64,000 nt of DNA from Olleya aquimaris (GTDB lineage: Bacteria; Bacteroidota; Bacteroidia; Flavobacteriales; Flavobacteriaceae), in assembly GCF_003259525.1 (NCBI RefSeq), contig NZ_QLLO01000001.1, positions 186,001 through 250,000 on the forward strand, in the 5' to 3' direction. Below, piece by piece: positions 1 through 64,000 of the stretch. The first letter of the stretch is position 1; each line of letters opens with the position of its first letter. The notes beneath the pieces are model-generated. The model ran no database searches. It was given only the letters and a program-made list of their open reading frames with translations, and had not been told where the DNA came from. Position numbers and translations under genes: made by a program.

Positions 1-395
1 AAGTTCAAAAAGAAAATTTAGAAGAGCAATTAAGACAAGTTAAAGAACTTCAGAAAGTATATATTGACGTAATCGAAAAAGAATCAGATAATAAACAAAA
101 TAGTCTTAAAGTAGGTGATATATCTATTTCTGGCAGTGATAAACAAAACACTAAAGAATACGAGTTGTTACGTGAAGAACAACGAATAAGAAACGAGCTT
201 AAACAATTAGAAGAAAAAAAGATTGAAGAAGACGTTATTTTTGAAGTGATTTCAAGCTTTCAAGAAGTTGGAAATGTATCAAGAACATGGAAAGATAGAT
301 ACATGATTATCTTCCCATTACTGTCATTTGTTTTATTGGTACTTTATTTTATAGCTAAAAAAGTAATCACATTTACTTTAAATTATGAAGATTAA
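1..395 (+). CDS. Wzz-like polysaccharide chain-length determinant, C-terminal part (partial)
   Basis: The reading frame is open from base 3 (131 codons visible), so the gene starts before the window. The visible part is charged and coiled-coil-like (Lys/Glu/Gln-rich), followed by one membrane helix at about the last 30 residues (YMIIFPLLSFVLLVLYFIAK) and a short tail. A periplasmic coiled coil followed by a C-terminal inner-membrane helix is the usual end of Wzz/Wzc-type chain-length regulators, and the gene directly precedes sugar-nucleotide genes. It overlaps rfbB by 11 bases, so the two are probably cotranscribed. The family call rests on architecture and context only. An internal TTG at 165 is not a likely start because the frame continues upstream. 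Confidence 0.6.
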   Translation, partial: VQKENLEEQLRQVKELQKVYIDVIEKESDNKQNSLKVGDISISGSDKQNTKEYELLREEQRIRNELKQLEEKKIEEDVIFEVISSFQEVGNVSRTWKDRYMIIFPLLSFVLLVLYFIAKKVITFTLNYED

Positions 396-1401
396 AACCA
401 TTTTGGTTACAGGAGGAGCCGGATTTATAGGATCTAACTTTGTACCCTATTTTTTAAAAGAATACCCTAACACACATTTAGTTAATTTAGATAAATTGAC
501 TTATGCGGGTGATTTAACTAATCTTAAAGACGTTGAAAACCTTCCAAATTACACTTTTGTAAAAGGAGATATTTGTGACAGAAAATTGTTAGAAAATCTG
601 TTTGATAAACATAATTTTGATGGTGTAATTCATTTTGCTGCAGAATCACATGTCGATAATTCTATAACTAATCCTGGAGCTTTTATAGACACCAATATAA
701 CAGGAACATTTAATTTAATAGATGTAGCAAAAAAGCATTGGATGGATGCTCCTTTTAAAGTTAAAACAGGTTGCGAAAATAATAGGTTTCATCACATCTC
801 TACAGATGAGGTTTATGGTACCTTAGGTGAAACAGGATTGTTTACAGAGGACACACATTATGCTCCAAACAGTCCATATAGCGCCTCAAAAGCAGCTTCA
901 GACTTTGTGGTTAGAAGTTATTTCCATACTTATGGAATGAATGTAGTCACAACTAACTGTTCCAACAATTATGGACCAAAACAACACAACGAAAAACTAA
1001 TTCCAACTATAATTAGAAAGGCAATTTCTGGAGAAAATATTCCAATTTACGGAGATGGAAAAAATATTAGAGACTGGTTATATGTTTTAGATCATTGTAA
1101 AGGTATTGGCTTAGTATATAAAACAGGAAAAGCTGGAGAAACCTACAATATTGGAGGTAGAAACGAACGTAATAATTTATATATAGTAGATACTATTTGC
1201 TCTATTTTAGACGATATTAAGCCAGCGTCAAGGTCTTATAAGGAACAAATCACTTTTGTTAAGGACAGACCTGGACATGATTTTAGATATGCAATTGATG
1301 CTTCAAAAATTGAAAATGAGTTGGGCTGGAAAGCAGACGAAAATTTCGAGTCTGGTATCCGCAAAACCATTGATTGGTATTTAGATAAATACAATAGCTA
1401 A
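385..1401 (+). CDS. rfbB: dTDP-glucose 4,6-dehydratase RfbB
   Basis: RfbB converts dTDP-D-glucose to dTDP-4-keto-6-deoxy-D-glucose, the second step of dTDP-L-rhamnose synthesis, in the cytoplasm. It is an extended short-chain dehydrogenase: an NAD-binding GGAGFIGSN motif near residue 10, [11 protein letters not shown] around residue 83, the STDEVYG segment with catalytic Asp-Glu, and YSASKA as the catalytic YxxxK. The 338-residue length is normal. It overlaps the upstream Wzz-like gene by 11 bases and its stop shares one base with the rfbA start, which indicates tight translational coupling. Identification is strong from motifs and from the rfbBACD gene order. Confidence 0.97.
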
Positions 1402-2267
1402 TGAAAGGAATTATACTAGCAGGAGGATCTGGAACACGACTTCATCCATTAACAAAAGTATTGAGTAAACAATTAATGCCTATCTATGATAAGCCAATGA
1501 TTTACTATCCTTTGTCGACATTAATGCATGCTGGGATTAGAGAAATATTAATTATCTCTACACCAGAACACCTTCCTCTATTTAAACAATTACTGGGTGA
1601 TGGTGCTCATTTAGGTTGTAATTTTCAATATGCAGTACAAGAGGCTCCTAATGGATTAGCAGAAGCGTTTATTATAGGTGCAGATTTTGTTGGAAAAGAT
1701 AAAGTAGCTTTAATTTTAGGGGATAATATTTTTTATGGTACAGGACTTTCAGACCTTTTAAAAGCCAATAACAATCCAGATGGTGGTATTGTTTATGCAT
1801 ATCATGTTACAGATCCAGAGCGTTATGGAGTTGTAAATTTTGATAGTAATGGTAAAGCACTTTCAATAGAAGAAAAACCTGAAAAGCCTAAATCTAATTA
1901 CGCTGTACCTGGTATATATTTTTATGACAATAATGTTATAGATATAGCTAAAAACATCAAACCAAGCCACAGAGGAGAGCTAGAAATAACTGATGTAAAT
2001 AAGGAATATCTTAAACAAGGTAAATTACAAGTTTCTATATTAGATAAAGGAACCGCTTGGTTGGATACAGGTACATTTAATTCGCTAATGCAAGCGTCTC
2101 AATTTGTTCAAGTTATAGAAGAGCGTCAAGGATTAAAAATAGGCGCAATAGAAGAGGCAGCCTATAGTAGCGGGTTTATTACAAAACAACAATTAATAGA
2201 TTTAGCGACACCACTATTAAAAAGTGGCTATGGAGAGCATTTAATTAGCTTAGTTAACCAAGATTAA
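1401..2267 (+). CDS. rfbA: glucose-1-phosphate thymidylyltransferase RfbA
   Basis: RfbA joins dTTP and glucose-1-phosphate to make dTDP-glucose, the first committed step of dTDP-L-rhamnose synthesis. The N-terminal [13 protein letters not shown] nucleotide-binding loop, the GDNIFYG metal-binding segment near residue 110, the EEKP motif and WLDTGT near the C-terminus are all present. At 288 residues it has the usual length of the short RfbA/RmlA type. It is coupled to rfbB by a one-base stop/start overlap and followed by rfbC after one base. Confidence 0.97.
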
Positions 2268-2268
2268 A

Positions 2269-2814
2269 ATGGAAGCAATAGAAACCATTTTAAAAGATTG
2301 CTACGTCCTAGAACCAAACGTTTTTGGAGACGAAAGAGGATATTTTTTAGAAAGCTATAACAAAAAACAATTTGATGCATTAATTGGAAAAGAGGTCAAC
2401 TTTATACAAGACAACGAATCTTTTTCTAGTCAAGGCGTTCTTAGAGGTTTGCATTTTCAAAGTGGAGAACATGCACAAGCAAAACTTGTAAGAGTCACTC
2501 AAGGAAAAGTATTAGATGTTGCTGTAGATTTACGCACAAACTCACCATCTTTTTTAAAACATATAAGTGTAGAATTATCTTCAGAAAACAAAAAGCAACT
2601 ATTTGTACCTAGAGGTTTTGCGCACGGTTTTATAGTTTTAAGTGAGACAGCTGTATTTAATTACAAAGTAGATAATTGGTATAACAAAGCCTCAGAAGGA
2701 GGTATTATTTATAACGATAAAACGTTAAATATAGATTGGGTTTTAGATAAAGAGCTATTAACTATTTCAGAAAAAGATAAAGTTTTACCTACTGTAAAAG
2801 AACTGTTTGAATGA
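2269..2814 (+). CDS. rfbC: dTDP-4-dehydrorhamnose 3,5-epimerase RfbC
   Basis: RfbC epimerises C3 and C5 of dTDP-4-keto-6-deoxyglucose to give dTDP-4-keto-L-rhamnose. The 181-residue cupin-type protein has the conserved GVLRGLHFQ segment with the catalytic His, then VRVTQGKVLDVAVDLR, and RGFAHGFIVLS followed by the Tyr-containing FNYKVDNWY stretch. It lies one base after rfbA and overlaps rfbD by four bases (ATGA), as expected for one translationally coupled operon. Confidence 0.97.
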   Translation: MEAIETILKDCYVLEPNVFGDERGYFLESYNKKQFDALIGKEVNFIQDNESFSSQGVLRGLHFQSGEHAQAKLVRVTQGKVLDVAVDLRTNSPSFLKHISVELSSENKKQLFVPRGFAHGFIVLSETAVFNYKVDNWYNKASEGGIIYNDKTLNIDWVLDKELLTISEKDKVLPTVKELFE

Positions 2815-3668
2815 AAAAAATTCTGGTAACTGGAGCTAATGGACAACTAGGACTATGCCTTAAAGAACAATCTAACGATTTTAACACGTTAGATTTTGTG
2901 TTTTTAGACAGCCAACAATTAGATATTACCAATCCTGAACAAATAGAATTAGTATTTAATATACACAAGGCAGATTATTGTATAAATTGCGCTGCTTATA
3001 CTGCAGTAGATCTTGCAGAGGACAATAAAGACTTAGCCTACAATATAAACACATTAGGAGCTAAACAATTAGCTGAAGCATGCAAAAAACACAAAGTGAC
3101 CTTAATCCATATATCAACAGATTTTGTTTTTGATGGTAATAATAGTATCCCATATAAAGAAAGTGATAAAACTAATCCGTTAGGTGTCTATGGTTTTACA
3201 AAACTTGAGGGAGAAAAAGAAATAATTACTATTTTAAAACAGCATTATATAATCAGAACATCCTGGCTATATTCTAAATACAAGTCTAACTTTGTAAAAA
3301 CAATGTTAAACTTATCGATTGATAGAGATGAGTTAAATGTAGTTAATGATCAAAAAGGAACACCTACTAATGCATTAGATTTAGCAGAAGCATTAATTAA
3401 AATCGTAAAATTAGACAATTCTAAATACGGTATTTATCATTACAGTAACTTAGGAGAGGCTACTTGGTACGAGTTTGCTAAAACTATTTTTGAATTAACT
3501 AAAACTAATATTAAAGTTAATCCAGTAACATCAGATGCTTTTAAAACAAAAGCTAAAAGACCAAAATATAGTGTTATGGATAAAACAAAAGTTAGCATAG
3601 CGTTTAAATTAAACATTCCTAAATGGAAATCAAGCTTAAAAACAACATTAAATTCTATTAACTATTAA
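2811..3668 (+). CDS. rfbD: dTDP-4-dehydrorhamnose reductase RfbD
   Basis: RfbD reduces dTDP-4-keto-L-rhamnose to dTDP-L-rhamnose with NAD(P)H, completing the pathway begun by the three genes upstream. The N-terminal TGANGQLG nucleotide-binding motif, the NCAAYTAVDLAE segment, STDFVFDG and the YGFTKLEGE catalytic YxxxK are all visible. At 285 residues it is full length. The start overlaps the end of rfbC by four bases and the stop overlaps the next ATG by one base, so all five genes are tightly packed. Rhamnose is therefore a likely component of the glycan made by this locus. Confidence 0.96.
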   Translation: MKKILVTGANGQLGLCLKEQSNDFNTLDFVFLDSQQLDITNPEQIELVFNIHKADYCINCAAYTAVDLAEDNKDLAYNINTLGAKQLAEACKKHKVTLIHISTDFVFDGNNSIPYKESDKTNPLGVYGFTKLEGEKEIITILKQHYIIRTSWLYSKYKSNFVKTMLNLSIDRDELNVVNDQKGTPTNALDLAEALIKIVKLDNSKYGIYHYSNLGEATWYEFAKTIFELTKTNIKVNPVTSDAFKTKAKRPKYSVMDKTKVSIAFKLNIPKWKSSLKTTLNSINY

Positions 3669-4678
3669 TGTATACTCATCAATATCATACAAAGGAATTA
3701 TCAAATCTCTCTTTTTTAGTTACAGGAGGTTCTGGATTTATTGGTTCTAATATTGTAGAATATTTATTGAAGTATAATGCTAAAAAAATAGTTGTTATGG
3801 ATAATATTTCTACTGGAAATATACAAAACATAGAACCTTTTTTAGGTTCACCAAAAGTTACATTTATTAAAGGTAATATAGAAGATTTAAAAACGTGTAA
3901 AATAGCAATGGAAGATGTAGATTATGTTTTACATCAAGCCGCTTTAGGTTCTGTACCAAGATCAATAAACAACCCAATAGCAACAAATAACACAAACATT
4001 ACAGGGTTTTTAAATATACTGGTAGCAGCTAAAGAAAGCAATACAGTAAAACGAGTTGTTTATGCAGCATCTTCTAGCACTTATGGGGACAGTCCTTCAT
4101 TACCAAAAAAAGAAGATAAAATAGGAAAACCCCTTTCACCTTATGCTGTTACTAAATATGTAAACGAATTGTATGCTGATGTGTTTTATAAAACTTATGG
4201 ATTAGAAACCATAGGCTTAAGGTATTTTAATGTGTTTGGCCCAAAACAAGACCCAAATGGTGCTTATGCTGCTGTAATCCCAAAATTTATTGGGCAAATG
4301 TTGAAAAATGAAAATTTAACAATAAACGGAGATGGCTTACATTCCAGAGACTTCACTTTTGTGGAAAATGTTGTACAAGCTAATATTAAGGCTGCACTAA
4401 CAACTAATTCTGGTGCTGTAAATCAGGTGTTTAATGTTGCTTGTGCAGAAAACATTAATCTGAATCAACTAACAGACCACATCAAAAAAAGCCTTTCAGA
4501 TTTAAATATTAAAACTCAAAGTCAGATTTTTTACGGTCCATCTAGAAAAGGGGATGTCAAACATTCATTAGCAGATATTAATAAAGCAACTAATCTTTTA
4601 GAATATTTACCTAAATTTAAATTTAACGATGCCATACATATAACTACTAGATGGTTTGTTAATAATGCTACTAAATAA
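3668..4678 (+). CDS. UDP-N-acetylglucosamine 4-epimerase, WbpP/TviC-like
   Basis: This extended short-chain dehydrogenase has a GGSGFIGSN cofactor motif near residue 20, an AASSSTYG segment, and YAVTKYVNE as the YxxxK catalytic motif; the 336 residues fit the WbpP/TviC family. These enzymes interconvert UDP-GlcNAc and UDP-GalNAc, or their uronic acids. The N-terminal extension before the Rossmann fold is typical of WbpP rather than GalE. It sits directly before a WbpO/TviB-like dehydrogenase, the usual partner, so the pair probably supplies UDP-GalNAcA. The exact substrate cannot be read from sequence. Confidence 0.85.
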   Translation: MYTHQYHTKELSNLSFLVTGGSGFIGSNIVEYLLKYNAKKIVVMDNISTGNIQNIEPFLGSPKVTFIKGNIEDLKTCKIAMEDVDYVLHQAALGSVPRSINNPIATNNTNITGFLNILVAAKESNTVKRVVYAASSSTYGDSPSLPKKEDKIGKPLSPYAVTKYVNELYADVFYKTYGLETIGLRYFNVFGPKQDPNGAYAAVIPKFIGQMLKNENLTINGDGLHSRDFTFVENVVQANIKAALTTNSGAVNQVFNVACAENINLNQLTDHIKKSLSDLNIKTQSQIFYGPSRKGDVKHSLADINKATNLLEYLPKFKFNDAIHITTRWFVNNATK

Positions 4679-4696
4679 TAAAGCGCCATACAATTT

Positions 4697-5968
4697 ATGA
4701 AAAATAATATTGCAATTTTAGGTTTAGGTTATGTGGGTTTACCATTAGCAGTAGAGTTTGCTAAAAAATTTAAAGTTGTTGGGTTTGACATCAATAAAAA
4801 CAGGGTAGAAGAGTTAAAACAAGGATTAGACAAAACATTAGAAGTAACTGAAGATGACCTTAAATCTGTGCTTAACCCACAAAACGATAAAGGTTTGTCC
4901 TTATCTTGTTTGTCATCAGACATTAAGGATTGTAACATATTTATTGTTACTGTTCCAACACCAGTTGATAAAAATAACAGACCCATTTTAACACCATTAA
5001 TAGAGTCCTCTAAGACTATTAGTCAGATTTTAAAGAAGGAAGACATTGTTATCTATGAATCTACTGTTTATCCCGGAGTAACAGAAGAAGTGTGTGTACC
5101 TGTTTTAGAAAAATCAAGTGGACTAACATTTAATAAAGATTTTTATTGCGGTTATTCACCAGAAAGAATAAATCCTGGAGATAAATCACGTACTATTACA
5201 AAAATTAAAAAAGTAACTTCTGGGTCGACTCCAGAAATTGGAGTTAAAATTAACAACCTATATGCTTCAATAATTACCGCTGGAACCCATTTGGCTCCTT
5301 CAATTAAAGTTGCAGAAGCAGCTAAAGTTATAGAAAATGCACAACGTGATATCAATATTGCTTTTGTAAACGAATTAGCTAAAATTTTCAACAAATTAAA
5401 TATAGACACACAAGAAGTACTAAAAGCAGCATCTACTAAATGGAATTTTTTACCTTTTCAACCCGGATTAGTTGGAGGACATTGTATAGGTGTTGATCCT
5501 TATTATTTAGCTCAAAAAGCACAAGAAGTTGGTTACCACCCAGAAATAGTTTTAGCCGGAAGACGTTTAAATGATAGTATGGGTGAATATGTTGCTACTC
5601 AAGTTTTAAAACTTATGGTACAACACAACATCTCTATTAAAAAAGCTAAAGTACTTATGCTAGGTGTAACATTTAAAGAAAATTGTCCTGATACCAGAAA
5701 CACAAAAGCAATTGACGTTTATAACACGTTAAAATCTTTTAATTTAAATGTTGAAGTTTATGATCCTTGGGCTAATAAAGAAGAAGTACAAAAAGAGTTT
5801 AATTTAACTTTAATCGATAAATTAAATCATAATTACGACACCATAGTCCATACTGTGTGCCATGATGAGTTCAAGAAAATAAATTTCAATGATATTAAAT
5901 CTAAAAATGGATTAGTATATGATGTAAAAGGAACTTTAAACATCAATGATATTTCTGGAAGATTATAA
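4697..5968 (+). CDS. nucleotide-sugar 6-dehydrogenase, WbpO/TviB-like (UDP-GlcNAc/GalNAc dehydrogenase)
   Basis: This enzyme would oxidise C6 of a UDP-N-acetylhexosamine to the uronic acid using two NAD. The N-terminus has the LGLGYVGLPLAVEFA Rossmann motif; the active-site Cys lies in GLVGGHCIGVDPYYLAQ around residue 260, the sequence form typical of the WbpO/TviB branch rather than UDP-glucose dehydrogenase. The C-terminal domain has LGVTFKENCPDTRN. At 423 residues it is full length. It lies 18 bases after the epimerase, supporting a two-gene UDP-GalNAcA module. A separate UDP-glucose dehydrogenase is encoded at 19580. Confidence 0.9.
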   Translation: MKNNIAILGLGYVGLPLAVEFAKKFKVVGFDINKNRVEELKQGLDKTLEVTEDDLKSVLNPQNDKGLSLSCLSSDIKDCNIFIVTVPTPVDKNNRPILTPLIESSKTISQILKKEDIVIYESTVYPGVTEEVCVPVLEKSSGLTFNKDFYCGYSPERINPGDKSRTITKIKKVTSGSTPEIGVKINNLYASIITAGTHLAPSIKVAEAAKVIENAQRDINIAFVNELAKIFNKLNIDTQEVLKAASTKWNFLPFQPGLVGGHCIGVDPYYLAQKAQEVGYHPEIVLAGRRLNDSMGEYVATQVLKLMVQHNISIKKAKVLMLGVTFKENCPDTRNTKAIDVYNTLKSFNLNVEVYDPWANKEEVQKEFNLTLIDKLNHNYDTIVHTVCHDEFKKINFNDIKSKNGLVYDVKGTLNINDISGRL

Positions 5969-6052
5969 CTCATTTTATTCATTAATAATTTGAATATGTT
6001 TAATAGATGTATTAAATTTTAAAAAGCACATTATCAACCAATTAATTAAAAT

Positions 6053-6673
6053 ATGAAATTATTTAAACCACTAAGTTTTGTTTTAATCATACTAGTTATG
6101 GTTTCATGTAATAAAAAAGAAACTAAAATTGCAGTATTTCAACCTAATGATCAAAATGGAAAAGACACAGCAATTTCAGAGAGCAACCCTAGTGCAAATT
6201 ACTCAACATTAGATAGGATTCATATGGTGTCTTTATCATCAAACGACTCGATTAAAAACGATGTTAGATCATTACTTAGGTTTGGTTTTGCTACTTTAAA
6301 AGAGGGTATTAGTATAGATTCTGCATTTGTTCACCTTTATGCAATAGATCCCGGACATTTTGGTACTAATAACTCTTTTGTATTGATTCCAGTTAATAAA
6401 GTTTGGATAAATGATGAAGTAAATTGGAATAATCAACCTGAAGTAGATACTAGTCAAACAATTACTGTTGAAGCACCTACAGACACTAATCAAGATTATA
6501 AAATAGATGTCACTAACTATGTAAAAGCAGTTCATCAAAACAACCAGCCAAATTATGGTTTTATGATTAAGTTAGAAGATGAAAAAAACGCATATAAAGG
6601 ACTTAGGTTTCATTCTAGTAATAGTAAAGAAGTTAGCAAGCATCCGAAATTAGAAGTGTTTTACACAGAATAA
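6053..6673 (+). CDS. DNRLRE-domain lipoprotein (first of a tandem pair)
   Basis: The protein begins with a lipoprotein signal (MKLFKPLSFVLIILVMVSC), so the mature form starts at Cys20 and is exported and lipidated. The remaining roughly 185 residues resemble DNRLRE/CBM96-type beta-sandwich domains: an early SNPSANYSTLD stretch, RSLLRFGFATL, a VNWNNQPEVD motif and a late YKIDVTNYVKAV followed by PKLEVFYTE. Such domains occur in surface and carbohydrate-associated proteins. The gene sits inside the polysaccharide locus, 84 bases after the dehydrogenase, and is followed by a paralogue. A role in binding or handling the polysaccharide is inferred only. Confidence 0.7.
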   Translation: MKLFKPLSFVLIILVMVSCNKKETKIAVFQPNDQNGKDTAISESNPSANYSTLDRIHMVSLSSNDSIKNDVRSLLRFGFATLKEGISIDSAFVHLYAIDPGHFGTNNSFVLIPVNKVWINDEVNWNNQPEVDTSQTITVEAPTDTNQDYKIDVTNYVKAVHQNNQPNYGFMIKLEDEKNAYKGLRFHSSNSKEVSKHPKLEVFYTE

Positions 6674-6684
6674 ACAGATTAAAA

Positions 6685-7353
6685 TTGATTAAAATTATAT
6701 ACAAACAACTTATCTTATTAAAAGCGCTATTAAATAAACACTTAAATTTTTTAGTGCTTTTATTTTTATGCTTTTTTGTGTCTTGTAGCACCAAAACAAG
6801 TAATGTGTATATACCAAATAATCAATTAGGAATTGACACTTACATTGATAGCGAATTTAATAGTTTAAATTTTTCATCTGATACAGAATTAAAAATAGCT
6901 AATTATTCTAATAAAGACTTTTTAAAAAAAGAAAAAAGAGCTTTATTAAAAATAAGATGTTCTAGTATTCCTGAAAAAGCAGTTGTAGACTCAGCTTACT
7001 TATACCTATATATTTCCAAAATAGATAACAAAAATTCTACATTTAATATTACAATAGAAAATATTATAGAAGACTGGGATGTTACTAATGTAAATTGGAT
7101 ACATCAGCCTAAAACAGACTCTAAAACAATAGCTCAAATTACAGTTGATAAAAATAAACGAAATTACTACAAGGTCGATGTAACAAGTTTTGTGAGGGCA
7201 TTATCTAATAACGAATTTAATAATTATGGGCTGCTTTTTAAAATCCTTCCAGAAAATGGTAATGAAGGGTTCATAAGTTTTTTATCAAGTAATACTAAAG
7301 ATTTTGATAGTAGGCCAAAATTAATTGTTTACTTTAATCAAAACATTATTTAA
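6685..7353 (+). CDS. DNRLRE-domain lipoprotein (second of a tandem pair)
   Basis: This paralogue of the preceding gene lies 11 bases downstream. The longest frame starts at a TTG and has a signal ending in a lipobox (LLFLCFFVSC). The mature domain repeats the same pattern: a YIPNNQLGIDTYID segment where the first protein has FQPNDQNGKDTAIS, RALLKIRCSSIP, VNWIHQPKTD, and YKVDVTSFVRALS before PKLIVYF. The pair looks like an old tandem duplication, since sequence similarity is modest outside these motifs. It is followed four bases later by a Wzy-like gene. Function is unknown; surface localisation is likely from the lipobox. Confidence 0.68.
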   Translation: MIKIIYKQLILLKALLNKHLNFLVLLFLCFFVSCSTKTSNVYIPNNQLGIDTYIDSEFNSLNFSSDTELKIANYSNKDFLKKEKRALLKIRCSSIPEKAVVDSAYLYLYISKIDNKNSTFNITIENIIEDWDVTNVNWIHQPKTDSKTIAQITVDKNKRNYYKVDVTSFVRALSNNEFNNYGLLFKILPENGNEGFISFLSSNTKDFDSRPKLIVYFNQNII

Positions 7354-7356
7354 ATA

Positions 7357-8535
7357 ATGAGTTTTATTAGAAAGCATATTGAAAATAATAGCCTAAAACA
7401 GTTCTTTCTAAACAACTTGTTAATCCTTTTTCTTGGGTACGATTTTTTAATTAAAATCATAGTACATTATACACAGATAAGCTTGTTTTATAACTATGTT
7501 ATTGTTTTTAAGGTCATCATAGTGTTTGCTGTAATACTTGGTTTTGGTTTAAAAAACATAAATAAATCCTATATATTTTCTTTATCAAGTTTAATACTAG
7601 CATATGCAATAACTCAAGTTGTTAATTACAAAGATTTGTCTTTAGACGACATTCAATTTAATGGATATTATTTTTTAAGTAGTGTAATTCCAATAGTATT
7701 TTTGCTTTATTGCCACAATTATAATCTTAATATAACCAAAACCCAAATCAATAAAGTTGTTTGGTTTTTAGTTATTAGCTCATGTTTTTTGTTAGTAGGC
7801 TATTTGTTTCAAATAGAAGTGTTTAGGTCTTATTTTAGAGGGGGAAGGTTTGGTTACTCAGGCTTTTTACTATATCACCACGAAGCTGGTTTTATTTATT
7901 TTATAATAATTAATCTACTTTATTATAAACTTAAAAAAAATAAAAATAATACAAACATAACCTTGTTTTTGATTGTTTTGTTTTTATCCCTACTTGTTGG
8001 TACTAAAAAAACATTGTTTTTTAATATTATATTTTTCTGTTACTTATTTGTAGATAATATTAAAAATAGAAAAGCAGTATTTTTAACTACAATTACCGCA
8101 GTTTTAGGGTTATTATTATTTAACAAAAGCCTCCTAAAGTTTTATAATCTTTTTAAAGAAATTTATGAAAAAGACGGTTTTTGGAGTTCGTTTTTGTCTT
8201 TCAGAAACATTTTATTTAATGAAAGGTTTTATCCATATGTCACAGAAAATAATTCAATTATAAACATTATTTTTGGCTGGCCATTTTTTAATAATCATAG
8301 AACAGAAATGGAGATATTTGATGTTCTATTATTTTTTGGGCTAGTAGGTCTTATTAGCTATATTATTTTGTTTGTTAAGATTTTAAAAGGAAAAAACAAA
8401 TTGTCATATTTTTTAGTGTTAACACTTTTAATAGGTACTGTTTTTTCCGGTAATTTACTAGCTAGTGTTAATGTCATGATTTTACTTTTTATAACATTAA
8501 AATATATTAATTTACAAGAAACAATTAAGCATTGA
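7357..8535 (+). CDS. polytopic membrane protein, Wzy/O-antigen-ligase-like
   Basis: A 392-residue, very hydrophobic protein with about ten predicted membrane segments. Between helices it has a polar stretch with RGGRFGYSGFLLYHHEAGF, a GTKKTLF segment, and a late EMEIFDVLLFFGLVGL segment just before the last helices. That layout of a basic/polar loop and a conserved acidic/polar patch preceding a hydrophobic G-rich helix is seen in Wzy polymerases and WaaL-type ligases. It directly precedes the flippase, overlapping it by four bases. No motif distinguishes polymerase from ligase; two more proteins of this class are in the locus. Confidence 0.6.
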   Translation: MSFIRKHIENNSLKQFFLNNLLILFLGYDFLIKIIVHYTQISLFYNYVIVFKVIIVFAVILGFGLKNINKSYIFSLSSLILAYAITQVVNYKDLSLDDIQFNGYYFLSSVIPIVFLLYCHNYNLNITKTQINKVVWFLVISSCFLLVGYLFQIEVFRSYFRGGRFGYSGFLLYHHEAGFIYFIIINLLYYKLKKNKNNTNITLFLIVLFLSLLVGTKKTLFFNIIFFCYLFVDNIKNRKAVFLTTITAVLGLLLFNKSLLKFYNLFKEIYEKDGFWSSFLSFRNILFNERFYPYVTENNSIINIIFGWPFFNNHRTEMEIFDVLLFFGLVGLISYIILFVKILKGKNKLSYFLVLTLLIGTVFSGNLLASVNVMILLFITLKYINLQETIKH

Positions 8536-9854
8536 AATCTATAAAAAACAGTATTTACGCAACTCTAGACGTTGTCTTTGCTCCTTTCTTTTTGGTTATA
8601 GCAACCCCTATATTTATTTCTCAAATAGGAATAGAAAAATACGGGCTTTGGATTCTTGTAAACAGTGTATTGGCATCGCTTTCAATTTTCAATTTTGGAA
8701 TTAATGAAACAATTATTAAATACATTTCTGAAAGCAAATCAAAAAACGATAACTTATTTCAAAGCAAGGTTTTTAGCTCTGTAATTTTATTTCTTGTTTT
8801 ATTATCAGTAATTGTATTAGGAACCATTTATTTAATCTTTTTTAGTAATTTCTTTTTTAATTTTTTTAAAGTAACCGAAATCATTAAAATTTTACTCTTT
8901 GCTTTTCCCTTATTTTTTATCAAGCAAATAGAACAAGCTTTGTTTGCACTTCATAAGTCTCATGAAGATTTTAAACATTTAGCCAAACAGTCATTTATAT
9001 CTAAAGCCCTTCTTTATTTATCTCAAATAATAGCTGTTTTTGTTTTTAAAGATGTTAAAAGTGTATTTATGGTTTCTGTAATTGTAGCAGGGTTATATCT
9101 ATTATATCAATTTTATGAACTAACTGATAAATACGAGTCTGTATTTGTCAGTAAAAATGCTAGTGTATCTGTATTTAAAGGGATTTTAGGCTATGGTAAA
9201 TGGGCGTGGTTTTCTAGTACTATATTGATTTTTAGTGCTCATATTGATAAATGGATTGTAAGCTCTTTGTTAGGGCTTAAAATTTTTGCATATTACTCAA
9301 TAGGTGTTTCTGTCTTAAATCAGTTAAAAACTATACATACAGCTTCGATATCATGGGTGTTTCCAAAAATATCAGGAAATCAACTATCCGTATCTGAAAG
9401 AGCCAACCTTCATTTTAAACTCACAGTTTTTGTTAGTTTATTAGGTTTAATAGTTAGCTTTTTTTTAGTAAAAACAGATTTCTTGTTTAAGCTTTGGTTA
9501 GGTGATTTTACGTTTCAAAATAGTAAATTATACTTACATACCTTTTTATATTTACTACCTATTTGGTTAATGTCTGCTGCTTCATTTTATTATTTACAAG
9601 GGTTAGCAATAGTTAAGAAAAAGTTTTTTGCAGATTCGTTAGTGTTAATACTTAAAATAGTAGTGACATTTGTAGCTTTGCTAAAATTAGATATCGAAAG
9701 ATGGCCTATTTTGTTTTTTATTCCAATGTTAGTAGAAGTAATTCTTTTTTCTAGTATTGTTAATAAGCATAGTAAGTTGAAAATGACGTATTTAAATATG
9801 TTTGTAGCATTTAATTTTTTAATATTGTTTTTAAGGTATAAAGGCATTCTATAA
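8532..9854 (+). CDS. oligosaccharide flippase family protein (Wzx-like)
   Basis: This 440-residue protein has about 12-14 predicted membrane helices and the N-terminal pattern of the MATE/PST superfamily (ATPIFISQIGIEKYGLWILV near residue 23, then a SIFNFGINETIIKYISE segment). Wzx flippases move undecaprenyl-linked repeat units across the inner membrane before Wzy polymerisation. The start is a TTG that overlaps the preceding stop by four bases. It is the only flippase inside the locus; another member of the superfamily lies at 44039 outside it. Confidence 0.85.
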   Translation: MKSIKNSIYATLDVVFAPFFLVIATPIFISQIGIEKYGLWILVNSVLASLSIFNFGINETIIKYISESKSKNDNLFQSKVFSSVILFLVLLSVIVLGTIYLIFFSNFFFNFFKVTEIIKILLFAFPLFFIKQIEQALFALHKSHEDFKHLAKQSFISKALLYLSQIIAVFVFKDVKSVFMVSVIVAGLYLLYQFYELTDKYESVFVSKNASVSVFKGILGYGKWAWFSSTILIFSAHIDKWIVSSLLGLKIFAYYSIGVSVLNQLKTIHTASISWVFPKISGNQLSVSERANLHFKLTVFVSLLGLIVSFFLVKTDFLFKLWLGDFTFQNSKLYLHTFLYLLPIWLMSAASFYYLQGLAIVKKKFFADSLVLILKIVVTFVALLKLDIERWPILFFIPMLVEVILFSSIVNKHSKLKMTYLNMFVAFNFLILFLRYKGIL

Positions 9855-9863
9855 GGTATCTAA

Positions 9864-11096
9864 ATGTTAAAAGAAGTTAGCCATTTTAAGATTGTAACAG
9901 GAGTAATAGTCGCTCTCTTTTTTTTCCCGTCTATTACTTTTGGTTTGCTGCAAGCAGAGGTTTTTCCATGGGGTATTATCTTGTCAACATATATCATTTT
10001 AAGACAAAAAAAGATAAATAAATTTTACATTTTATTTTTAGCAAGTTTATTATTCAATGTTGTTGTTTTCTCGCTGTATTATTTCCCGGATATAAAAATA
10101 CCTGAAGTTGTAAGATCTCTTTTAGCTTATATTAATAGCTCAATTTGTTTTGTTGCCTTTTATCAGGCTTCAAAATCGTCAACATTAAAAACTATAAAAT
10201 TAGTTAAGGTGTTGTTTGTGTTTTTAATCGCTTTAGGCCTTTTTCAGTATTTAGGGTTATTAAAAATTTTTGATCCTGTCTTTAAATTTTTAATTCCAAG
10301 AGCCAGTTCTGAAGCATTAGCACGTGTTAGACGAGGTGTAACATTACTTGCTACTGAACCAGCTAGAGCAGGAGTAAGTTTGGTTTTTTTATATGTAGTA
10401 GTAAGAACAGTTTTTGTAAAAAGTAAAAAAATTATAAGTGATATTTTATTTCTGTTTTTTTTAACAATCATTATAAAGTCAATAATGGCTTTAGGTGTGT
10501 TTTTTGTATTTATTTTAATTACTTACAGAGCAAAATTAATACGTTTTTTAGCAGTAGGTTTAATTGTTATGTTTTTAATTGATTTATCTGGTGGTGGAGG
10601 TAGATCAGAACAAATGATTAGAAAAATTAAAGATCAAAAAAGTTTTGGAGATGCAACAATGGTTGTTGTAGATTTAGCAGGACCTAGATTAATCTCTGTA
10701 TACTCTTCCTGGTTACATACATTTAGCCACCCAATTGGAGGAGGAATTGGTCACTGGGAAAAAACTTCTGTAGACGCATTATTGATGACAGGGATTGATT
10801 TTAGCGAAATAAATTACTTTAAATTTAAAGGTAACTCTAAAGCCATTCCAACAAGGTCCAGTGGATATGTGTCTAATCTTGTTTTAGACACTGGATTTTT
10901 TGGAGTTTTCGTATTTTTCGTATTTTTGTACTCAATTCTCAATAAATATTGGAAGATAGACACAGATGCCAAAAACATCATCATTTTATTTTTATTTAAA
11001 ATTATGTTTATTGGTTCTGTTGGACCTCCAGATGCATGGATTGCAACTATTATCTCGTTAAAATATTTACATTATAAAGCCCTCAATAAAGCATGA
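9864..11096 (+). CDS. polytopic membrane protein, Wzy-like polysaccharide polymerase
   Basis: A 410-residue membrane protein with about ten helices. The central periplasmic-type loop carries RRGVTLLATEPARAG, a Glu-Pro-containing stretch I associate with Wzy/EpsK-type polymerases, and a large late loop (HTFSHPIGGGIGHWE, then a polar run to about residue 350) precedes the last helices. Position two genes after a Wzy-like protein and directly before a GT2 enzyme fits repeat-unit polymerisation. Which of the three such proteins is the true Wzy and which a ligase or side-chain polymerase is undetermined. Confidence 0.65.
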   Translation: MLKEVSHFKIVTGVIVALFFFPSITFGLLQAEVFPWGIILSTYIILRQKKINKFYILFLASLLFNVVVFSLYYFPDIKIPEVVRSLLAYINSSICFVAFYQASKSSTLKTIKLVKVLFVFLIALGLFQYLGLLKIFDPVFKFLIPRASSEALARVRRGVTLLATEPARAGVSLVFLYVVVRTVFVKSKKIISDILFLFFLTIIIKSIMALGVFFVFILITYRAKLIRFLAVGLIVMFLIDLSGGGGRSEQMIRKIKDQKSFGDATMVVVDLAGPRLISVYSSWLHTFSHPIGGGIGHWEKTSVDALLMTGIDFSEINYFKFKGNSKAIPTRSSGYVSNLVLDTGFFGVFVFFVFLYSILNKYWKIDTDAKNIIILFLFKIMFIGSVGPPDAWIATIISLKYLHYKALNKA

Positions 11097-11926
11097 GCTT
11101 AGAATTACCTAAATTTTCAGTTTCAATGTCTGTATATAAAAATGATAATCCTGATCATTTTTATCAAGCCATTAATAGTTTAATTAATCAAACAGTAGTC
11201 CCTAATGAGATAATCATAGTGGTAGATGGACCAATACCAGAAATTACAAATCAAGTATTGGAAAAATTTAAAACAGATAACGAAAATGTAGTTATACACA
11301 GACTAGAAAAAAACATGGGACATGGATATGCAAGGAACATTGGTTTACAAAACAGTACTTATGACTATGTTGCATTAATGGATAGCGACGATGTTTGTTT
11401 AGACAACAGGTTTGAATTACAACTTAACTTTTTTAAGAATAATGAGGATGTTAGTATTTTAGGTGGAACTATAGAAGAATTTTATGATGATGACTTAACA
11501 ACAATATCTAAAAGAAAACTACCAGTTTTAGACTCAGATTTAAAACAATACATGAAGTATAGATGTCCATTTAATCAAATGAGTGTGATGTTTAAAAAAG
11601 CACATGTTTTGGATGCTGGAGGTTATCTAGATTGGTTTTGTAATGAAGATTACTATTTATGGATTCGCATGGCTTTAAAAAGCTACAAGTTTCATAATCT
11701 AGAAGAAACACTTTTAAAAGTTAGAACCAATAAAGATTTCTATAAGCGAAGAGGTGGATTTAATTACTTTAAAAGTGAAGCCAAAATTCAGAAACTAATG
11801 TTAACTAAAGATATCATATCTTTGCCCACATATTTGTATAATGTTAGTATAAGGTTTGTTGTACAAGTATTAATGACGGACGGTTTAAGAAAATACTTTT
11901 TTAAGACCTTTACAAGAACAAAATAA
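11093..11926 (+). CDS. glycosyltransferase family 2
   Basis: A cytoplasmic GT-A fold enzyme that should transfer a sugar from a nucleotide donor to the growing lipid-linked repeat. It opens with FSVSMSVYKND, has IIVVDGPI near residue 40, a KNMGHGYARNIGL segment, the metal-binding MDSDDVC (DxD-type) near residue 95, and GGYLDWFCNEDYYLW with the acidic catalytic region. There is no C-terminal membrane segment. The 277 residues are normal. It overlaps the preceding polymerase-like gene by four bases. Donor and acceptor are unknown. Confidence 0.9.
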   Translation: MSLELPKFSVSMSVYKNDNPDHFYQAINSLINQTVVPNEIIIVVDGPIPEITNQVLEKFKTDNENVVIHRLEKNMGHGYARNIGLQNSTYDYVALMDSDDVCLDNRFELQLNFFKNNEDVSILGGTIEEFYDDDLTTISKRKLPVLDSDLKQYMKYRCPFNQMSVMFKKAHVLDAGGYLDWFCNEDYYLWIRMALKSYKFHNLEETLLKVRTNKDFYKRRGGFNYFKSEAKIQKLMLTKDIISLPTYLYNVSIRFVVQVLMTDGLRKYFFKTFTRTK

Positions 11927-11933
11927 AATTACA

Positions 11934-12359
11934 TTGAAAAAAGAAATTATAGGATACACTTCAGGAGTTTTTGACATGTTTCATGTTGGACATTTAAATA
12001 TTTTAAAACAAGCTAAAAAGAATTGCGACTATCTAATAGTTGCTGTAAGCCCTGATGAGCTAGTTTTTTCATACAAAGGAAAAAAACCAATAATGTCTTT
12101 GGAAGACAGAATGGCTATTATAGAAGCAATTAAATATGTTGATAAAGTTGTTATCCAACATGATCGGGATAAAATTAAAGCTTACCATAATTATAAATTT
12201 GATGTAATGTTTGTAGGAGATGATTGGAAAGGAAACCCTCTTTTTGAGGAAGTTGAAAAAGAGCTTATAAAACACGGAAGTAAGATTCAATTTTTTTCTT
12301 ACACTAATAAAGTATCTTCAACTAAACTTAGATCCATTTTAAAGGACGAAATTAAATAG
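11934..12359 (+). CDS. glycerol-3-phosphate cytidylyltransferase-like protein (TagD family)
   Basis: A 141-residue nucleotidyltransferase with the GVFDMFHVGHLNILKQAK segment (HxGH motif) near residue 12 and a C-terminal KVSSTKLRSIL, matching the RxSSTxxR-type motif of the TagD/adenylyltransferase-like family. TagD makes CDP-glycerol from CTP and glycerol-3-phosphate. The chosen start is TTG, eight bases after the GT2 stop; no ATG lies closer. Together with LicD two genes downstream it suggests the glycan carries glycerol phosphate or a similar alditol/choline phosphate. Other CDP-activated substrates are possible within the family. Confidence 0.82.
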   Translation: MKKEIIGYTSGVFDMFHVGHLNILKQAKKNCDYLIVAVSPDELVFSYKGKKPIMSLEDRMAIIEAIKYVDKVVIQHDRDKIKAYHNYKFDVMFVGDDWKGNPLFEEVEKELIKHGSKIQFFSYTNKVSSTKLRSILKDEIK

Positions 12360-12364
12360 TCATT

Positions 12365-13189
12365 ATGCGTTTTACTTATAAGCAGTTTAATAGTATTTGT
12401 AAGAAAGCTGTTGAATTAAAAAAAACGATTACAGCTAATCAAATATTAACCCACAACACAAAAGATGACAATTGGATTGTTTTTAAGCATGATGTAGAAA
12501 CCAACGTCGAACGTGCTTTAAAAATGGCTAAAATCGAGGCTAAACATGGTATTAAAGCGACATATTATGTACAAGGATATCTTTTAGAAAACAATGTTAA
12601 ACTTTTAAAAGACATATCAGATTTAGGACATGAAGTCACATACCATTATGATGTCTTAGATGCTAATAATGGAGATTTTGAAAAAGCTAAAACCGAGTTT
12701 ATTCAATATGTCACTGCTTTTGAAAAATATGGTTTTAAAATAGAAACTCTTTGCCCACATGGTAACCCATTAATGATTAGAAATGGGTGGAATTCTAACA
12801 AAGATTTTTTTAGAAAGGAATCAATTGCATCAGAGTTTAGTAACATGTTAGATATCGTAGTGCAACTACCAGCAACTTTAGCTTCAGATTATATTTATAT
12901 TTCCGATGCAGGATTTCAATTTAAAATAATTGTTAACGTTGAAGATAATGACATTAACAATGGAGGCGATATCAATATTCATACCCTTAAAGAATTTGAA
13001 AATATTTGTACAGAAAACAAAAAAATAATTTTTAGTACACATCCTCACCGATGGAAAACATACACTCTTTCTGCTATTGCTAACAAATCAAAATTTAAAT
13101 TTATTAGAGGATTAGCTTTGTTAGTTTCAAAAAATAAAACAATTAAAAAGTTTTTAAGTAAATTCTACTTTTTAGCTAAAAAAATATAG
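12365..13189 (+). CDS. polysaccharide deacetylase-like (NodB superfamily) protein
   Basis: The 274-residue sequence has a WIVFKHDVET segment near residue 38, where the His-Asp pair resembles the first metal-binding motif of NodB-type deacetylases, then a HGIKATYYVQGYLL strand and GHEVTYHYDVLD, which looks like the second (HxxxH-type) motif, and a late STHPHRWK. The family deacetylates or otherwise acts on glycans and related esters. There is no signal peptide, so a cytoplasmic or membrane-proximal action on a precursor is more likely than action on the mature polymer. It sits between the TagD-like and LicD genes with gaps under ten bases. Activity is inferred from weak motifs. Confidence 0.62.
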   Translation: MRFTYKQFNSICKKAVELKKTITANQILTHNTKDDNWIVFKHDVETNVERALKMAKIEAKHGIKATYYVQGYLLENNVKLLKDISDLGHEVTYHYDVLDANNGDFEKAKTEFIQYVTAFEKYGFKIETLCPHGNPLMIRNGWNSNKDFFRKESIASEFSNMLDIVVQLPATLASDYIYISDAGFQFKIIVNVEDNDINNGGDINIHTLKEFENICTENKKIIFSTHPHRWKTYTLSAIANKSKFKFIRGLALLVSKNKTIKKFLSKFYFLAKKI

Positions 13190-13192
13190 AAT

Positions 13193-14023
13193 ATGACTGA
13201 TGAGGAACTTAAAGCGATACATTCTAAACTATTGGTTATAGCTAATTACTTTGACCAATTTTGTAAAGAAAACAATATTGAATATTATTTAATGGGTGGT
13301 ACTGCTCTTGGTGCTATAAGACATAAAGGATTTATCCCATGGGATGATGATTATGATACCTTTATGGATTACAAAAACTACACAAAATTTAAAACTTTAG
13401 CAAAACAAAAATTAGATACAAACCAATATTATTTTCAAGAAGAAGACACAAAAGAGTTTCCGTTATTTTTTAGTAAAATTAGAATGAATGGCACTACTTA
13501 TATTGAAAAAGACTCTGTAGGAAGAGATATGCACCACGGATTATTTATAGATATCATGTGTTTAAATAATACTTTTGAAAACAAAACCTTAAGGTATTTA
13601 CAATATTTAGCTGCAAGAATAGTAAACGCTAAAGCATTAGGAGAAAAAGGCTATTTAACAAACAGTAAAATAAAAAAAATAGCAATATATTTAGCAAAAG
13701 TATGTGTTAGAGGTCCTATTAAAAAAGGATTGCTTAGTTTTATAAGAAGCTTAAATAATAAAGAGACTAAGTATTTGGGACATTTTTTTGGGAGAGCGCC
13801 TTTTAAGCGCACCTCTTTTAAAAGAAGCTTAATTGGTCAAAGTAAACATGTAAAGTTTGAGTCTTTGTCATTGCCTGTTTTTTCTAATGTAGAGGATTAT
13901 TTATCAATTAGATACGGAGAAAAGTTTATGGAATTACCATCACAAAAGGTAAAAGATCTGTACCCATCTCATGCTTTTATTGTAGATTTAGAAACCTCAT
14001 ATAAAAATCACATGCCAAAGTAA
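13193..14023 (+). CDS. LicD family phosphotransferase
   Basis: The N-terminal third has the hallmark LicD pattern: a short helix region, then YYLMGGTALGAIRHKGFIPW followed by the DDDYD acidic cluster near residue 48, the nucleotidyltransferase-like metal site of this family. A DMHHGLFIDIM segment follows near residue 118. LicD-type enzymes transfer phosphocholine, and relatives transfer other phosphoalditols from CDP donors, onto glycans. The TagD-like gene 1.2 kb upstream could supply CDP-glycerol, which points to glycerol phosphate as the group, but this is inferred. The 276 residues are normal. Confidence 0.88.
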   Translation: MTDEELKAIHSKLLVIANYFDQFCKENNIEYYLMGGTALGAIRHKGFIPWDDDYDTFMDYKNYTKFKTLAKQKLDTNQYYFQEEDTKEFPLFFSKIRMNGTTYIEKDSVGRDMHHGLFIDIMCLNNTFENKTLRYLQYLAARIVNAKALGEKGYLTNSKIKKIAIYLAKVCVRGPIKKGLLSFIRSLNNKETKYLGHFFGRAPFKRTSFKRSLIGQSKHVKFESLSLPVFSNVEDYLSIRYGEKFMELPSQKVKDLYPSHAFIVDLETSYKNHMPK

Positions 14024-14031
14024 ATAGTATT

Positions 14032-14535
14032 ATGAAAATTGGAATTTACTCAGATATACATGATCATATTTCTAATTTAGAAAAGACACTTCATTATTTT
14101 AAAAATCATAATATCGAGCACACTTTTTTTTGCGGAGATTTTTGTTCTCCAATTCCTGCAAAAGTTATTGGCAACAGTGGTGTTTTAACCCACTGTGTGT
14201 TTGGTAATGGGGACGCAGATAGATTTACCATTCAAAACCTTGCTTTCAATCAATTCAGTAATCTTAAACTAAATAGTGAGTACGCAGTTATTGAATTAAA
14301 TAACAAAAAAATAGTCATGACCCATTATCCTTTTTATGCTAAAGCATTAGCAAAATCTGGAGAATATGACTTGGTGCTTTGTGGGCATACACATGAATCT
14401 AATATCGAACTAATAGACCAAACATGGCTGATTAATCCAGGAGAGGTCATGGGGTGGAAAGGAAACCCCTCATTTGCTGTTTATGATTTTAAAACCAATA
14501 CAGTGGATTTGATAAAAATTAATGATTTACCTTAA
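14032..14535 (+). CDS. metallophosphoesterase, YfcE/MJ0936-type
   Basis: A 167-residue calcineurin-like phosphoesterase with all family metal motifs: YSDIHDH near residue 6, CGDFCSP near residue 35, FGNGD near residue 62, MTHYPFY and CGHTHES at about residues 96 and 117. Family members hydrolyse phosphodiesters or phosphomonoesters. It lies eight bases after licD and just before a ligase-like gene, so it may act on phosphorylated precursors of the phospho-substituent, but no substrate can be assigned from sequence. Confidence 0.85.
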   Translation: MKIGIYSDIHDHISNLEKTLHYFKNHNIEHTFFCGDFCSPIPAKVIGNSGVLTHCVFGNGDADRFTIQNLAFNQFSNLKLNSEYAVIELNNKKIVMTHYPFYAKALAKSGEYDLVLCGHTHESNIELIDQTWLINPGEVMGWKGNPSFAVYDFKTNTVDLIKINDLP

Positions 14536-14542
14536 ATATTAT

Positions 14543-15802
14543 ATGAGGGCTTTAAATCTTGATTTAGTTAAAAAAACAGAAAAGTTACCATACTTGCTAT
14601 TATTTCTGTTGTCCTTTTTTCCTATTTTAAACATCAAGACTTTATCTATTTTATCACTCCTTTTTTTTTCGTCAGCGATATTTTTAAATCTTAAAAAAAT
14701 CCAAAACAACATCAATAAAATAGGCTATAAACCACTATTAATTAACAGTTTGTTTTATTTGATATTAGTTGTATCAATGTCATATTCTCCTTTAAAGTCA
14801 ACTGGAATAGATTTTTTGTTAAGACAAATAGGATTGTTACTAATGCCCATAATTTTAATATATGCTATTAAAATTCCAGAGAAGTTACTTAAGAACATGA
14901 CAATAGTTTTTATAGGGTCTAATATTTTGGTTGTTATCTATTTTATAATCAAGCTTAATTTAATTCAGGATCTTATAAGTCAACCCTCAACCTTTTTCAA
15001 CACCTCCTATTTTATAGAAATATCCAATAACTTAGGATATAAAGATTGGCATGCAACTTACATAGCTTTAAATAATTTATTGGCTTGTGTTTTCTTATTA
15101 AATTATACTACAAAGCCAAAACCACTTAAAAAAAAAGCGTTAGCAATTTTTATAATAGTACTTTTCTTGGCTTTTTCTTTAATTCTTAATTCTAGAATAA
15201 TATTTTTATTAAACCTATTAATAATTCCGTTTTTCTTGTTTTTTAAAATCAAAACAGTGAAGTTTAAAATTATTATGGTTATATCAATGTTGCTTTTGTT
15301 TTTTACCCTTTTTAAAGTGTCTAATAACAATAAACTAGGACGAATTTTTGAACACCCCATTCAATATTATGTTAGTAATTTTAGTGCTAAAACTATTTTG
15401 GGTGTTAGGTATCAAGTTCAAGAATGCAGTGTCGAGCTTATTTCAAGAAGTCCCATTCTTGGTTATGGTATTGGATACGAAAAAAAATTGCTAACAGATT
15501 ATTGTTTTGAGGTTAAAAACTTTCAAAATAAGTACTTAAAATCCTACACTTCTCATAATGTTTATTTATCTATTATGTTTTCTGCAGGAATTTTTGGGCT
15601 CTTAGCTTTAGTATACATGCTGTTCAATAATTTAATTTTAGGTATAATGCAAAGAGATTTAATCTATGTATCGTTTCTTATTATTTTTATTATTGCTTTC
15701 CTAACGGAAAATTATCTTATTAGATTAAACGGAATATTGCTATTTGCTTTTTTAAATAGTTATTTTTACCAAAAAAATTATATTAAAATTGAAAAGATCT
15801 GA
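14543..15802 (+). CDS. O-antigen ligase family (Wzy_C-like) membrane protein
   Basis: About 419 residues with around ten predicted helices. A large loop before the last helices contains SRSPILGYGIGYEKKLL and then SYTSHNVYLSIMFSAGIFG, the His-Asn-plus-hydrophobic pattern characteristic of the WaaL/Wzy_C family. These enzymes polymerise repeat units or ligate glycan to lipid A core or protein. I choose the ATG at 14543, seven bases after the phosphoesterase stop; an in-frame ATG at 14522 would add seven residues and overlap that gene. Third protein of this class in the locus and the best match to the ligase motif. Confidence 0.78.
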   Translation: MRALNLDLVKKTEKLPYLLLFLLSFFPILNIKTLSILSLLFFSSAIFLNLKKIQNNINKIGYKPLLINSLFYLILVVSMSYSPLKSTGIDFLLRQIGLLLMPIILIYAIKIPEKLLKNMTIVFIGSNILVVIYFIIKLNLIQDLISQPSTFFNTSYFIEISNNLGYKDWHATYIALNNLLACVFLLNYTTKPKPLKKKALAIFIIVLFLAFSLILNSRIIFLLNLLIIPFFLFFKIKTVKFKIIMVISMLLLFFTLFKVSNNNKLGRIFEHPIQYYVSNFSAKTILGVRYQVQECSVELISRSPILGYGIGYEKKLLTDYCFEVKNFQNKYLKSYTSHNVYLSIMFSAGIFGLLALVYMLFNNLILGIMQRDLIYVSFLIIFIIAFLTENYLIRLNGILLFAFLNSYFYQKNYIKIEKI

Positions 15803-16382
15803 TAAAATCATCAAACGATTATTTGACATTATAGTTTCATCTATAGGATTATTATTGGTAGGTTGGATTATAATTATTGCAGCCATTATTGCTAGATTTG
15901 ACACCAAACTCAGTGGTTTTTTTAAACAAAAAAGAGTTGGACAACATGGTAAAATATTTAAAGTTTTAAAATTAAGAAGCATGAAAAATGTTGAAGGTAT
16001 CAATACCACTGTGTCAACTATAAAAGACCCAAGAATAACTAAGATTGGTAACTTTTGGCGACGATCAAAAATAGATGAACTACCTCAATTAATCAATGTG
16101 TTTTTAGGTGACATGAGCTTAGTTGGACCAAGACCAGATGTGCAGGGCTTTGCAGACCAACTTGAAGGCGAAGACAGAATTATACTAACCATTAAGCCAG
16201 GTATTACAGGTCCAGCCTCAATTTTTTTTAAGGACGAAGAAAACCTCTTAGCAAATCAAGACAACCCAGAAGTTTATAACAAAGAAGTGATTTGGCCAAA
16301 AAAAGTTGAAATTAATAAAGCATATATACAAAATTATAGCTTCTTTAAAGACATAAAATATATCATTAAAACATTTTTTTAA
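15789..16382 (+). CDS. sugar transferase, PglC-like minimal phosphoglycosyltransferase
   Basis: This 197-residue protein is the short, monotopic type: one N-terminal hydrophobic segment (about residues 13-34) then the bacterial sugar-transferase domain with FKQKRVGQHGKIF, KLRSM, RRSKIDELPQL (catalytic Asp-Glu) and DMSLVGPRPD. It would load a sugar-1-phosphate onto undecaprenyl phosphate and so start a glycan. The start is TTG, overlapping the upstream gene by 14 bases. The aminotransferase and PglF-like dehydratase that follow suggest the first sugar is a 4-amino-4,6-dideoxyhexose such as a bacillosamine precursor. A second, larger enzyme of this class is at 21874. Confidence 0.9.
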   Translation: MKRSDKIIKRLFDIIVSSIGLLLVGWIIIIAAIIARFDTKLSGFFKQKRVGQHGKIFKVLKLRSMKNVEGINTTVSTIKDPRITKIGNFWRRSKIDELPQLINVFLGDMSLVGPRPDVQGFADQLEGEDRIILTIKPGITGPASIFFKDEENLLANQDNPEVYNKEVIWPKKVEINKAYIQNYSFFKDIKYIIKTFF

Positions 16383-16384
16383 GG

Positions 16385-17512
16385 ATGAAAAATAAAATAT
16401 GGCTATCCTCACCACACATGGGAGGAAACGAACAAGCATACATCAAAGAAGCTTTTGATACTAATTGGATTGCTCCTTTAGGACCTAATGTTACTGGTTT
16501 TGAAACAGATTTAGAAACCTATTTGGGTCAAAATAAAAAAGTCGCTTGCCTATCCTCAGGTACTGCTGCAATTCATTTAGCATTAGTTCAGTTAGGTGTT
16601 GGTTTAAATGATGAGGTTATTTGTCAAACATTTACCTTTTGCGGCTCTGCAAACCCAATAACTTATCAAGGTGCAAAACCTGTTTTTGTAGATAGCGAAT
16701 CTGACACTTGGAATATGTGTCCCAACCATCTAGAGTTAGCTATAAAAGACAGGATTAAAAAAGGTAAAAAACCCAAAGCAATTATTATAGTTCATCTTTA
16801 TGGAATGCCTTCTAAAGTAGACGAATTATTGGAGGTTGCAAAAAAATATCAAATCCCTGTTATTGAAGACGCTGCAGAAGCTTTAGGCTCTACTTACAAG
16901 GGTCAAAAATGTGGAACATTTGGTGACTTTTCTATTTTATCCTTTAACGGAAATAAGATTATTACAACTTCTGGAGGAGGAGCTATGGTCTGTAACTCTG
17001 TAAAAGATAAAAATCAAACCATATTCTATGCAACACAAGCAAGAGATAATGCACCTCATTACGAACATTCTAAAATAGGATATAACTACAGAATGAGTAA
17101 TATTAGTGCAGGAATAGGTAGAGGTCAAATGGAAGTTTTAGATAAACATGTTAGCTTAAGACGAAAAATAAACCAATTTTATGTAGACCTGTTTAAAAAC
17201 ATTGAAGGTATAGAGGTTCAAAAAGAACCATCTTCAGAGTTTCATTCTAACTTTTGGTTAAGCTGTATTTTAATAAAAGAAAACGCGCCTTTTACCATTG
17301 CTCAATTTCAAGAGGCAATGACCAAAGAAAACATCGAGACTAGACCGCTTTGGAAACCAATGCATTTACAACCCATATTTAAAAACCAACCCTATTATGG
17401 AGATGGGCTAAGCCAGTTGCTATTTAAAACCGGTCTTTGCCTACCAAGTGGCTCAAACTTAACAGAAGGTGATCTGCAAAGAATAGCATTAGTAGTAAAC
17501 AATCTGACCTAA
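16385..17512 (+). CDS. DegT/DnrJ/EryC1/StrS-type PLP aminotransferase (PglE-like)
   Basis: The protein (375 residues) has the family pattern: a GTAAIHLAL segment near residue 59, VIEDAAEALGS near residue 158 with the PLP-contacting Asp, and SFNGNKIITTSGGG around residue 190 with the Schiff-base Lys. These enzymes aminate UDP-4-keto-6-deoxy sugars at C4. It starts two bases after the PglC-like stop and precedes the PglF-like dehydratase that would make its keto substrate. No PglD-type acetyltransferase is in the window, so whether the product is N-acetylated is open. Confidence 0.92.
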   Translation: MKNKIWLSSPHMGGNEQAYIKEAFDTNWIAPLGPNVTGFETDLETYLGQNKKVACLSSGTAAIHLALVQLGVGLNDEVICQTFTFCGSANPITYQGAKPVFVDSESDTWNMCPNHLELAIKDRIKKGKKPKAIIIVHLYGMPSKVDELLEVAKKYQIPVIEDAAEALGSTYKGQKCGTFGDFSILSFNGNKIITTSGGGAMVCNSVKDKNQTIFYATQARDNAPHYEHSKIGYNYRMSNISAGIGRGQMEVLDKHVSLRRKINQFYVDLFKNIEGIEVQKEPSSEFHSNFWLSCILIKENAPFTIAQFQEAMTKENIETRPLWKPMHLQPIFKNQPYYGDGLSQLLFKTGLCLPSGSNLTEGDLQRIALVVNNLT

Positions 17513-17549
17513 AATAGATTACAAATCCCTAAAATAAAGGCTTTAAGTA

Positions 17550-17557
17550 TAATTTTG
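17550..17557 (+). promoter_or_regulatory. possible -7 promoter element before the PglF-like gene
   Basis: TAATTTTG fits the Bacteroidota -7 consensus TAnnTTTG and lies 55 bases before the chosen ATG in the only gap of about 100 bases inside the polysaccharide locus. No good TTG at the expected -33 distance is seen, so this is tentative. It would allow the last third of the locus to be transcribed separately. Confidence 0.35.
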
Positions 17558-17612
17558 ATTATATTGTCATTATAATTTAAGATATTTGCTATCTGTTTTT
17601 ATAAAGACCCAA

Positions 17613-19574
17613 ATGCTTAAACAACTAAGACAAGCCTTATTTCAAGTTTTAGAATCTAGTAGAAAAAAAATAGATTTTAAAAACATTAACTATCTTCCAA
17701 GATGGGCTATTTTGTGTTTTGACATTGCGATACTTCTAATTGCTTCATTTTTTACTAAAATAATAGTTAGTAAAATTCAAAAAGCTGCATTTTTTAGTTT
17801 AGGTTTTTCCACAGAAGAAGTAATAATTGTTACCATAAACGTCTTGTTTTTTGTGCTATTTAGGACCTATGCAGGGCTTATTAGACACTCAACATTTATA
17901 GATGCAGCAAAATTCTTTTTAGCATCAATAGCTACTTCAATAACTGCATTAGCAGTGTATTACGGATACTTATTTTTAGTCGGACAAGAGTTGTTTTCAA
18001 TTCCACAATTATTTATCTATTCCATAGTATCGTTTTGTGGATTATTTTTATTTAGAATTTTAGTTAAGCAAGTATTCCAGGTCTATCAACGTTACAACGA
18101 TGAGGAAGCTAGACTAAATGTATTAATTTATGGGACTGGTGAAAATGCAATTGCAATTGCTAGTGCATTAAAATCCGAAAACCCTTCTCGTTATAAAATA
18201 CTAGGATTTATAGATAAAGATGGTAAAAATAAAAGTAAAGAAATTTTAGGATTACCAATAATTCATCTCAATCGTAAAACAGCTGTTTTATTAAGAATTT
18301 ATAATGCACAAGCATTAATTATAGCAGACAGCACACTAACAAAAGAAGAAAACATCAGAATTGTTGACAATTGTTTAGAATATAATTTTAAAGTCTTTAG
18401 AGCGCCATTAATTTCTGATATCGAAAAGCATACTAATCTGTCCAATCAGATTCAAAAAATCCAAATTGAAGACATTTTAGAAAGAGAGCCAATTAAATTA
18501 GACAATAAATTAGTTGCTAAAGAAATTTTTAATAAATGTATATTAGTAACAGGTGGTGCAGGCTCTATTGGCAGCGAAATTGTAAGACAAGTTGCTAATT
18601 ACAAACCAAGCAAATTATTGATTTTAGATCAAGCTGAATCCCCTTTGTATAACATACAATTAGAGATTAAAAATAATTTTCCTAATCTAAATTTTGAAGC
18701 CATTATTGCAGATGTAAGAAAAGGAGAAGTTATTGAAGAAGTATTTAAAGAGCACAAACCTCAAGTCGTTTATCATGCAGCAGCATATAAACATGTACCG
18801 TTAATGGAAAAACATCCTTCAGAAGCAATTTTTGCTAATGTATTAGGTACAAAAAATGTAGCAGATTTATCTCAACGTTTTAAGGCAGAAAAATTTGTAA
18901 TGGTTTCTACAGATAAAGCAGTAAACCCAAGTAATGTTATGGGTGCTTCTAAGCGTATAGCAGAAATTTATGTCCAAGCATTACAGCACAAAGTGTTAGC
19001 AGATAGTAAAAGTAAAACACAGTTTGTAACCACAAGGTTTGGTAATGTATTAGGTAGCAATGGGTCTGTAGTTCCACTTTTTAAAAGACAAATTGAAGAA
19101 GGTGGACCGTTAACTATAACCCATCCAGATATTATTAGATATTTTATGACCATTCCAGAAGCTTGTCAACTTGTTCTAGAAGCAGGAGCTATGGGTAATG
19201 GTGGAGAGATATTTATTTTTGATATGGGTGAGGCGGTAAAAATTATAGACTTAGCCAAAAAAATAATCCGTTTAGCAGGTTTTGTGCCCTACAAAGACAT
19301 AGACATTAAGGTTGTTGGCTTAAGACCTGGAGAAAAATTATACGAAGAATTATTAAGTGATAAATCAACGACATTGCCTACTTACAATAATAAAATTATG
19401 ATTGCCAAAGTAGAAAATTGTTCACATTCACAAATTAATAAAGATATACACGAGTTGATTACACTTGCAAAGGAAGACGAAAAAAATGCAATTGTTAAAA
19501 AGATGAAAGACATTGTTCCTGAGTTTTTAAGCATGAATTCAGACTTTGAAATTTTTGATAAAAAGATAGTTTAA
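17613..19574 (+). CDS. nucleotide-sugar 4,6-dehydratase, PglF/WbpM/CapD type
   Basis: A membrane-bound UDP-GlcNAc 4,6-dehydratase type. The N-terminus has about four membrane helices (roughly residues 25-150), then a first Rossmann region (YGTGENAIAIAS) and a second catalytic one with LVTGGAGSIGSEIVRQV, HAAAYKHVPLME and STDKAVNPSNVMGASKR, where the usual YxxxK Tyr is replaced by Met as in this family. The product is a UDP-4-keto-6-deoxy sugar, the substrate of the aminotransferase upstream. I start at the ATG at 17613, which fits alignment of the first helix; a TTG nine codons earlier is possible. Full length at about 653 residues. Confidence 0.93.
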   Translation: MLKQLRQALFQVLESSRKKIDFKNINYLPRWAILCFDIAILLIASFFTKIIVSKIQKAAFFSLGFSTEEVIIVTINVLFFVLFRTYAGLIRHSTFIDAAKFFLASIATSITALAVYYGYLFLVGQELFSIPQLFIYSIVSFCGLFLFRILVKQVFQVYQRYNDEEARLNVLIYGTGENAIAIASALKSENPSRYKILGFIDKDGKNKSKEILGLPIIHLNRKTAVLLRIYNAQALIIADSTLTKEENIRIVDNCLEYNFKVFRAPLISDIEKHTNLSNQIQKIQIEDILEREPIKLDNKLVAKEIFNKCILVTGGAGSIGSEIVRQVANYKPSKLLILDQAESPLYNIQLEIKNNFPNLNFEAIIADVRKGEVIEEVFKEHKPQVVYHAAAYKHVPLMEKHPSEAIFANVLGTKNVADLSQRFKAEKFVMVSTDKAVNPSNVMGASKRIAEIYVQALQHKVLADSKSKTQFVTTRFGNVLGSNGSVVPLFKRQIEEGGPLTITHPDIIRYFMTIPEACQLVLEAGAMGNGGEIFIFDMGEAVKIIDLAKKIIRLAGFVPYKDIDIKVVGLRPGEKLYEELLSDKSTTLPTYNNKIMIAKVENCSHSQINKDIHELITLAKEDEKNAIVKKMKDIVPEFLSMNSDFEIFDKKIV

Positions 19575-19579
19575 GATAA

Positions 19580-20878
19580 ATGAAAATAGCAGTAATTGGT
19601 ACAGGTTACGTAGGCTTAGTAACTGGTACATGTCTAGCAGAAACAGGAAACGAAGTACTATGTATAGATATAGACAAAAATAAAGTAAAACAAATGCAAG
19701 AGGGTGTGGTACCAATCTATGAGCCACATTTAGATGTTTTATTTGAAAGAAATATTAAAGCTAATAGGCTTAAATTTTCAACTAGTTTAGAAGAAGGATT
19801 GGAGCATGGAGACATTATATTTTTAGCGTTACCTACTCCAGAAGATGAAGATGGATCTGCAGATTTAAAATACATTCTTGGTGTAGCAGATGAAATTGGT
19901 AAACTGATTAAAGACTATAAAGTAATTGTCGATAAAAGTACAGTTCCTGTTGGCACTTCAGATAAAGTTAAAGAAGCCATTTCTAAAAATGCTAAAGTAG
20001 ATTTTGATGTGGTTTCTAACCCAGAGTTTCTAAGAGAAGGTTTTGCAGTAGACGACTTTTTAAAACCAGAACGTATTGTTGTAGGATCTAGTAGTGATCG
20101 CGCAACCAAGTTAATGGAAAAACTGTATAAACCATATGTACGTTCAGGCAATCCAATAATTGTTATGGATGAGAAGTCTGCAGAGTTAACCAAATACGCT
20201 TCTAACGCCTTTTTAGCAGCTAAAATTACCTTTATGAATGAGATTGCTAACTTTTGTGAAAAAGTTGGTGCAGATGTCGATAAGGTAAGAATTGGAATGG
20301 GGACAGACTCTCGTATTGGAAAACGATTTTTATTTCCAGGTATTGGTTATGGAGGTTCTTGCTTTCCTAAAGACGTCAAAGCATTACACAAATCTGGATT
20401 AGAAAATAATTATAACTTTAAAATTTTAGATGCTGTAATTAATGTTAATGCAAGACAAAAACTGGTTTTAATTCCTAAAATAGAAAACCATTTTAATAAT
20501 AATTTAGAAGGTAAAAACATAGCTATTTGGGGATTAGCTTTTAAACCAGAAACAGACGATATACGTGAAGCACCTTCACTTTACATGATAGATGCTTTAT
20601 TAGAAGCTGGTTGTAATATTACAGCTTTTGACCCAGAAGCAATGCCAAATGTAAAACGTAAATTAGGAAATAAAATTCAATTTGCAGATAGTATGTATGA
20701 CGCATTAAAAGATGCAGATGCATTAGTAATATCAACAGAGTGGAGTATTTTTAGAACTCCAGATTTCTCTAAAATAAAATCATTAATGGCTAGTCCAACT
20801 ATTTTTGATGGTCGTAATTTATACGATGTTAACGATGTTAAAAACGAAGGATTTAAATACGTGTCAATAGGAAGATAA
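19580..20878 (+). CDS. ugd: UDP-glucose 6-dehydrogenase
   Basis: Ugd oxidises UDP-glucose to UDP-glucuronate with two NAD. The N-terminal [17 protein letters not shown] motif, the NPEFLREG segment near residue 147, the active-site Cys in [16 protein letters not shown] near residue 258 and the late [16 protein letters not shown] are all canonical. At 432 residues it is full length. The stop shares one base with the start of the next gene, a UDP-glucuronate decarboxylase, so its product is probably channelled to UDP-xylose. Confidence 0.96.
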
Positions 20879-21867
20879 TGAGCCAAAAAAGAGTTTTAAT
20901 TACAGGTGCAGCAGGATTTTTAGGATCACACTTATGTGACCGATTTATCAGTGAAGGTTACTTTGTAATAGGAATGGATAATTTTATTACTGGTGACCCA
21001 AAAAATATTGCCCATTTATCTTCTAACTCTAACTTCTTATTTATTCAACATGATGTTACTAACTTTATAAATATCGAAGGTGGTCTGGATTATATTCTAC
21101 ATTTTGCATCTCCTGCAAGTCCAATAGATTACCTTAAAATTCCTATTCAAACCTTAAAGGTTGGTAGTTTAGGTACGCACAATTTACTAGGTTTAGCTAA
21201 AGCAAAAAACGCAAGATTATTAATTGCTTCAACTTCTGAAGTGTATGGTGATCCTTTAGTACATCCACAAACCGAAGACTATTATGGTAACGTAAATACC
21301 ATTGGACCTAGAGGTGTGTATGACGAGGCTAAACGCTTTCAAGAATCTATAACTATGGCATATCATAGGTTTCATGGTTTAGAAACACGTATTGTTAGAA
21401 TCTTTAATACCTATGGACCAAGAATGCGACTAAATGATGGACGTGTTATTCCTGCATTTATGGGTCAAGCGCTTCGTGGTGAAGATTTAACAGTGTTTGG
21501 TGATGGTAGTCAAACACGATCATTCTGTTATGTTACAGACCAAGTAGATGGTATATATAGATTGCTTTTAAGTGATTATCCTAACCCAGTAAACATTGGA
21601 AATCCACACGAGATTTCTATTAAAGATTTTGCTGAAGAAATTATTAAACTAACAGGAACAACACAAAAAGTAATTTACAAAGATTTACCAGTTGACGATC
21701 CAATGCAGCGTCAACCAGACATAACATTAGCAAAAAAACTATTGCAATGGGAACCAAAAGTGGGTCGTGAAGAAGGTATGAGAAAAACCTTCGATTACTT
21801 TAAAAACTTAACAGAAGAAGAACTTCATAAAAGCGAACATAAAGATTTTTCTAGTTATAATAAGTGA
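20878..21867 (+). CDS. UDP-glucuronate decarboxylase (UDP-xylose synthase)
   Basis: An extended short-chain dehydrogenase with [15 protein letters not shown] at the N-terminus, [14 protein letters not shown] near residue 35, [13 protein letters not shown] near residue 81, a STSEVYGDP segment and [11 protein letters not shown] as the YxxxK catalytic motif; these stretches are specific to the UXS family. It converts UDP-GlcA to UDP-xylose with internal NAD recycling. At 329 residues it is full length. The one-base overlap with ugd makes a two-gene UDP-xylose module, implying xylose (or GlcA) in the surface glycan. Confidence 0.95.
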
Positions 21868-21873
21868 TAATAT

Positions 21874-23283
21874 ATGGAGTATAAACGCGGAAGATACTCT
21901 TGGTTACTAAGACCTTTTCTTATCATTTTTGATATTACTGTCATTAATGTTTTAGCGTTTTATTTTTTCAATTTTAACGAAGCTAATCTTTACTTTTTTT
22001 CATCAGCATTTTTAAACAATAAGCACCTGTTGTACATTGTTTATTCCATAGTTTTATGGTTAGTTTCTACATCATTTTTAAAGTTTTATCATGTGTATCG
22101 CTACACATCAACTATAAATATTATATCGCTTATTATTAAGCAATTTTTAGTCTTTGGCTTAATTGTTTATGCGTTTATAGGTGTGTTTAGAAGTATAGAT
22201 ATACAAGCTTTTACAACCTTAAAATATCTAGTATATTCTTTTTCCCTTATCGGAACAATAAAACTAGTTAGCTACTTTGGTTTAAAAACATATCGTTCTT
22301 ATTTAAAAGGAAATGTAAGGCGTGTCATTATTATAGGTAAAGGTGAGGGTGCAGAAGAATTGAAACAGCTTTTTACAAAACGAAAAGAATTAGGCTATGC
22401 ACTTAAAGGCGTGTTTGCCAATTCTGAAAATCAAAAATTTACCGGTAACATTGCTGATAGCTTTACCTTTTTAGATCAAGACAAAAGTATAGACGAAATT
22501 TACTGTGCAATTGATGAGTTAACAGAAAAGCAAGTCAATGATTATGTGAAGTATGCCGAAATCAACCATTGCAACATCAAGTTTATACCTAAAACCAATA
22601 AGTTATTAACCAAACGACTCAAAACAGATTATTACAATTACTTACCAGTATTATCTATGCCAGAATTGGCTTTGAATAACGAATTTAACACCTTTATTAA
22701 ACGGGTTTTTGATGTTGTTTTTGCTTTATTAATGATTGTGTTGGTTTTATCATGGTTAACACCATTATTGTTTATTTTAATAAAATTAGAATCTAAAGGA
22801 CCCTTATTTTATAAACATAAACGAAACGGGATTAACTATAAAGAATTTGATTGCTATAAGTTTAGATCATTAAAAACTAATAAAGCAGAAAAAGGAACTT
22901 ACATTACCCAAAACGATACACGAGTAACTAAAATTGGTAAGTTTTTGCGTAAAACAAGTTTAGATGAATTTCCTCAATTTTACAACGTGTTAAAAGGAGA
23001 TATGAGTGTAGTTGGACCACGTCCACATATGTTGTCTTACACAGATGATTACTCTAAAAAAATAGATAAATACAACTTTATTTTTAGACACAACGTCAAA
23101 CCAGGTGTTACAGGATTGGCTCAAATTAAAGGGTATAGAGGCGAAATTAAAAATGACGAAGACATTATAAACCGCATAAAATATGATAATTTTTATATCG
23201 AAAACTGGTCGCTAGTCTTAGACTTAAAAATAATATTCCAAACTATGATTAATGTCTTTAAGGGACAAAAAGAAGCCTATTAA
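21874..23283 (+). CDS. polyprenyl glycosylphosphotransferase, WcaJ/WbaP type
   Basis: A full-length phosphoglycosyltransferase of 469 residues: about four N-terminal membrane helices (residues 12-130), a CoA-binding-like Rossmann region with VIIIGKGEGAEEL, a fifth hydrophobic segment (about 273-300) and the C-terminal catalytic domain with FYKHKRNGINYKEF, KFRSLK, KTSLDEFPQFYNV (catalytic Asp-Glu) and DMSVVGPRPH. It would start a glycan on undecaprenyl phosphate, usually with glucose- or galactose-1-phosphate. It lies six bases after the UDP-xylose synthase. With the PglC-like enzyme at 15789 it gives the locus two possible initiating enzymes. Confidence 0.93.
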   Translation: MEYKRGRYSWLLRPFLIIFDITVINVLAFYFFNFNEANLYFFSSAFLNNKHLLYIVYSIVLWLVSTSFLKFYHVYRYTSTINIISLIIKQFLVFGLIVYAFIGVFRSIDIQAFTTLKYLVYSFSLIGTIKLVSYFGLKTYRSYLKGNVRRVIIIGKGEGAEELKQLFTKRKELGYALKGVFANSENQKFTGNIADSFTFLDQDKSIDEIYCAIDELTEKQVNDYVKYAEINHCNIKFIPKTNKLLTKRLKTDYYNYLPVLSMPELALNNEFNTFIKRVFDVVFALLMIVLVLSWLTPLLFILIKLESKGPLFYKHKRNGINYKEFDCYKFRSLKTNKAEKGTYITQNDTRVTKIGKFLRKTSLDEFPQFYNVLKGDMSVVGPRPHMLSYTDDYSKKIDKYNFIFRHNVKPGVTGLAQIKGYRGEIKNDEDIINRIKYDNFYIENWSLVLDLKIIFQTMINVFKGQKEAY

Positions 23284-23284
23284 A

Positions 23285-24064
23285 GTGAAATCTTTAGTCT
23301 CCATAATAACACCACTGTACAATTCGGAAGCCTTTATAGAGGATACTATAAACAGCGTGTTACATCAAACATATACAAACTGGGAACTTATTTTAATAGA
23401 CGATTGCTCAACGGATAACACCATTGCAATAGCAGAAAAATTGGTCTCAAAATATACTAACATAAAACTTCTTAAAAATCAAATAAATTCTGGAGCAGCA
23501 GTCTCAAGAAATAAAGGAATACATGAAGCCAATGGACATTTTATAGCCTTTTTAGATGCAGATGATGTATGGAAACCTAATAAGCTGGACGTTCAAGTTA
23601 ACTTTATGCAAACCAATAATTGTGATGTGTCTTTTAGTAGCTACGAGCAAATAAATGAGGCAGGACAACCATTAAATAAACTAGTCAAAGCTCTACCTAG
23701 TTTAAGTTATAACAAATACTTAAAAACCAATTATATTGGTAACCTTACAGGAATGTATAATACAAGTTCACTAGGCAAAATAACGTCTCCTAACTTACGC
23801 AAACGTCAGGATTGGCTATTATGGCTTGCTGCCATAAAAACTTCTGGTAAACCTGCTTTAGGTATTCAAGAGTCATTAGCGTTTTATCGTGTAAGAGCTA
23901 ATTCTATTTCTTCTAATAAACTAGAGATGCTTAAATACAATTATTTGGTTTATAAAAAAGGGTTAGGGTTTTCTACGCTAAAATCTTTGTACAGAATGAT
24001 TCTTTTTATTTGGGAACAGTTTTTTGTAAAATCTAAATTGATTGTTTCTATAGATAAGAAGTAA
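23285..24064 (+). CDS. glycosyltransferase family 2
   Basis: A GT-A glycosyltransferase opening with VSIITPLYNSEAFIEDTINS, then LILIDDCSTDNT, NSGAAVSRNKGI and FLDADDVWKPNK (DxD-type metal site near residue 85). About 259 residues. The frame is open to an ATG at 23252 inside the previous gene, but the GTG at 23285, one base after that stop, puts the first beta strand at the normal distance from the N-terminus and avoids a 32-base overlap. It is the last gene of the long + strand locus and overlaps the convergent CapK-like gene by 17 bases. Confidence 0.88.
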   Translation: MKSLVSIITPLYNSEAFIEDTINSVLHQTYTNWELILIDDCSTDNTIAIAEKLVSKYTNIKLLKNQINSGAAVSRNKGIHEANGHFIAFLDADDVWKPNKLDVQVNFMQTNNCDVSFSSYEQINEAGQPLNKLVKALPSLSYNKYLKTNYIGNLTGMYNTSSLGKITSPNLRKRQDWLLWLAAIKTSGKPALGIQESLAFYRVRANSISSNKLEMLKYNYLVYKKGLGFSTLKSLYRMILFIWEQFFVKSKLIVSIDKK

Positions 24065-25355
24065 ACTGTTTCAACTTCCCGCTTTTTTGACGATTTAAAA
24101 CCGTTTCTTGTTCAAAGTATAATTTTAAATTAGGCTCTAAATAGATGTCTACTGCTTGTTGCACAGCTTCTTTTTGGGCTTCGGTTAAAGTTTCAGTTGC
24201 GACATAACTAACTCTAAAAGTATCTAATTCAAGTTGTTCTATAATAAATTCTTTAACATTGGCTTCTTTGCTCATTACAGTTTTTGTTACATAGTAAAAA
24301 GTTAATCCAGCAGCTTTTTTACCTGAAGGCAATTGTACCAAATCGCTAGTACGTCCAATTAACTTCTCCAAAACAGGATGTTGTAATGTGCTTTTTGTAG
24401 ATAGGCTTCCTAAATCACCAAGTTCATAACGTATAAAAGGATGTGCTCTGTTGTATAAATCGGTTATTACTATTTTGCCAGTTTGTCCATAAGGCACAGG
24501 CTGGTTGTTGTCATCCAAAATTTCGACATACAAATGGTTGCTATTAACCAACCAATTATTGTGTTTATCCTGAAAAGCAATTAAACCTAATTCTGCTGCG
24601 CCATATTCGTTAACAACAGGAATTCCAAATTGTTGTTCTAGTAGTTTTTTGTCATCATCAAACAACATTTCAGAGGTCACAATACAGACGTTTAATGTAG
24701 GACATATGGTTTTTAAAGTGATGTTTTTTCGCTCTAAAAACTTTGCAAATTGTACAATTGCACTGGTATAACCGTTAATATAACTAAATTGGGTGCGTTT
24801 AAATTTACGTAAGACTTTTTCTAATGCATCATCACTTAAATCAAAAACCGAAAAGCGATATCTGTTACCCAACCAATCCTTAAAACGTTCTTTGTAATAC
24901 CCTTTTGTATCTAACGGAATACCATAAAATCGTGCTTGTTTAGACGTGTTTAAATCAATATTAAACCAACCATAGCGTTGCATAAACGTAACCCATGTTA
25001 TAGCATGAGCAAAATTATCTTTAGCAAAAACAAAAGGTGTCCCAGAAGATCCAGAGGTTTTATTGGTGTAAATTGTTTTTGGTGTATACTTATCAGATAA
25101 TCTATGCTCTAAAGGCTGTTGTAAATTAGATTTATTTAATACTGGAAGATCATTCCAGTTAGAGGTGTCAATACATTCACATAACGACTTGTAAAACGGA
25201 GTGTGTTCTAAATGAAAGTCCACAATTGCCAACAACTGCTTACTTAAATAGTTGCTGTATTGCTCTGTAGTTAAGTTTTCAATAACGTTAAGCGTTTTTT
25301 TAGCTTCATTTATTGGGAAGCCTTTTAAGCGCAATGACCATTCAAATAGTTTCAA
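24048..25355 (-). CDS. CapK-like / phenylacetate-CoA ligase-related adenylate-forming protein
   Basis: The 435-residue protein has the adenylate-forming TSGSSGTPF loop near residue 89, a VNEYGAAELGLIAF segment around residue 252 and RYELGDLG near residue 321, the pattern of CapK and PaaK-like enzymes. CapK-like genes are often found in capsule loci with no proven reaction; activation of an acyl or carboxylate group as AMP ester is likely. It is on the opposite strand and its 3' end overlaps the last GT2 gene by 17 bases, so it marks the edge of the locus. Confidence 0.8.
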   Translation of the reverse strand: MKLFEWSLRLKGFPINEAKKTLNVIENLTTEQYSNYLSKQLLAIVDFHLEHTPFYKSLCECIDTSNWNDLPVLNKSNLQQPLEHRLSDKYTPKTIYTNKTSGSSGTPFVFAKDNFAHAITWVTFMQRYGWFNIDLNTSKQARFYGIPLDTKGYYKERFKDWLGNRYRFSVFDLSDDALEKVLRKFKRTQFSYINGYTSAIVQFAKFLERKNITLKTICPTLNVCIVTSEMLFDDDKKLLEQQFGIPVVNEYGAAELGLIAFQDKHNNWLVNSNHLYVEILDDNNQPVPYGQTGKIVITDLYNRAHPFIRYELGDLGSLSTKSTLQHPVLEKLIGRTSDLVQLPSGKKAAGLTFYYVTKTVMSKEANVKEFIIEQLELDTFRVSYVATETLTEAQKEAVQQAVDIYLEPNLKLYFEQETVLNRQKSGKLKQFTSYL

Positions 25356-25382
25356 TTTTTTAAAATTTTATGAAAAGTAAAA

Positions 25383-25390
25383 CAAAAATA
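25383..25390 (-). promoter_or_regulatory. possible -7 promoter element for the CapK-like gene
   Basis: On the minus strand this reads TATTTTTG, an exact TAnnTTTG match, 27 bases before the ATG of the CapK-like gene. No clear -33 TTG is at the consensus distance. Placement in the divergent gap with purD supports it. Confidence 0.45.
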
Positions 25391-25493
25391 ATGAAAATTG
25401 GTTCCTTTTTAGGGTTAGCTGCAATTTGGTTTTGAAATCTAAAAACAGAAAGGGTTTTTACCAAAAACACATTCATTTTTTCATTCAAAAGAC

Positions 25494-25501
25494 TATTTTT
25501 G
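25494..25501 (+). promoter_or_regulatory. possible -7 promoter element for purD
   Basis: TATTTTTG matches TAnnTTTG and lies 18 bases before the purD ATG at 25520, leaving a short leader of about a dozen bases. The -33 position has TTC instead of TTG at the 19-base spacing. Confidence 0.45.
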
Positions 25502-25519
25502 TACAAACAACTACAACGC

Positions 25520-26791
25520 ATGAATATCTTAATATTAGGTTCTGGAGGAAGAGAACACACTATAGCTTGGAAACTAAAACAAAGCCCAAAATGTAGCTCA
25601 CTTTTTGTTGCTCCTGGTAATTCAGGAACCGCTCAAATTGCTAAGAATGTACCAGTAAGTGTTACCGATTTTAAAGCCATTAAAGAGGTGGTTTTAAACA
25701 ACAACATCACTATGGTTGTAGTGGGACCAGAAGACCCTTTAGTACAAGGTGTTCATGATTTTTTCTTAGCAGATGAGGCACTTAAAAACGTGGCTGTTAT
25801 TGGTCCACAACAAGCTGCTGCAACTTTAGAAGGTAGTAAAGAATTTGCAAAACAGTTTTTGTTTAGACACAACATTCCTACAGCAGCTTACCAAAGCTTT
25901 GATGCACAAACAGTAGATAAAGGCTATGCGTTTTTAGAAACATTAAATCCACCATATGTATTAAAAGCAGACGGATTAGCTGCAGGAAAAGGAGTCGTGA
26001 TTTTAAATGATTTAAATGATGCTAAAACCGAATTAAAAAGCATGTTAGTGGATGCCAAGTTTGGTCAAGCCAGCACTAAAGTGGTTATTGAAGAATTTTT
26101 AGACGGAATAGAACTAAGTTGTTTTGTGTTAACCGATGGTAAAAACTATAAGATTTTACCAACTGCTAAAGATTATAAGCGAATAGGCGAAGGTGATACA
26201 GGCTTAAACACAGGCGGAATGGGAGCTATATCTCCTGTACCTTTTGCTAACGAAGCCTTTTTAAATAAAGTAGAAGAGCGAATTGTAAAACCAACTATTG
26301 CTGGTTTACAAAAAGATAATTTACCCTATAAAGGATTTGTGTTTATTGGTTTAATTAAAGTTGGTGACGACCCAAAAGTTATAGAGTATAACGTGCGTTT
26401 AGGTGATCCTGAAACCGAAGTTGTCTTACCAAGATTAAAAAACGATTTGGTTGAGGTTTTTGAAGCAGTAGCCAATCAATCCTTAGACAAAATTGATGTT
26501 GAAATTGATCAACGTGCAGCAACAACAGTTATGCTAGTGTCTGGTGGTTATCCAGAAGCCTATGAAAAAGGTAAAGTAATTACAGGTATTGAAACTATAG
26601 AAGATTCAATAGTATTCCACGCAGGAGCACAAGAAAAAGACGGTAAAATAGTTACTTCTGGTGGTCGTGTTATGGCAATTACAAGCTATGGTGAAACGTA
26701 CAAAGAAGCCATAAAAAAATCTTACCAAAACATAGAAAAACTACATTTTGATAAGATGAATTATCGTAAAGATATTGGTTTTGACCTTTAA
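25520..26791 (+). CDS. purD: phosphoribosylamine-glycine ligase PurD
   Basis: PurD joins phosphoribosylamine and glycine using ATP, the second step of purine synthesis. The N-terminus NILILGSGGREHTIAWKL, the GPEDPLVQGV segment, the ATP-grasp region with VLKADGLAAGKGV near residue 140 and GDPETEVVLPRL near residue 294 are diagnostic. I start at the ATG at 25520 because the family begins at this Met; an upstream TTG would add seven residues and overlap the predicted promoter. Its stop is three bases from the stop of the convergent small gene. Confidence 0.97.
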   Translation: MNILILGSGGREHTIAWKLKQSPKCSSLFVAPGNSGTAQIAKNVPVSVTDFKAIKEVVLNNNITMVVVGPEDPLVQGVHDFFLADEALKNVAVIGPQQAAATLEGSKEFAKQFLFRHNIPTAAYQSFDAQTVDKGYAFLETLNPPYVLKADGLAAGKGVVILNDLNDAKTELKSMLVDAKFGQASTKVVIEEFLDGIELSCFVLTDGKNYKILPTAKDYKRIGEGDTGLNTGGMGAISPVPFANEAFLNKVEERIVKPTIAGLQKDNLPYKGFVFIGLIKVGDDPKVIEYNVRLGDPETEVVLPRLKNDLVEVFEAVANQSLDKIDVEIDQRAATTVMLVSGGYPEAYEKGKVITGIETIEDSIVFHAGAQEKDGKIVTSGGRVMAITSYGETYKEAIKKSYQNIEKLHFDKMNYRKDIGFDL

Positions 26792-26794
26792 AGT

Positions 26795-27022
26795 CTATAA
26801 GTAAGAATGAGACGAAATGCTCTTGTCTTCTTCGTTATTAGCATCAAACGCTTTTAATTGAATCATCCAATAAGTAAAGGCTACTAAACCAATAATGGCA
26901 AAAATCCAAGTCATAAAATTTGCTGCCCACCAGTTTTCTAGCTCTAAAGCTCTTAAGGCATCATATGGCGCAAACAATATATTTACAAATAAGTCTTGTA
27001 TTGCGTAAAAGAAATCTTTCAT
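26795..27022 (-). CDS. small membrane protein, DUF6341-like
   Basis: A 75-residue protein starting KDFFYAIQDLFVNILFAPYD with one clear membrane segment (about residues 38-57, TWIFAIIGLVAFTYWMIQL) and an acidic polar tail. I recognise it as a short flavobacterial protein commonly found between purD and upp, called DUF6341 in current naming as far as I recall. The ATG at 27022 is chosen over an upstream frame extension because the matching promoter element lies at 27041-27048. Function is unknown. Confidence 0.75.
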   Translation of the reverse strand: MKDFFYAIQDLFVNILFAPYDALRALELENWWAANFMTWIFAIIGLVAFTYWMIQLKAFDANNEEDKSISSHSYL

Positions 27023-27040
27023 AGTAGTATATTTATAGCA

Positions 27041-27070
27041 CAAAAATACAAAAAGAGTTAATGATTACAA
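27041..27070 (-). promoter_or_regulatory. promoter for the small membrane protein, TTG-N19-TATTTTTG
   Basis: Read on the minus strand, TTG (27070-27068), 19 bases, then TATTTTTG (27048-27041), an exact match to the Bacteroidota housekeeping consensus TTG-N19-TAnnTTTG, 18 bases before the ATG. Its -33 element lies within the first codons of the divergent gene at 27061. Confidence 0.6.
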
Positions 27071-27984
27071 CTATTTTTAGTAAATCCAAACCAATAAATT
27101 TTTTAATTGTATTTAGTATTACATTAATTGCTAATGTGATGTTGCATATTAAGTATCCTGAAACTTTGGATAATAGTGTTAGTTTATTACAAAATATTGG
27201 TGTCTTCTTAACTGTTTTTCTTTCTATTTTAATTCTAAATTTTGTTGTTACTAAAAACTTTTTGTCCCAACAAAATAATTATGAAATATTGGTTTTTGCG
27301 TTATTTATTCTAGCTATACCTCAAGTATTTTTAGATTATAAAATTGTAATTTCTAACTGTTTTACACTGTTAGCATTAAGACGTATTATAAGCATCAGGT
27401 CAAAAAAAGAAATTATTAAAAAGCTATTTGATAGTGGGTTTTTAATAGGTATTGCCTCTTTGTTTTATTTCTGGGCAATTTTATTTTTTCCTTTAGTATT
27501 TATTGCTTTGTTATTATTTTCTGAAACAAATCCCAAATACTACTTAGTTCCATTTATTGGCTTGGCAACTACTACAATTTTAGCTATAAGTTATTCTATA
27601 ATTGTTTATGATGATTATTTTGTGGCATTACATATTAACCCAACATTTAACTTGGATTTAAGTCAATATAATTCTTTACAATTTATAACAGTAATAACTA
27701 TGTTGTTGTCGTTTGGGCTTTGGTCCTCTTTATTTTATTTAAAAGACATTAAAAAGAAAATGAGAAGCTACAGACCATCCTACAAAATTTTATTTATAGC
27801 ATGTGTTTTAGCATCCATAATTGTGCTGTTTGCACCTAAAAAAAACGGAAGCGAATTTTTATTTCTTTTTGCACCCTTAGCAGTTATCATTATTAATTAC
27901 ATTGAAACCATTGAAGAAGCATGGTTTAGAGAAGTCTTTTTAGGCTTACTAACTATTATTCCAATAGTATTATTAGTGCTGTAG
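27061..27984 (+). CDS. polytopic membrane protein, DUF6427-like
   Basis: A 307-residue protein with about nine predicted membrane helices and short loops, opening MITTIFSKSKPINFLIVFSI. It matches what I remember as the flavobacterial DUF6427 family, found next to upp in this group. No catalytic or transport motif is visible. Its 3' end overlaps the convergent upp gene by 12 bases. Function is unknown; inner-membrane location is clear. Confidence 0.72.
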   Translation: MITTIFSKSKPINFLIVFSITLIANVMLHIKYPETLDNSVSLLQNIGVFLTVFLSILILNFVVTKNFLSQQNNYEILVFALFILAIPQVFLDYKIVISNCFTLLALRRIISIRSKKEIIKKLFDSGFLIGIASLFYFWAILFFPLVFIALLLFSETNPKYYLVPFIGLATTTILAISYSIIVYDDYFVALHINPTFNLDLSQYNSLQFITVITMLLSFGLWSSLFYLKDIKKKMRSYRPSYKILFIACVLASIIVLFAPKKNGSEFLFLFAPLAVIIINYIETIEEAWFREVFLGLLTIIPIVLLVL

Positions 27985-28632
27985 TTTTTCACCAAACGCT
28001 AAATCACCAGCATCACCTAAACCTGGAACGATATACCCTTTGCTATTTAAAGTTTTATCTATTGCAGCTATCCATAACGTGGCATCATTAGGTAAATTAT
28101 TTTTTAAATAATCCACACCTGCTTCGGCACCTATAACTGCCATAATATGGATGTCTTTTGGTGTTCCAAAAGGTTGTAATGCTTTGTAAGTAGCCACAAG
28201 AGATTGTCCAGTTGCCAACATAGGGTCAGCCAATATTAAAGTTTTGCCTGTTAAATCAGGACATGCTAAATACTCAACCACAATTTCAAAAGTTTCAGGG
28301 TTTTCTAAATGGTGTCTGTAGGCAGAAATAAATGCATTTTCAGCTTGATCAAAATAATTAAGTAGCCCATTATGTAAAGGGACTCCTGCTCTTAACACAG
28401 AGCATAGTACAACATCATTTTTAGGCAAATAGCTTTCTATTGTATCTAAAGGTGTAGTAATAGATTTGGTTTCGTAGGTTAAGGATTTACTCATTTCGTA
28501 ACCTAAAATTTCTCCTATACGTTCAATATTTCGTCTAAAACGCATTCGGTCTTTTTGTATAGAAACGTCTCTTAATTCTGCAATAAATTGATTTAAAATC
28601 GAATTATTTTCAGATAAATTATGTATTTGCAT
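27973..28632 (-). CDS. upp: uracil phosphoribosyltransferase Upp
   Basis: Upp salvages uracil to UMP using PRPP. The 219-residue protein has LCSVLRAGVPLHNGLL near residue 82, the PRPP-binding ILADPMLATGQSLVATY near residue 133, and a C-terminal uracil-binding YIVPGLGDAGDLAFG. The ATG at 28632 is the family start. It is convergent with the membrane protein gene and divergent from the DUF4254 gene across a 112-base gap. Confidence 0.96.
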   Translation of the reverse strand: MQIHNLSENNSILNQFIAELRDVSIQKDRMRFRRNIERIGEILGYEMSKSLTYETKSITTPLDTIESYLPKNDVVLCSVLRAGVPLHNGLLNYFDQAENAFISAYRHHLENPETFEIVVEYLACPDLTGKTLILADPMLATGQSLVATYKALQPFGTPKDIHIMAVIGAEAGVDYLKNNLPNDATLWIAAIDKTLNSKGYIVPGLGDAGDLAFGEKLQH

Positions 28633-28744
28633 GGTTTTAAAAGTTCTTTATTCAGTAAAGTTACTCTAATATTTAAAAGGTTAAAGTATCACTAATAAAA
28701 ATTCATTTTAAATTATGTAATTTTACACTCTTAAAAATCACACT

Positions 28745-29353
28745 ATGTTTACTACAAAAGCAAATAAAATATTTCAAGAGGTTATAATAAAATATCACAT
28801 TATAAATACAGTAGATCAACCTTTTACTAATATTTACGATAAAGAGTCAGAGTTAATCGAACATCTTTTATACAGAAAATGTTGGATAGATACTGTACAA
28901 TGGCATTACGAGGATATTATCCGTGACCCTCAAATAGATCCTGTTGCTGCATTAACATTAAAGCGTCAAATTGATGCTTCAAATCAAGACAGAACGGATA
29001 TGGTGGAGTATATAGATAGTTATTTTTTAGATAAATATAAAGATGTTACTCCAAAACCAGATGCAACAATAAATACAGAAAGTCCTGCTTGGGGAATTGA
29101 TAGACTTTCTATTTTAGCTTTAAAAGTGTACCATATGGAAGAAGAAGCAACACGTAAAGATGCTTCTGATGCACACAAAGCAGCATGCCAGAAAAAATTA
29201 GATATTTTATTAGAGCAGCGTGTAGATTTAAGTACTGCAATAGATACCTTGTTGTCTGATATTGAAAAAGGAGATAAATACATGAAAGTGTATAAACAAA
29301 TGAAAATGTACAACGACGACGAGCTTAATCCTGTACTTAGAGGGCAAAAATAA
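28745..29353 (+). CDS. DUF4254 domain-containing protein
   Basis: A soluble, largely helical protein of 202 residues with a WHYEDIIRDPQIDP segment near residue 58, a NQDRTDMVEYID segment and WGIDRLSILALKVYHMEEEA near residue 115, which I recognise as the DUF4254 family of Bacteroidota. The family usually neighbours a GT9 glycosyltransferase and LPS genes, as here. No enzymatic motif is evident, so its role in LPS assembly is only inferred from context. Confidence 0.82.
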   Translation: MFTTKANKIFQEVIIKYHIINTVDQPFTNIYDKESELIEHLLYRKCWIDTVQWHYEDIIRDPQIDPVAALTLKRQIDASNQDRTDMVEYIDSYFLDKYKDVTPKPDATINTESPAWGIDRLSILALKVYHMEEEATRKDASDAHKAACQKKLDILLEQRVDLSTAIDTLLSDIEKGDKYMKVYKQMKMYNDDELNPVLRGQK

Positions 29354-29390
29354 TGTTTTCAATTTTTAAAAAATTGAAAGACCTAATGGT

Positions 29391-30416
29391 TTGACAAACA
29401 CACCAAAACATATCTTAGTTATTCGTCTCTCTGCAATGGGTGATGTTGCAATGACTGTTCCTGTGTTACGTGCATTATTACAACAATATCCAGAGGTTAA
29501 ATTAACAGTGTTAACCCGTCCGTTTTTTGCTCCTTTTTTTAGAGATTTAGAAAACGTTACGGTATTTCCTATAGATATTAATAAAAAACACAAAGGGGTT
29601 TTAGGCTTATATAAATTATCAAAATCCTTAAAACAACTAAATATTGATGCTGTCGCAGACTTGCATAATGTGTTAAGAACTAAAATCTTAAAGTTCTTTT
29701 TTTTAAAACAGCCATTTAAACAAATTGATAAAGGGCGTGCAGAGAAAAAAGCTTTAATTAAAGGTGACGTTTTTAAGCCATTAAAAAGCACTCACCAGCG
29801 GTATGCAGATGTTTTTGAGGCTTTAGGACTAAAAATAAATTTAGAAAACCCTTCGTTTCCTGAAAAAAATAGTATTCCAGAACCAATTTTAACAGATGTA
29901 GAACATCTAAATAAAAGACTATGGGTTGGGATTGCTCCATTTGCTCAATACCCATCAAAAATGTATCCTTTGCACTTATTAAAAGAAGTAATTAATAGCT
30001 TAAAAAAAGATTATACAATCTTTTTATTTGGTGGAAAAGCAGAAAAAGAACAATTAGATGCATTAACATTATCTGATAAAAACATTATAAATGTGGCAGG
30101 AAAATGTGATTTAAATCAAGAGCTGGATTTAATGTCAAATTTAGATGTTATGGTGTCTATGGATTCTGGTAATGCGCATCTTGCAGCAATGCTAGGTATA
30201 AAAGTAGCAACTATTTGGGGAGTGACGCACCCTTATGCAGGTTTTGGAGCGTTTAATCAACCAGAAACTTACCACATACTACCAAATAGAGATAGGTATT
30301 CTAAAATTCCTACTTCTGTTTATGGTAATACATATCCTGAAGAATATAAAACAGTTGCTGGCAGTATAGATCCTAATTTAATTGTAGCTAAAATCAAAGC
30401 TATATTAACAAACTAA
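29391..30416 (+). CDS. glycosyltransferase family 9 (heptosyltransferase-like)
   Basis: The protein opens ILVIRLSAMGDVAMTVPVL, the classic GT9/WaaF-WaaC N-terminus, and has a C-terminal nucleotide-binding region with GNAHLAAMLGIKVATIWGVTHPYAG around residue 263. The family adds heptose or a related sugar to the LPS inner core. The start is TTG (29391), since the only nearby ATG is out of frame. It follows the DUF4254 gene by 37 bases and is closed by a strong terminator, so the two genes form one unit. Confidence 0.88.
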   Translation: MTNTPKHILVIRLSAMGDVAMTVPVLRALLQQYPEVKLTVLTRPFFAPFFRDLENVTVFPIDINKKHKGVLGLYKLSKSLKQLNIDAVADLHNVLRTKILKFFFLKQPFKQIDKGRAEKKALIKGDVFKPLKSTHQRYADVFEALGLKINLENPSFPEKNSIPEPILTDVEHLNKRLWVGIAPFAQYPSKMYPLHLLKEVINSLKKDYTIFLFGGKAEKEQLDALTLSDKNIINVAGKCDLNQELDLMSNLDVMVSMDSGNAHLAAMLGIKVATIWGVTHPYAGFGAFNQPETYHILPNRDRYSKIPTSVYGNTYPEEYKTVAGSIDPNLIVAKIKAILTN

Positions 30417-30444
30417 AAAAAGCCTCACGACTGTGAGGCTTTTC
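30414..30444 (+). terminator. Rho-independent terminator after the GT9 gene
   Basis: An 8-bp stem AGCCTCAC / GTGAGGCT with a GACT loop (30421-30440), flanked by an A-run and followed by TTTT, directly after the GT9 stop. The A/T flanks make it partly bidirectional. Confidence 0.88.
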
Positions 30445-30620
30445 GATTCTAACTACTAATATAAAATATTAATATTATCCCTTAAACTAACAAATTTTTT
30501 AGCGTTATAATCTTATGCAAAAATAGGTTGTTTAATGGTTAAAAGGTATTTGTAAACTCATAATATCAGTCTAATCGATAAAAAGTAAATAAATTCGATT
30601 AAGCGTAAATAAATAATATA

Positions 30621-31670
30621 TTAGACATCATCATAATCTACAACTAGTGTTGGTGTAGTAGGATGCGCTTGACAGGTAAGTACTAATCCTTCAGCAACCT
30701 CTGCGTCTGTCAATATGTTATTTTGCCTCATAAGTGCTTTTCCGTCTGTTATTCTAGCAATACAACTACTACACACACCTCCTTGACAAGAATAAGGTGC
30801 ATCTAAGTCTTGTTTTAATGCAGCCTCTAATACTGTTTGTTTTTGAGACATAGTAAAAGTTTCCGTCTCGTCGTCAACAGTTATTGTAATTTCTGTATCA
30901 CCTTCTGCAACGTCTAAAGAAGATGTTTGTGTTGAAGCGGTAAATAATTCAAAATAAATACTGTTTTCATCAATATTATTTTCAAGTAATACCTCTTTAA
31001 CAGTGTTAATCATCGCTTCTGGACCACAAAGATAAAACGCATCAATAGCCACATCTTTATATCTGTTTTTAACTATAAGATTAACAGTGCTTTTTTCTAT
31101 TCGACCAAATAAAGCATTGTCTTCTTGAGATTGACTGTATAAAAACTGTATATGTAATCGGTCTTTAAATTGATGTTGTAGCTCTAATAATTGGTTTAAA
31201 AAAATAGTATCGTTAAGAGTTTTATTTCCGTAGACTAGTACAAAATTACTGTTTGGCTCTTCATTTAAAGCGGTTTGAATAATACTTAAGATGGGTGTAA
31301 TTCCGCTACCTGCAGCAAACGCAACAATAGTTCTTGAAACATTGTTTTTTGGTTCAAAAATAAAACGACCTTGTGGTTTTGCAACGTCTAAGGTGTCTCC
31401 TTCTTTTAAATTATGATTTGCAAGTTTAGAAAAAGTTCCGTTTTCTACTTCTTTAACTGCAACGGTTAGCTTTCGGCTTGACGGAGAAGAGCATAACGAA
31501 TAATCACGTCTAACCTCTTGACCATCTATATTAGTTTTAAGCGTAATGTATTGTCCAGCTTTAAAGTTGTAATCGTTTTTTAAATGCTCTGGGACGTCAA
31601 ATGTAATTGTGACACATTTATCAGTTTCGCGATGAATGTTAGATATAGTTAGGGTGTGAAATTGAGACAT
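30621..31670 (-). CDS. paaE: PaaE-like ferredoxin/flavin reductase with C-terminal 2Fe-2S domain
   Basis: The architecture is an FAD-binding ferredoxin reductase domain (RRDYSLCSSP near residue 58, then the NAD-binding region with AAGSGITPILSI near residue 118 and YLCGPEAMI near residue 213) followed by a plant-type ferredoxin domain with a CxxxxCxxC...C cluster (YSCQGGVCSSC, then LTCQAHP). This order is that of PaaE, the reductase of phenylacetyl-CoA epoxidase. The paaABCD oxygenase genes are not in the window, so it may serve another oxygenase or desaturase here. At 349 residues it is full length. Confidence 0.85.
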   Translation of the reverse strand: MSQFHTLTISNIHRETDKCVTITFDVPEHLKNDYNFKAGQYITLKTNIDGQEVRRDYSLCSSPSSRKLTVAVKEVENGTFSKLANHNLKEGDTLDVAKPQGRFIFEPKNNVSRTIVAFAAGSGITPILSIIQTALNEEPNSNFVLVYGNKTLNDTIFLNQLLELQHQFKDRLHIQFLYSQSQEDNALFGRIEKSTVNLIVKNRYKDVAIDAFYLCGPEAMINTVKEVLLENNIDENSIYFELFTASTQTSSLDVAEGDTEITITVDDETETFTMSQKQTVLEAALKQDLDAPYSCQGGVCSSCIARITDGKALMRQNNILTDAEVAEGLVLTCQAHPTTPTLVVDYDDV

Positions 31671-31821
31671 ACTTGTATTTTTTTGTAAAAATAATGAAGC
31701 TATTACACTTAGCCTTCAGTTTATAAAAAAATTAATATCTATTTTAACAAATAAGAAACTACTTTGTAACAAATCTATAATTTTATAGACTTACATTACA
31801 ACCAAACCAAAACCGTGTTTT

Positions 31822-33291
31822 ATGATTTTTAAATTTTTAAGTTTAGAGTGGAAGTCTTTTGTACGTTCGGCTAGTTTTGGAAAAAGCCTAGCAGTTAAAA
31901 TAATAATGGGCTTTTTTGCACTGTATTTTATACTTTCTTTTTTAGCTATAGGTATTGGTGGATACTATCTTATCAAGAAAGAACTTCCTGGTTCTGACCC
32001 ATTACAAGTGGTAAATTCGTTCCTGCTTTTTGCTATTTTAGGAGATTTAATTTTTAGATATTTAATGCAAAAGCTACCAGTAATGAATATTAAACCATTA
32101 CTAACGTTACCTTTAAAAAAAAGCACGCTAGTCCACTACGTATTAGGTAAATCTGCTTTTTCTGGGTTTAATATTTTAGGCTTGTTTTTTTACATACCGT
32201 TTTCAATAGTATTAATTAAAGAAGGGTATGATGTTCTTGGGGTTTTAGGATGGTTGTTTGCCATGATATTAATTATTCAGTCTGCTAACTTTTTAAATTT
32301 TTTAATCAATAAAAACAATGTAGCTTTAGTAGGTATTGTTGTTTTATTGGTTAGTCTAATTGGTTTACAAAAATTTCAAATTTTTGATGTTGTGGGTTTA
32401 GGCGGTCAAATGTTTGACGCTATTTATGCTAATCCAATATATTCTCTAGCCATAATTATTATTTTGGCAACTTTATATTATTTAAATTTTAAGCAATTAC
32501 GCAATCTAGTCTATTTAGACGAAGCTGTTGCAACTAAAGTAAAAGAGGCTAATTCGGTTGATTTATCTTGGGCTGATAAGTTTGGAGATGTTGCACCTTT
32601 TATAAAAAATGATATTAGATTAATTTGGAGAAATAAACGAACTAAAACCGTTTTTTTAATGTCATTCTTGTTTCTTTTTTATGGATTAATCTTTTTTACT
32701 AATGATATATATAGCACAAAGATGCCAGCAATGCTCATGTTTGCAGCATTGTTTGTTACTGGAGGTTTTACTTTAAATTATGGACAATTTATACCAGCTT
32801 GGGACAGTGCACACTATAAAATGTTAATGACTCAGAGTTTTAGATACAGAAAGTTTTTAGAGTCTAAATGGGTGTTAATGGTATCTATGACAGCAATCTT
32901 ATACTTTTTAAGCATTCCGTATTTATATTTTGGTTTAGATGTGTTTTTAATGATTACTGCTGGAGCAATATTTAACATAGGATTTAACTCACTTTTTTTA
33001 CTGTTTGCAGGATCTTTTAACAGAAAACGAATAGATTTAAATAAAAGTGGATTTGGTAATACGCAAGGGACAAGTGCAACCCAGTTTATAATAATAATTC
33101 CATTAATGCTATTTCCAATGCTTGTGTTTTGGGTGTTCAACAAGTTTGTAGGACATAATTCTGGGTTTATTGCAGTAGCAACTATTGGAGTTTTAGGGTT
33201 AATTTTTAAAAATTATTTTATGAATGTTATTGAAAATAAATACATCAAAGACAAACATGAAATGGTCGCTGCTTTTGGAAAAGAAGAGTAA
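31822..33291 (+). CDS. DUF5687 membrane protein, probable ABC exporter permease
   Basis: A 489-residue protein with about 11-12 predicted membrane helices, opening with FKFLSLEWKSFVRSASFGKS. The N-terminal pattern (LEWK...R, then LPVMNIKPLLTLPLKKSTL near residue 90) is that of the Bacteroidota DUF5687 family. It lies 24 bases before an ABC ATPase gene that has no other permease nearby, so it is the likely membrane partner. Substrate unknown. Confidence 0.8.
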   Translation: MIFKFLSLEWKSFVRSASFGKSLAVKIIMGFFALYFILSFLAIGIGGYYLIKKELPGSDPLQVVNSFLLFAILGDLIFRYLMQKLPVMNIKPLLTLPLKKSTLVHYVLGKSAFSGFNILGLFFYIPFSIVLIKEGYDVLGVLGWLFAMILIIQSANFLNFLINKNNVALVGIVVLLVSLIGLQKFQIFDVVGLGGQMFDAIYANPIYSLAIIIILATLYYLNFKQLRNLVYLDEAVATKVKEANSVDLSWADKFGDVAPFIKNDIRLIWRNKRTKTVFLMSFLFLFYGLIFFTNDIYSTKMPAMLMFAALFVTGGFTLNYGQFIPAWDSAHYKMLMTQSFRYRKFLESKWVLMVSMTAILYFLSIPYLYFGLDVFLMITAGAIFNIGFNSLFLLFAGSFNRKRIDLNKSGFGNTQGTSATQFIIIIPLMLFPMLVFWVFNKFVGHNSGFIAVATIGVLGLIFKNYFMNVIENKYIKDKHEMVAAFGKEE

Positions 33292-33315
33292 TTCAACATT
33301 TAAAGACAAATAATT

Positions 33316-34026
33316 ATGATTACAATAAATAATATTTCAAAAAAATATAGAGGAGTAGAGGTTTTAAATGTTCCAAATATTGATATCCCAACAGGACAAA
33401 GTTTTGGTTTAGTCGGTAATAATGGTGCAGGAAAAACAACCTTATTTAATATTTTGTTGGATTTAATTAGACCAACAACAGGTAAAATAACCAACAATAA
33501 TATTGTAGTAAATGCTAGCGAAGAGTGGAAAACATTTACAGGCTCATTTATAGACGAATCGTTTTTAATCACTTATTTAACTCCAGAAGAATATTTTGAT
33601 TTTATTGGTGATTTAAGAGGAATGAATAAAGCAGATGTCAAATCTTTTTTATCTCAATTTGAAGAGTTTTTTAATGGTGAAGTCATTGGAAAGAAAAAAT
33701 TTCTTCGCGATTTAAGTAAAGGAAACCAGAAAAAAGCTGGTATTGTTGCTGCATTAATTGGAAATCCTGAAGTTATTATTTTAGACGAGCCTTTTGCTAA
33801 TTTAGATCCAACAACACAAATTAGATTAAAACAAATCATTAAAAATTTAGCTGAAAAGCAAGGTATAACCGTTTTAGTATCTAGTCACGATTTAATGCAT
33901 GTTACAGATGTTTGCGAGCGTATTGTGGTACTAGAAAAAGGGCATGTTATTAAAGATATACAAACCAGTCAAGCGACTTTAAAAGAATTAGAAGCACATT
34001 TTGGTGCAACAATAAATCCAGAATAA
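33316..34026 (+). CDS. ABC transporter ATP-binding protein
   Basis: A 236-residue ATPase with Walker A GNNGAGKTTLF near residue 35, a degenerate signature LSKGNQKKAG near residue 134 (usually LSGGQ; LSKG forms are common in ABC-2-type exporters), Walker B VIILDEPFANLDP and the switch His in SSHDLMH. It is paired with the DUF5687 membrane gene. This is the form used by ABC-2-like exporters rather than importers; no binding protein is present. Confidence 0.92.
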   Translation: MITINNISKKYRGVEVLNVPNIDIPTGQSFGLVGNNGAGKTTLFNILLDLIRPTTGKITNNNIVVNASEEWKTFTGSFIDESFLITYLTPEEYFDFIGDLRGMNKADVKSFLSQFEEFFNGEVIGKKKFLRDLSKGNQKKAGIVAALIGNPEVIILDEPFANLDPTTQIRLKQIIKNLAEKQGITVLVSSHDLMHVTDVCERIVVLEKGHVIKDIQTSQATLKELEAHFGATINPE

Positions 34027-34050
34027 TGTCTTCTTAGTTTTTCAAAAGGT

Positions 34051-34071
34051 AGAACTTTCAGTTCTTTTTTT
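34051..34071 (+). terminator. probable terminator after the ABC ATPase gene
   Basis: A short hairpin AGAACT-TTC-AGTTCT (34051-34065) followed by a run of T, 24 bases after the stop codon. The 6-bp AT-rich stem is modest, so termination may be partial. Confidence 0.6.
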
Positions 34072-34101
34072 GGCAAAAAGACAAAAAGATGCTTATTTTT
34101 A
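34070..34101 (+). promoter_or_regulatory. tentative promoter for sprE
   Basis: TTG (34070-34072), 21 bases, then TATTTTTA (34094-34101), which differs from TAnnTTTG at the last base. It lies after a terminator and 75 bases before the sprE TTG start. Weak evidence. Confidence 0.3.
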
Positions 34102-34175
34102 CGCACTTGTCAGCCTTTTTAATATAATAAAAACGCTTACATAGAGTTTATGTAATACATAAAAATAAACCAGCA

Positions 34176-36722
34176 TTGAAAATAGCATATAAAATCTCTC
34201 TAATTTCTGTTCTTGCTTTAGTCACTGTAACTAGTTGCTCTAGAAAAAAAAACAGTTTTATTAATCGTAATTTTCATGCGGTTACAGCAGAGTATAATGC
34301 GCTTTTTAATGGATATAATGCATTGGAGCAAGGTCGCCAAAGTCTAAATAATGGTTATAATGACAACTATTGGGACATCTTACCAGTAGAGCGCATGCAA
34401 ATTGAAGAAGATATTGTTTTACCTGGACAATCTAAAAACCAAGATTTTACTACAGCAGAAGAAAAAGCAGTAAAAGCAATTCAAAAACACGGGATGAATA
34501 TTCAAGGTAAAGAATATAACCCACAAATAGACGAAGCCTATTTACTACTTGGTCAAGCCAGATATTTTGACCAACGCTTTGTGCCAGCTTTAGAAGCATT
34601 TAATTACATTTTATATAAGTATCCAGCATCAGATAAAATAAATACTGCTAAAGTTTGGAGAGAAAAAACTAATATTAGACTGGAAAATGACGAGCTAGCT
34701 ATTAAAAATCTTAAAAGACTTTTAAATCAGGAAGAATTAGAAGGACAAGAGCTAGCAGATGCAACCTCCATATTAGCACAAGCTTACATAAATACTAAAT
34801 CATTAGACAGTGCTCTAGCCCAAATAAAAATTGCTGCTAAAGCCACAAAAAAGAATGACGAAAAAGGACGCTTTCATTTTATAAAAGGGCAATTGTATAA
34901 TGCACTAACTTATAAAGACAGCGCAAATTTAGCGTTTAATGAGGTTATTGAGTTAAATAGAAAGATTCCACGTCGTTATTTAATGGCAGCTGAGGTTGAA
35001 AAAGCTAAAAATTTTGATTACGAAAAAGGTGACAAAATTGCCTTTTTAAAGCATTTAACCAAGCTTGAAAAAGACAGAGAAAACCGTCCTTATTTAGATA
35101 AAATTTATCATCAAATTGCTCAATTTCATCTTACAAATAAATTTGATTCATTAGCGGTTGCGTATTACAATAAATCGTTAAGACAAAACTCCACAGATAA
35201 AATATTAGTTGCCAAAAACTATGAGACTTTAGGCGATTTTTATTTTGACAGAAACAAGTACAAAACTGCAGGCGCTTATTTTGATAGTACAATGACAAGT
35301 ATGGTTGAAAACAGCAAACCTTACAGAACTATCAAGCGTAAACGCGAAAACCTAGATGATGTTATTTATTATGAAGGTCTAGCAGAAACTAACGATAGCA
35401 TCCTTAAGTTAGTTAGAATGAGTGAAACCGAACGGTTGACCTTTTTTACAGAATATACTGCTGAGCTAAGACAAAAACTTGAAGCAGAAAAAGAACGTCA
35501 AGAAATTGAAGCACGTAAAAAAGGCTTAGCCACAACTAACATTCCTACCAATAATGCAACCAAGCCAAGAGGTGGCTTACCAGGAGCTGCTTCTAATTTT
35601 TACTTTTATAATCCAAGTACTGTAGCTTATGGTAAAAATGAGTTTACACGTGTTTGGGGTGACCGTAAAAACGAAGATAATTGGAGATGGTCCTCAACTA
35701 GAGCAGGTGGATTTAATAACCAAACAGGACCAGACGTTGTAGCAGATAATGGATTAGACGAAACCCTTTTGGACCCACAGTACTACATCACACAAATTCC
35801 TTCTGCTAAAGTAGAATTGGATAGTATTAAAAAAGAACGTAATTACGCCTACTACCAATTAGGATTGATTTATAAAGAAAAATTTAAAGAATACAAATTG
35901 TCTAAAAGCAAGTTTTTAAACTTATTGGCAAGCAACCCAGACAACAAATTAATACTTCCTGCAAAATATAATTTATACAAAATCTATGAGATTTTAGGCG
36001 AAGAGCAAGAAGCTCTTACTGCAAAAACAGATATTATTTCAAACTATGCAAGTTCTAGGTATGCAGAAATACTTAAAAATCCAGAATTAGCAGCAACCAA
36101 AGACGAAAGCAGTCCAGAAAGCCTTTATGAGGCAACATATAAGCTTTTAGAAAACCAAGAATATGCTCAAGTCATTGCCAAATCAAACCAATACATGAAG
36201 TTTTTTGATGGTGAAGCTATCGTGCCAAAGTTTGCACTGCTTAAAGCGACAGCAAATGGTAGGTTAAATGGTTATCAAGCTTATGTAGACAGTCTTAATG
36301 ATGTAGCTTTAGCATATGCCAACACAGAAGAAGGGACTCAAGCACAAGCAATTGTTAATAGCTTAAAATCGGTAAGTGACAAAACCTTTAAGCCTGATGC
36401 AGAATCATCTTCATTTAAAGTTGTATTTCAATTTGATAAAAATAAAACTGAAGCAATTAGTGATTTTAAAAAGGTATTAGACGACATCACTCCAAAAATT
36501 GAATATTACGATTTAACAACATCCATAGATGTTTTTAATCCAGAAACCACCTTTATAGTGGTTCATGGTTTAAAAAGTGTAGAAGGTGCAAAAGGATTTG
36601 CAGATATTGTAAAAGCAGAAGATAAGTATAAAATAACCAGACCGTATTTTGGCATTTCTTCGGACAATTACAAAACGCTTCAAATTCATAAAAATTTAAA
36701 CGAATATCTAGCAAATAAATAA
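34176..36722 (+). CDS. sprE: type IX secretion system lipoprotein SprE/PorW
   Basis: SprE/PorW is a TPR-containing lipoprotein required for type IX secretion and gliding. The protein starts (TTG) with a signal ending VTVTSC, followed by the family hallmark SFINRNFHAVTAEYNALFNG, then TPR-like helical repeats to about residue 440, a Lys/Glu-rich segment, a central stretch with FYFYNPSTVAYGKNEF and WGDRKNEDNWR near residue 500, and further helical repeats to the end. At 848 residues it has the usual length. The T9SS in this organism is also indicated by gldH at 61956. Confidence 0.92.
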   Translation: MKIAYKISLISVLALVTVTSCSRKKNSFINRNFHAVTAEYNALFNGYNALEQGRQSLNNGYNDNYWDILPVERMQIEEDIVLPGQSKNQDFTTAEEKAVKAIQKHGMNIQGKEYNPQIDEAYLLLGQARYFDQRFVPALEAFNYILYKYPASDKINTAKVWREKTNIRLENDELAIKNLKRLLNQEELEGQELADATSILAQAYINTKSLDSALAQIKIAAKATKKNDEKGRFHFIKGQLYNALTYKDSANLAFNEVIELNRKIPRRYLMAAEVEKAKNFDYEKGDKIAFLKHLTKLEKDRENRPYLDKIYHQIAQFHLTNKFDSLAVAYYNKSLRQNSTDKILVAKNYETLGDFYFDRNKYKTAGAYFDSTMTSMVENSKPYRTIKRKRENLDDVIYYEGLAETNDSILKLVRMSETERLTFFTEYTAELRQKLEAEKERQEIEARKKGLATTNIPTNNATKPRGGLPGAASNFYFYNPSTVAYGKNEFTRVWGDRKNEDNWRWSSTRAGGFNNQTGPDVVADNGLDETLLDPQYYITQIPSAKVELDSIKKERNYAYYQLGLIYKEKFKEYKLSKSKFLNLLASNPDNKLILPAKYNLYKIYEILGEEQEALTAKTDIISNYASSRYAEILKNPELAATKDESSPESLYEATYKLLENQEYAQVIAKSNQYMKFFDGEAIVPKFALLKATANGRLNGYQAYVDSLNDVALAYANTEEGTQAQAIVNSLKSVSDKTFKPDAESSSFKVVFQFDKNKTEAISDFKKVLDDITPKIEYYDLTTSIDVFNPETTFIVVHGLKSVEGAKGFADIVKAEDKYKITRPYFGISSDNYKTLQIHKNLNEYLANK

Positions 36723-36734
36723 TCTCCTTTAACC

Positions 36735-37121
36735 ATGAAAAATAAGCAGCAAGAGCAATTTTCTATTCAAAATATTATAGCAAAAGGCACTAAAATAGTA
36801 GGTGACTTTTTTAGTGAAGGCGACTTACGTATTGACGGAATTATTGAAGGTAATATTGAAACTCCTGGAAAAGTTGTAATAGGTAAAGATGGAGAAATTA
36901 TAGGAAAACTTAAATGTAGTAACGCACATTTTGAAGGAAAATTAAACGGAACAATAGAGCTTACAGAAACATTAACGTTAAAAGCTACTGCACATATAGA
37001 AGGTGATGTAGTGACTCAAAAATTAGCGGTAGAACCTGGAGCAACCTTTAACGTAACGTGTGTTATGAAAACCACAGTAAAAGACTTAAATGGCGGATCC
37101 AAAACCCAAAAAACAGCCTAA
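36735..37121 (+). CDS. bactofilin family cytoskeletal protein
   Basis: A 128-residue protein whose middle, residues about 18-110, has the right-handed beta-helix repeat of bactofilins (KIVGDFFSEGDLRIDGIIEG, then GKVVIGKDGEIIGKLKC and KLNGTIELTETL). Bactofilins form filaments at the inner membrane and help organise envelope synthesis. It starts 12 bases after sprE and its 3' end overlaps atpZ by 32 bases, so sprE, the bactofilin and atpZ may share a transcript. Confidence 0.92.
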   Translation: MKNKQQEQFSIQNIIAKGTKIVGDFFSEGDLRIDGIIEGNIETPGKVVIGKDGEIIGKLKCSNAHFEGKLNGTIELTETLTLKATAHIEGDVVTQKLAVEPGATFNVTCVMKTTVKDLNGGSKTQKTA

Positions 37122-37314
37122 CCCATACGTTAGATTTATTGCTGTAGGTTTCCAAATGGGAGCCACTATATGGTTGGGAAATCTTTTTGGAGAATGGTTA
37201 GACACTAAATACCAAACCACCTATTGGGAAAATGTTATAACGCTTCTAGCAGTTTTTATGTCCATGTATTTAGTTATCAGTCAAGTTTTAAAACTATCTA
37301 AGGACAATGATTAA
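37090..37314 (+). CDS. AtpZ/AtpI family protein
   Basis: A 74-residue protein with two membrane helices (about residues 14-34 and 45-66) and the family pattern YVRFIAVGFQMGATIWLGNL followed by GEWLD. AtpZ/AtpI proteins help assemble the c-ring or handle divalent cations for the ATP synthase. It precedes the atp genes, separated by one small membrane protein gene. The start overlaps the bactofilin gene by 32 bases but is in a different frame and gives the normal N-terminus. Confidence 0.85.
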   Translation: MADPKPKKQPNPYVRFIAVGFQMGATIWLGNLFGEWLDTKYQTTYWENVITLLAVFMSMYLVISQVLKLSKDND

Positions 37315-37693
37315 AAAAATTATTTTTTTTCTATTGGCTTTTTTGGTGTTGTTTGTTGCAACTTTTGTATTGCATGATTACATACTAAACAGTAATTCTA
37401 TTTACCTAAGGTTTTTGTTGTTACCAGTTTACACGTTTCATTTTGTGTTTTCATTTATAATAAGTGCCCTTTTTTTACTGCTTTCAAATTCTTCTAAATG
37501 GCAAACACAACTAGGATTCTTGTATATTTTTGCACTTATTACCAAAGTGTTGTTTTTTGCAATTGTGTTTAAAGATTCCATATTTAACCTAGATAATTTA
37601 ACTAGAATGGAAAGCTTTAATTTGTTAATTCCACTATTTCTATTTCTGTTTCTTGAAGTGTATTTTATAGCTAATATTTTAAACAAAAAATAG
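37307..37693 (+). CDS. small membrane protein upstream of atpB (DUF6168-like)
   Basis: A 128-residue protein with four predicted helices (about residues 4-24, 36-58, 67-89 and 102-124) and no long loops. It overlaps atpZ by eight bases. Proteins of this size and topology occupy the position of AtpI, or of the flavobacterial DUF6168 family, before atpB. An assembly role is inferred from position only. Confidence 0.68.
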   Translation: MIKKIIFFLLAFLVLFVATFVLHDYILNSNSIYLRFLLLPVYTFHFVFSFIISALFLLLSNSSKWQTQLGFLYIFALITKVLFFAIVFKDSIFNLDNLTRMESFNLLIPLFLFLFLEVYFIANILNKK

Positions 37694-37741
37694 TCTAAAA
37701 AGTTATTCAATAAAAATTAAATTTATTTTCAAATAATTACC

Positions 37742-37749
37742 TACCTTTG
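37742..37749 (+). promoter_or_regulatory. -7 promoter element for the atp operon
   Basis: TACCTTTG, followed by C, is an exact TAnnTTTG match 41 bases before the atpB ATG, in a 96-base gap after the small membrane protein gene. The -33 site at 19 bases is not a clear TTG, so strength is uncertain. Confidence 0.6.
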
Positions 37750-37789
37750 CACGGAATTTAAAAACGCGGTTTTTTTGATTTTTTTAACA

Positions 37790-39207
<1,418 letters not shown>

Positions 39208-39223
39208 GCAGCAAACAAACTAT

Positions 39224-39264
39224 AAAACACACATCTGCAACGGTTGGTTGCAGGTTGTGTTTTT
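39224..39264 (+). other. hairpin between atpE and atpF, possible attenuator or mRNA-stability element
   Basis: Arms at 39224-39241 and 39247-39264 pair over about 16 bases (AAAACACA and CTGCAAC on the left, GTTGCAG and TGTGTTTT on the right) with one small bulge and a five-base loop, followed by a T/A run. Its position directly after the gene needed in excess suggests partial termination or 3'-end protection of an atpBE transcript. Confidence 0.6.
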
Positions 39265-39301
39265 AAATTAAAAAAAGAAAAAATTTCAAATACACTTAAG
39301 T

Positions 39302-39802
39302 ATGGACAAGTTATTAAATGATTTTTCACCAGGACTATTTGTAGTTCAAACTATATTATTATTACTATTAATCTTTTTAATGGTAAAATTTGCGTGGAAA
39401 CCTATTTTAAATTCTTTAAATGAAAGAGAAGAAGGGATTCAAGATGCATTAGACGCTGCAGAAAAAGCAAAGTTAGAAATGCAAAATCTTCAAGCAGATA
39501 ACGATAAGTTATTAAAAGAAGCACGTGCAGAACGTGAAGCTATGCTTAAAGAAGCTAGAGAACTTAAAAATAAAATGATTGACGACGCTAAAACTGAAGC
39601 ACAAACGCAAGCAAACAATATGATTGCTCAAGCACAAGCTGCTATTGAAAGCGAAAAAAAATCTGCTATGGCTGAATTAAAAAGTCATGTATCTAGTCTT
39701 TCTATCGAGATTGCAGAAAAAGTAGTACGTCAAGAATTATCTAACAAAGACAAACAATTTGAGTTAGTAGAGTCTATGTTAGGTGATGCAAAATTAAACT
39801 AG
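39302..39802 (+). CDS. atpF: ATP synthase F0 subunit b (AtpF)
   Basis: The peripheral-stalk subunit: one N-terminal membrane helix (about residues 11-31) then a continuous Ala/Lys/Glu-rich coiled coil with KFAWKPILNSLNEREEGIQ marking its start. The 166 residues are normal. It is separated from atpE by 94 bases containing a hairpin and precedes atpH by seven bases. Confidence 0.95.
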   Translation: MDKLLNDFSPGLFVVQTILLLLLIFLMVKFAWKPILNSLNEREEGIQDALDAAEKAKLEMQNLQADNDKLLKEARAEREAMLKEARELKNKMIDDAKTEAQTQANNMIAQAQAAIESEKKSAMAELKSHVSSLSIEIAEKVVRQELSNKDKQFELVESMLGDAKLN

Positions 39803-39809
39803 TCAAAAC

Positions 39810-40346
39810 ATGGCAGGAGAAAGAGCAGCAATACGTTACGCAAAAGCAGTACTTAGCTTAGCAACAGAAAAGAAAACCGCTGAGGTTGTCAATTCTGATA
39901 TGGAGCTAATTACTAACACTATAGCGCAAAGTAAAGACTTAAAAGATATGCTTTACAGTCCTGTAATACGTTCGTCGGTTAAAAAGTCTGCATTATTAGA
40001 AATTTTTAAAAATTCTAACGAAGCAACAACCAATTTAATAGACGTACTTATTGCTAATAAGCGTACTTCTTTATTACCAGAAGTGGCAACAACTTATACA
40101 AGGTTGTTTGAAGAACAAAAAGGAAGTCAAATTGCAATTGTGACGACAGCAGTACCTTTAACGGATGCTTTAGAAACTAAAGTTTTAGCAAAAGTTAAAG
40201 AGTTAACAGGAAAAGACACTGCAATTAAAAATATAGTAGATGAAAACATTTTAGGTGGTTTCATATTAAGAGTTGGAGATACAGAGTATAACGCAAGTAT
40301 CGCTAACCAATTAAATAAATTAAAAAGAGAATTTACTTTAAATTAA
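39810..40346 (+). CDS. atpH: ATP synthase F1 subunit delta (AtpH)
   Basis: Delta links the peripheral stalk to the F1 head. The protein opens with AAIRYAKAVLSLA (family pattern RYAxAL) and ends with the conserved ENILGGFILRVGDTEYNASI and a LKREF tail. At 178 residues it is full length. It sits between atpF and atpA with gaps of seven and six bases. Confidence 0.95.
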   Translation: MAGERAAIRYAKAVLSLATEKKTAEVVNSDMELITNTIAQSKDLKDMLYSPVIRSSVKKSALLEIFKNSNEATTNLIDVLIANKRTSLLPEVATTYTRLFEEQKGSQIAIVTTAVPLTDALETKVLAKVKELTGKDTAIKNIVDENILGGFILRVGDTEYNASIANQLNKLKREFTLN

Positions 40347-40352
40347 AATAAA

Positions 40353-41933
40353 ATGGCAGAAGTAAAACCAGCTGAAGTATCAGCAATCTTAAAACAACAG
40401 TTATCAGGTTTTGAAGCTAGCGCTTCATTAGACGAAGTTGGAACAGTATTAACAGTAGGTGATGGTATCGTTCGTGCTTACGGATTATCTAACGCACAAT
40501 ATGGTGAGTTAGTAGAATTTGATGGCGGATTAGAAGGTATCGTACTTAATCTTGAAGAAGATAACGTAGGTATTGTATTGTTAGGAACTTCAGTAGGAGT
40601 TAGAGAAGGATCTACAGTAAAACGTACTAACCGTATTGCCTCTATTAATGTAGGTGAAGGTATTGTTGGACGTGTTGTAGATACTTTAGGTAACCCAATT
40701 GATGGTAAAGGACCAATCACTGGTGACACTTATGAAATGCCTTTAGAGCGTAAAGCACCTGGAGTTATTTACAGAGAGCCAGTAACAGAACCATTACAAA
40801 CAGGTATTAAAGCAATTGATGCAATGATTCCTGTAGGTAGAGGTCAACGTGAGTTAGTAATTGGTGACCGTCAAACAGGTAAAACTACCGTTTGTATTGA
40901 TGCGATTTTAAATCAAAAAGAATTTTACGATGCTGGTAACCCAGTATATTGTATATATGTTGCAGTTGGGCAAAAAGCATCAACAGTAGCAAACATTGCT
41001 AAAACTTTAGAAGAAAAAGGAGCTTTAGCTTACACAACAATAGTAGCTGCAAACGCATCAGATCCTGCTGCAATGCAAGTTTATGCACCAATGACAGGAG
41101 CATCTATTGGAGAATATTTTAGAGATACTGGTCGTCCAGCTTTAATTGTATTTGATGATTTATCAAAACAAGCAGTTGCATATCGTGAGGTATCTTTATT
41201 ATTACGTCGTCCACCAGGACGTGAGGCGTATCCAGGAGACGTTTTCTACTTACACTCAAGATTATTAGAGCGTTCTGCAAAAATTATAGATAATGATGCA
41301 ATTGCTAAAGAAATGAATGACTTACCAGAGTCATTAAAACCAATCGTAAAAGGTGGTGGTTCTTTAACAGCATTACCAATTATCGAAACGCAAGCAGGTG
41401 ACGTATCAGCATATATTCCAACAAACGTAATTTCTATTACAGATGGACAAATCTTTTTAGATGGAGATTTATTTAACTCTGGTGTACGTCCAGCAATTAA
41501 CGTAGGTATTTCGGTATCTCGTGTTGGTGGTAACGCACAGATTAAATCTATGAAAAAAGTATCTGGAACATTAAAATTAGACCAAGCACAATTCCGTGAA
41601 TTAGAAGCGTTTGCTAAATTTGGTTCAGATCTAGATGCAGTGACATTAAACGTAATTAATAAAGGAAAACGTAACGTAGAGATCTTAAAGCAAGCTCAAA
41701 ACGATCCGTTTACAGTAGAAGACCAAGTAGCAATAATCTACGCAGGTTCTAAAAACTTATTAAAAGACGTACCAGTTGAAAAAGTAAAAGAATTTGAACG
41801 TGATTACTTAGAATTCTTAAACGCTAAACACAGAGGTGTTTTAGATACTTTAAAAGCAGGAAAATTAACAGATGAGGTTACAGATACTTTAATGACTGTA
41901 GCAAAAGACTTATCTGCTAAATATAGAAACTAG
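40353..41933 (+). CDS. atpA: ATP synthase F1 subunit alpha (AtpA)
   Basis: Alpha is the non-catalytic nucleotide-binding subunit of F1. The 526-residue protein has the P-loop [11 protein letters not shown] near residue 171, a [20 protein letters not shown] segment, and the alpha signature [17 protein letters not shown] near residue 378. Codon choice and sequence are strongly conserved. It is followed by an 81-base gap holding a long inverted repeat, then atpG. Confidence 0.98.
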
Positions 41934-41945
41934 TAATAAGTAAAT

Positions 41946-42000
41946 AGTCTTTAGTATAAAGTAACTATTTAAATAGATCAAACACTTTACACTAAAGACT
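41946..42000. repeat. long inverted repeat between atpA and atpG
   Basis: Arms of 17 bases at 41946-41962 and 41984-42000 are complementary except at one position, and the 21-base loop contains a perfect 12-base palindrome CTATTTAAATAG (41965-41976). There is no T-run after the right arm, so it does not look like a standard terminator. It occupies most of the gap, ending 15 bases before the atpG ATG. Confidence 0.75.
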
Positions 42001-42014
42001 TAATACTATCAAAG

Positions 42015-42875
42015 ATGGCTAATTTAAAAGAAATACGTAACAGAATATCTTCAGTATCTTCAACGATGCAGATTACTAGTGCCATGAAAATGGTATCTGC
42101 TGCTAAGTTAAAGAAGGCTCAAGATGCGATTACTGCAATGCGTCCGTATTCGGATAAGTTAACAGAGCTTTTACAAAGCTTAAGTGCAACTTTAGATGCA
42201 GATTCTGGAAGTAAATATGCAGAACAACGCGACGTAAATAATGTGTTAATTGTTTCTATTACTTCTAATAGAGGATTGTGTGGTGCTTTTAATTCTAATA
42301 TTATTAAGCAAACACAACACTTAATTTCTAATGTGTATGCAGGTAAAAAAGTATCTGTATTAGCAATTGGAAAAAAAGCAAACGATGCATTTTCAAAGCA
42401 AGGTATTGTTATTGCAAATAAAAGTTCTGTTTTTGATGACTTAACTTTTGATAATGTAGCTGAAATTGCAGAAATGCTAATGGATAAATTTACTGAAGGC
42501 GAATTTGATAAAATCGAAATCGTTTACAATAAGTTTAAAAATGCTGCCACTCAAATTGTAATGACAGAGCAGTTTTTACCAATTGTACCAATAGAGGGTG
42601 AAGCAGAAAACAATTCAGATTATATTTTTGAACCTTCAAAAATTGAAATCGTAGAGCAATTGATTCCTAAGTCGTTAAAAACGCAATTATACAAAGGGAT
42701 TAGAGATAGTTTTGCAAGCGAGCATGGTGCACGTATGACAGCTATGCACAAAGCAACAGATAACGCAACCGAGTTGAGAGATCAATTAAAGTTAACGTAC
42801 AACAAAGCACGTCAAGCAGCAATTACCAACGAAATCTTAGAAATTGTTGGTGGTGCAGAAGCATTGAACAATTAG
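42015..42875 (+). CDS. atpG: ATP synthase F1 subunit gamma (AtpG)
   Basis: Gamma is the rotor shaft of F1. The N-terminal coiled coil NLKEIRNRISSVSSTMQITS followed by AMKMVSAAKLKKAQ, the SNRGLCGAFN segment near residue 81, and the C-terminal YNKARQAAITNEILEIVGGA are canonical. At 286 residues it is full length. It is the last atp gene here; atpD (beta) and atpC (epsilon) are absent, as in the split atp operons of Bacteroidota. A terminator follows at 42970. Confidence 0.97.
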   Translation: MANLKEIRNRISSVSSTMQITSAMKMVSAAKLKKAQDAITAMRPYSDKLTELLQSLSATLDADSGSKYAEQRDVNNVLIVSITSNRGLCGAFNSNIIKQTQHLISNVYAGKKVSVLAIGKKANDAFSKQGIVIANKSSVFDDLTFDNVAEIAEMLMDKFTEGEFDKIEIVYNKFKNAATQIVMTEQFLPIVPIEGEAENNSDYIFEPSKIEIVEQLIPKSLKTQLYKGIRDSFASEHGARMTAMHKATDNATELRDQLKLTYNKARQAAITNEILEIVGGAEALNN

Positions 42876-42930
42876 AGCAAGCGATAGCGAAGTCAAATTT
42901 TCAATAAAGAGAAGCTTTAAATAATTAATC

Positions 42931-42957
42931 TGTCATTCCTAAATAGCTAGGAATCCA
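42931..42957. repeat. degenerate dispersed palindrome (TCATTCCT...AGGAATC type)
   Basis: TGTCATTCCT ... AGGAATCCAC forms an imperfect palindrome of the intergenic family with consensus near TCATTCCTGCGAAAGCAGGAATC, which I have seen in many flavobacterial genomes. A related copy is at 47052. It lies between atpG and its terminator. Confidence 0.55.
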
Positions 42958-42969
42958 CAATAATTTACT

Positions 42970-43001
42970 AAAACCTTATTCAATTTGAATAAGGTTTTTT
43001 T
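42970..43001 (+). terminator. Rho-independent terminator of the atp operon
   Basis: A stem AAAACCTTATTCAA / TTGAATAAGGTTTT (42970-42998) with a tight centre, followed by T residues, 95 bases after the atpG stop. Confidence 0.88.
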
Positions 43002-43044
43002 ATGGAATACATTTTGATTAATTACCTTTATAAAAAACATAATT

Positions 43045-43506
43045 ATGCAATTCTTTAAATACCTAAGCGTTACTGTATTATCAAGTGTTCTTTTTATGCA
43101 GTGTTCAAGCACAAAACAACTTCAAAAGGAAGCATCTTTTAAAACAGATCAAGTCTATTACCAATCATGGGTTGCTGGAGTTAAAGGTGGTGGTTCAGGT
43201 ATTAATGTTTTTATTCCTATAACTTCAGAATTAAAAACTTTAAAATTGGACAGTTTGTATTTTAGACAATATAAAATGGCGTTGCAAACACAACCAAATA
43301 ATCCAAATTTGTATATAGGACGTATCTTAACAAAGGCTAATCAACAAGAAGGCTTTAAAGAAGAAACGACCAAAATTCCTTTTGATTTACAACCAAACGA
43401 AGCTGTTGTGAGTTATATAGAAAATAATGATATTAAGTATTATAAAATTGAAAATATCATAGAAAAACCAGCAGAACAATATCCAAGCGCGCCTCCAAAA
43501 AATTAA
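43045..43506 (+). CDS. hypothetical lipoprotein (first of a tandem pair)
   Basis: A 153-residue lipoprotein with signal MQFFKYLSVTVLSSVLFMQC, so it is exported and lipidated. The mature part has QVYYQSWVAGVKGGGSGINV, LDSLYFRQYK, a KIPFDLQPNEAVVSYIENN segment and a YPSAPPKN end. I do not recognise a named family. The next gene encodes a paralogue of identical length, 16 bases downstream. A weak -7-like TACCTTTA lies at 43023-43030. Confidence 0.75.
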   Translation: MQFFKYLSVTVLSSVLFMQCSSTKQLQKEASFKTDQVYYQSWVAGVKGGGSGINVFIPITSELKTLKLDSLYFRQYKMALQTQPNNPNLYIGRILTKANQQEGFKEETTKIPFDLQPNEAVVSYIENNDIKYYKIENIIEKPAEQYPSAPPKN

Positions 43507-43522
43507 TTATTACCACCCATCA

Positions 43523-43984
43523 ATGAAACCTACTATTACAAATAATCTATTACTATTATTGATAATCGTTTCAATATTTAGTTGTAAACCGTCACAATAT
43601 GCATTTCAAAAAGAAGCGCCTTTACAATTAACTCGTGCTTATTTTAATAATTGGACTACTGGAGTTAAAATAGGGAGTGTGGGTGTTAATATATACTTTG
43701 CAAACCTTATTCCAGAACACAATATTACTATTGATAGTGTTTATTTTAGACGAATGAAAGGTAAGCTTTATGAAGGTAAAGGCTTGTATAAATCTAGATT
43801 AACCAAAAGATTGACAAACGCAGAAGACAATGCTTTGACCACTACTGGCTTTTTTCCTTTTGACCTAGGTAACAGAGAATGTGCAATTAGTTATATTGAA
43901 GATGGTGTAACTAAATACTACAAAGTTGACTATGTTGCAGAAAAAGAAGGCGTTTACTATCCTGATGGTCCACCTAACGACTAA
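43523..43984 (+). CDS. hypothetical lipoprotein (second of a tandem pair)
   Basis: Also 153 residues, with signal ending LLLLLIIVSIFSC. It aligns end to end with the preceding protein: AYFNNWTTGVKIGSVGVNIY for QVYYQSWVAGVKGGGSGINV, IDSVYFRRMKGKL for LDSLYFRQYKMAL, FFPFDLGNRECAISYIEDG, and YYPDGPPND at the end. This is a clear tandem duplication with considerable divergence. Function unknown; the lipobox and lack of charged retention signals suggest the outer membrane or surface. Confidence 0.75.
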   Translation: MKPTITNNLLLLLIIVSIFSCKPSQYAFQKEAPLQLTRAYFNNWTTGVKIGSVGVNIYFANLIPEHNITIDSVYFRRMKGKLYEGKGLYKSRLTKRLTNAEDNALTTTGFFPFDLGNRECAISYIEDGVTKYYKVDYVAEKEGVYYPDGPPND

Positions 43985-44038
43985 GGTTTTTTAAACTGCA
44001 ACAAATTCAATACATTTAAGCCAAATTAAACAACTGCT

Positions 44039-45463
44039 TTGAGCGTACTAAAAAAGTTTTTTAAAGACACAATTATTTATGGTTTAGCAACCGTTTTACC
44101 ACGTCTAATGAACTTTATTTTAGTACCACTACACACAGACAAATTAAAAACAGTTAGTTACTCAGACAACACCACGTTTTATGTCTATGCTGCTTTTTTT
44201 AATGTGCTTCTAACGTATGGAATGGAAACTGCGTTTTTCAGGTTTTTTTCTAAATCTGAAGAAAAAGATAAAGTTTTCTCCACTACTTTTATTAGTTTAA
44301 TTGTGACTACAGTAGTGTTTTTAATTGGTGTATTGCTGTTTAATCAGCAACTTTCTGTGTGGTTAGATATAGACCCTAAATACTTTAAGCTTTTAATTGG
44401 TCTATTAGTGTTGGACACACTAGTCGTTGCACCATTTGCATATTTACGCGCAACTGGACGACCAATAAAATTTGCTTCAATTAAAATAGCAAATATCTTA
44501 ATTTATGTCATTCTTAATTATTTCTTTCTTTGGGCAATTCCTAAATTTGAAATGGATTTTTCTTGGTATGATAAAACCGATTTAGTACAATATATTTTTA
44601 TAGCCAATTTAGCAGCAAGTATTTTTACATTTATACTATTAACACCTTACTTTTTTAAAACCAAACTACAGTTTAGTACTACTATTTTCAAACAACTTTT
44701 AAGCTATGGATGGCCAATTATGGTTGCTGGTTTAGCGTATGTGATTAATGAAAACTTTGACAAATGGATTTTACCTCATCTAATGGATAAAAACATTAAT
44801 GGTGCCTACAGTGGTTGTTATAAAATTGCTGTATTTATGACCATTTTTATTCAAGCCTTTCGTTTGGGTGCAGAGCCTTTTTTCTTTTCGCATGCCAAAG
44901 AAAAAAACGCCAAAGAAACCTACGCACTAATCATGAAGTATTTTGTAATTGCTGGTAGTTTAATGTTAGTATTTATCATAGCGTATTTAGACGTTTTTAA
45001 AATTCTGTTAGTTAAAGATGAAAGCTATTGGGTAGCCATTCAAATTGTGCCAATAGTACTATTAGCCAATTTGTGCTTAGGAATTTATTTCAATTTAGCC
45101 ATTTGGTATAAGCTAACGGACAAAACTAGATATGGTATGTATTTATCAATAGTTGGAGCCATAATCACCATTGTATTTAATATTTTATTAATACCAGAAA
45201 TAGGTTTTATAGCAGCAGCTTGGGCAACATTAGCAGCTTACGGAATAATGATGATTTTATCCTATTTTTTAGGACAAAAACATTATCCAGTACCTTACAA
45301 TTTAAAACAAATTTTAGTCTATTTAGGTATTGCAATTGTATTATCTGTATTAGCCTTACAAACCAATTCTAACTATTATCTAAATACCGTTTTAGTTTTA
45401 GTATTTTTGGGATTAATTGTTGTTTTTGAAAAAAAGGAACTCAAACAATTATTAAAAAAATAG
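44039..45463 (+). CDS. polysaccharide flippase-type membrane protein (MATE/PST superfamily)
   Basis: A 474-residue protein with about 12-14 helices and the superfamily N-terminus: KKFFKDTIIYGLATVLPRLM followed by NFILVPLHT, then a METAFFRFFSK segment and a central VINENFDKWILPHLM. Members export lipid-linked glycans or related lipids. It is outside the main polysaccharide locus and beside dut and a sugar nucleotidyltransferase, a position I associate with Flavobacteriaceae, so it may serve a core glycan rather than the variable polysaccharide. The start is TTG. Confidence 0.85.
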   Translation: MSVLKKFFKDTIIYGLATVLPRLMNFILVPLHTDKLKTVSYSDNTTFYVYAAFFNVLLTYGMETAFFRFFSKSEEKDKVFSTTFISLIVTTVVFLIGVLLFNQQLSVWLDIDPKYFKLLIGLLVLDTLVVAPFAYLRATGRPIKFASIKIANILIYVILNYFFLWAIPKFEMDFSWYDKTDLVQYIFIANLAASIFTFILLTPYFFKTKLQFSTTIFKQLLSYGWPIMVAGLAYVINENFDKWILPHLMDKNINGAYSGCYKIAVFMTIFIQAFRLGAEPFFFSHAKEKNAKETYALIMKYFVIAGSLMLVFIIAYLDVFKILLVKDESYWVAIQIVPIVLLANLCLGIYFNLAIWYKLTDKTRYGMYLSIVGAIITIVFNILLIPEIGFIAAAWATLAAYGIMMILSYFLGQKHYPVPYNLKQILVYLGIAIVLSVLALQTNSNYYLNTVLVLVFLGLIVVFEKKELKQLLKK

Positions 45464-45469
45464 ACACGT

Positions 45470-45494
45470 GTCACTCTGAGTGCAGTCAAAGAGT
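45470..45494. repeat. degenerate dispersed repeat (GTCACTCTGAGTGCAGTC type)
   Basis: GTCACTCTGAGTGCAGTCAAAGAG resembles an intergenic repeat family of flavobacterial genomes (consensus near TGTCACTCTGAGCGCAGTCGAAG). A related copy is 460 bases downstream at 45954, so two members flank dut. Confidence 0.55.
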
Positions 45495-45512
45495 TTAGTA
45501 AAAATAAATAAT

Positions 45513-45947
45513 ATGCAAATTAAAATAATCAACAAATCCTATCACGCTTTACCACATTACGAGACTGTAGCGTCTGCAGGTATGGATTTAAGAGCAAATA
45601 TCGAAGAATCAATTACGCTTAAACCATTAGAACGAATTATAGTTAAAACAGGCTTATTTATAGAATTACCAATAGGTTTAGAAGCACAAGTTAGACCAAG
45701 AAGTGGTTTAGCTGCAAAAAAAGGTATTACTGTATTAAACGCTCCAGGAACAGTAGATGCAGATTATAGAGGTGAAATAGGTGTTATTTTAGTCAATTTG
45801 TCAAATGAAGATTTCATTATTGAAAATGGCGAGCGTATAGCACAATTAGTTATTGCAAAACACGAACGTGCAGAATGGATAGAAGTTGAAACACTTTCTG
45901 AAACCTCAAGAGGAGAAGGAGGTTTTGGAAGTACAGGAGTAAAATAA
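45513..45947 (+). CDS. dut: dUTP diphosphatase (dUTPase)
   Basis: Dut hydrolyses dUTP to dUMP, supplying dTMP precursors and keeping uracil out of DNA. All trimeric dUTPase motifs are present: [48 protein letters not shown] and the C-terminal [11 protein letters not shown] start at the ATG at 45513 (144 residues), the normal N-terminus; the upstream frame extension runs into a dispersed repeat. Confidence 0.96.
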
Positions 45948-45953
45948 AAGAGA

Positions 45954-45980
45954 ATGTCAGGTCGAGCGCAGTCGAGACCT
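45954..45980. repeat. degenerate dispersed repeat (GAGCGCAGTCGAGACCT type)
   Basis: ATGTCAGGTCGAGCGCAGTC followed by GAGACCT is a second member of the repeat family at 45470 and has self-complementary ends (AGGTC / GACCT). Confidence 0.55.
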
Positions 45981-46009
45981 AATTATAATTAAAGTTTAAT
46001 TAAAAAGAT

Positions 46010-46024
46010 ACCTGCCTCGCAGGT
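46010..46024. repeat. short hairpin ACCTGC-CTC-GCAGGT
   Basis: A perfect 6-bp stem with a three-base loop, seven bases before the next ATG. It resembles remnants of the same dispersed intergenic palindromes; so close to the start it could also affect translation. Confidence 0.5.
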
Positions 46025-46030
46025 AAGCGT

Positions 46031-47050
46031 ATGAAAATAATAGTCCCAATGGCTGGACGAGGCTCTCGTCTAAGACCACATAGTTTAACAGTACCAAAAC
46101 CACTAATTCCAGTTGCTGGTCAACCTATTGTTCACAGATTAGTAAAAGATATTGCTAAGGTATTAAACCAACCAATAACCGAAGTCGCTTTTGTATTAGG
46201 CGATCCAGCGTGGTTTGGAGATGAGGTAGTATCAAGTTTAAAAGAATTAGCAACCAGTTTGGGTGCAAAAGCATCCATTTATAGACAAGATCAACCGTTA
46301 GGTACTGGACATGCCATTATGTGTGCTAAAGACAGTTTATCTGGACCTGCAGTTATTGCTTATGCAGATACCTTAATTCGTGCAGATTTCAATTTAGATC
46401 CCGAAGCAGATGCAGTGATTTGGGTAAAACAAGTGGATCAACCAGAAGCTTATGGTGTGGTTAAGTTAAATGAGAAAAAAGAAATTGTAGAACTAGTAGA
46501 AAAACCAGAACAGTTTGTTAGCGATTTAGCAGTTATAGGTATCTATTATTTTAAAGAAGTTAGTCAATTAAAAGATCAGCTTCAAAAGGTGTTAGATAAT
46601 AACATTATTAATGGAGGCGAATACCAAATTAACGATGGTATCAAAGGGATGATGGCTGACAATAAAGTGTTTAAAACAGGTGAAGTTAGCGAGTGGATGG
46701 ACTGCGGAAACAAAGCCATAACATTAGAAACTAACCAGCGTATGCTAGGATTTTTAAAGGCTGATGGAGATGAGCAATTAGTGTCTAAGTCCGTTAAAAA
46801 TGAAAATTCAACTATAATAGAGCCTTGTTATATAGGTGACAACGTCGTTCTTAAAAACACTACAATTGGACCATTCGTTTCGGTTGGAAATAACTGTGTT
46901 ATTGAAGATTCAACCGTTAAAAATAGCCTAATTCAGAACCATACCACTATAAAAAATGCTAATTTAGACGACGCTATGATTGGTAATCATGTTAAGTTTG
47001 ATGGAACATTTACTAAAATTAGTATTGGCGATTATTCTGTTTTGGAATAA
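46031..47050 (+). CDS. sugar-phosphate nucleotidyltransferase with C-terminal left-handed beta-helix
   Basis: The N-terminal 240 residues form a nucleotidyltransferase (VPMAGRGSRLRPHSLTVPKP with the nucleotide-binding loop, YADTLIRADF near residue 116, VEKPEQFVSD, and EWMDCGN near residue 219). The C-terminal 80 residues have hexapeptide-type repeats (IIEPCYIGDNVVLKNTTIGP). This two-domain form makes an NDP-sugar, probably from a hexose-1-phosphate; the sugar is not evident. It differs from RfbA at 1401, which lacks the beta-helix domain. Confidence 0.88.
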   Translation: MKIIVPMAGRGSRLRPHSLTVPKPLIPVAGQPIVHRLVKDIAKVLNQPITEVAFVLGDPAWFGDEVVSSLKELATSLGAKASIYRQDQPLGTGHAIMCAKDSLSGPAVIAYADTLIRADFNLDPEADAVIWVKQVDQPEAYGVVKLNEKKEIVELVEKPEQFVSDLAVIGIYYFKEVSQLKDQLQKVLDNNIINGGEYQINDGIKGMMADNKVFKTGEVSEWMDCGNKAITLETNQRMLGFLKADGDEQLVSKSVKNENSTIIEPCYIGDNVVLKNTTIGPFVSVGNNCVIEDSTVKNSLIQNHTTIKNANLDDAMIGNHVKFDGTFTKISIGDYSVLE

Positions 47051-47051
47051 C

Positions 47052-47080
47052 GTAGTTCCAGTGAAAGCAGGAATCTCATG
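47052..47080. repeat. degenerate dispersed palindrome (GTTCC...AGCAGGAATC type)
   Basis: CGTAGTTCCAGTGAAAGCAG followed by GAATCTCAT is a degenerate copy of the family seen at 42931, immediately after the nucleotidyltransferase stop. Confidence 0.5.
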
Positions 47081-47162
47081 AATTTATCTAATGAAGTTTG
47101 GAACGACAATTGATTCATTTTATAAAATATAATCAAGATTCTCTTTTACAAGGGAAATAATT

Positions 47163-48527
47163 ATGAAAAAATCTATTTACATATTCATGCTAATTTTAGG
47201 AATCTTAATGTTTCCTCAGCATATCTATGCGCAAATAGATGGAGATACACCTCCAGATGACGATTTAGGCGATGTGTCTGATGCGTATCAAGAACATTTT
47301 TTTGAAGCTTTAAAGCAAAAAGGGATAGAAAATTACCAACGCGCAATTGAAAACTTACTAAAGTGTATAGAAATTGACGACTCTGATGCTATTTTATATT
47401 TCGAATTAGGAAAAAACTATAACCAACTTAAAAACTTTGGTGCTGCAGAAGAGGCGTTAAAAGAAGCAGTGAGTAAAATCCCTGATAACGAGTGGTTTTT
47501 AGATGAATTATATAGCACTTATATTCAGCAAAAAGAATATAAAAAAGCCATTAAAACAGTAAAACAACTGGTTAAATACCATCCAGATTATAAAGAAGAT
47601 TTAGCCAATATCTATATGCAAACGGGTGATTTTAAAGAGGCTTTAAAAATCTTAGACGAGTTGGATGATGAATTAGGAATCTCTAAAGATCGGGATATAC
47701 TAAGAAACCGAATTTATAATGCAACTGGTCGTAAAAAAGACCAAATAGAAAACTTAGAAGAGCGCGTCGATAAAAACCCAGAGTCTGAAGATACTTATCT
47801 TAGGTTAATCTATCGTTATAGCGAAAATGGTGATGTTAAAAAAGCATTTGAAACCGCCAAAAAACTATTGGAAGTTAACCCTAAGTCAGAGTTGGTCCAT
47901 CTTGCATTATATAAATTTTATTTAGATGAAGGCAATAATGACAAAGCCATACAGTCTATGAAAATCGCTTTGCAAAGCTCAGAAATTAACCCAGAATCTA
48001 AAATAAAAGTATTAGCAGACTTTGTGAGGTTTGTAAGTAAAAATCAACAATATGAAACTGATTTGGTTGAGGTCACTACAATGCTTACTAAAATAGAGTC
48101 AAGCGGTAAAACCTTAGTAGAATTAGCACAATATTATTTGCTGAAAGGCGAAAAACAAAAGGCACTTAATTTTTATGAAGAAGCGCTTCAAAAAGAAGAA
48201 GAAAACTTTGGGATTTTAAGAAACATCATCTTATTGCATATAGATTTACAACAGTTTGAAGAAGCCGAAAGAAAAAGTGATCAAGGGTTGGAGGTCTTCC
48301 CATCTCAACCAGTATTATACTTAGCCAATGGAGTGGCTTTAAATTATTTAAACAGACCAAAAGAAGCAATTGATAGCTTAGAAATGGGTCTGGATTATAT
48401 TATTGAAGACACCAAAATGGAAATAGATTTTTATAAGCAATTGGCTAAAGCTTACACAGCGACTAACAATTTTTCTAAAGCAAAAACGTTTAGTGATAAA
48501 GCTAAAAAATTAGAAGGTTTAAATTAA
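47163..48527 (+). CDS. exported tetratricopeptide-repeat protein
   Basis: A 454-residue protein with a cleavable signal peptide (about residues 1-23, ending IYAQ) followed by an acidic stretch and about ten TPR-like helical pairs through the C-terminus, for example FFEALKQKGIENYQRAIENL and AILYFELGKNYNQLKNFGAA. TPR proteins scaffold other proteins; here a periplasmic role is expected. Its stop shares one base with the next start, so it is coupled to the DUF4292 lipoprotein and, through it, to the EnvC-like gene. Confidence 0.85.
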   Translation: MKKSIYIFMLILGILMFPQHIYAQIDGDTPPDDDLGDVSDAYQEHFFEALKQKGIENYQRAIENLLKCIEIDDSDAILYFELGKNYNQLKNFGAAEEALKEAVSKIPDNEWFLDELYSTYIQQKEYKKAIKTVKQLVKYHPDYKEDLANIYMQTGDFKEALKILDELDDELGISKDRDILRNRIYNATGRKKDQIENLEERVDKNPESEDTYLRLIYRYSENGDVKKAFETAKKLLEVNPKSELVHLALYKFYLDEGNNDKAIQSMKIALQSSEINPESKIKVLADFVRFVSKNQQYETDLVEVTTMLTKIESSGKTLVELAQYYLLKGEKQKALNFYEEALQKEEENFGILRNIILLHIDLQQFEEAERKSDQGLEVFPSQPVLYLANGVALNYLNRPKEAIDSLEMGLDYIIEDTKMEIDFYKQLAKAYTATNNFSKAKTFSDKAKKLEGLN

Positions 48528-49300
48528 TGACATTTAAAAAAAACATAGCGTTTGCACTACTCCTGTTGGTGGTTATAGTTTCAGGCTGTAAAGGTACTAA
48601 AACAGCTGCGTCTGATGGTAAAATTAATACCAAGTTAACCGCTAAACAACTTATTAAAAACAGCAATAAGGCTACAACAAATTTTACAACTTTAGTTGGA
48701 AAACTAAAGCTTGAGTACATTCAAAAAGGGAAATCTGACGGAACAACAGTTAGTTTTAGAATGGAAAAAGACAAAACTATTTGGATGAGCAAATTAGGGA
48801 TTGCTAAAGTCTTAATTACACCAAATAGAGTAGCGTTTTACAACAAATGGGACAACACCTATTTTGATGGTGACTTTGCTTATTTAAGCGATTTGTTAGG
48901 GACAGATTTAGACTTTTACAAGGTTCAGAACTTGTTGTTAGGTCAATCATTGTTTAATTTAGAAGATGATAAATACGAGATTTCTGCTAACGATACATCA
49001 TACATTTTACAACCTAAAAATCAACGTGACTTGTTTGAGTTGTTTTTGTTTGTAAACCCATCACATTTTAAAATGGATGCGCAAGAAATTGCACAACCTA
49101 AGGATAAGCGTATCTTACATATTGACTACTTAACCTATCAAGAAGTAGACAAAAAAACACTACCAGAACGCACTAAAATACTTGCAATAGAAGATGACGA
49201 GCAACTAGTTATAAATCTTGAATTAAAATCGGTAAAGTTAAACGAAGAGGTTCGTTTTCCGTTTACTATTCCTTCAGGTTATAAAAAAATCGAGCTGTAA
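48527..49300 (+). CDS. DUF4292 lipoprotein
   Basis: A 257-residue lipoprotein with signal ending VVIVSGC (Cys at about residue 21). The mature part shows DUF4292 features: a TLVGKLKLEYIQKGKSDGTT strand pair, KTIWMSKLGIAKVLITPNRV and YFDGDFAYLSDLLG. The fold is LolA/LolB-like as I recall, so a lipoprotein or lipid carrier role is possible but unproven. It sits between the TPR gene and the EnvC-like gene with gaps of one shared base and three bases. Confidence 0.88.
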   Translation: MTFKKNIAFALLLLVVIVSGCKGTKTAASDGKINTKLTAKQLIKNSNKATTNFTTLVGKLKLEYIQKGKSDGTTVSFRMEKDKTIWMSKLGIAKVLITPNRVAFYNKWDNTYFDGDFAYLSDLLGTDLDFYKVQNLLLGQSLFNLEDDKYEISANDTSYILQPKNQRDLFELFLFVNPSHFKMDAQEIAQPKDKRILHIDYLTYQEVDKKTLPERTKILAIEDDEQLVINLELKSVKLNEEVRFPFTIPSGYKKIEL

Positions 49301-49303
49301 TTT

Positions 49304-50533
49304 ATGAAGTATAGCAACTTACTATTTGTAATAATTGGTTTTGTTTTATTAGGCAGTTCTTCCGCTTTAGCGCAAAAAAACAAAATAGATCAATTAGAAG
49401 CCAGGCGATTAGAGATAAAAAATCAGATTAAACAGATTAATAATTTACTGTTTAAAAACCAATCTAAACAAAAAAGTCAAACCTCTATTATTGAAGATTT
49501 AAACTACAAGCTTGGTGTTAGACGCAATTTGATAAAAGTCACTAATCAACAGGCTAATTTGATTAATAGAGAGATTAATACTAATCAAAAAAAGATAACA
49601 GCATTACGCGATGAATTGGAAGTATTAAAAGCCAATTATGCTAAAACCATCCAAACTGCTTATAAAAACAAAAGAAGCCAGAATCGGGTTATGTTTTTGC
49701 TGTCTTCTAGTAATTTTAGGCAGGCTTACAAGCGTTTACAGTACATGAATCAGTACTCTAAATACCAAAAGCAACAAGGCGAAGATATTAAAGAAAAAAC
49801 CTTGAAGCTTCAACAGTTAAATTTAGAATTAGCGCAACAAAAAGCAGATAAGGATAAATTAATTGCTGAAAATAAAGAAGTCCAAAAAGCTTTGGAAGCA
49901 GATATGAAGCAGCATGAAACTGTGATGGCTTCCATAAAAAAAGATTTAAATAAATACACTGCACAAATTAAAAAGAAACAGCAAGAAGCTAGAGAAATAG
50001 ATCGAGAAATAGATCGAATTATTAAAGAAGCTATTGTTAACTCTAACAAAAAAGCTGGAAACACTAATACTGCAAAATCGTCTACTACTTTTGCATTAAC
50101 TGCTGAAGCCAAATTAATAGCCAAAGACTTTTTAAATAACAAAGGAAAATTACCTTGGCCAGTAGAAAAAGGGTTAGTAAAAGTAAAGTATGGTGTTCAG
50201 CGCCATCCAACAGACGCTTCATTAACTATTAATAGTAGTGGTGTGCGTATTGCTACAGAAGAAAATGCAATTGTTAGAGCAGTTTTTAAAGGTGAAGTAT
50301 TAAAAATTATTGTTCAAAAAAGAGGAAATCCAACAGTATTAATCAAACACGGAGATTACATTACAGCTTACCATAATCTTAAAAAAATATCCGTAAAACC
50401 TGGAGATACTATTGAAACTAAACAAGAAATAGGCGAAGTGTTTACCAATGGTGAAGGCGAAACCTTATTGTGGTTTAGTTTATATAAAAACAACAAATCT
50501 GTTAATCCTGCAGAATGGATTTATAAGATGTAA
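49304..50533 (+). CDS. EnvC-like murein hydrolase activator (coiled coil plus degenerate LytM domain)
   Basis: The 409-residue protein has a signal peptide (ending ALAQ near residue 23), a long coiled coil (about 25-240) and a C-terminal M23/LytM domain. In that domain the metal ligands look lost: the usual HxxxD region reads NSSGVRIAT, the usual HxH near the end reads LLWFSLYKNN, and only AYHNL keeps a His. EnvC of other bacteria is likewise inactive and activates amidases at the division site, so I predict an activator. The cognate amidase is not in the window. Confidence 0.85.
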   Translation: MKYSNLLFVIIGFVLLGSSSALAQKNKIDQLEARRLEIKNQIKQINNLLFKNQSKQKSQTSIIEDLNYKLGVRRNLIKVTNQQANLINREINTNQKKITALRDELEVLKANYAKTIQTAYKNKRSQNRVMFLLSSSNFRQAYKRLQYMNQYSKYQKQQGEDIKEKTLKLQQLNLELAQQKADKDKLIAENKEVQKALEADMKQHETVMASIKKDLNKYTAQIKKKQQEAREIDREIDRIIKEAIVNSNKKAGNTNTAKSSTTFALTAEAKLIAKDFLNNKGKLPWPVEKGLVKVKYGVQRHPTDASLTINSSGVRIATEENAIVRAVFKGEVLKIIVQKRGNPTVLIKHGDYITAYHNLKKISVKPGDTIETKQEIGEVFTNGEGETLLWFSLYKNNKSVNPAEWIYKM

Positions 50534-51073
50534 TTACTCAAAAAGCGCCTTCAACTCTGTCGCATCATTAGGTTTCATTTTACCAGCTAATACTAGACTT
50601 AATTGTTTTCTGCGTAAAGCACCTTGGAAACGTTCAATTTCTAACTCGGTTTCTGGGACTAATTCTGGGACACGTACAGGTCTTCCTGTTTCATCTACAG
50701 CAACAAATGTATAAATGGCTTCGTTGGCTTTTGCTTTTACACCAGATTCTCTGTCTTCTATCCAAACATCAATATATATCTCCATAGAGCTTTTAAAGGC
50801 TCTAGACACCTTAGCATCAACTGTTACCACGCTACCTAAAGGGATGGCTCTATTAAAAGCCACATGGTTAACAGAAGCGGTTACAACAATACGTCTGGAG
50901 TGTCGTCTGGCACTAATACCTGCAGCTCTGTCCATTCGTGCTAATAATTCGCCACCAAACAAATTATTGATTGGGTTGGTTTCACCTGGTAAAACCATAT
51001 CTGTCATTATTGTTCTAGAATCTTTAGGTGTTTTTGCTTCCATTAAATGTTTTAAAATGTGTTTCCGAAACAT
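50534..51073 (-). CDS. acyl-CoA thioesterase, hotdog fold (YciA-like)
   Basis: A 179-residue hotdog-fold protein with NPINNLFGGELLARMDRAAG (the Asn/Asp-containing active-site helix) near residue 33, VTASVNHVAFNRAIPLGSVV, and YTFVAVDETGRPV. It hydrolyses acyl-CoA thioesters in the cytoplasm. The frame starts at the ATG at 51073; an ATG at 51043 is an equally plausible start, and both lie after the -7 element at 51093-51100. It converges tail to tail with the EnvC-like gene with no gap. Confidence 0.88.
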   Translation of the reverse strand: MFRKHILKHLMEAKTPKDSRTIMTDMVLPGETNPINNLFGGELLARMDRAAGISARRHSRRIVVTASVNHVAFNRAIPLGSVVTVDAKVSRAFKSSMEIYIDVWIEDRESGVKAKANEAIYTFVAVDETGRPVRVPELVPETELEIERFQGALRRKQLSLVLAGKMKPNDATELKALFE

Positions 51074-51092
51074 CGGAACTTTAATTACGCTA

Positions 51093-51100
51093 CAAAGGTA
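51093..51100 (-). promoter_or_regulatory. -7 promoter element for the thioesterase gene
   Basis: Reads TACCTTTG on the minus strand, an exact TAnnTTTG match, 19 bases before the ATG at 51073. No clear -33 TTG at the consensus spacing. Confidence 0.55.
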
Positions 51101-51163
51101 AACCGATTTAAAATTTCAGCCATAAAATTTAGAATTAATTAAGAATTAAGCATTTTAAAATAA

Positions 51164-51197
51164 AAAAGACCTTTCAATATTAATTAAAAGGTCTTTT
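51164..51197 (-). terminator. terminator after the HU/SPOR gene
   Basis: An 11-bp stem (AAAAGACCTTT / AAAGGTCTTTT) with a 12-base AT-rich loop and flanking A/T runs. It lies 24 bases downstream of the HU/SPOR stop on the minus strand and upstream of the thioesterase promoter, so it separates the two minus-strand genes. Confidence 0.85.
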
Positions 51198-51220
51198 AAA
51201 ATAGGTTTAAAGTATTACAC

Positions 51221-52156
51221 TTAGTCTAACTTTTTAATAAGCAACCAAGCATCTTTGTTGTGTTCTTTTCTTATAGTGTTTAAAGCTTGTAAGGCGTCTT
51301 GTCTGTCTGTATAACTCGCATAAGCGACTTGATGTAAGCCATATTTGTTTTCGCCTATTTTACGTGCTTTAAATCCTTTGCCTTGTAATTGTGCTACTTT
51401 TTTATCGGAGTTTGCTTCTACCCTAAACGCACCAGCAACCACATGATAATTTCCAGTTTGTTTGTTAACGTTTAACGTAATAGCAGGTAACGGATTACTA
51501 ATAACAAAAGTAGCTTCTTGAATGTTGCTTTCTAATTGTTTATTAGCCTCTTCTTGTGCTATTTGGTTGTGTTGGTCTACATTATTAACGTAGTTATTAA
51601 AACCAAAACCAGCCATTCCTAAAGCAACAACTGCAATTGCAGCATATTTTAAATAGGATTTACTTTTGCGTTTTTCTGGTGTTACAGCAATAGGGATTAC
51701 TTTTTCAATAGTTTCTACTTCTTCTTTGTAAACCTCACGGGTTACAGCAGGAGATACAAATTGAGACAATCCAAAAGCATCAGTTAAATAATTTAAATGG
51801 TACGATGGGCTAAACTCTATTTTACCATTACTGTTTAATACTAAATCACCAATATTTTCAAAGCTTAGCGTTTCGCCTTCAATTAAATAAGATTTTAAAG
51901 ACTTAACACGTTTAGATAAGTTTTGTAAAGCAGTTTCAAACGGAATTTTTTCTATTTCTGCAATATAATGTGCCAACAAACCATCGTTGGTTTGTATTTG
52001 TTCGTTAAACGATAATTGTTTTTTTGGTGGATAAAATGCATTGGTACTTTGATGCACTTCTGCAGATTGACGTTGTGTTAAAAACGATCCAAACTCTGGA
52101 ACCGTAACACAGTCATATCTGTATAATAAATCACTGATGTATTGTTCTAATTGCAT
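51221..52156 (-). CDS. HU-CCDC81-like plus SPOR domain membrane protein
   Basis: A 311-residue protein with an N-terminal HU/CCDC81-like region (MQLEQYISDLLYRYDCVTVP, then EFGSFLTQRQSAEVH) of about 140 residues, one membrane helix at about 171-187 (YAAIAVVALGMAGFGF) and a C-terminal SPOR domain (NYHVVAGAFRVEANSDKKVA). SPOR domains bind denuded peptidoglycan at division sites; the N-terminal part is cytoplasmic and may bind DNA or protein. This fusion is typical of Bacteroidota. The promoter element at 52162 leaves almost no leader. Confidence 0.88.
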   Translation of the reverse strand: MQLEQYISDLLYRYDCVTVPEFGSFLTQRQSAEVHQSTNAFYPPKKQLSFNEQIQTNDGLLAHYIAEIEKIPFETALQNLSKRVKSLKSYLIEGETLSFENIGDLVLNSNGKIEFSPSYHLNYLTDAFGLSQFVSPAVTREVYKEEVETIEKVIPIAVTPEKRKSKSYLKYAAIAVVALGMAGFGFNNYVNNVDQHNQIAQEEANKQLESNIQEATFVISNPLPAITLNVNKQTGNYHVVAGAFRVEANSDKKVAQLQGKGFKARKIGENKYGLHQVAYASYTDRQDALQALNTIRKEHNKDAWLLIKKLD

Positions 52157-52161
52157 ACTAA

Positions 52162-52169
52162 CAAAGTTA
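52162..52169 (-). promoter_or_regulatory. possible -7 promoter element for the HU/SPOR gene
   Basis: Reads TAACTTTG on the minus strand, five bases before the ATG. If used, the transcript would be leaderless or nearly so. The -33 element is not clear. Confidence 0.4.
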
Positions 52170-52262
52170 GAAATTTTTAAAAACCAATAAAATTTAGCAG
52201 GTATTAGTTATTAACAGGCTTAAATTTCTTTTCTTGTAGTTTCAAAATCAGCGATATAAAAC

Positions 52263-53366
52263 ATGAAAGACGAGCAATTATTGCACATTTTGGCACTTCA
52301 ACATGTCTCTAAAATAGGAGACACAACCGCAAAAAAGCTAATTAACCATTGCGGAAGTGCAGAAGCAGTATTTAAAGAAAAAAAGCAAAATCTATTAAAA
52401 ATAGATGGTATTGGAGAGATAATTTTAAAAGAAATTTATAAATCTAACCATTTAGAAGCAGCAGAAAGTGAGCTTAAATTTATTAAGGACGAACAGATAA
52501 AGTACCACTATTTTACAGACGAGTCCTATCCTGAAAACTTAAAGCATTGTATTGATAGCCCAATTTTATTGTTTGAAAGCGGAAACATAAACCTTAATAA
52601 TAAGCATATTATTAGTATTGTTGGTGCTAGAAAAATAACAACTTCTGGTATTGCGTTTTGCGAAAAATTGGTTGAAGATTTAGCTATTTACAACCCAATT
52701 ATAGTTTCTGGTTTTGCTTATGGTACAGATATTACAGCACAAAAGGCTGCAATAAAACACAAACTACAAACTATTGGGTGTTTAGCTCACGGATTAAACC
52801 AGATTTATCCTAAAGTGCACAAAAAATATGTTGCTGAGGTCGAAAATAATGGTGGATTTTTTACCGATTTTTGGAGTAGCGATGCGTTTGACCGTAATAA
52901 TTTTTTAAAACGCAACCGAGTTATAGCTGGTTTAAGCCAAGCTACGATAGTTATTGAGTCTGCCGAAAAAGGAGGAAGCCTAGTAACCGCAGACATAGCC
53001 AATTCTTACAACAGAGATGTTTTTGCTGTTCCTGGTCGCACAACAGATAGCCAAAGTGTAGGTTGTAATAATTTAATAAAACAACAAAAAGCACATTTAT
53101 TGTCCACTCCATTAGATGTTCCGTATATTTTAAATTGGCAATTAGAAGATTTAAAAAAACCTGCAGTTCAAAAACAATTGTTTGTCCAGTTAGATACTGA
53201 TGAAAAACAAGTTTATAATTATCTAAAAGAGAATGATAAGCAATTATTGGACGTTATAGCTCTAAATTGTAATATGCCAACGTATAAATTAGCAGGAATA
53301 CTATTAAATATGGAATTAAAAGGAGTGATTAGACCGCTTCCAGGAAAATTATTTGAGGTTATTTAA
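52263..53366 (+). CDS. dprA: DNA-processing protein DprA
   Basis: DprA binds incoming single-stranded DNA during transformation and loads RecA. The 367-residue protein has an N-terminal helix-hairpin-helix/SAM-like region, then the Rossmann domain with ISIVGARKITTSG near residue 118, SGFAYGTDITAQKAA, GCLAHGLNQIYP, NFLKRNRVIAGLS and SAEKGGSLVTADIA, and a small C-terminal winged-helix. It is full length. The last eight bases overlap the small minus-strand gene at 53359. Confidence 0.95.
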   Translation: MKDEQLLHILALQHVSKIGDTTAKKLINHCGSAEAVFKEKKQNLLKIDGIGEIILKEIYKSNHLEAAESELKFIKDEQIKYHYFTDESYPENLKHCIDSPILLFESGNINLNNKHIISIVGARKITTSGIAFCEKLVEDLAIYNPIIVSGFAYGTDITAQKAAIKHKLQTIGCLAHGLNQIYPKVHKKYVAEVENNGGFFTDFWSSDAFDRNNFLKRNRVIAGLSQATIVIESAEKGGSLVTADIANSYNRDVFAVPGRTTDSQSVGCNNLIKQQKAHLLSTPLDVPYILNWQLEDLKKPAVQKQLFVQLDTDEKQVYNYLKENDKQLLDVIALNCNMPTYKLAGILLNMELKGVIRPLPGKLFEVI

Positions 53367-53523
53367 AAATAAAAAATAATATTAAAACGATACCTGCTAG
53401 TATAATTGAAATATTAAAATAACTAATTAAATAGTAGGTATCATAAATGTTTAGAGTTAAATATTTGTTTTTAAATACAATCCCTAAAATTATAAGTACA
53501 ACAATAATTGTTATTATTTTCAA
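53359..53523 (-). CDS. small two-helix membrane protein (54 residues)
   Basis: Directly after the trpS stop on the minus strand there is a 55-codon frame with TTG start at 53523 and TAA at 53359-53361. The product is very hydrophobic with two helices, MKIITIIVVLIILGIVF and FNISIILAGIVLILFFIFK, joined by KNKYLTLNIYDTYYLISY. The start lies one base past the trpS stop and the end overlaps dprA by eight bases, so the frame fills the whole gap. Its length, the bipartite hydrophobicity and its placement argue for a real gene cotranscribed with trpS. No family recognised. Confidence 0.6.
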   Translation of the reverse strand: MKIITIIVVLIILGIVFKNKYLTLNIYDTYYLISYFNISIILAGIVLILFFIFK

Positions 53524-53524
53524 A

Positions 53525-54493
53525 TTAATACCCAACCTTTTTCCTAACTCTTTTTAGCACGTCATCTGCAACAACTTTAGCTTTTTGTGCACCTTTAGCT
53601 AGAGCATCATCAATTTCATTTAAGTTAGCCATAAAGTGGTTGTAACGTTCGCGTTCTGTTTTAAAGGTGTCTAAAATTAACTCATATAATGCTTGCTTAG
53701 CATGTCCATAACCATAATTACCGTTTTGGTAATTAGCTTTCATGGTTGCTATTTCTTGATCTGAAGCTAATAAACTATATAAAGCAAAACAATTACATAT
53801 TGACCAGTCTTTTGGATCTTCTAAAGGTGTGCTATCAGTTTCAATAGACATGATTTGCTTACGCAATTTCTTTTCTGGTAAAAAGATATCGATAATATTC
53901 CCTTTACTTTTACTCATTTTTTCACCATCTGTACCTGGAATCAACATGGTGTCTTTCTGTATTTTAGCTTCAGGAAGGACAAAGGTGTCGCCCATTTTTG
54001 CATGAAAACGCGAAGCAACATCACGTGTCATTTCTATATGTTGTTCTTGATCTTTCCCAACAGGAATTATCTGTGCATCATACAATAAAATATCTGCTGC
54101 CATTAGCATAGGATAGGTAAATAGCCCACCATTAACATCGTCTAATCGGTCTGCTTTGTCTTTAAAACTATGTGCTAGTTCTAAACGCTTAAAAGGAAAG
54201 AAACAATTTAAATACCAAGCCAATTCAGTAACCTGTGGCACATCGCTTTGTCTATAAAACACCGTTTTATCAATATCTAATCCAAATGCTAACCAAGTGG
54301 CAGCGGTAGAATAGGTGTTGTGTCTTAAAGTTTCACCATCTTTAATTTGAGTTAAAGAATGTAAGTCTGCAATAAACAAAAACGATTCGTTTTTTGCATC
54401 ATTTGCTAATGCAATAGCTGGTTTTAATGCGCCTAATATATTTCCTAAATGTGGTGTTCCTGTACTTTGTATTCCTGTAAGTATTCTTGCCAT
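53525..54493 (-). CDS. trpS: tryptophanyl-tRNA synthetase
   Basis: TrpS charges tRNA(Trp). The class I signatures are present: TGIQSTGTPHLGNILGALKP (HIGH-type) near the N-terminus and KMSKSKGN (KMSKS) near residue 193, with NCFFPFKRLELAHSFKDK between them. At 322 residues from the ATG at 54493 it is full length; a GTG two codons upstream is less likely. It has its own promoter at 54541-54571. Confidence 0.97.
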   Translation of the reverse strand: MARILTGIQSTGTPHLGNILGALKPAIALANDAKNESFLFIADLHSLTQIKDGETLRHNTYSTAATWLAFGLDIDKTVFYRQSDVPQVTELAWYLNCFFPFKRLELAHSFKDKADRLDDVNGGLFTYPMLMAADILLYDAQIIPVGKDQEQHIEMTRDVASRFHAKMGDTFVLPEAKIQKDTMLIPGTDGEKMSKSKGNIIDIFLPEKKLRKQIMSIETDSTPLEDPKDWSICNCFALYSLLASDQEIATMKANYQNGNYGYGHAKQALYELILDTFKTERERYNHFMANLNEIDDALAKGAQKAKVVADDVLKRVRKKVGY

Positions 54494-54540
54494 GCTCACT
54501 TTCCGCTACAGCGAAAATCTTTTTTAATTAAACTTAAAAG

Positions 54541-54571
54541 CAAAGGTAATTTTTTTAGTAGAATAGCTCAA
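54541..54571 (-). promoter_or_regulatory. promoter for trpS, TTG-N20-TACCTTTG
   Basis: On the minus strand TTG (54571-54569), 20 bases, then TACCTTTG (54548-54541). The -7 element is exact and the spacing is one base from consensus. The leader would be about 40 bases. Confidence 0.6.
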
Positions 54572-54596
54572 TTAATTTAATTAGTTTTGACAGCTA

Positions 54597-55334
54597 ATGA
54601 TAGTATTTAAGTATATTTTTTGGACTCTTTATCGTATTTGGTTCTACATTTTGGTAGCATTACCCATTATTATCTTATTCCCTATTTTATTGCTATCTAT
54701 TTCAAAAGAGTCTTGGTACCCATATTTTTTTAAGTTAGCACGTTTTTGGGCAAGATTTATATTGGTAGGTATGGGATTTGTAACTAAAATTAAATACTTA
54801 CAAAAACCTGAGCCTAAAAAAAGTTACATGTTTATTGCTAACCATACCTCAATGGTTGATATCATGTTAATGCTAGTAACCGTTAAAAATCCGTTTGTAT
54901 TTGTTGGCAAAGCCGAATTGGCAAAAATCCCTTTGTTTGGTTTTTTCTATAAACGCACCTGTATTTTGGTTGATAGAAGTAGTGCTAAAAGTAGGCAGGC
55001 TGTGTTTTTAAGAGCTCAAAAAAGATTAAAACAAGGGTTAAGTATATGTATTTTTCCTGAAGGGTTAGTACCTGAAGAACATATTTTACTAGACGAATTT
55101 AAAGATGGTGCATTCCGTTTGGCCATAAACCATAAAACTCCAATTGTACCTATTACGTTTCCAGATAATAAACAAAGATTTTCTTATACTTTTTTTAGTG
55201 GTGGTCCTGGAATAATGAGAGCCACAATGCATCCATTTATTCCAACTGAAAAACTAACTATTGAAGATACCAAAGCTATAAACCAGCAGTCAAGACAAAT
55301 TATCTTAGACCAATTACAGAAAAACTTACTATAA
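54597..55334 (+). CDS. plsC: 1-acyl-sn-glycerol-3-phosphate acyltransferase PlsC
   Basis: PlsC makes phosphatidic acid from lysophosphatidic acid at the inner membrane. The 245-residue protein has an N-terminal membrane segment (about 7-32), the catalytic NHTSMVDIM (HX4D) near residue 78, a LVDRSSAKSRQ segment, the FPEG motif near residue 153 and PIVPITF near residue 182. It is divergent from trpS and ends at a bidirectional terminator. Confidence 0.94.
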   Translation: MIVFKYIFWTLYRIWFYILVALPIIILFPILLLSISKESWYPYFFKLARFWARFILVGMGFVTKIKYLQKPEPKKSYMFIANHTSMVDIMLMLVTVKNPFVFVGKAELAKIPLFGFFYKRTCILVDRSSAKSRQAVFLRAQKRLKQGLSICIFPEGLVPEEHILLDEFKDGAFRLAINHKTPIVPITFPDNKQRFSYTFFSGGPGIMRATMHPFIPTEKLTIEDTKAINQQSRQIILDQLQKNLL

Positions 55335-55335
55335 A

Positions 55336-55367
55336 AAAAAGCTACTTTGAAAACAAAGTAGCTTTTT
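55336..55367. terminator. bidirectional terminator between plsC and the sigma operon
   Basis: A 9-bp stem GCTACTTTG / CAAAGTAGC with an AAAA loop (55341-55362), A-run before and T-run after, so it can stop plsC on the plus strand and the convergent sigma/anti-sigma operon on the minus strand. Confidence 0.9.
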
Positions 55368-55416
55368 CCATCATTACTTTCCCTATCTAAAGGGATACTT
55401 TAAACTAAAAACTAAA

Positions 55417-56937
55417 CTAAAATCTATAACTAAATCCGGTGTATAACCCTAAGATGAAAGGGTTAAAATTACCAGACGTTTCATTGAATGCATTTAACTG
55501 GTATTTAAAAGTAGGCTCAAGATTAAACATTACAGTATTACTGAATTTGTAATTTAAACCAACTCCTATATTGGTACTAAAACTAAGCTCATTGATGTTG
55601 TTAGCTTCTCCAATTTTTGTTTTTACACCATTTAAATCGGATATAACTTCGTTGTCATTTAATACAAACGAACTAAAACCACCAATTAGATTAATACCAA
55701 AGCGTTTATCTAATATTTTATACTCTATTTCTAAAGGAATTTCATAGTAGCTCATACTTTGGTTAATTGCTGCGTTAAAGCTTTTACTAACTTCCATGAC
55801 ACTTACATTTTTAGCACTTATCATACTTAGTTCATGTCCATCACTTGTACTTGCAAAATCTACGTTTTTAAGAGTGGCAGTATTGTTAGAACTAGTTGTA
55901 AATTTTTCATAAACCACAACATCTTCTGTATTGTAGCTTAAATTTAAACGGTTAATACCAGATCTTACCGTTATTTTGTCATTTAAAGCATAGCCTACCT
56001 GAACTCCGTAACTGGTATTAACTTGTCCAGATTTTTTGTTTTGGTTAAATTGTTCGTGTATATGCGACCCTTGACCCATTGTGTTGTAATAAACAGGCGA
56101 AATGTTGGCATTTACACTCCACCTGTTATTTACTTCCTCTTTTTCAATAAGGTCTTCAGTATTGTTTTGGGCAATTGCATCTTCAATAGATGGTTTTTGC
56201 TGCTCTTTATTTTCTTCTTCTATTTTGTTTTGTGCAATAGCGTCATTAATACTATTGTTATTTTTAGTGTTGTCTAAATCTTTTTTATTGGTATTAAGAT
56301 TTGAATCTACAACCTCTGAATTTTTATTATTAATACTATTGCTGCTGTTTGTTGTATTTGCTGTGTTTGTATTTTGGCCAACCACATTAGTATTGGTATT
56401 GTTTGAAACAACACCATCTTGTTGCATTGTGCTTAATTTGTTTGTGTTGTTAGATAAGTTTGCTACACTACTAGAGGTTATATTAGTTTTATTGTAGTTG
56501 GTGTTTTTATCACTGGAATTAGAGTTTGAATTATCTGACTCCTCTGGAAGAGTATTAACAATTTGAGAATTATTGATTGTATTAGATTGATTTGTATTGT
56601 CTTGGCTATTAGAATTGTAGTCTTTTGAAGGAGTATTAAAAACATCCTTTGTCGTATTGTCTGTAGGTTGCGTATTATCTATATTTTTAGAATCTACAGT
56701 AGAAGGCATATTTGATGTATCTGTTGGGTTTAAAACAGATTTACTTAAAAACAGTAATAATGCTAAAGATGCTGCAATACCAGATAATTTTAACCATAAC
56801 GGAATTATAACAACCGGTTTATCCTGGTCTTTTTCTAATTGAGATTGAATGTTTTGCCAAACCTTTGGGTCTGGTTTGACTTCAAACTCTTTAAATTTCT
56901 CCTGAAATAGACGATCTATGTTCTTTTTTGTACTCAT
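55417..56937 (-). CDS. dual-membrane protein: anti-sigma-like N-terminus, inner-membrane helix, Asn-rich linker, outer-membrane beta-barrel
   Basis: The 506-residue product has a charged cytoplasmic N-terminus (about 1-44, with DRLFQEKFKEFEVKPDPKVW), one membrane helix (about 46-66), a low-complexity Asn/Thr/Ser-rich stretch (about 70-240), a short acidic region with two copies of DAIAQN (about 233 and 256), and a C-terminal region (about 272-506) of alternating hydrophobic strands that ends in aromatic YRF, the outer-membrane barrel signature. It starts on the base after the ECF sigma stop, the standard place for an anti-sigma factor. I infer a protein spanning both membranes that holds the sigma factor. 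I recall a reported Bacteroides family of dual-membrane anti-sigma factors with this layout. Confidence 0.8.
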   Translation of the reverse strand: MSTKKNIDRLFQEKFKEFEVKPDPKVWQNIQSQLEKDQDKPVVIIPLWLKLSGIAASLALLLFLSKSVLNPTDTSNMPSTVDSKNIDNTQPTDNTTKDVFNTPSKDYNSNSQDNTNQSNTINNSQIVNTLPEESDNSNSNSSDKNTNYNKTNITSSSVANLSNNTNKLSTMQQDGVVSNNTNTNVVGQNTNTANTTNSSNSINNKNSEVVDSNLNTNKKDLDNTKNNNSINDAIAQNKIEEENKEQQKPSIEDAIAQNNTEDLIEKEEVNNRWSVNANISPVYYNTMGQGSHIHEQFNQNKKSGQVNTSYGVQVGYALNDKITVRSGINRLNLSYNTEDVVVYEKFTTSSNNTATLKNVDFASTSDGHELSMISAKNVSVMEVSKSFNAAINQSMSYYEIPLEIEYKILDKRFGINLIGGFSSFVLNDNEVISDLNGVKTKIGEANNINELSFSTNIGVGLNYKFSNTVMFNLEPTFKYQLNAFNETSGNFNPFILGLYTGFSYRF

Positions 56938-57480
56938 TTATAACGATTGGGTATTTAATCCCATTTTATATTCAATTATTTTATCTTTTAATATTTGTCT
57001 AGCTCGTGCTAGATTAGATTTAGTTGTTCCAGATGTTATGGCTAACATGTCTGCAATTTCATTGTGTGAATAACCATCTAATACATATAAATTAAAAACC
57101 AATCTATATCTGTCAGGCAATTCTTGTATACATTTTAATAAAAAATCAATACTAACATCATCTTCTTCAATATCTACATTCTCGTCTACTATTGCTTCTT
57201 CATTTACTATGTCAAATACTTTTTGTGTTCTGTAACGTTGTAACACAGTATTTATAGTAATTCGTTTTAACCAACCTTCAAAACTACCTTTGTTATTGTA
57301 CTGTTTAATTTTATTAAAAATAGTTATAAATGCATCTTGTAAATTATCTTCAGCTTCTGCATAAGAGCTTGAATACTTTAAGCTAACAGAGAATAACTTG
57401 CTTGAAAAAAGCTGGTATAATTCGCTTTGTGCTTTGGTATCATTGGACTTGCATTTATGTATGAGTTGGTCTAAACTCAA
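56938..57480 (-). CDS. ECF-type RNA polymerase sigma factor
   Basis: A 180-residue sigma-70 family protein with region 2 (SSSYAEAEDNLQDAFITIFN, then KGSFEGWLKRITINTVLQRY) and region 4 (LPDRYRLVFNLYVLDGYSHN, then EIADMLAITSGTTKSNLARA), and nothing else, hence an ECF sigma. The start is a TTG at 57480. It is 31 bases after the lipoprotein stop and abuts the dual-membrane protein gene. An ECF-type promoter lies upstream of the lipoprotein gene, so the operon is probably autoregulated. Confidence 0.94.
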   Translation of the reverse strand: MSLDQLIHKCKSNDTKAQSELYQLFSSKLFSVSLKYSSSYAEAEDNLQDAFITIFNKIKQYNNKGSFEGWLKRITINTVLQRYRTQKVFDIVNEEAIVDENVDIEEDDVSIDFLLKCIQELPDRYRLVFNLYVLDGYSHNEIADMLAITSGTTKSNLARARQILKDKIIEYKMGLNTQSL

Positions 57481-57511
57481 TTTTAAAACAATGTATTAGT
57501 TAATACTCTTT

Positions 57512-57919
57512 TTACTCTTCTATTGGTACTTCCATTGTCAGGTAAATATCTTCGCCATCATCAGTTTCTCCTTGCCAGAATTTAAAAGTATAACTTCCAG
57601 TATCTGAAGCTAAAAACTCAAAAGAATTATTTGTAATTGCATTAATGGTTTGACAATTACCATTATCTGTTACAGAATTTATAACTGCAATAGTAATGAC
57701 GTTATCTGTTCTTACAGAATAAATATCATGAAAAACATGACAATCTGATGGTCTTAGATAAGTAAACTCTATTTGATAGGTTTCACCGTAAGTAAAGGAC
57801 TCTGGCATTGTCGCACTTATCACCGAAACAGGTTCTAAATAAGTTAGAGGAGGATTTTTATCCAAGCTACAGGATACCAATACAATAAGAGTAATTATAG
57901 CAGTAAAAAGCTTTTTCAT
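57512..57919 (-). CDS. hypothetical lipoprotein, first gene of the sigma operon
   Basis: From the ATG at 57919 the product is 135 residues with a lipoprotein signal MKKLFTAIITLIVLVSC. The mature part is beta-rich with two Cys (PSDCHVFHDIYSV and NGNCQTINAI) that could form a disulfide, and an acidic end. No family recognised. The frame is open to 57958 but that would place the start inside the predicted ECF promoter, so 57919 is preferred. Being the first gene of the operon, it may be a sensor component or an envelope-stress effector. Confidence 0.78.
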   Translation of the reverse strand: MKKLFTAIITLIVLVSCSLDKNPPLTYLEPVSVISATMPESFTYGETYQIEFTYLRPSDCHVFHDIYSVRTDNVITIAVINSVTDNGNCQTINAITNNSFEFLASDTGSYTFKFWQGETDDGEDIYLTMEVPIEE

Positions 57920-57949
57920 TTGTTTTATTAACTCAGGTTTGTTTATTGG

Positions 57950-57976
57950 TAGATGCATAAACTTTAAAAAGGTTGC
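57950..57976 (-). promoter_or_regulatory. predicted ECF sigma promoter of the sigma operon, GCAACC-N15-CATCTA
   Basis: On the minus strand GCAACC (57976-57971), 15 bases, then CATCTA (57955-57950). The AAC-type -35 and CxTCTA-type -10 with 15-16 spacing is the general ECF pattern. The surrounding 30 bases (57949-57978) match 59088-59117 on the other strand at 29 of 30 positions. The leader to the ATG at 57919 would be about 25 bases. Confidence 0.75.
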
Positions 57977-57983
57977 GTCATAA

Positions 57984-58013
57984 ATTAAAAAAATCCCGAA
58001 TATATCGGGATTT
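57984..58013 (-). terminator. recA terminator
   Basis: On the minus strand a 9-bp stem AAATCCCGA / TCGGGATTT (arms 57991-57999 and 58005-58013, five-base loop) followed by a T-run, immediately after the recA stop and before the ECF promoter. Confidence 0.9.
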
Positions 58014-58019
58014 TATGTT

Positions 58020-59024
58020 TTAAAGACTCTCTTTAATAGCGACTTTTATTTTTTCTTCCAGCTCCTCAAATAGTTCTGGATTATCTTTAATAATAAGCTT
58101 TACAGCATCTCTACCTTGTCCAAGCTTGGTGTCTTGATAACTAAACCATGACCCACTTTTTTTAATTATTTCTTTTTCTACAGCGACATCTAATATTTCT
58201 CCAACTTTACTAACACCTTCACCATACATAATATCAAACTCAGCCATTCTAAATGGTGGTGCTACTTTGTTTTTAACCACTTTAACTCGGGTTTTGTTAC
58301 CAAGTACTTCACCATTACTATCTTTAATTTGTGTAGATCGTCTAATATCCAAACGTACAGAAGCATAAAACTTAAGGGCATTACCACCAGTAGTCGTTTC
58401 TGGGTTACCAAACATAACACCAATTTTTTCACGTAACTGGTTAATAAATATTACAGTACAATTGGTTTTACTAATAGAAGCTGTTAGTTTTCTTAAAGCT
58501 TGAGACATTAAACGTGCATGTAATCCCATTTTAGAATCACCCATTTCTCCTTCAATTTCACTTTTAGGAGTTAATGCAGCAACCGAGTCAATAACAACTA
58601 TATCTATCGCTCCAGAACGAATTAAATTATCTGCAATTTCTAATGCTTGTTCACCATTATCAGGTTGAGAGATAATTAAATTATCAATATCAACTCCTAG
58701 TTTTTCGGCATAAAATCTATCAAAAGCATGCTCTGCATCAATAAAAGCAGCAATTCCACCCGCTTTTTGCGCTTCTGCAATAGCATGAAGTGTTAATGTT
58801 GTTTTACCAGAAGATTCTGGACCATATATCTCTATAACTCTACCTCTTGGGTATCCGCCAACGCCTAATGCAATATCTAAACCTAAAGACCCAGATGGGA
58901 TAGCATCTACATCCACCACAGCAGCGTCACTCATTTTCATTACTGTCCCTTTTCCGTAAGCTTTATCTAATTTATCTAATGTTAGCTGTAATGCTTTTAG
59001 TTTAGCGTCTTTTTCTTTACTCAT
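58020..59024 (-). CDS. recA: recombinase RecA
   Basis: RecA carries out homologous strand exchange and SOS induction. The 334-residue protein has the Walker [17 protein letters not shown] near residue 68, FIDAEHAFD, the Walker B region [15 protein letters not shown], and the L1/L2 DNA-binding loops [14 protein letters not shown] and [16 protein letters not shown]. It is full length, on the minus strand, closed by its own terminator. No clear LexA-type or housekeeping promoter was found in the upstream 60 bases by eye. Confidence 0.98.
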
Positions 59025-59089
59025 ACGTCTTTTTTATTATAATTTCTATGCTAAAATACTACTTTTTTAAAGAAATTTAATTTTCTCAC

Positions 59090-59116
59090 GCAACCTTTTT
59101 AAAGTTTTTGCATCTA
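59090..59116 (+). promoter_or_regulatory. predicted ECF sigma promoter of a short transcript, GCAACC-N15-CATCTA
   Basis: GCAACC (59090-59095), 15 bases, CATCTA (59111-59116). The 30 bases 59088-59117 match the sigma operon promoter region at 29 of 30 positions, although the flanks differ. Transcription would start near 59123 and run into the terminator at 59349. Confidence 0.72.
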
Positions 59117-59200
59117 CTTATTGAAGTGGAGAAATTATGCTATGAAAAAGAATTATTTAATCCGCTTTTTAAAATGTTAATCCTTGATAATTTTTAAGGT

Positions 59201-59293
59201 ATGAAATATTTAAAAAGATTAGTTTTTACAAAAACATTAGGCGTTTCAGTTGCTATTCTACTTAATAGCAGTTGTAAAGCCGATGGAGGTTAA
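59201..59293 (+). CDS. tiny lipoprotein-like ORF (30 residues)
   Basis: ATG at 59201 to TAA at 59291-59293. The product starts with basic residues (MKYLKRLVFTKT), has a hydrophobic stretch (LGVSVAILL) and ends SSCKADGG. It reads as a lipoprotein signal with the Cys at residue 25, leaving a mature peptide of only six residues; the residues before the Cys (NSS) are a weak lipobox. It is preceded by the predicted ECF promoter about 80 bases upstream and followed by a hairpin that begins at its stop codon. It may be translated, or the RNA itself may be functional. Confidence 0.45.
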   Translation: MKYLKRLVFTKTLGVSVAILLNSSCKADGG

Positions 59294-59341
59294 CTCGTAA
59301 CATTTTTTAATCCAAAACATTAAAAAATTATTAACGAGTTA
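59291..59341 (+). repeat. long imperfect hairpin at the end of the tiny ORF
   Basis: Outer arms TAACTCGT / ACGAGTTA (59291-59298 and 59334-59341) and inner arms ATTTTTTAAT / ATTAAAAAAT (59302-59311 and 59319-59328) pair, with a one-base bulge, a small internal loop and a seven-base terminal loop CCAAAAC. The stem contains the stop codon of the ORF at 59201, so translation and folding would compete. Confidence 0.7.
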
Positions 59342-59348
59342 GTCTATT

Positions 59349-59383
59349 AAAAGTCCTTTGCAAAGCGTAAAGGACTTTTTTTT
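59349..59383 (+). terminator. Rho-independent terminator of the short transcript
   Basis: An 11-bp stem AAAAGTCCTTT / AAAGGACTTTT (59349-59359 and 59369-59379) with a nine-base loop and continuing T-run. It follows no conventional gene, which is why it points to a short transcript upstream. Confidence 0.9.
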
Positions 59384-59392
59384 ACCCTTAAA

Positions 59393-59422
59393 TTGTCTAG
59401 GTCACTAAAAATAATACCTTTG
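59393..59422 (+). promoter_or_regulatory. promoter for trhO, TTG-N19-TACCTTTG
   Basis: TTG (59393-59395), exactly 19 bases, then TACCTTTG (59415-59422): a full match to the Bacteroidota consensus, 37 bases before the trhO ATG and just after the terminator. Confidence 0.75.
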
Positions 59423-59459
59423 CAAAAAACTTTTTATTAACACTTAAAACAAGTATAGC

Positions 59460-60524
59460 ATGCAACTGTACAACAAATTAAGCGCTAATGAAAGAGCAGA
59501 ACTTATTAAACAAGCAGGTAAAGAACGTTTAACACTATCGTTTTACCAGTATGCTCACATTAGCAATCCACAAGAATTTAGAGACCAATTATTTATTAAA
59601 TGGGACAGTTTAGACGTCCTAGGTCGTATTTATGTCGCAACCGAAGGGATTAATGCACAACTATCTCTTCCAGCAGATCATTTTGAAGCGTTTAAAAACC
59701 ATTTAGATAGTATCGATTTTTTAAAAGATGTTAGGCTTAACATTGCAATAGAACAAGATAATATGTCTTTTTTAAAGCTTAAAGTTAAAGTCCGAGAAAA
59801 AATTGTAGCAGATGGTTTAAACGATGACACTTTTGATGTCACTAATAAAGGCGTACACCTATCTGCTAAAGAATTTAATGATATGCTTGACAATCCAAAC
59901 ACCGTTTGTGTGGACATGCGTAATCATTACGAAAGCGAAATTGGGCATTTTGATGGAGCAGTAACACCAGATGTGGACACCTTTAGAGAATCTTTAGATA
60001 TCATAGAAGAAGATTTACGAGATCACAAGGAAGATAAAAACTTACTAATGTATTGTACAGGTGGTATACGTTGCGAAAAAGCAAGTGCCTATTATAAACA
60101 TAAAGGGTTTAAAAATGTCTATCAGTTGGAAGGTGGAATTATAGAATATACCAGACAAGTTAACGCAGAAGGCATCGAAAATAAATTTATTGGAAAGAAC
60201 TTTGTATTTGATGAGCGTCGTGCCGAAAAAATTAGTGACGATGTCATCGCGAAATGCCACCAATGTGGTAAACCTTGTGATACACATGTAAATTGTGCTA
60301 ATGATGCGTGCCATTTACTATTTATACAATGTGAAGACTGTAAAACAGAGATGGATAACTGCTGTTCTTCGACCTGTAAAGACATACACGCACTACCTTA
60401 TGAAGAACAAAAAGCTCTTAGAAAAGGACAAGGAAATAGTAACGATATCTTTAAAAAAGGACGTGCAGATCACTTACCATATAAAAAAGATTTACGTAAT
60501 ATTTTTGAAACACTTAAAAAGTAA
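59460..60524 (+). CDS. trhO: tRNA uridine(34) hydroxylase TrhO (rhodanese family)
   Basis: TrhO hydroxylates U34 of certain tRNAs to ho5U using oxygen. The 354-residue protein has the N-terminal domain with YVATEGINAQLSLP near residue 61, a rhodanese domain with VCVDMRNHYESEIGHFDGA near residue 150 and the active-site loop MYCTGGIRCEKA near residue 200, and a C-terminal Cys-rich part (CHQCGKPCDTHVNC and further CxxC pairs) that probably binds zinc. It is a single-gene unit with its own promoter and terminator. Confidence 0.94.
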   Translation: MQLYNKLSANERAELIKQAGKERLTLSFYQYAHISNPQEFRDQLFIKWDSLDVLGRIYVATEGINAQLSLPADHFEAFKNHLDSIDFLKDVRLNIAIEQDNMSFLKLKVKVREKIVADGLNDDTFDVTNKGVHLSAKEFNDMLDNPNTVCVDMRNHYESEIGHFDGAVTPDVDTFRESLDIIEEDLRDHKEDKNLLMYCTGGIRCEKASAYYKHKGFKNVYQLEGGIIEYTRQVNAEGIENKFIGKNFVFDERRAEKISDDVIAKCHQCGKPCDTHVNCANDACHLLFIQCEDCKTEMDNCCSSTCKDIHALPYEEQKALRKGQGNSNDIFKKGRADHLPYKKDLRNIFETLKK

Positions 60525-60544
60525 TAGCTTACTACATACAACAT

Positions 60545-60575
60545 AAAGCACGATAAAAGTTATCGTGCTTTTTTA
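60545..60575 (+). terminator. Rho-independent terminator after trhO
   Basis: A 12-bp stem AAAGCACGATAA / TTATCGTGCTTT (60545-60556 and 60560-60571) with a three-base loop and T-run, 20 bases after the stop codon. Confidence 0.9.
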
Positions 60576-60709
60576 TATTTTAAAGTCATCTAAATAATCT
60601 TATCTTTACAAATTAGAAGAGTTGTTACTGCGTTTTAGCTTGTACAACTAATTATTAATCGTCATCTTAAGGTTAATTCCCTAAGATTCAATATATACAC
60701 ATAAATAGT

Positions 60710-61969
60710 ATGGCTTGTCAAAGTTGCGCTACAGGTAAAGACGGACAACCAAAAGGTTGTAAGAATAACGGAACATGTGGTACAGATAGTTGCAATAAAT
60801 TAACCGTTTTTGATTGGTTAGCAAACATGTCTGTCCCTAATGGAGAAAAACCTTTTGATTGGGTTGAAGTCCGTTTTAAAAACGGTAGAAAACATTACTA
60901 TCATAATTCAGAAAATTTAACACTAAGTATCGGAGACATTGTTGCAACTCAAGCACAATCTGGTCATGATATTGGGATGGTTACCCTTACGGGAGAATTA
61001 GTTCGCGTTCAAATTAAACGCAAAAAAATAGATACCAAAAACGACGTTTGGAAAATCTACAGAAAAGCGTCTCAAAAAGATATTGATATTTGGAGCGACG
61101 CACGTGATAAAGAAGAACCAATGAAGGTTAAAGCGCGTCAATTTGCTATAGATTTGAAATTACAAATGAAAATTTCTGATATCGAGTTTCAGGGTGACGG
61201 AAGCAAAGCCACATTTTATTATACCGCAGAAGAACGAGTAGATTTTAGAGAGTTAATTAAAATTTACGCTAGAGAATTCAGAATTCGTATAGAAATGAAA
61301 CAAGTTGGTTTTCGTCAAGAAGCTTCAAGACTTGGTGGTATAGGCTCTTGTGGTCGCGAGTTGTGTTGCTCGACTTGGTTAACAGATTTTAGATCTGTAA
61401 GTACAAGTGCAGCACGTTACCAACAATTATCATTAAACCCACAAAAATTAGCAGGACAGTGTGGTAAGCTAAAATGCTGTTTAAATTACGAGTTAGATTC
61501 GTATTTAGATGCCTTAAAAGCATTTCCAAAAACAGACGCTAAATTATACACAGAAAAAGGAACAGCAGTATGCCAAAAAACAGATATTTTTAAGGGTCAT
61601 ATGTGGTATGCCTATGAAGGAGAATGGATGAATTGGCACTTAATTACTGCAGCTCAAGCTAAAGAAATAATAGAACTAAACAAGAAAAAAGAAAAAGTAG
61701 CAAGCTTAGAAGAATACGCTGCAGATATTGTTGTAGATACTAAAACAGAGTTTGAAAACGTTGTTGGTCAAGATAGTTTAACACGTTTTGATAGTCCAAA
61801 ACACAACAAAAAACGTAAAAACAATAGAAACCGTAATAAAAAATCAACACGTAATACTGTAGAAGCTAAATCTAATAATAACAATTCATCAAATAATAGA
61901 AAGCCAAAACGAAAGCCAAATAGAAAAAAACCACAAAACAATAACAATAAAACCAATGAGAGCAAGTAA
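60710..61969 (+). CDS. ricT: RicT (PSP1/YaaT family) iron-sulfur regulatory protein
   Basis: The 419-residue protein has the PSP1 core: WVEVRFKNGRKHYYHN near residue 46, FYYTAEERVDFRELIKIYA near residue 169, then GSCGRELCCSTWL and GQCGKLKCCLNYE near residues 217 and 253, the conserved Cys pairs. The N-terminus adds another Cys group (MACQSCATGK, then CKNNGTC and SCNK) that may bind a metal cluster. The last 55 residues are Lys/Asn/Arg-rich and disordered, resembling an RNA-binding tail. In B. subtilis RicT acts in mRNA processing; here it directly precedes gldH, overlapping it by 14 bases. Confidence 0.9.
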   Translation: MACQSCATGKDGQPKGCKNNGTCGTDSCNKLTVFDWLANMSVPNGEKPFDWVEVRFKNGRKHYYHNSENLTLSIGDIVATQAQSGHDIGMVTLTGELVRVQIKRKKIDTKNDVWKIYRKASQKDIDIWSDARDKEEPMKVKARQFAIDLKLQMKISDIEFQGDGSKATFYYTAEERVDFRELIKIYAREFRIRIEMKQVGFRQEASRLGGIGSCGRELCCSTWLTDFRSVSTSAARYQQLSLNPQKLAGQCGKLKCCLNYELDSYLDALKAFPKTDAKLYTEKGTAVCQKTDIFKGHMWYAYEGEWMNWHLITAAQAKEIIELNKKKEKVASLEEYAADIVVDTKTEFENVVGQDSLTRFDSPKHNKKRKNNRNRNKKSTRNTVEAKSNNNNSSNNRKPKRKPNRKKPQNNNNKTNESK

Positions 61970-62438
61970 TATCCTATTAGTTTTATTGACAGTACTAGTT
62001 ACATCTTGTGACTCAAAAGCAGTTTTTGACGAGTATAAAAGTGTATCTACAGCTTGGAATAAAGAAGATATTGTAAGCTTTAATATTAATGCGCCAGACT
62101 CGATTAAACCTTATAATTTGTTTGTAAATATTAGAAATACAAATGCTTATAAGTTTAGTAATTTATACTTAATAGTAGAAATGAATTTCCCTCACGGAAA
62201 GACATTAACAGATACTTTAGAGTATGAAATGACTAAAAAAAATGGCGAATGGTTAGGCGAAGGGTTAACTGCTGTTAAAGAAAATAAGTTGTGGTACAAA
62301 GAAGGTGTTGTTTTTAACGAAAGTGGTACTTACACTGTTAATATACAGCACGCTATGCGTAATAATGGAGAGGTTAATGGTGTTGTAAACTTAGAAGGTA
62401 TTACAGATGTAGGTTTTAGAGTAGAAAAAATAGAATAA
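61956..62438 (+). CDS. gldH: gliding motility lipoprotein GldH
   Basis: A 160-residue lipoprotein with signal ending LTVLVTSC (Cys at about residue 18). The mature part has AVFDEYKSVSTAWNKEDIVS, FVNIRNTNAYKFSNLYLIVE, and a C-terminal NIQHAMRNNGEVNGVVNLEG stretch, which I recognise as GldH. GldH is required for gliding in Flavobacterium, with SprE at 34176 giving independent support for the gliding/T9SS machinery. It overlaps ricT and is followed 11 bases later by a penicillin-binding protein gene. Confidence 0.92.
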   Translation: MRASNILLVLLTVLVTSCDSKAVFDEYKSVSTAWNKEDIVSFNINAPDSIKPYNLFVNIRNTNAYKFSNLYLIVEMNFPHGKTLTDTLEYEMTKKNGEWLGEGLTAVKENKLWYKEGVVFNESGTYTVNIQHAMRNNGEVNGVVNLEGITDVGFRVEKIE

Positions 62439-62449
62439 TAGTCTAACAT

Positions 62450-64000
62450 ATGGCAAAAACAAATAAATCAGAAGAGGCAGGCTTCGAAAAATATGTACGT
62501 TGGTTTTGGATGTTATTTTTAGGTGGATTACTTTCAATAGTACTTCTATTTTTATTAGCATCTTGGGGAGTTTTGGGTGAAATGCCTGATCACACGCAAT
62601 TAGAAAACCCTAAAACTAATTTAGCTACTGAAATTATTTCTTCAGACGGAGAAACGCTAGGTAAATTTTATTTTAGAGATAATCGTACTCCTGTTAGTTA
62701 TGACGAGCTACCACAACATTTAGTTGATGCTTTAATAGCAACAGAAGATGTTAGATACTTAGAACACTCTGGTATTGATGGTCGTGGTACGTTGCGAGCA
62801 ATTTTAAAACCAGGAAGTGGAGGTGCTAGTACAATTACACAACAATTAGCAAAACAATTATTTACCAAAAGAGCCTCAAGTAATAAGGTAAAAAGAGTGT
62901 TGCAGAAATTTAAAGAATGGATTATTGCCATTCGTTTAGAGCGCCAATACACTAAAGAAGAAATTGTCGCTCAATATTTAAATATTGTAGATTTTGATAA
63001 TAATGCAGATGGAATACGATCGGCATCCAGAATCTATTTTGGAGGTAAAGAACCCAAAGAATTAAGTATAAAAGAGTCTGCAATGATTGTTGGAATGCTT
63101 AAAAATCCTTCATTATATAACCCATTAAAAGATAAAGGAGAACGAGCTGTAAAAACAAAAGCAAGAAGAAACGTAGTTTTTGCTCAAATGGCTAAGTATG
63201 GTTATATCACAGATAAAGAAAAAGATTCACTTCAAAAAACCGATTTAGGATTAAGATACACTCCAGACTCACACAGTTCTGGAACTGCTACTTATTTTAG
63301 AGAGTATTTAAGAGACTTTATGAAAAATTGGATAAACGATCCAAAAAATCGTAAGCCAGATGGTAGTAAATATAATATCAATAATGACGGTTTAAAAATC
63401 TACACAACTATAGACTCGCGTATGCAGCGATATGCAGAAGAAGCAGTTGCTAGACACATGCCAAGATTACAAGCTGAGTTTTTTCATCAAAACACTCCAG
63501 ACCGTAATCCAACCGCTCCTTTTTTAGGATTAACCAAAGAAGAGGAAGAGCAATTGATGTATAATGCTATGAGCAGAGGAGAACGTTGGAGAATATTAAA
63601 AAATGCAGGTAAAAGCGAAAAAGAAATTAGAGCTTCTTTTTACAAGCCAGCTAAAATGACAGTGTTTAAATGGGATAAAAACGGACAACCAAGTGAAGTA
63701 GACACTATTATGAAACCTATAGATTCTATGCGTTATTATAAGCATTTTCTGCATCCAGGAATGATGAGTATGGATCCACAAACAGGACATGTTAAAGCTT
63801 GGGTTGGTGGTATGAACTATAGAAGTTTCCAATATGATCACGTCAAACAAGGAAAACGCCAGGTTGGATCTACGTTTAAACCTTTTGTTTACGCAACTGC
63901 AATTAACCAATTGCACATGTCACCTTGTGATAAGTTACCACGTGCTCCAATAACTATTGAAGCCAATAAATATGGTAATCCAGAACCATGGTCTCCAAAA
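62450..64000 (+). CDS. class A penicillin-binding protein (PBP1A type), partial
   Basis: The gene starts at the ATG at 62450 and is open to the window end (517 codons). It has a short cytoplasmic part and membrane helix (about residues 16-42), the GT51 transglycosylase domain with ATEDVRYLEHSGID, GGASTITQQLAKQLF and GGKEPKELSIKESAMIVGML, and the start of the transpeptidase domain with the active-site Ser-x-x-Lys in QVGSTFKPFVYAT near residue 473. The transpeptidase C-terminus lies beyond the window. It builds peptidoglycan and probably shares a transcript with ricT and gldH. Confidence 0.95.
   Translation, partial: MAKTNKSEEAGFEKYVRWFWMLFLGGLLSIVLLFLLASWGVLGEMPDHTQLENPKTNLATEIISSDGETLGKFYFRDNRTPVSYDELPQHLVDALIATEDVRYLEHSGIDGRGTLRAILKPGSGGASTITQQLAKQLFTKRASSNKVKRVLQKFKEWIIAIRLERQYTKEEIVAQYLNIVDFDNNADGIRSASRIYFGGKEPKELSIKESAMIVGMLKNPSLYNPLKDKGERAVKTKARRNVVFAQMAKYGYITDKEKDSLQKTDLGLRYTPDSHSSGTATYFREYLRDFMKNWINDPKNRKPDGSKYNINNDGLKIYTTIDSRMQRYAEEAVARHMPRLQAEFFHQNTPDRNPTAPFLGLTKEEEEQLMYNAMSRGERWRILKNAGKSEKEIRASFYKPAKMTVFKWDKNGQPSEVDTIMKPIDSMRYYKHFLHPGMMSMDPQTGHVKAWVGGMNYRSFQYDHVKQGKRQVGSTFKPFVYATAINQLHMSPCDKLPRAPITIEANKYGNPEPWSPK

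Follow-up and report, generated by a model that had tools for sequence, protein, structure and literature searches.

Candidate ECF promoters flank recA in Olleya aquimaris and precede a Dma-like sigma operon and a short transcript encoding a conserved 30-residue peptide

Introduction

MicA and RybB of E. coli are Sigma-E-dependent small RNAs, and SgrS/SgrT is a single stress-induced transcript which is both the mRNA of a small protein and a regulatory RNA. Dma anti-sigma factors, a class described only recently, are believed to relay an outer-membrane signal to the cytosol; little is known of their regulons. According to the available portion of the source, Dma2 of the Dma2/Das2 system of Bacteroides thetaiotaomicron is an anti-sigma beside an ECF21 sigma (PMC13088901). 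The SM6 promoters of F. psychrophilum are, as far as the available sections of the study tell, of ECF type: one has a mapped transcription start site upstream of yceA/trhO, another drives the small RNA Rfp11, and another precedes an ECF sigma/anti-sigma pair (PMC9723704). FoxJ and FoxI of Fusobacterium nucleatum are, in the excerpt at hand, Sigma-E-dependent small RNAs, FoxJ having once been misannotated as a 5' UTR (PMC11005410).

A locus around recA in a window of Olleya aquimaris DNA (the whole 64,000-nucleotide stretch that was analysed, positions 186,001 to 250,000 of contig NZ_QLLO01000001.1; coordinates below count from its first letter) shares features with each of these systems. As in the accessible text on Dma/Das, adjacent genes encode an ECF sigma and a putative anti-sigma with an N-terminal domain, a membrane helix, a long disordered tether and a C-terminal barrel, and the likeness extends to the predicted control of its own operon by the sigma and to a link with surface lipoproteins and vesicles (PMC13088901). 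Unlike the Dma/Das system as far as that text describes it, the operon here opens with a lipoprotein of no known family and is a neighbour of recA, and a short RNA/peptide transcript would arise from a second promoter; the text makes no mention of these for Dma/Das (PMC13088901). The SM6 promoters are similar by description in being of ECF type and preceding yceA/trhO, a small RNA and a sigma/anti-sigma pair, whereas the sections available report a CGT -10 box and type IX secretion genes and describe neither a recA-flanking promoter pair nor a peptide (PMC9723704). A short terminated transcript under an envelope ECF sigma recalls FoxJ/FoxI (PMC11005410, as excerpted); unlike FoxJ/FoxI and MicA/RybB, with which it is compared by description, the transcript here encodes a conserved peptide. 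Its proposed design is that of SgrS/SgrT, its RNA activity being a prediction.

In the literature searched, the string CKADGG was absent, and no title or abstract opening in the literature on ECF sigma factors, small RNAs, Dma and flavobacteria names such an element; the portions seen of PMC12045153 and PMC12596196 contain nothing on it. The 30-residue peptide is a previously unnamed one, conserved in many related bacteria. This peptide, the Dma-type anti-sigma, a wider regulon and a leader element in the RNA were all overlooked in a preliminary description of the window.

Two Promoter Copies on Either Side of recA

The features around recA are as follows.

57949..57978, minus strand: candidate ECF-type promoter of the sigma operon
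57990..58014, both strands: bidirectional terminator-like hairpin in the gap between the operon promoter and recA, from a terminator scan
58020..59024, minus strand: recA, between both promoters (Pfam RecA)
59088..59117, plus strand: second candidate ECF-type promoter, divergent from recA and driving the short transcript

Minus-strand positions 57978-57949 and plus-strand positions 59088-59117 are identical at 29 of 30 positions, and their flanks differ, as the preliminary description had reported; its reading of both copies as GCAACC-N15-CATCTA holds as well and can be refined to GCAACC-TTTT-N11-CATCTA. In a scan of 30-mer pairs on both strands of the 64 kb, using exact 10-mer seeds occurring fewer than 60 times, the pair was unique at 27 or more matches of 30 apart from a self-palindrome. 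The latter, at 42969-42999, is a near-perfect 30-base palindrome, 28 of whose 30 positions agree with its reverse complement. As both promoters point away from recA, recA was rejected as a regulon member.

The near-identity of the copies, which the preliminary description had emphasised, is borne out across relatives for the boxes and the T-run and not for the spacer. In 65 relatives, the two copies share on average 6.4 of the 11 variable spacer bases, and 10 or 11 of the 11 are alike in nine loci only, so that near-identity is no general rule. Within-genome agreement (6.38/11) exceeds that to the nearest relative (5.82/11; Wilcoxon p 4e-4; 37 loci up, 14 down, 14 ties), related loci not being independent and shared ancestry being uncorrected in this statistic. 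Six loci (L154, L155, L176, L185, L191 and L192) have identical 15-base spacers at both recA-flanking promoters, and these spacers differ between several of the species. Spacer agreement among these non-independent loci suggests that the inverted copies may occasionally exchange sequence.

Motif Distribution and Candidate Regulon

The motif GCAACCTTTT-N11-CATCTA is rare, gives few matches in reversed form, and goes with the presence of this sigma gene across genomes. The preliminary description had proposed searching for it in the genome and in relatives; in such a search, near-exact sites are rare and their counts follow the sigma orthologue. In the whole genome, the exact form GCAACC-N14-17-CATCTA occurs four times (reversed control, 2). 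With the T-run added and one mismatch allowed, six occurrences are present in 2.95 Mb (reversed control, 0), and with three mismatches there are 45 against 37 reversed, so only near-exact sites stand out. Of the six sites, one belongs to the sigma operon and one to the short transcript beyond recA. Two stand ahead of secreted-protein genes, which follow at 18 and 38 nt, and one ahead of a lipoprotein gene, which follows at 20 nt; the sixth has no ORF of at least 60 codons starting within 260 nt. Genus mates have sites similar to this last, one-mismatch one (G000:C9:126175-126201), and there a barrel-type protein follows at 48-52 nt.

Among 60 genomes, the 34 with a sigma orthologue (at least 198 bits, a cut chosen after seeing the table) contain 102 motif matches and the 26 others four, the reversed motif giving four and five, respectively. 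At least one match is found in 30 of the 34 sigma-bearing genomes; G012 and G034-G036 have none. Twenty regions were fetched, comprising 19 of the 20 genus-mate sites away from recA (G003:C18:23283 was left out) and one site of the own genome. An ORF of at least 60 codons lies downstream in 18 of them, at 14-52 nt in 17 and at 171 nt in one, the own-genome region being one of the two lacking it. All 18 ORFs begin with signal or lipoprotein sequences and were read by eye as lipoprotein, barrel or signal-peptide proteins. In summary, a -35 AAC and a -10 box recur genome-wide at fixed spacing and follow the sigma gene, as in ECF promoters.

In 80 named loci found by the peptide alone (see below), the far-side promoter lies upstream of the peptide in 79, the eightieth, L198, differing by one -10 base, and the operon promoter is present as well in 67. 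The proposal of an autoregulated sigma operon with a target beyond recA is thereby supported, with the promoter pair recurring around recA in many genera. We consider it highly probable, from these sequence comparisons, that both copies are promoters of one ECF sigma and that the operon is autoregulated; both would then be sigma-dependent. That the 30-base pair is instead a dispersed inverted repeat or a chance similarity is extremely unlikely. The species with identical spacers and the slightly greater similarity of own pairs than of nearest relatives, as gene conversion gives, are what such a repeat would predict, but the spacers diverge freely as both boxes stay, the six genomic sites precede different genes or transcripts, and the reversed motif is nearly absent. 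On the motif counts and the genes downstream of the sites, a repeat unrelated to promoters was rejected.

At G000:C2:117084-121385 (L007, L008, L020, L021), a second ECF sigma gene is accompanied by four sites of the form GCAAGTTTTT-N11-CATCT(A/C) within about 4 kb, one of them having ACAAGT. The cluster downstream of this gene presumably encodes EF-hand-, CotH- and YHYH-like proteins, as judged by eye. GCAAGT in place of GCAACC fits a sigma-specific -35 box, and the second ECF system fits a separate promoter specificity.

The Sigma Operon

Three genes follow the operon promoter.

57512..57919, minus strand: first operon gene, an all-beta lipoprotein whose signal sequence ends SC-SLDK
56938..57480, minus strand: ECF sigma factor with a TTG start (Pfam Sigma70_r2 and Sigma70_r4_2)
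55417..56937, minus strand: Dma-like anti-sigma of 506 residues, from predicted structure

The probable start of the first ORF is 57919, which lies 30 nt beyond the -10 box; the start given by the ORF caller, 57958, falls inside the promoter. A homologue occupies this position in 76 of the 80 loci. Its domain (57515-57889) is predicted by AlphaFold to form eight strands (pLDDT 92, alignment of 39). The Pfam search returned no family and the PDB fold search no match at E<=0.001, on which grounds a NigD-like identity was rejected. The second protein, of 180 aa, contains sigma-70 regions 2 and 4 only, both above cut-off, as in ECF sigma factors. Its gene seems to begin with TTG at 57480, and the same TTG context is seen in the divergent relatives L214 and L216. 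Its Dma-like neighbour would place it, by analogy, in the ECF21 group.

The AlphaFold model of the third protein (alignment of 20; pLDDT 53 overall, about 70-92 in most barrel strands) has two N-terminal helices (residues 5-16 and 24-35) followed by one of membrane type (47-69). Residues 70-249 are modelled with low confidence, the barrel strands lie within residues 273-505, and the barrel has OmpA/OmpW-type PDB matches (E 2e-7). A membrane helix, a disordered tether and a C-terminal outer-membrane barrel, the architecture of the Dma family, are thus present in the predicted model. The 506-residue protein is therefore regarded as a putative Dma-like anti-sigma, with the domain order given in the available part of PMC13088901.

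A Conserved 30-Residue Peptide

59201..59293, plus strand: 30-codon ORF, MKYLKRLVFTKTLGVSVAILLNSSCKADGG, from peptide family and codon-position bias

The preliminary description had held that the far promoter copy precedes no ordinary gene. This statement does not stand, as a 30-codon ORF, whose product ends CKADGG, begins there with an ATG 84 nt beyond the -10 box. When named genomes were scanned with the peptide alone, 103 stretches emerged, of which 95 were confirmed and 80 kept. In these loci, a recA match starts within 550 nt in 79 (at 4.5 kb in L164), trhO is matched in 77, some loci having no trhO match nearby, and the sigma operon lies beyond recA in 76. Of the four loci without the operon, L138 and L164 have none within 5 kb, and L125 and L169 comprise just 1.0-1.2 kb of upstream sequence. 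The closest named loci with the same peptide and gene order are from Olleya species.

Among 397 genomes of the family, 80 have a peptide match at E<=0.01; in 66 the E-value falls below 0.001, including one whose match has an internal stop. Nine of 395 class genomes have a match at E<=0.01, the convincing ones being three family members only; that in G163 lies inside a long frame, and five outside the family are weak (E 0.001-0.007), so an occurrence of the peptide beyond the family was not accepted. None of 36 diverse members matches Pfam or NCBIfam at E<=0.01.

Relatives collected on the conditions of a [DE]GG-stop and a downstream TTAG[TC]C (the 3' arm of the hairpin described below) provide 98 distinct peptides of 28-30 residues. 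In 197 pairs of 30-residue peptides with at least 80% identity, differences at codon positions 1, 2 and 3 number 607, 419 and 1391. Third-position changes dominate, and therefore the ORF is very likely translated; from this pattern, we are confident that the peptide would be made in the cell.

The peptide has a K/R-rich start, a central hydrophobic stretch and a strongly conserved C-terminal tail. Its centre is variable, the maximum hydrophobicity over 15 residues ranging from 0.07 to 2.52 and being weak in divergent members. In two of 92 members (L211:1731, minus; L212:1949, plus), the conserved Cys is replaced by Phe, and therefore it is not strictly required. A lipobox has an L/V/I/A-type residue at -3 before the Cys. 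A lipoprotein identity was rejected, as Asn stands at -3 in 84 of 92 members and the Cys is Phe in two; one divergent member, L210 (VSSC), would fit the lipobox.

Hairpin, Terminator and trhO

59288..59344, plus strand: predicted RNA hairpin with the last Gly codon and the stop codon in its 5' arm, from fold and covariation
59349..59383, plus strand: putative intrinsic terminator of the short transcript, with a 13-pair stem and T-run in fold and sequence; the terminator scan did not list it
59415..59422, plus strand: TACCTTTG, likely the housekeeping -7 box of trhO
59460..60524, plus strand: trhO/yceA, a rhodanese-domain gene, after the terminator (Pfam UPF0176_N, Rhodanese)

The region comprising the ORF, hairpin and terminator has a fold z of -5.4. 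The hairpin is predicted to fold in all 98 relatives, its 3' arm being a collection condition. Across 11 pairs counted in 68 of the 98 sequences, after removal of near duplicates and long loops, 90.8% are standard pairs and double changes number 15 against 4.2 in shuffles, whereas slid controls are at most 48% paired. Given the hairpin set, RNAalifold proposed another stem of four pairs and did not recover the long helix, whose loops misalign; pair counting on the named structure was used in its place. An automatic terminator check was positive in 59 of the 98, within the short stretch kept. The window and seven loci gave no Rfam match at the gathering threshold, and so no known RNA family was assigned.

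The trhO gene is not thought to be part of the unit. Reading from the far promoter into trhO is unlikely because the terminator intervenes and trhO has its own box at 59415, which was assigned by comparison with the housekeeping -7 consensus TAnnTTTG, as given in the sections available of PMC9723704.

The Leader Element

59126..59148, plus strand: conserved leader GTGGAGAAATTATGCTATGAAAA of the RNA, 22-24 nt after the -10 box in most loci

The leader has the consensus GGRAAA-N5-TTGCTATGAAA, about 22 nt past the -10 box, in a logo of 104 unique rows that were picked by the element's own anchor and are thus partly anchored by selection. Promoter plus leader occur in 90 of 397 family genomes (reversed control, 0), some of which resemble ordinary gene starts by context. 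Twenty leader-positive genomes without a peptide match were inspected. All 20 of these loci, chosen for having the leader, adjoin recA; a scan found an intact [DE]GG peptide in none of them, some contain decayed peptide copies, and GAYTARCT follows soon after the leader in 10. Among six unselected peptide-less relatives with the far-side promoter, the leader is present in G015 and G017, variant in G026, and absent from G018, G023 and G027. The retention of the leader may partly reflect recency because several peptide-less copies (L272, L288 and L206) resemble decaying peptide genes by eye.

In twelve compact RNAs, the leader is followed by a T-run at 102-108 nt, and most of these RNAs carry a predicted terminator-type hairpin; the L279 stretch is truncated at 71. 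GCTATG is predicted to be mostly unpaired in 21 of 26 compact RNAs and in 54 of 71 peptide-bearing RNAs, and GACUAAC to be exposed in nine of the 11 RNAs having it. ATG-to-GTG swaps occur in 11 of the 104 leader rows. A conserved leader peptide at GCTATGAAA was rejected, as the frames differ in length and sequence when compared by eye.

Parsimony on a recA tree gives eight changes for the leader and 23 for the peptide; the tree comprises 126 of 128 loci with a midpoint root, 65 of its 121 inner branches are open, and eight leader states were set by hand. In this tree, a group of ten rows is without the leader, seven of them with the peptide and one (L225) without far-side sequence. These changes and the leaderless peptide group suggest that the peptide may be older than the leader and that the leader can outlive the peptide.

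Messenger, Regulatory RNA or Both

The transcript has, by prediction, the attributes of a small RNA, i.e., its own promoter and terminator and a conserved structured RNA. In ten genus genomes, complements of the leader seed number 46 against 47 for the reversed form (one form of the seed). For the genus form, there are 63 against 28 for a reversed control that holds a CG; the RNA gene itself accounts for nine of the 63, and base composition predicts about 50. As there is no clear excess of complements in these genomes, no target is named. On balance, the transcript appears slightly favoured to have an RNA function of its own, and that it base-pairs with envelope mRNAs is rather doubtful.

The transcript could quite possibly, if short of probably, be a plain mRNA of a tiny stress peptide, with the leader and hairpin acting in translation or stability and without a trans-acting RNA. 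The strong codon-position bias is in keeping with this, and the start-codon-like ATG/GTG changes hint at a start codon in the leader and not at an RNA seed; the leader ATG is indeed the peptide's own start in L152, L158, L160 and L199, and one lineage group has the peptide without the leader. However, the leader keeps mostly to a distance of 22-24 nt from the promoter, whereas that of the peptide start varies between 25 and 251 nt across loci, the leader is found in RNAs of about 100 nt that have no intact peptide, and the frames opening at its ATG vary as described above. These compact RNAs, with their predicted stem-loops and exposed UUGCUAUG and GACUAAC, speak for the opposite extreme, a transcript that is mainly regulatory RNA and whose ORF is a lineage-specific passenger, as does the repeated loss of the peptide implied by its 23 changes on the weakly supported recA tree. 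This reading is improbable, since the 98 distinct peptide sequences all have 28-30 residues, their genes differ mostly at third positions, and the peptide is present in leaderless lineages.

It is likewise unlikely that the peptide is a processed signal or modified peptide with a C-terminal CKxDGG, released or matured in the envelope and perhaps sensed as feedback by the anti-sigma barrel. Its signal-like build and its co-inheritance with the sigma/anti-sigma operon would suit this role, but none of the neighbours (recA, trhO and the operon) encodes a recognised modifying enzyme, divergent peptides are weakly hydrophobic, and the Cys is not invariant.

Proposed Mechanism and Biological Meaning

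In the preferred reading, that of a dual-function transcript within an envelope response, the Dma-like anti-sigma, modelled as reaching from the cytosol to the outer membrane, would hold the ECF sigma and would release it on an outer-membrane disturbance, the presumed trigger. The freed sigma would transcribe its own operon (lipoprotein, sigma and anti-sigma) and a few genes for surface lipoproteins, barrels and secreted proteins, together with the stand-alone transcript of about 260 nt beyond recA. This transcript would carry the leader near its 5' end and a hairpin closing over the stop codon, and would be translated into the cationic 30-residue peptide ending CKADGG. It would most likely be a dual-function RNA, combining the small-RNA arm of the envelope response with a membrane-directed peptide.

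As a whole, a sigma/Dma envelope response that regulates itself and includes a short transcript serving as mRNA and probably as regulatory RNA is regarded as a likely explanation. Comparison among relatives establishes, at the level of sequence, the promoter pair, peptide coding, hairpin, leader and operon architecture; from these we infer sigma dependence, RNA activity, and the location and action of the peptide. Tentatively, the element may represent a Bacteroidota dual-function transcript. Its RNA arm, the leader UUGCUAUGAAA presented in a loop or as a single strand, and its peptide arm of 30 residues ending in CKxDGG would share one molecule and be separable in evolution, the peptide possibly reporting back to the membrane-spanning anti-sigma.

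For Dma systems, with their little-known regulons, sequence alone here supplies a motif, a candidate regulon and a conserved RNA/peptide output in many marine genera. Sigma dependence, the make-up of the regulon and what the peptide does can therefore be tested directly. Should the RNA act in trans, this would be another pairing of envelope sigma factors with small RNAs, as in Proteobacteria and Fusobacteria.
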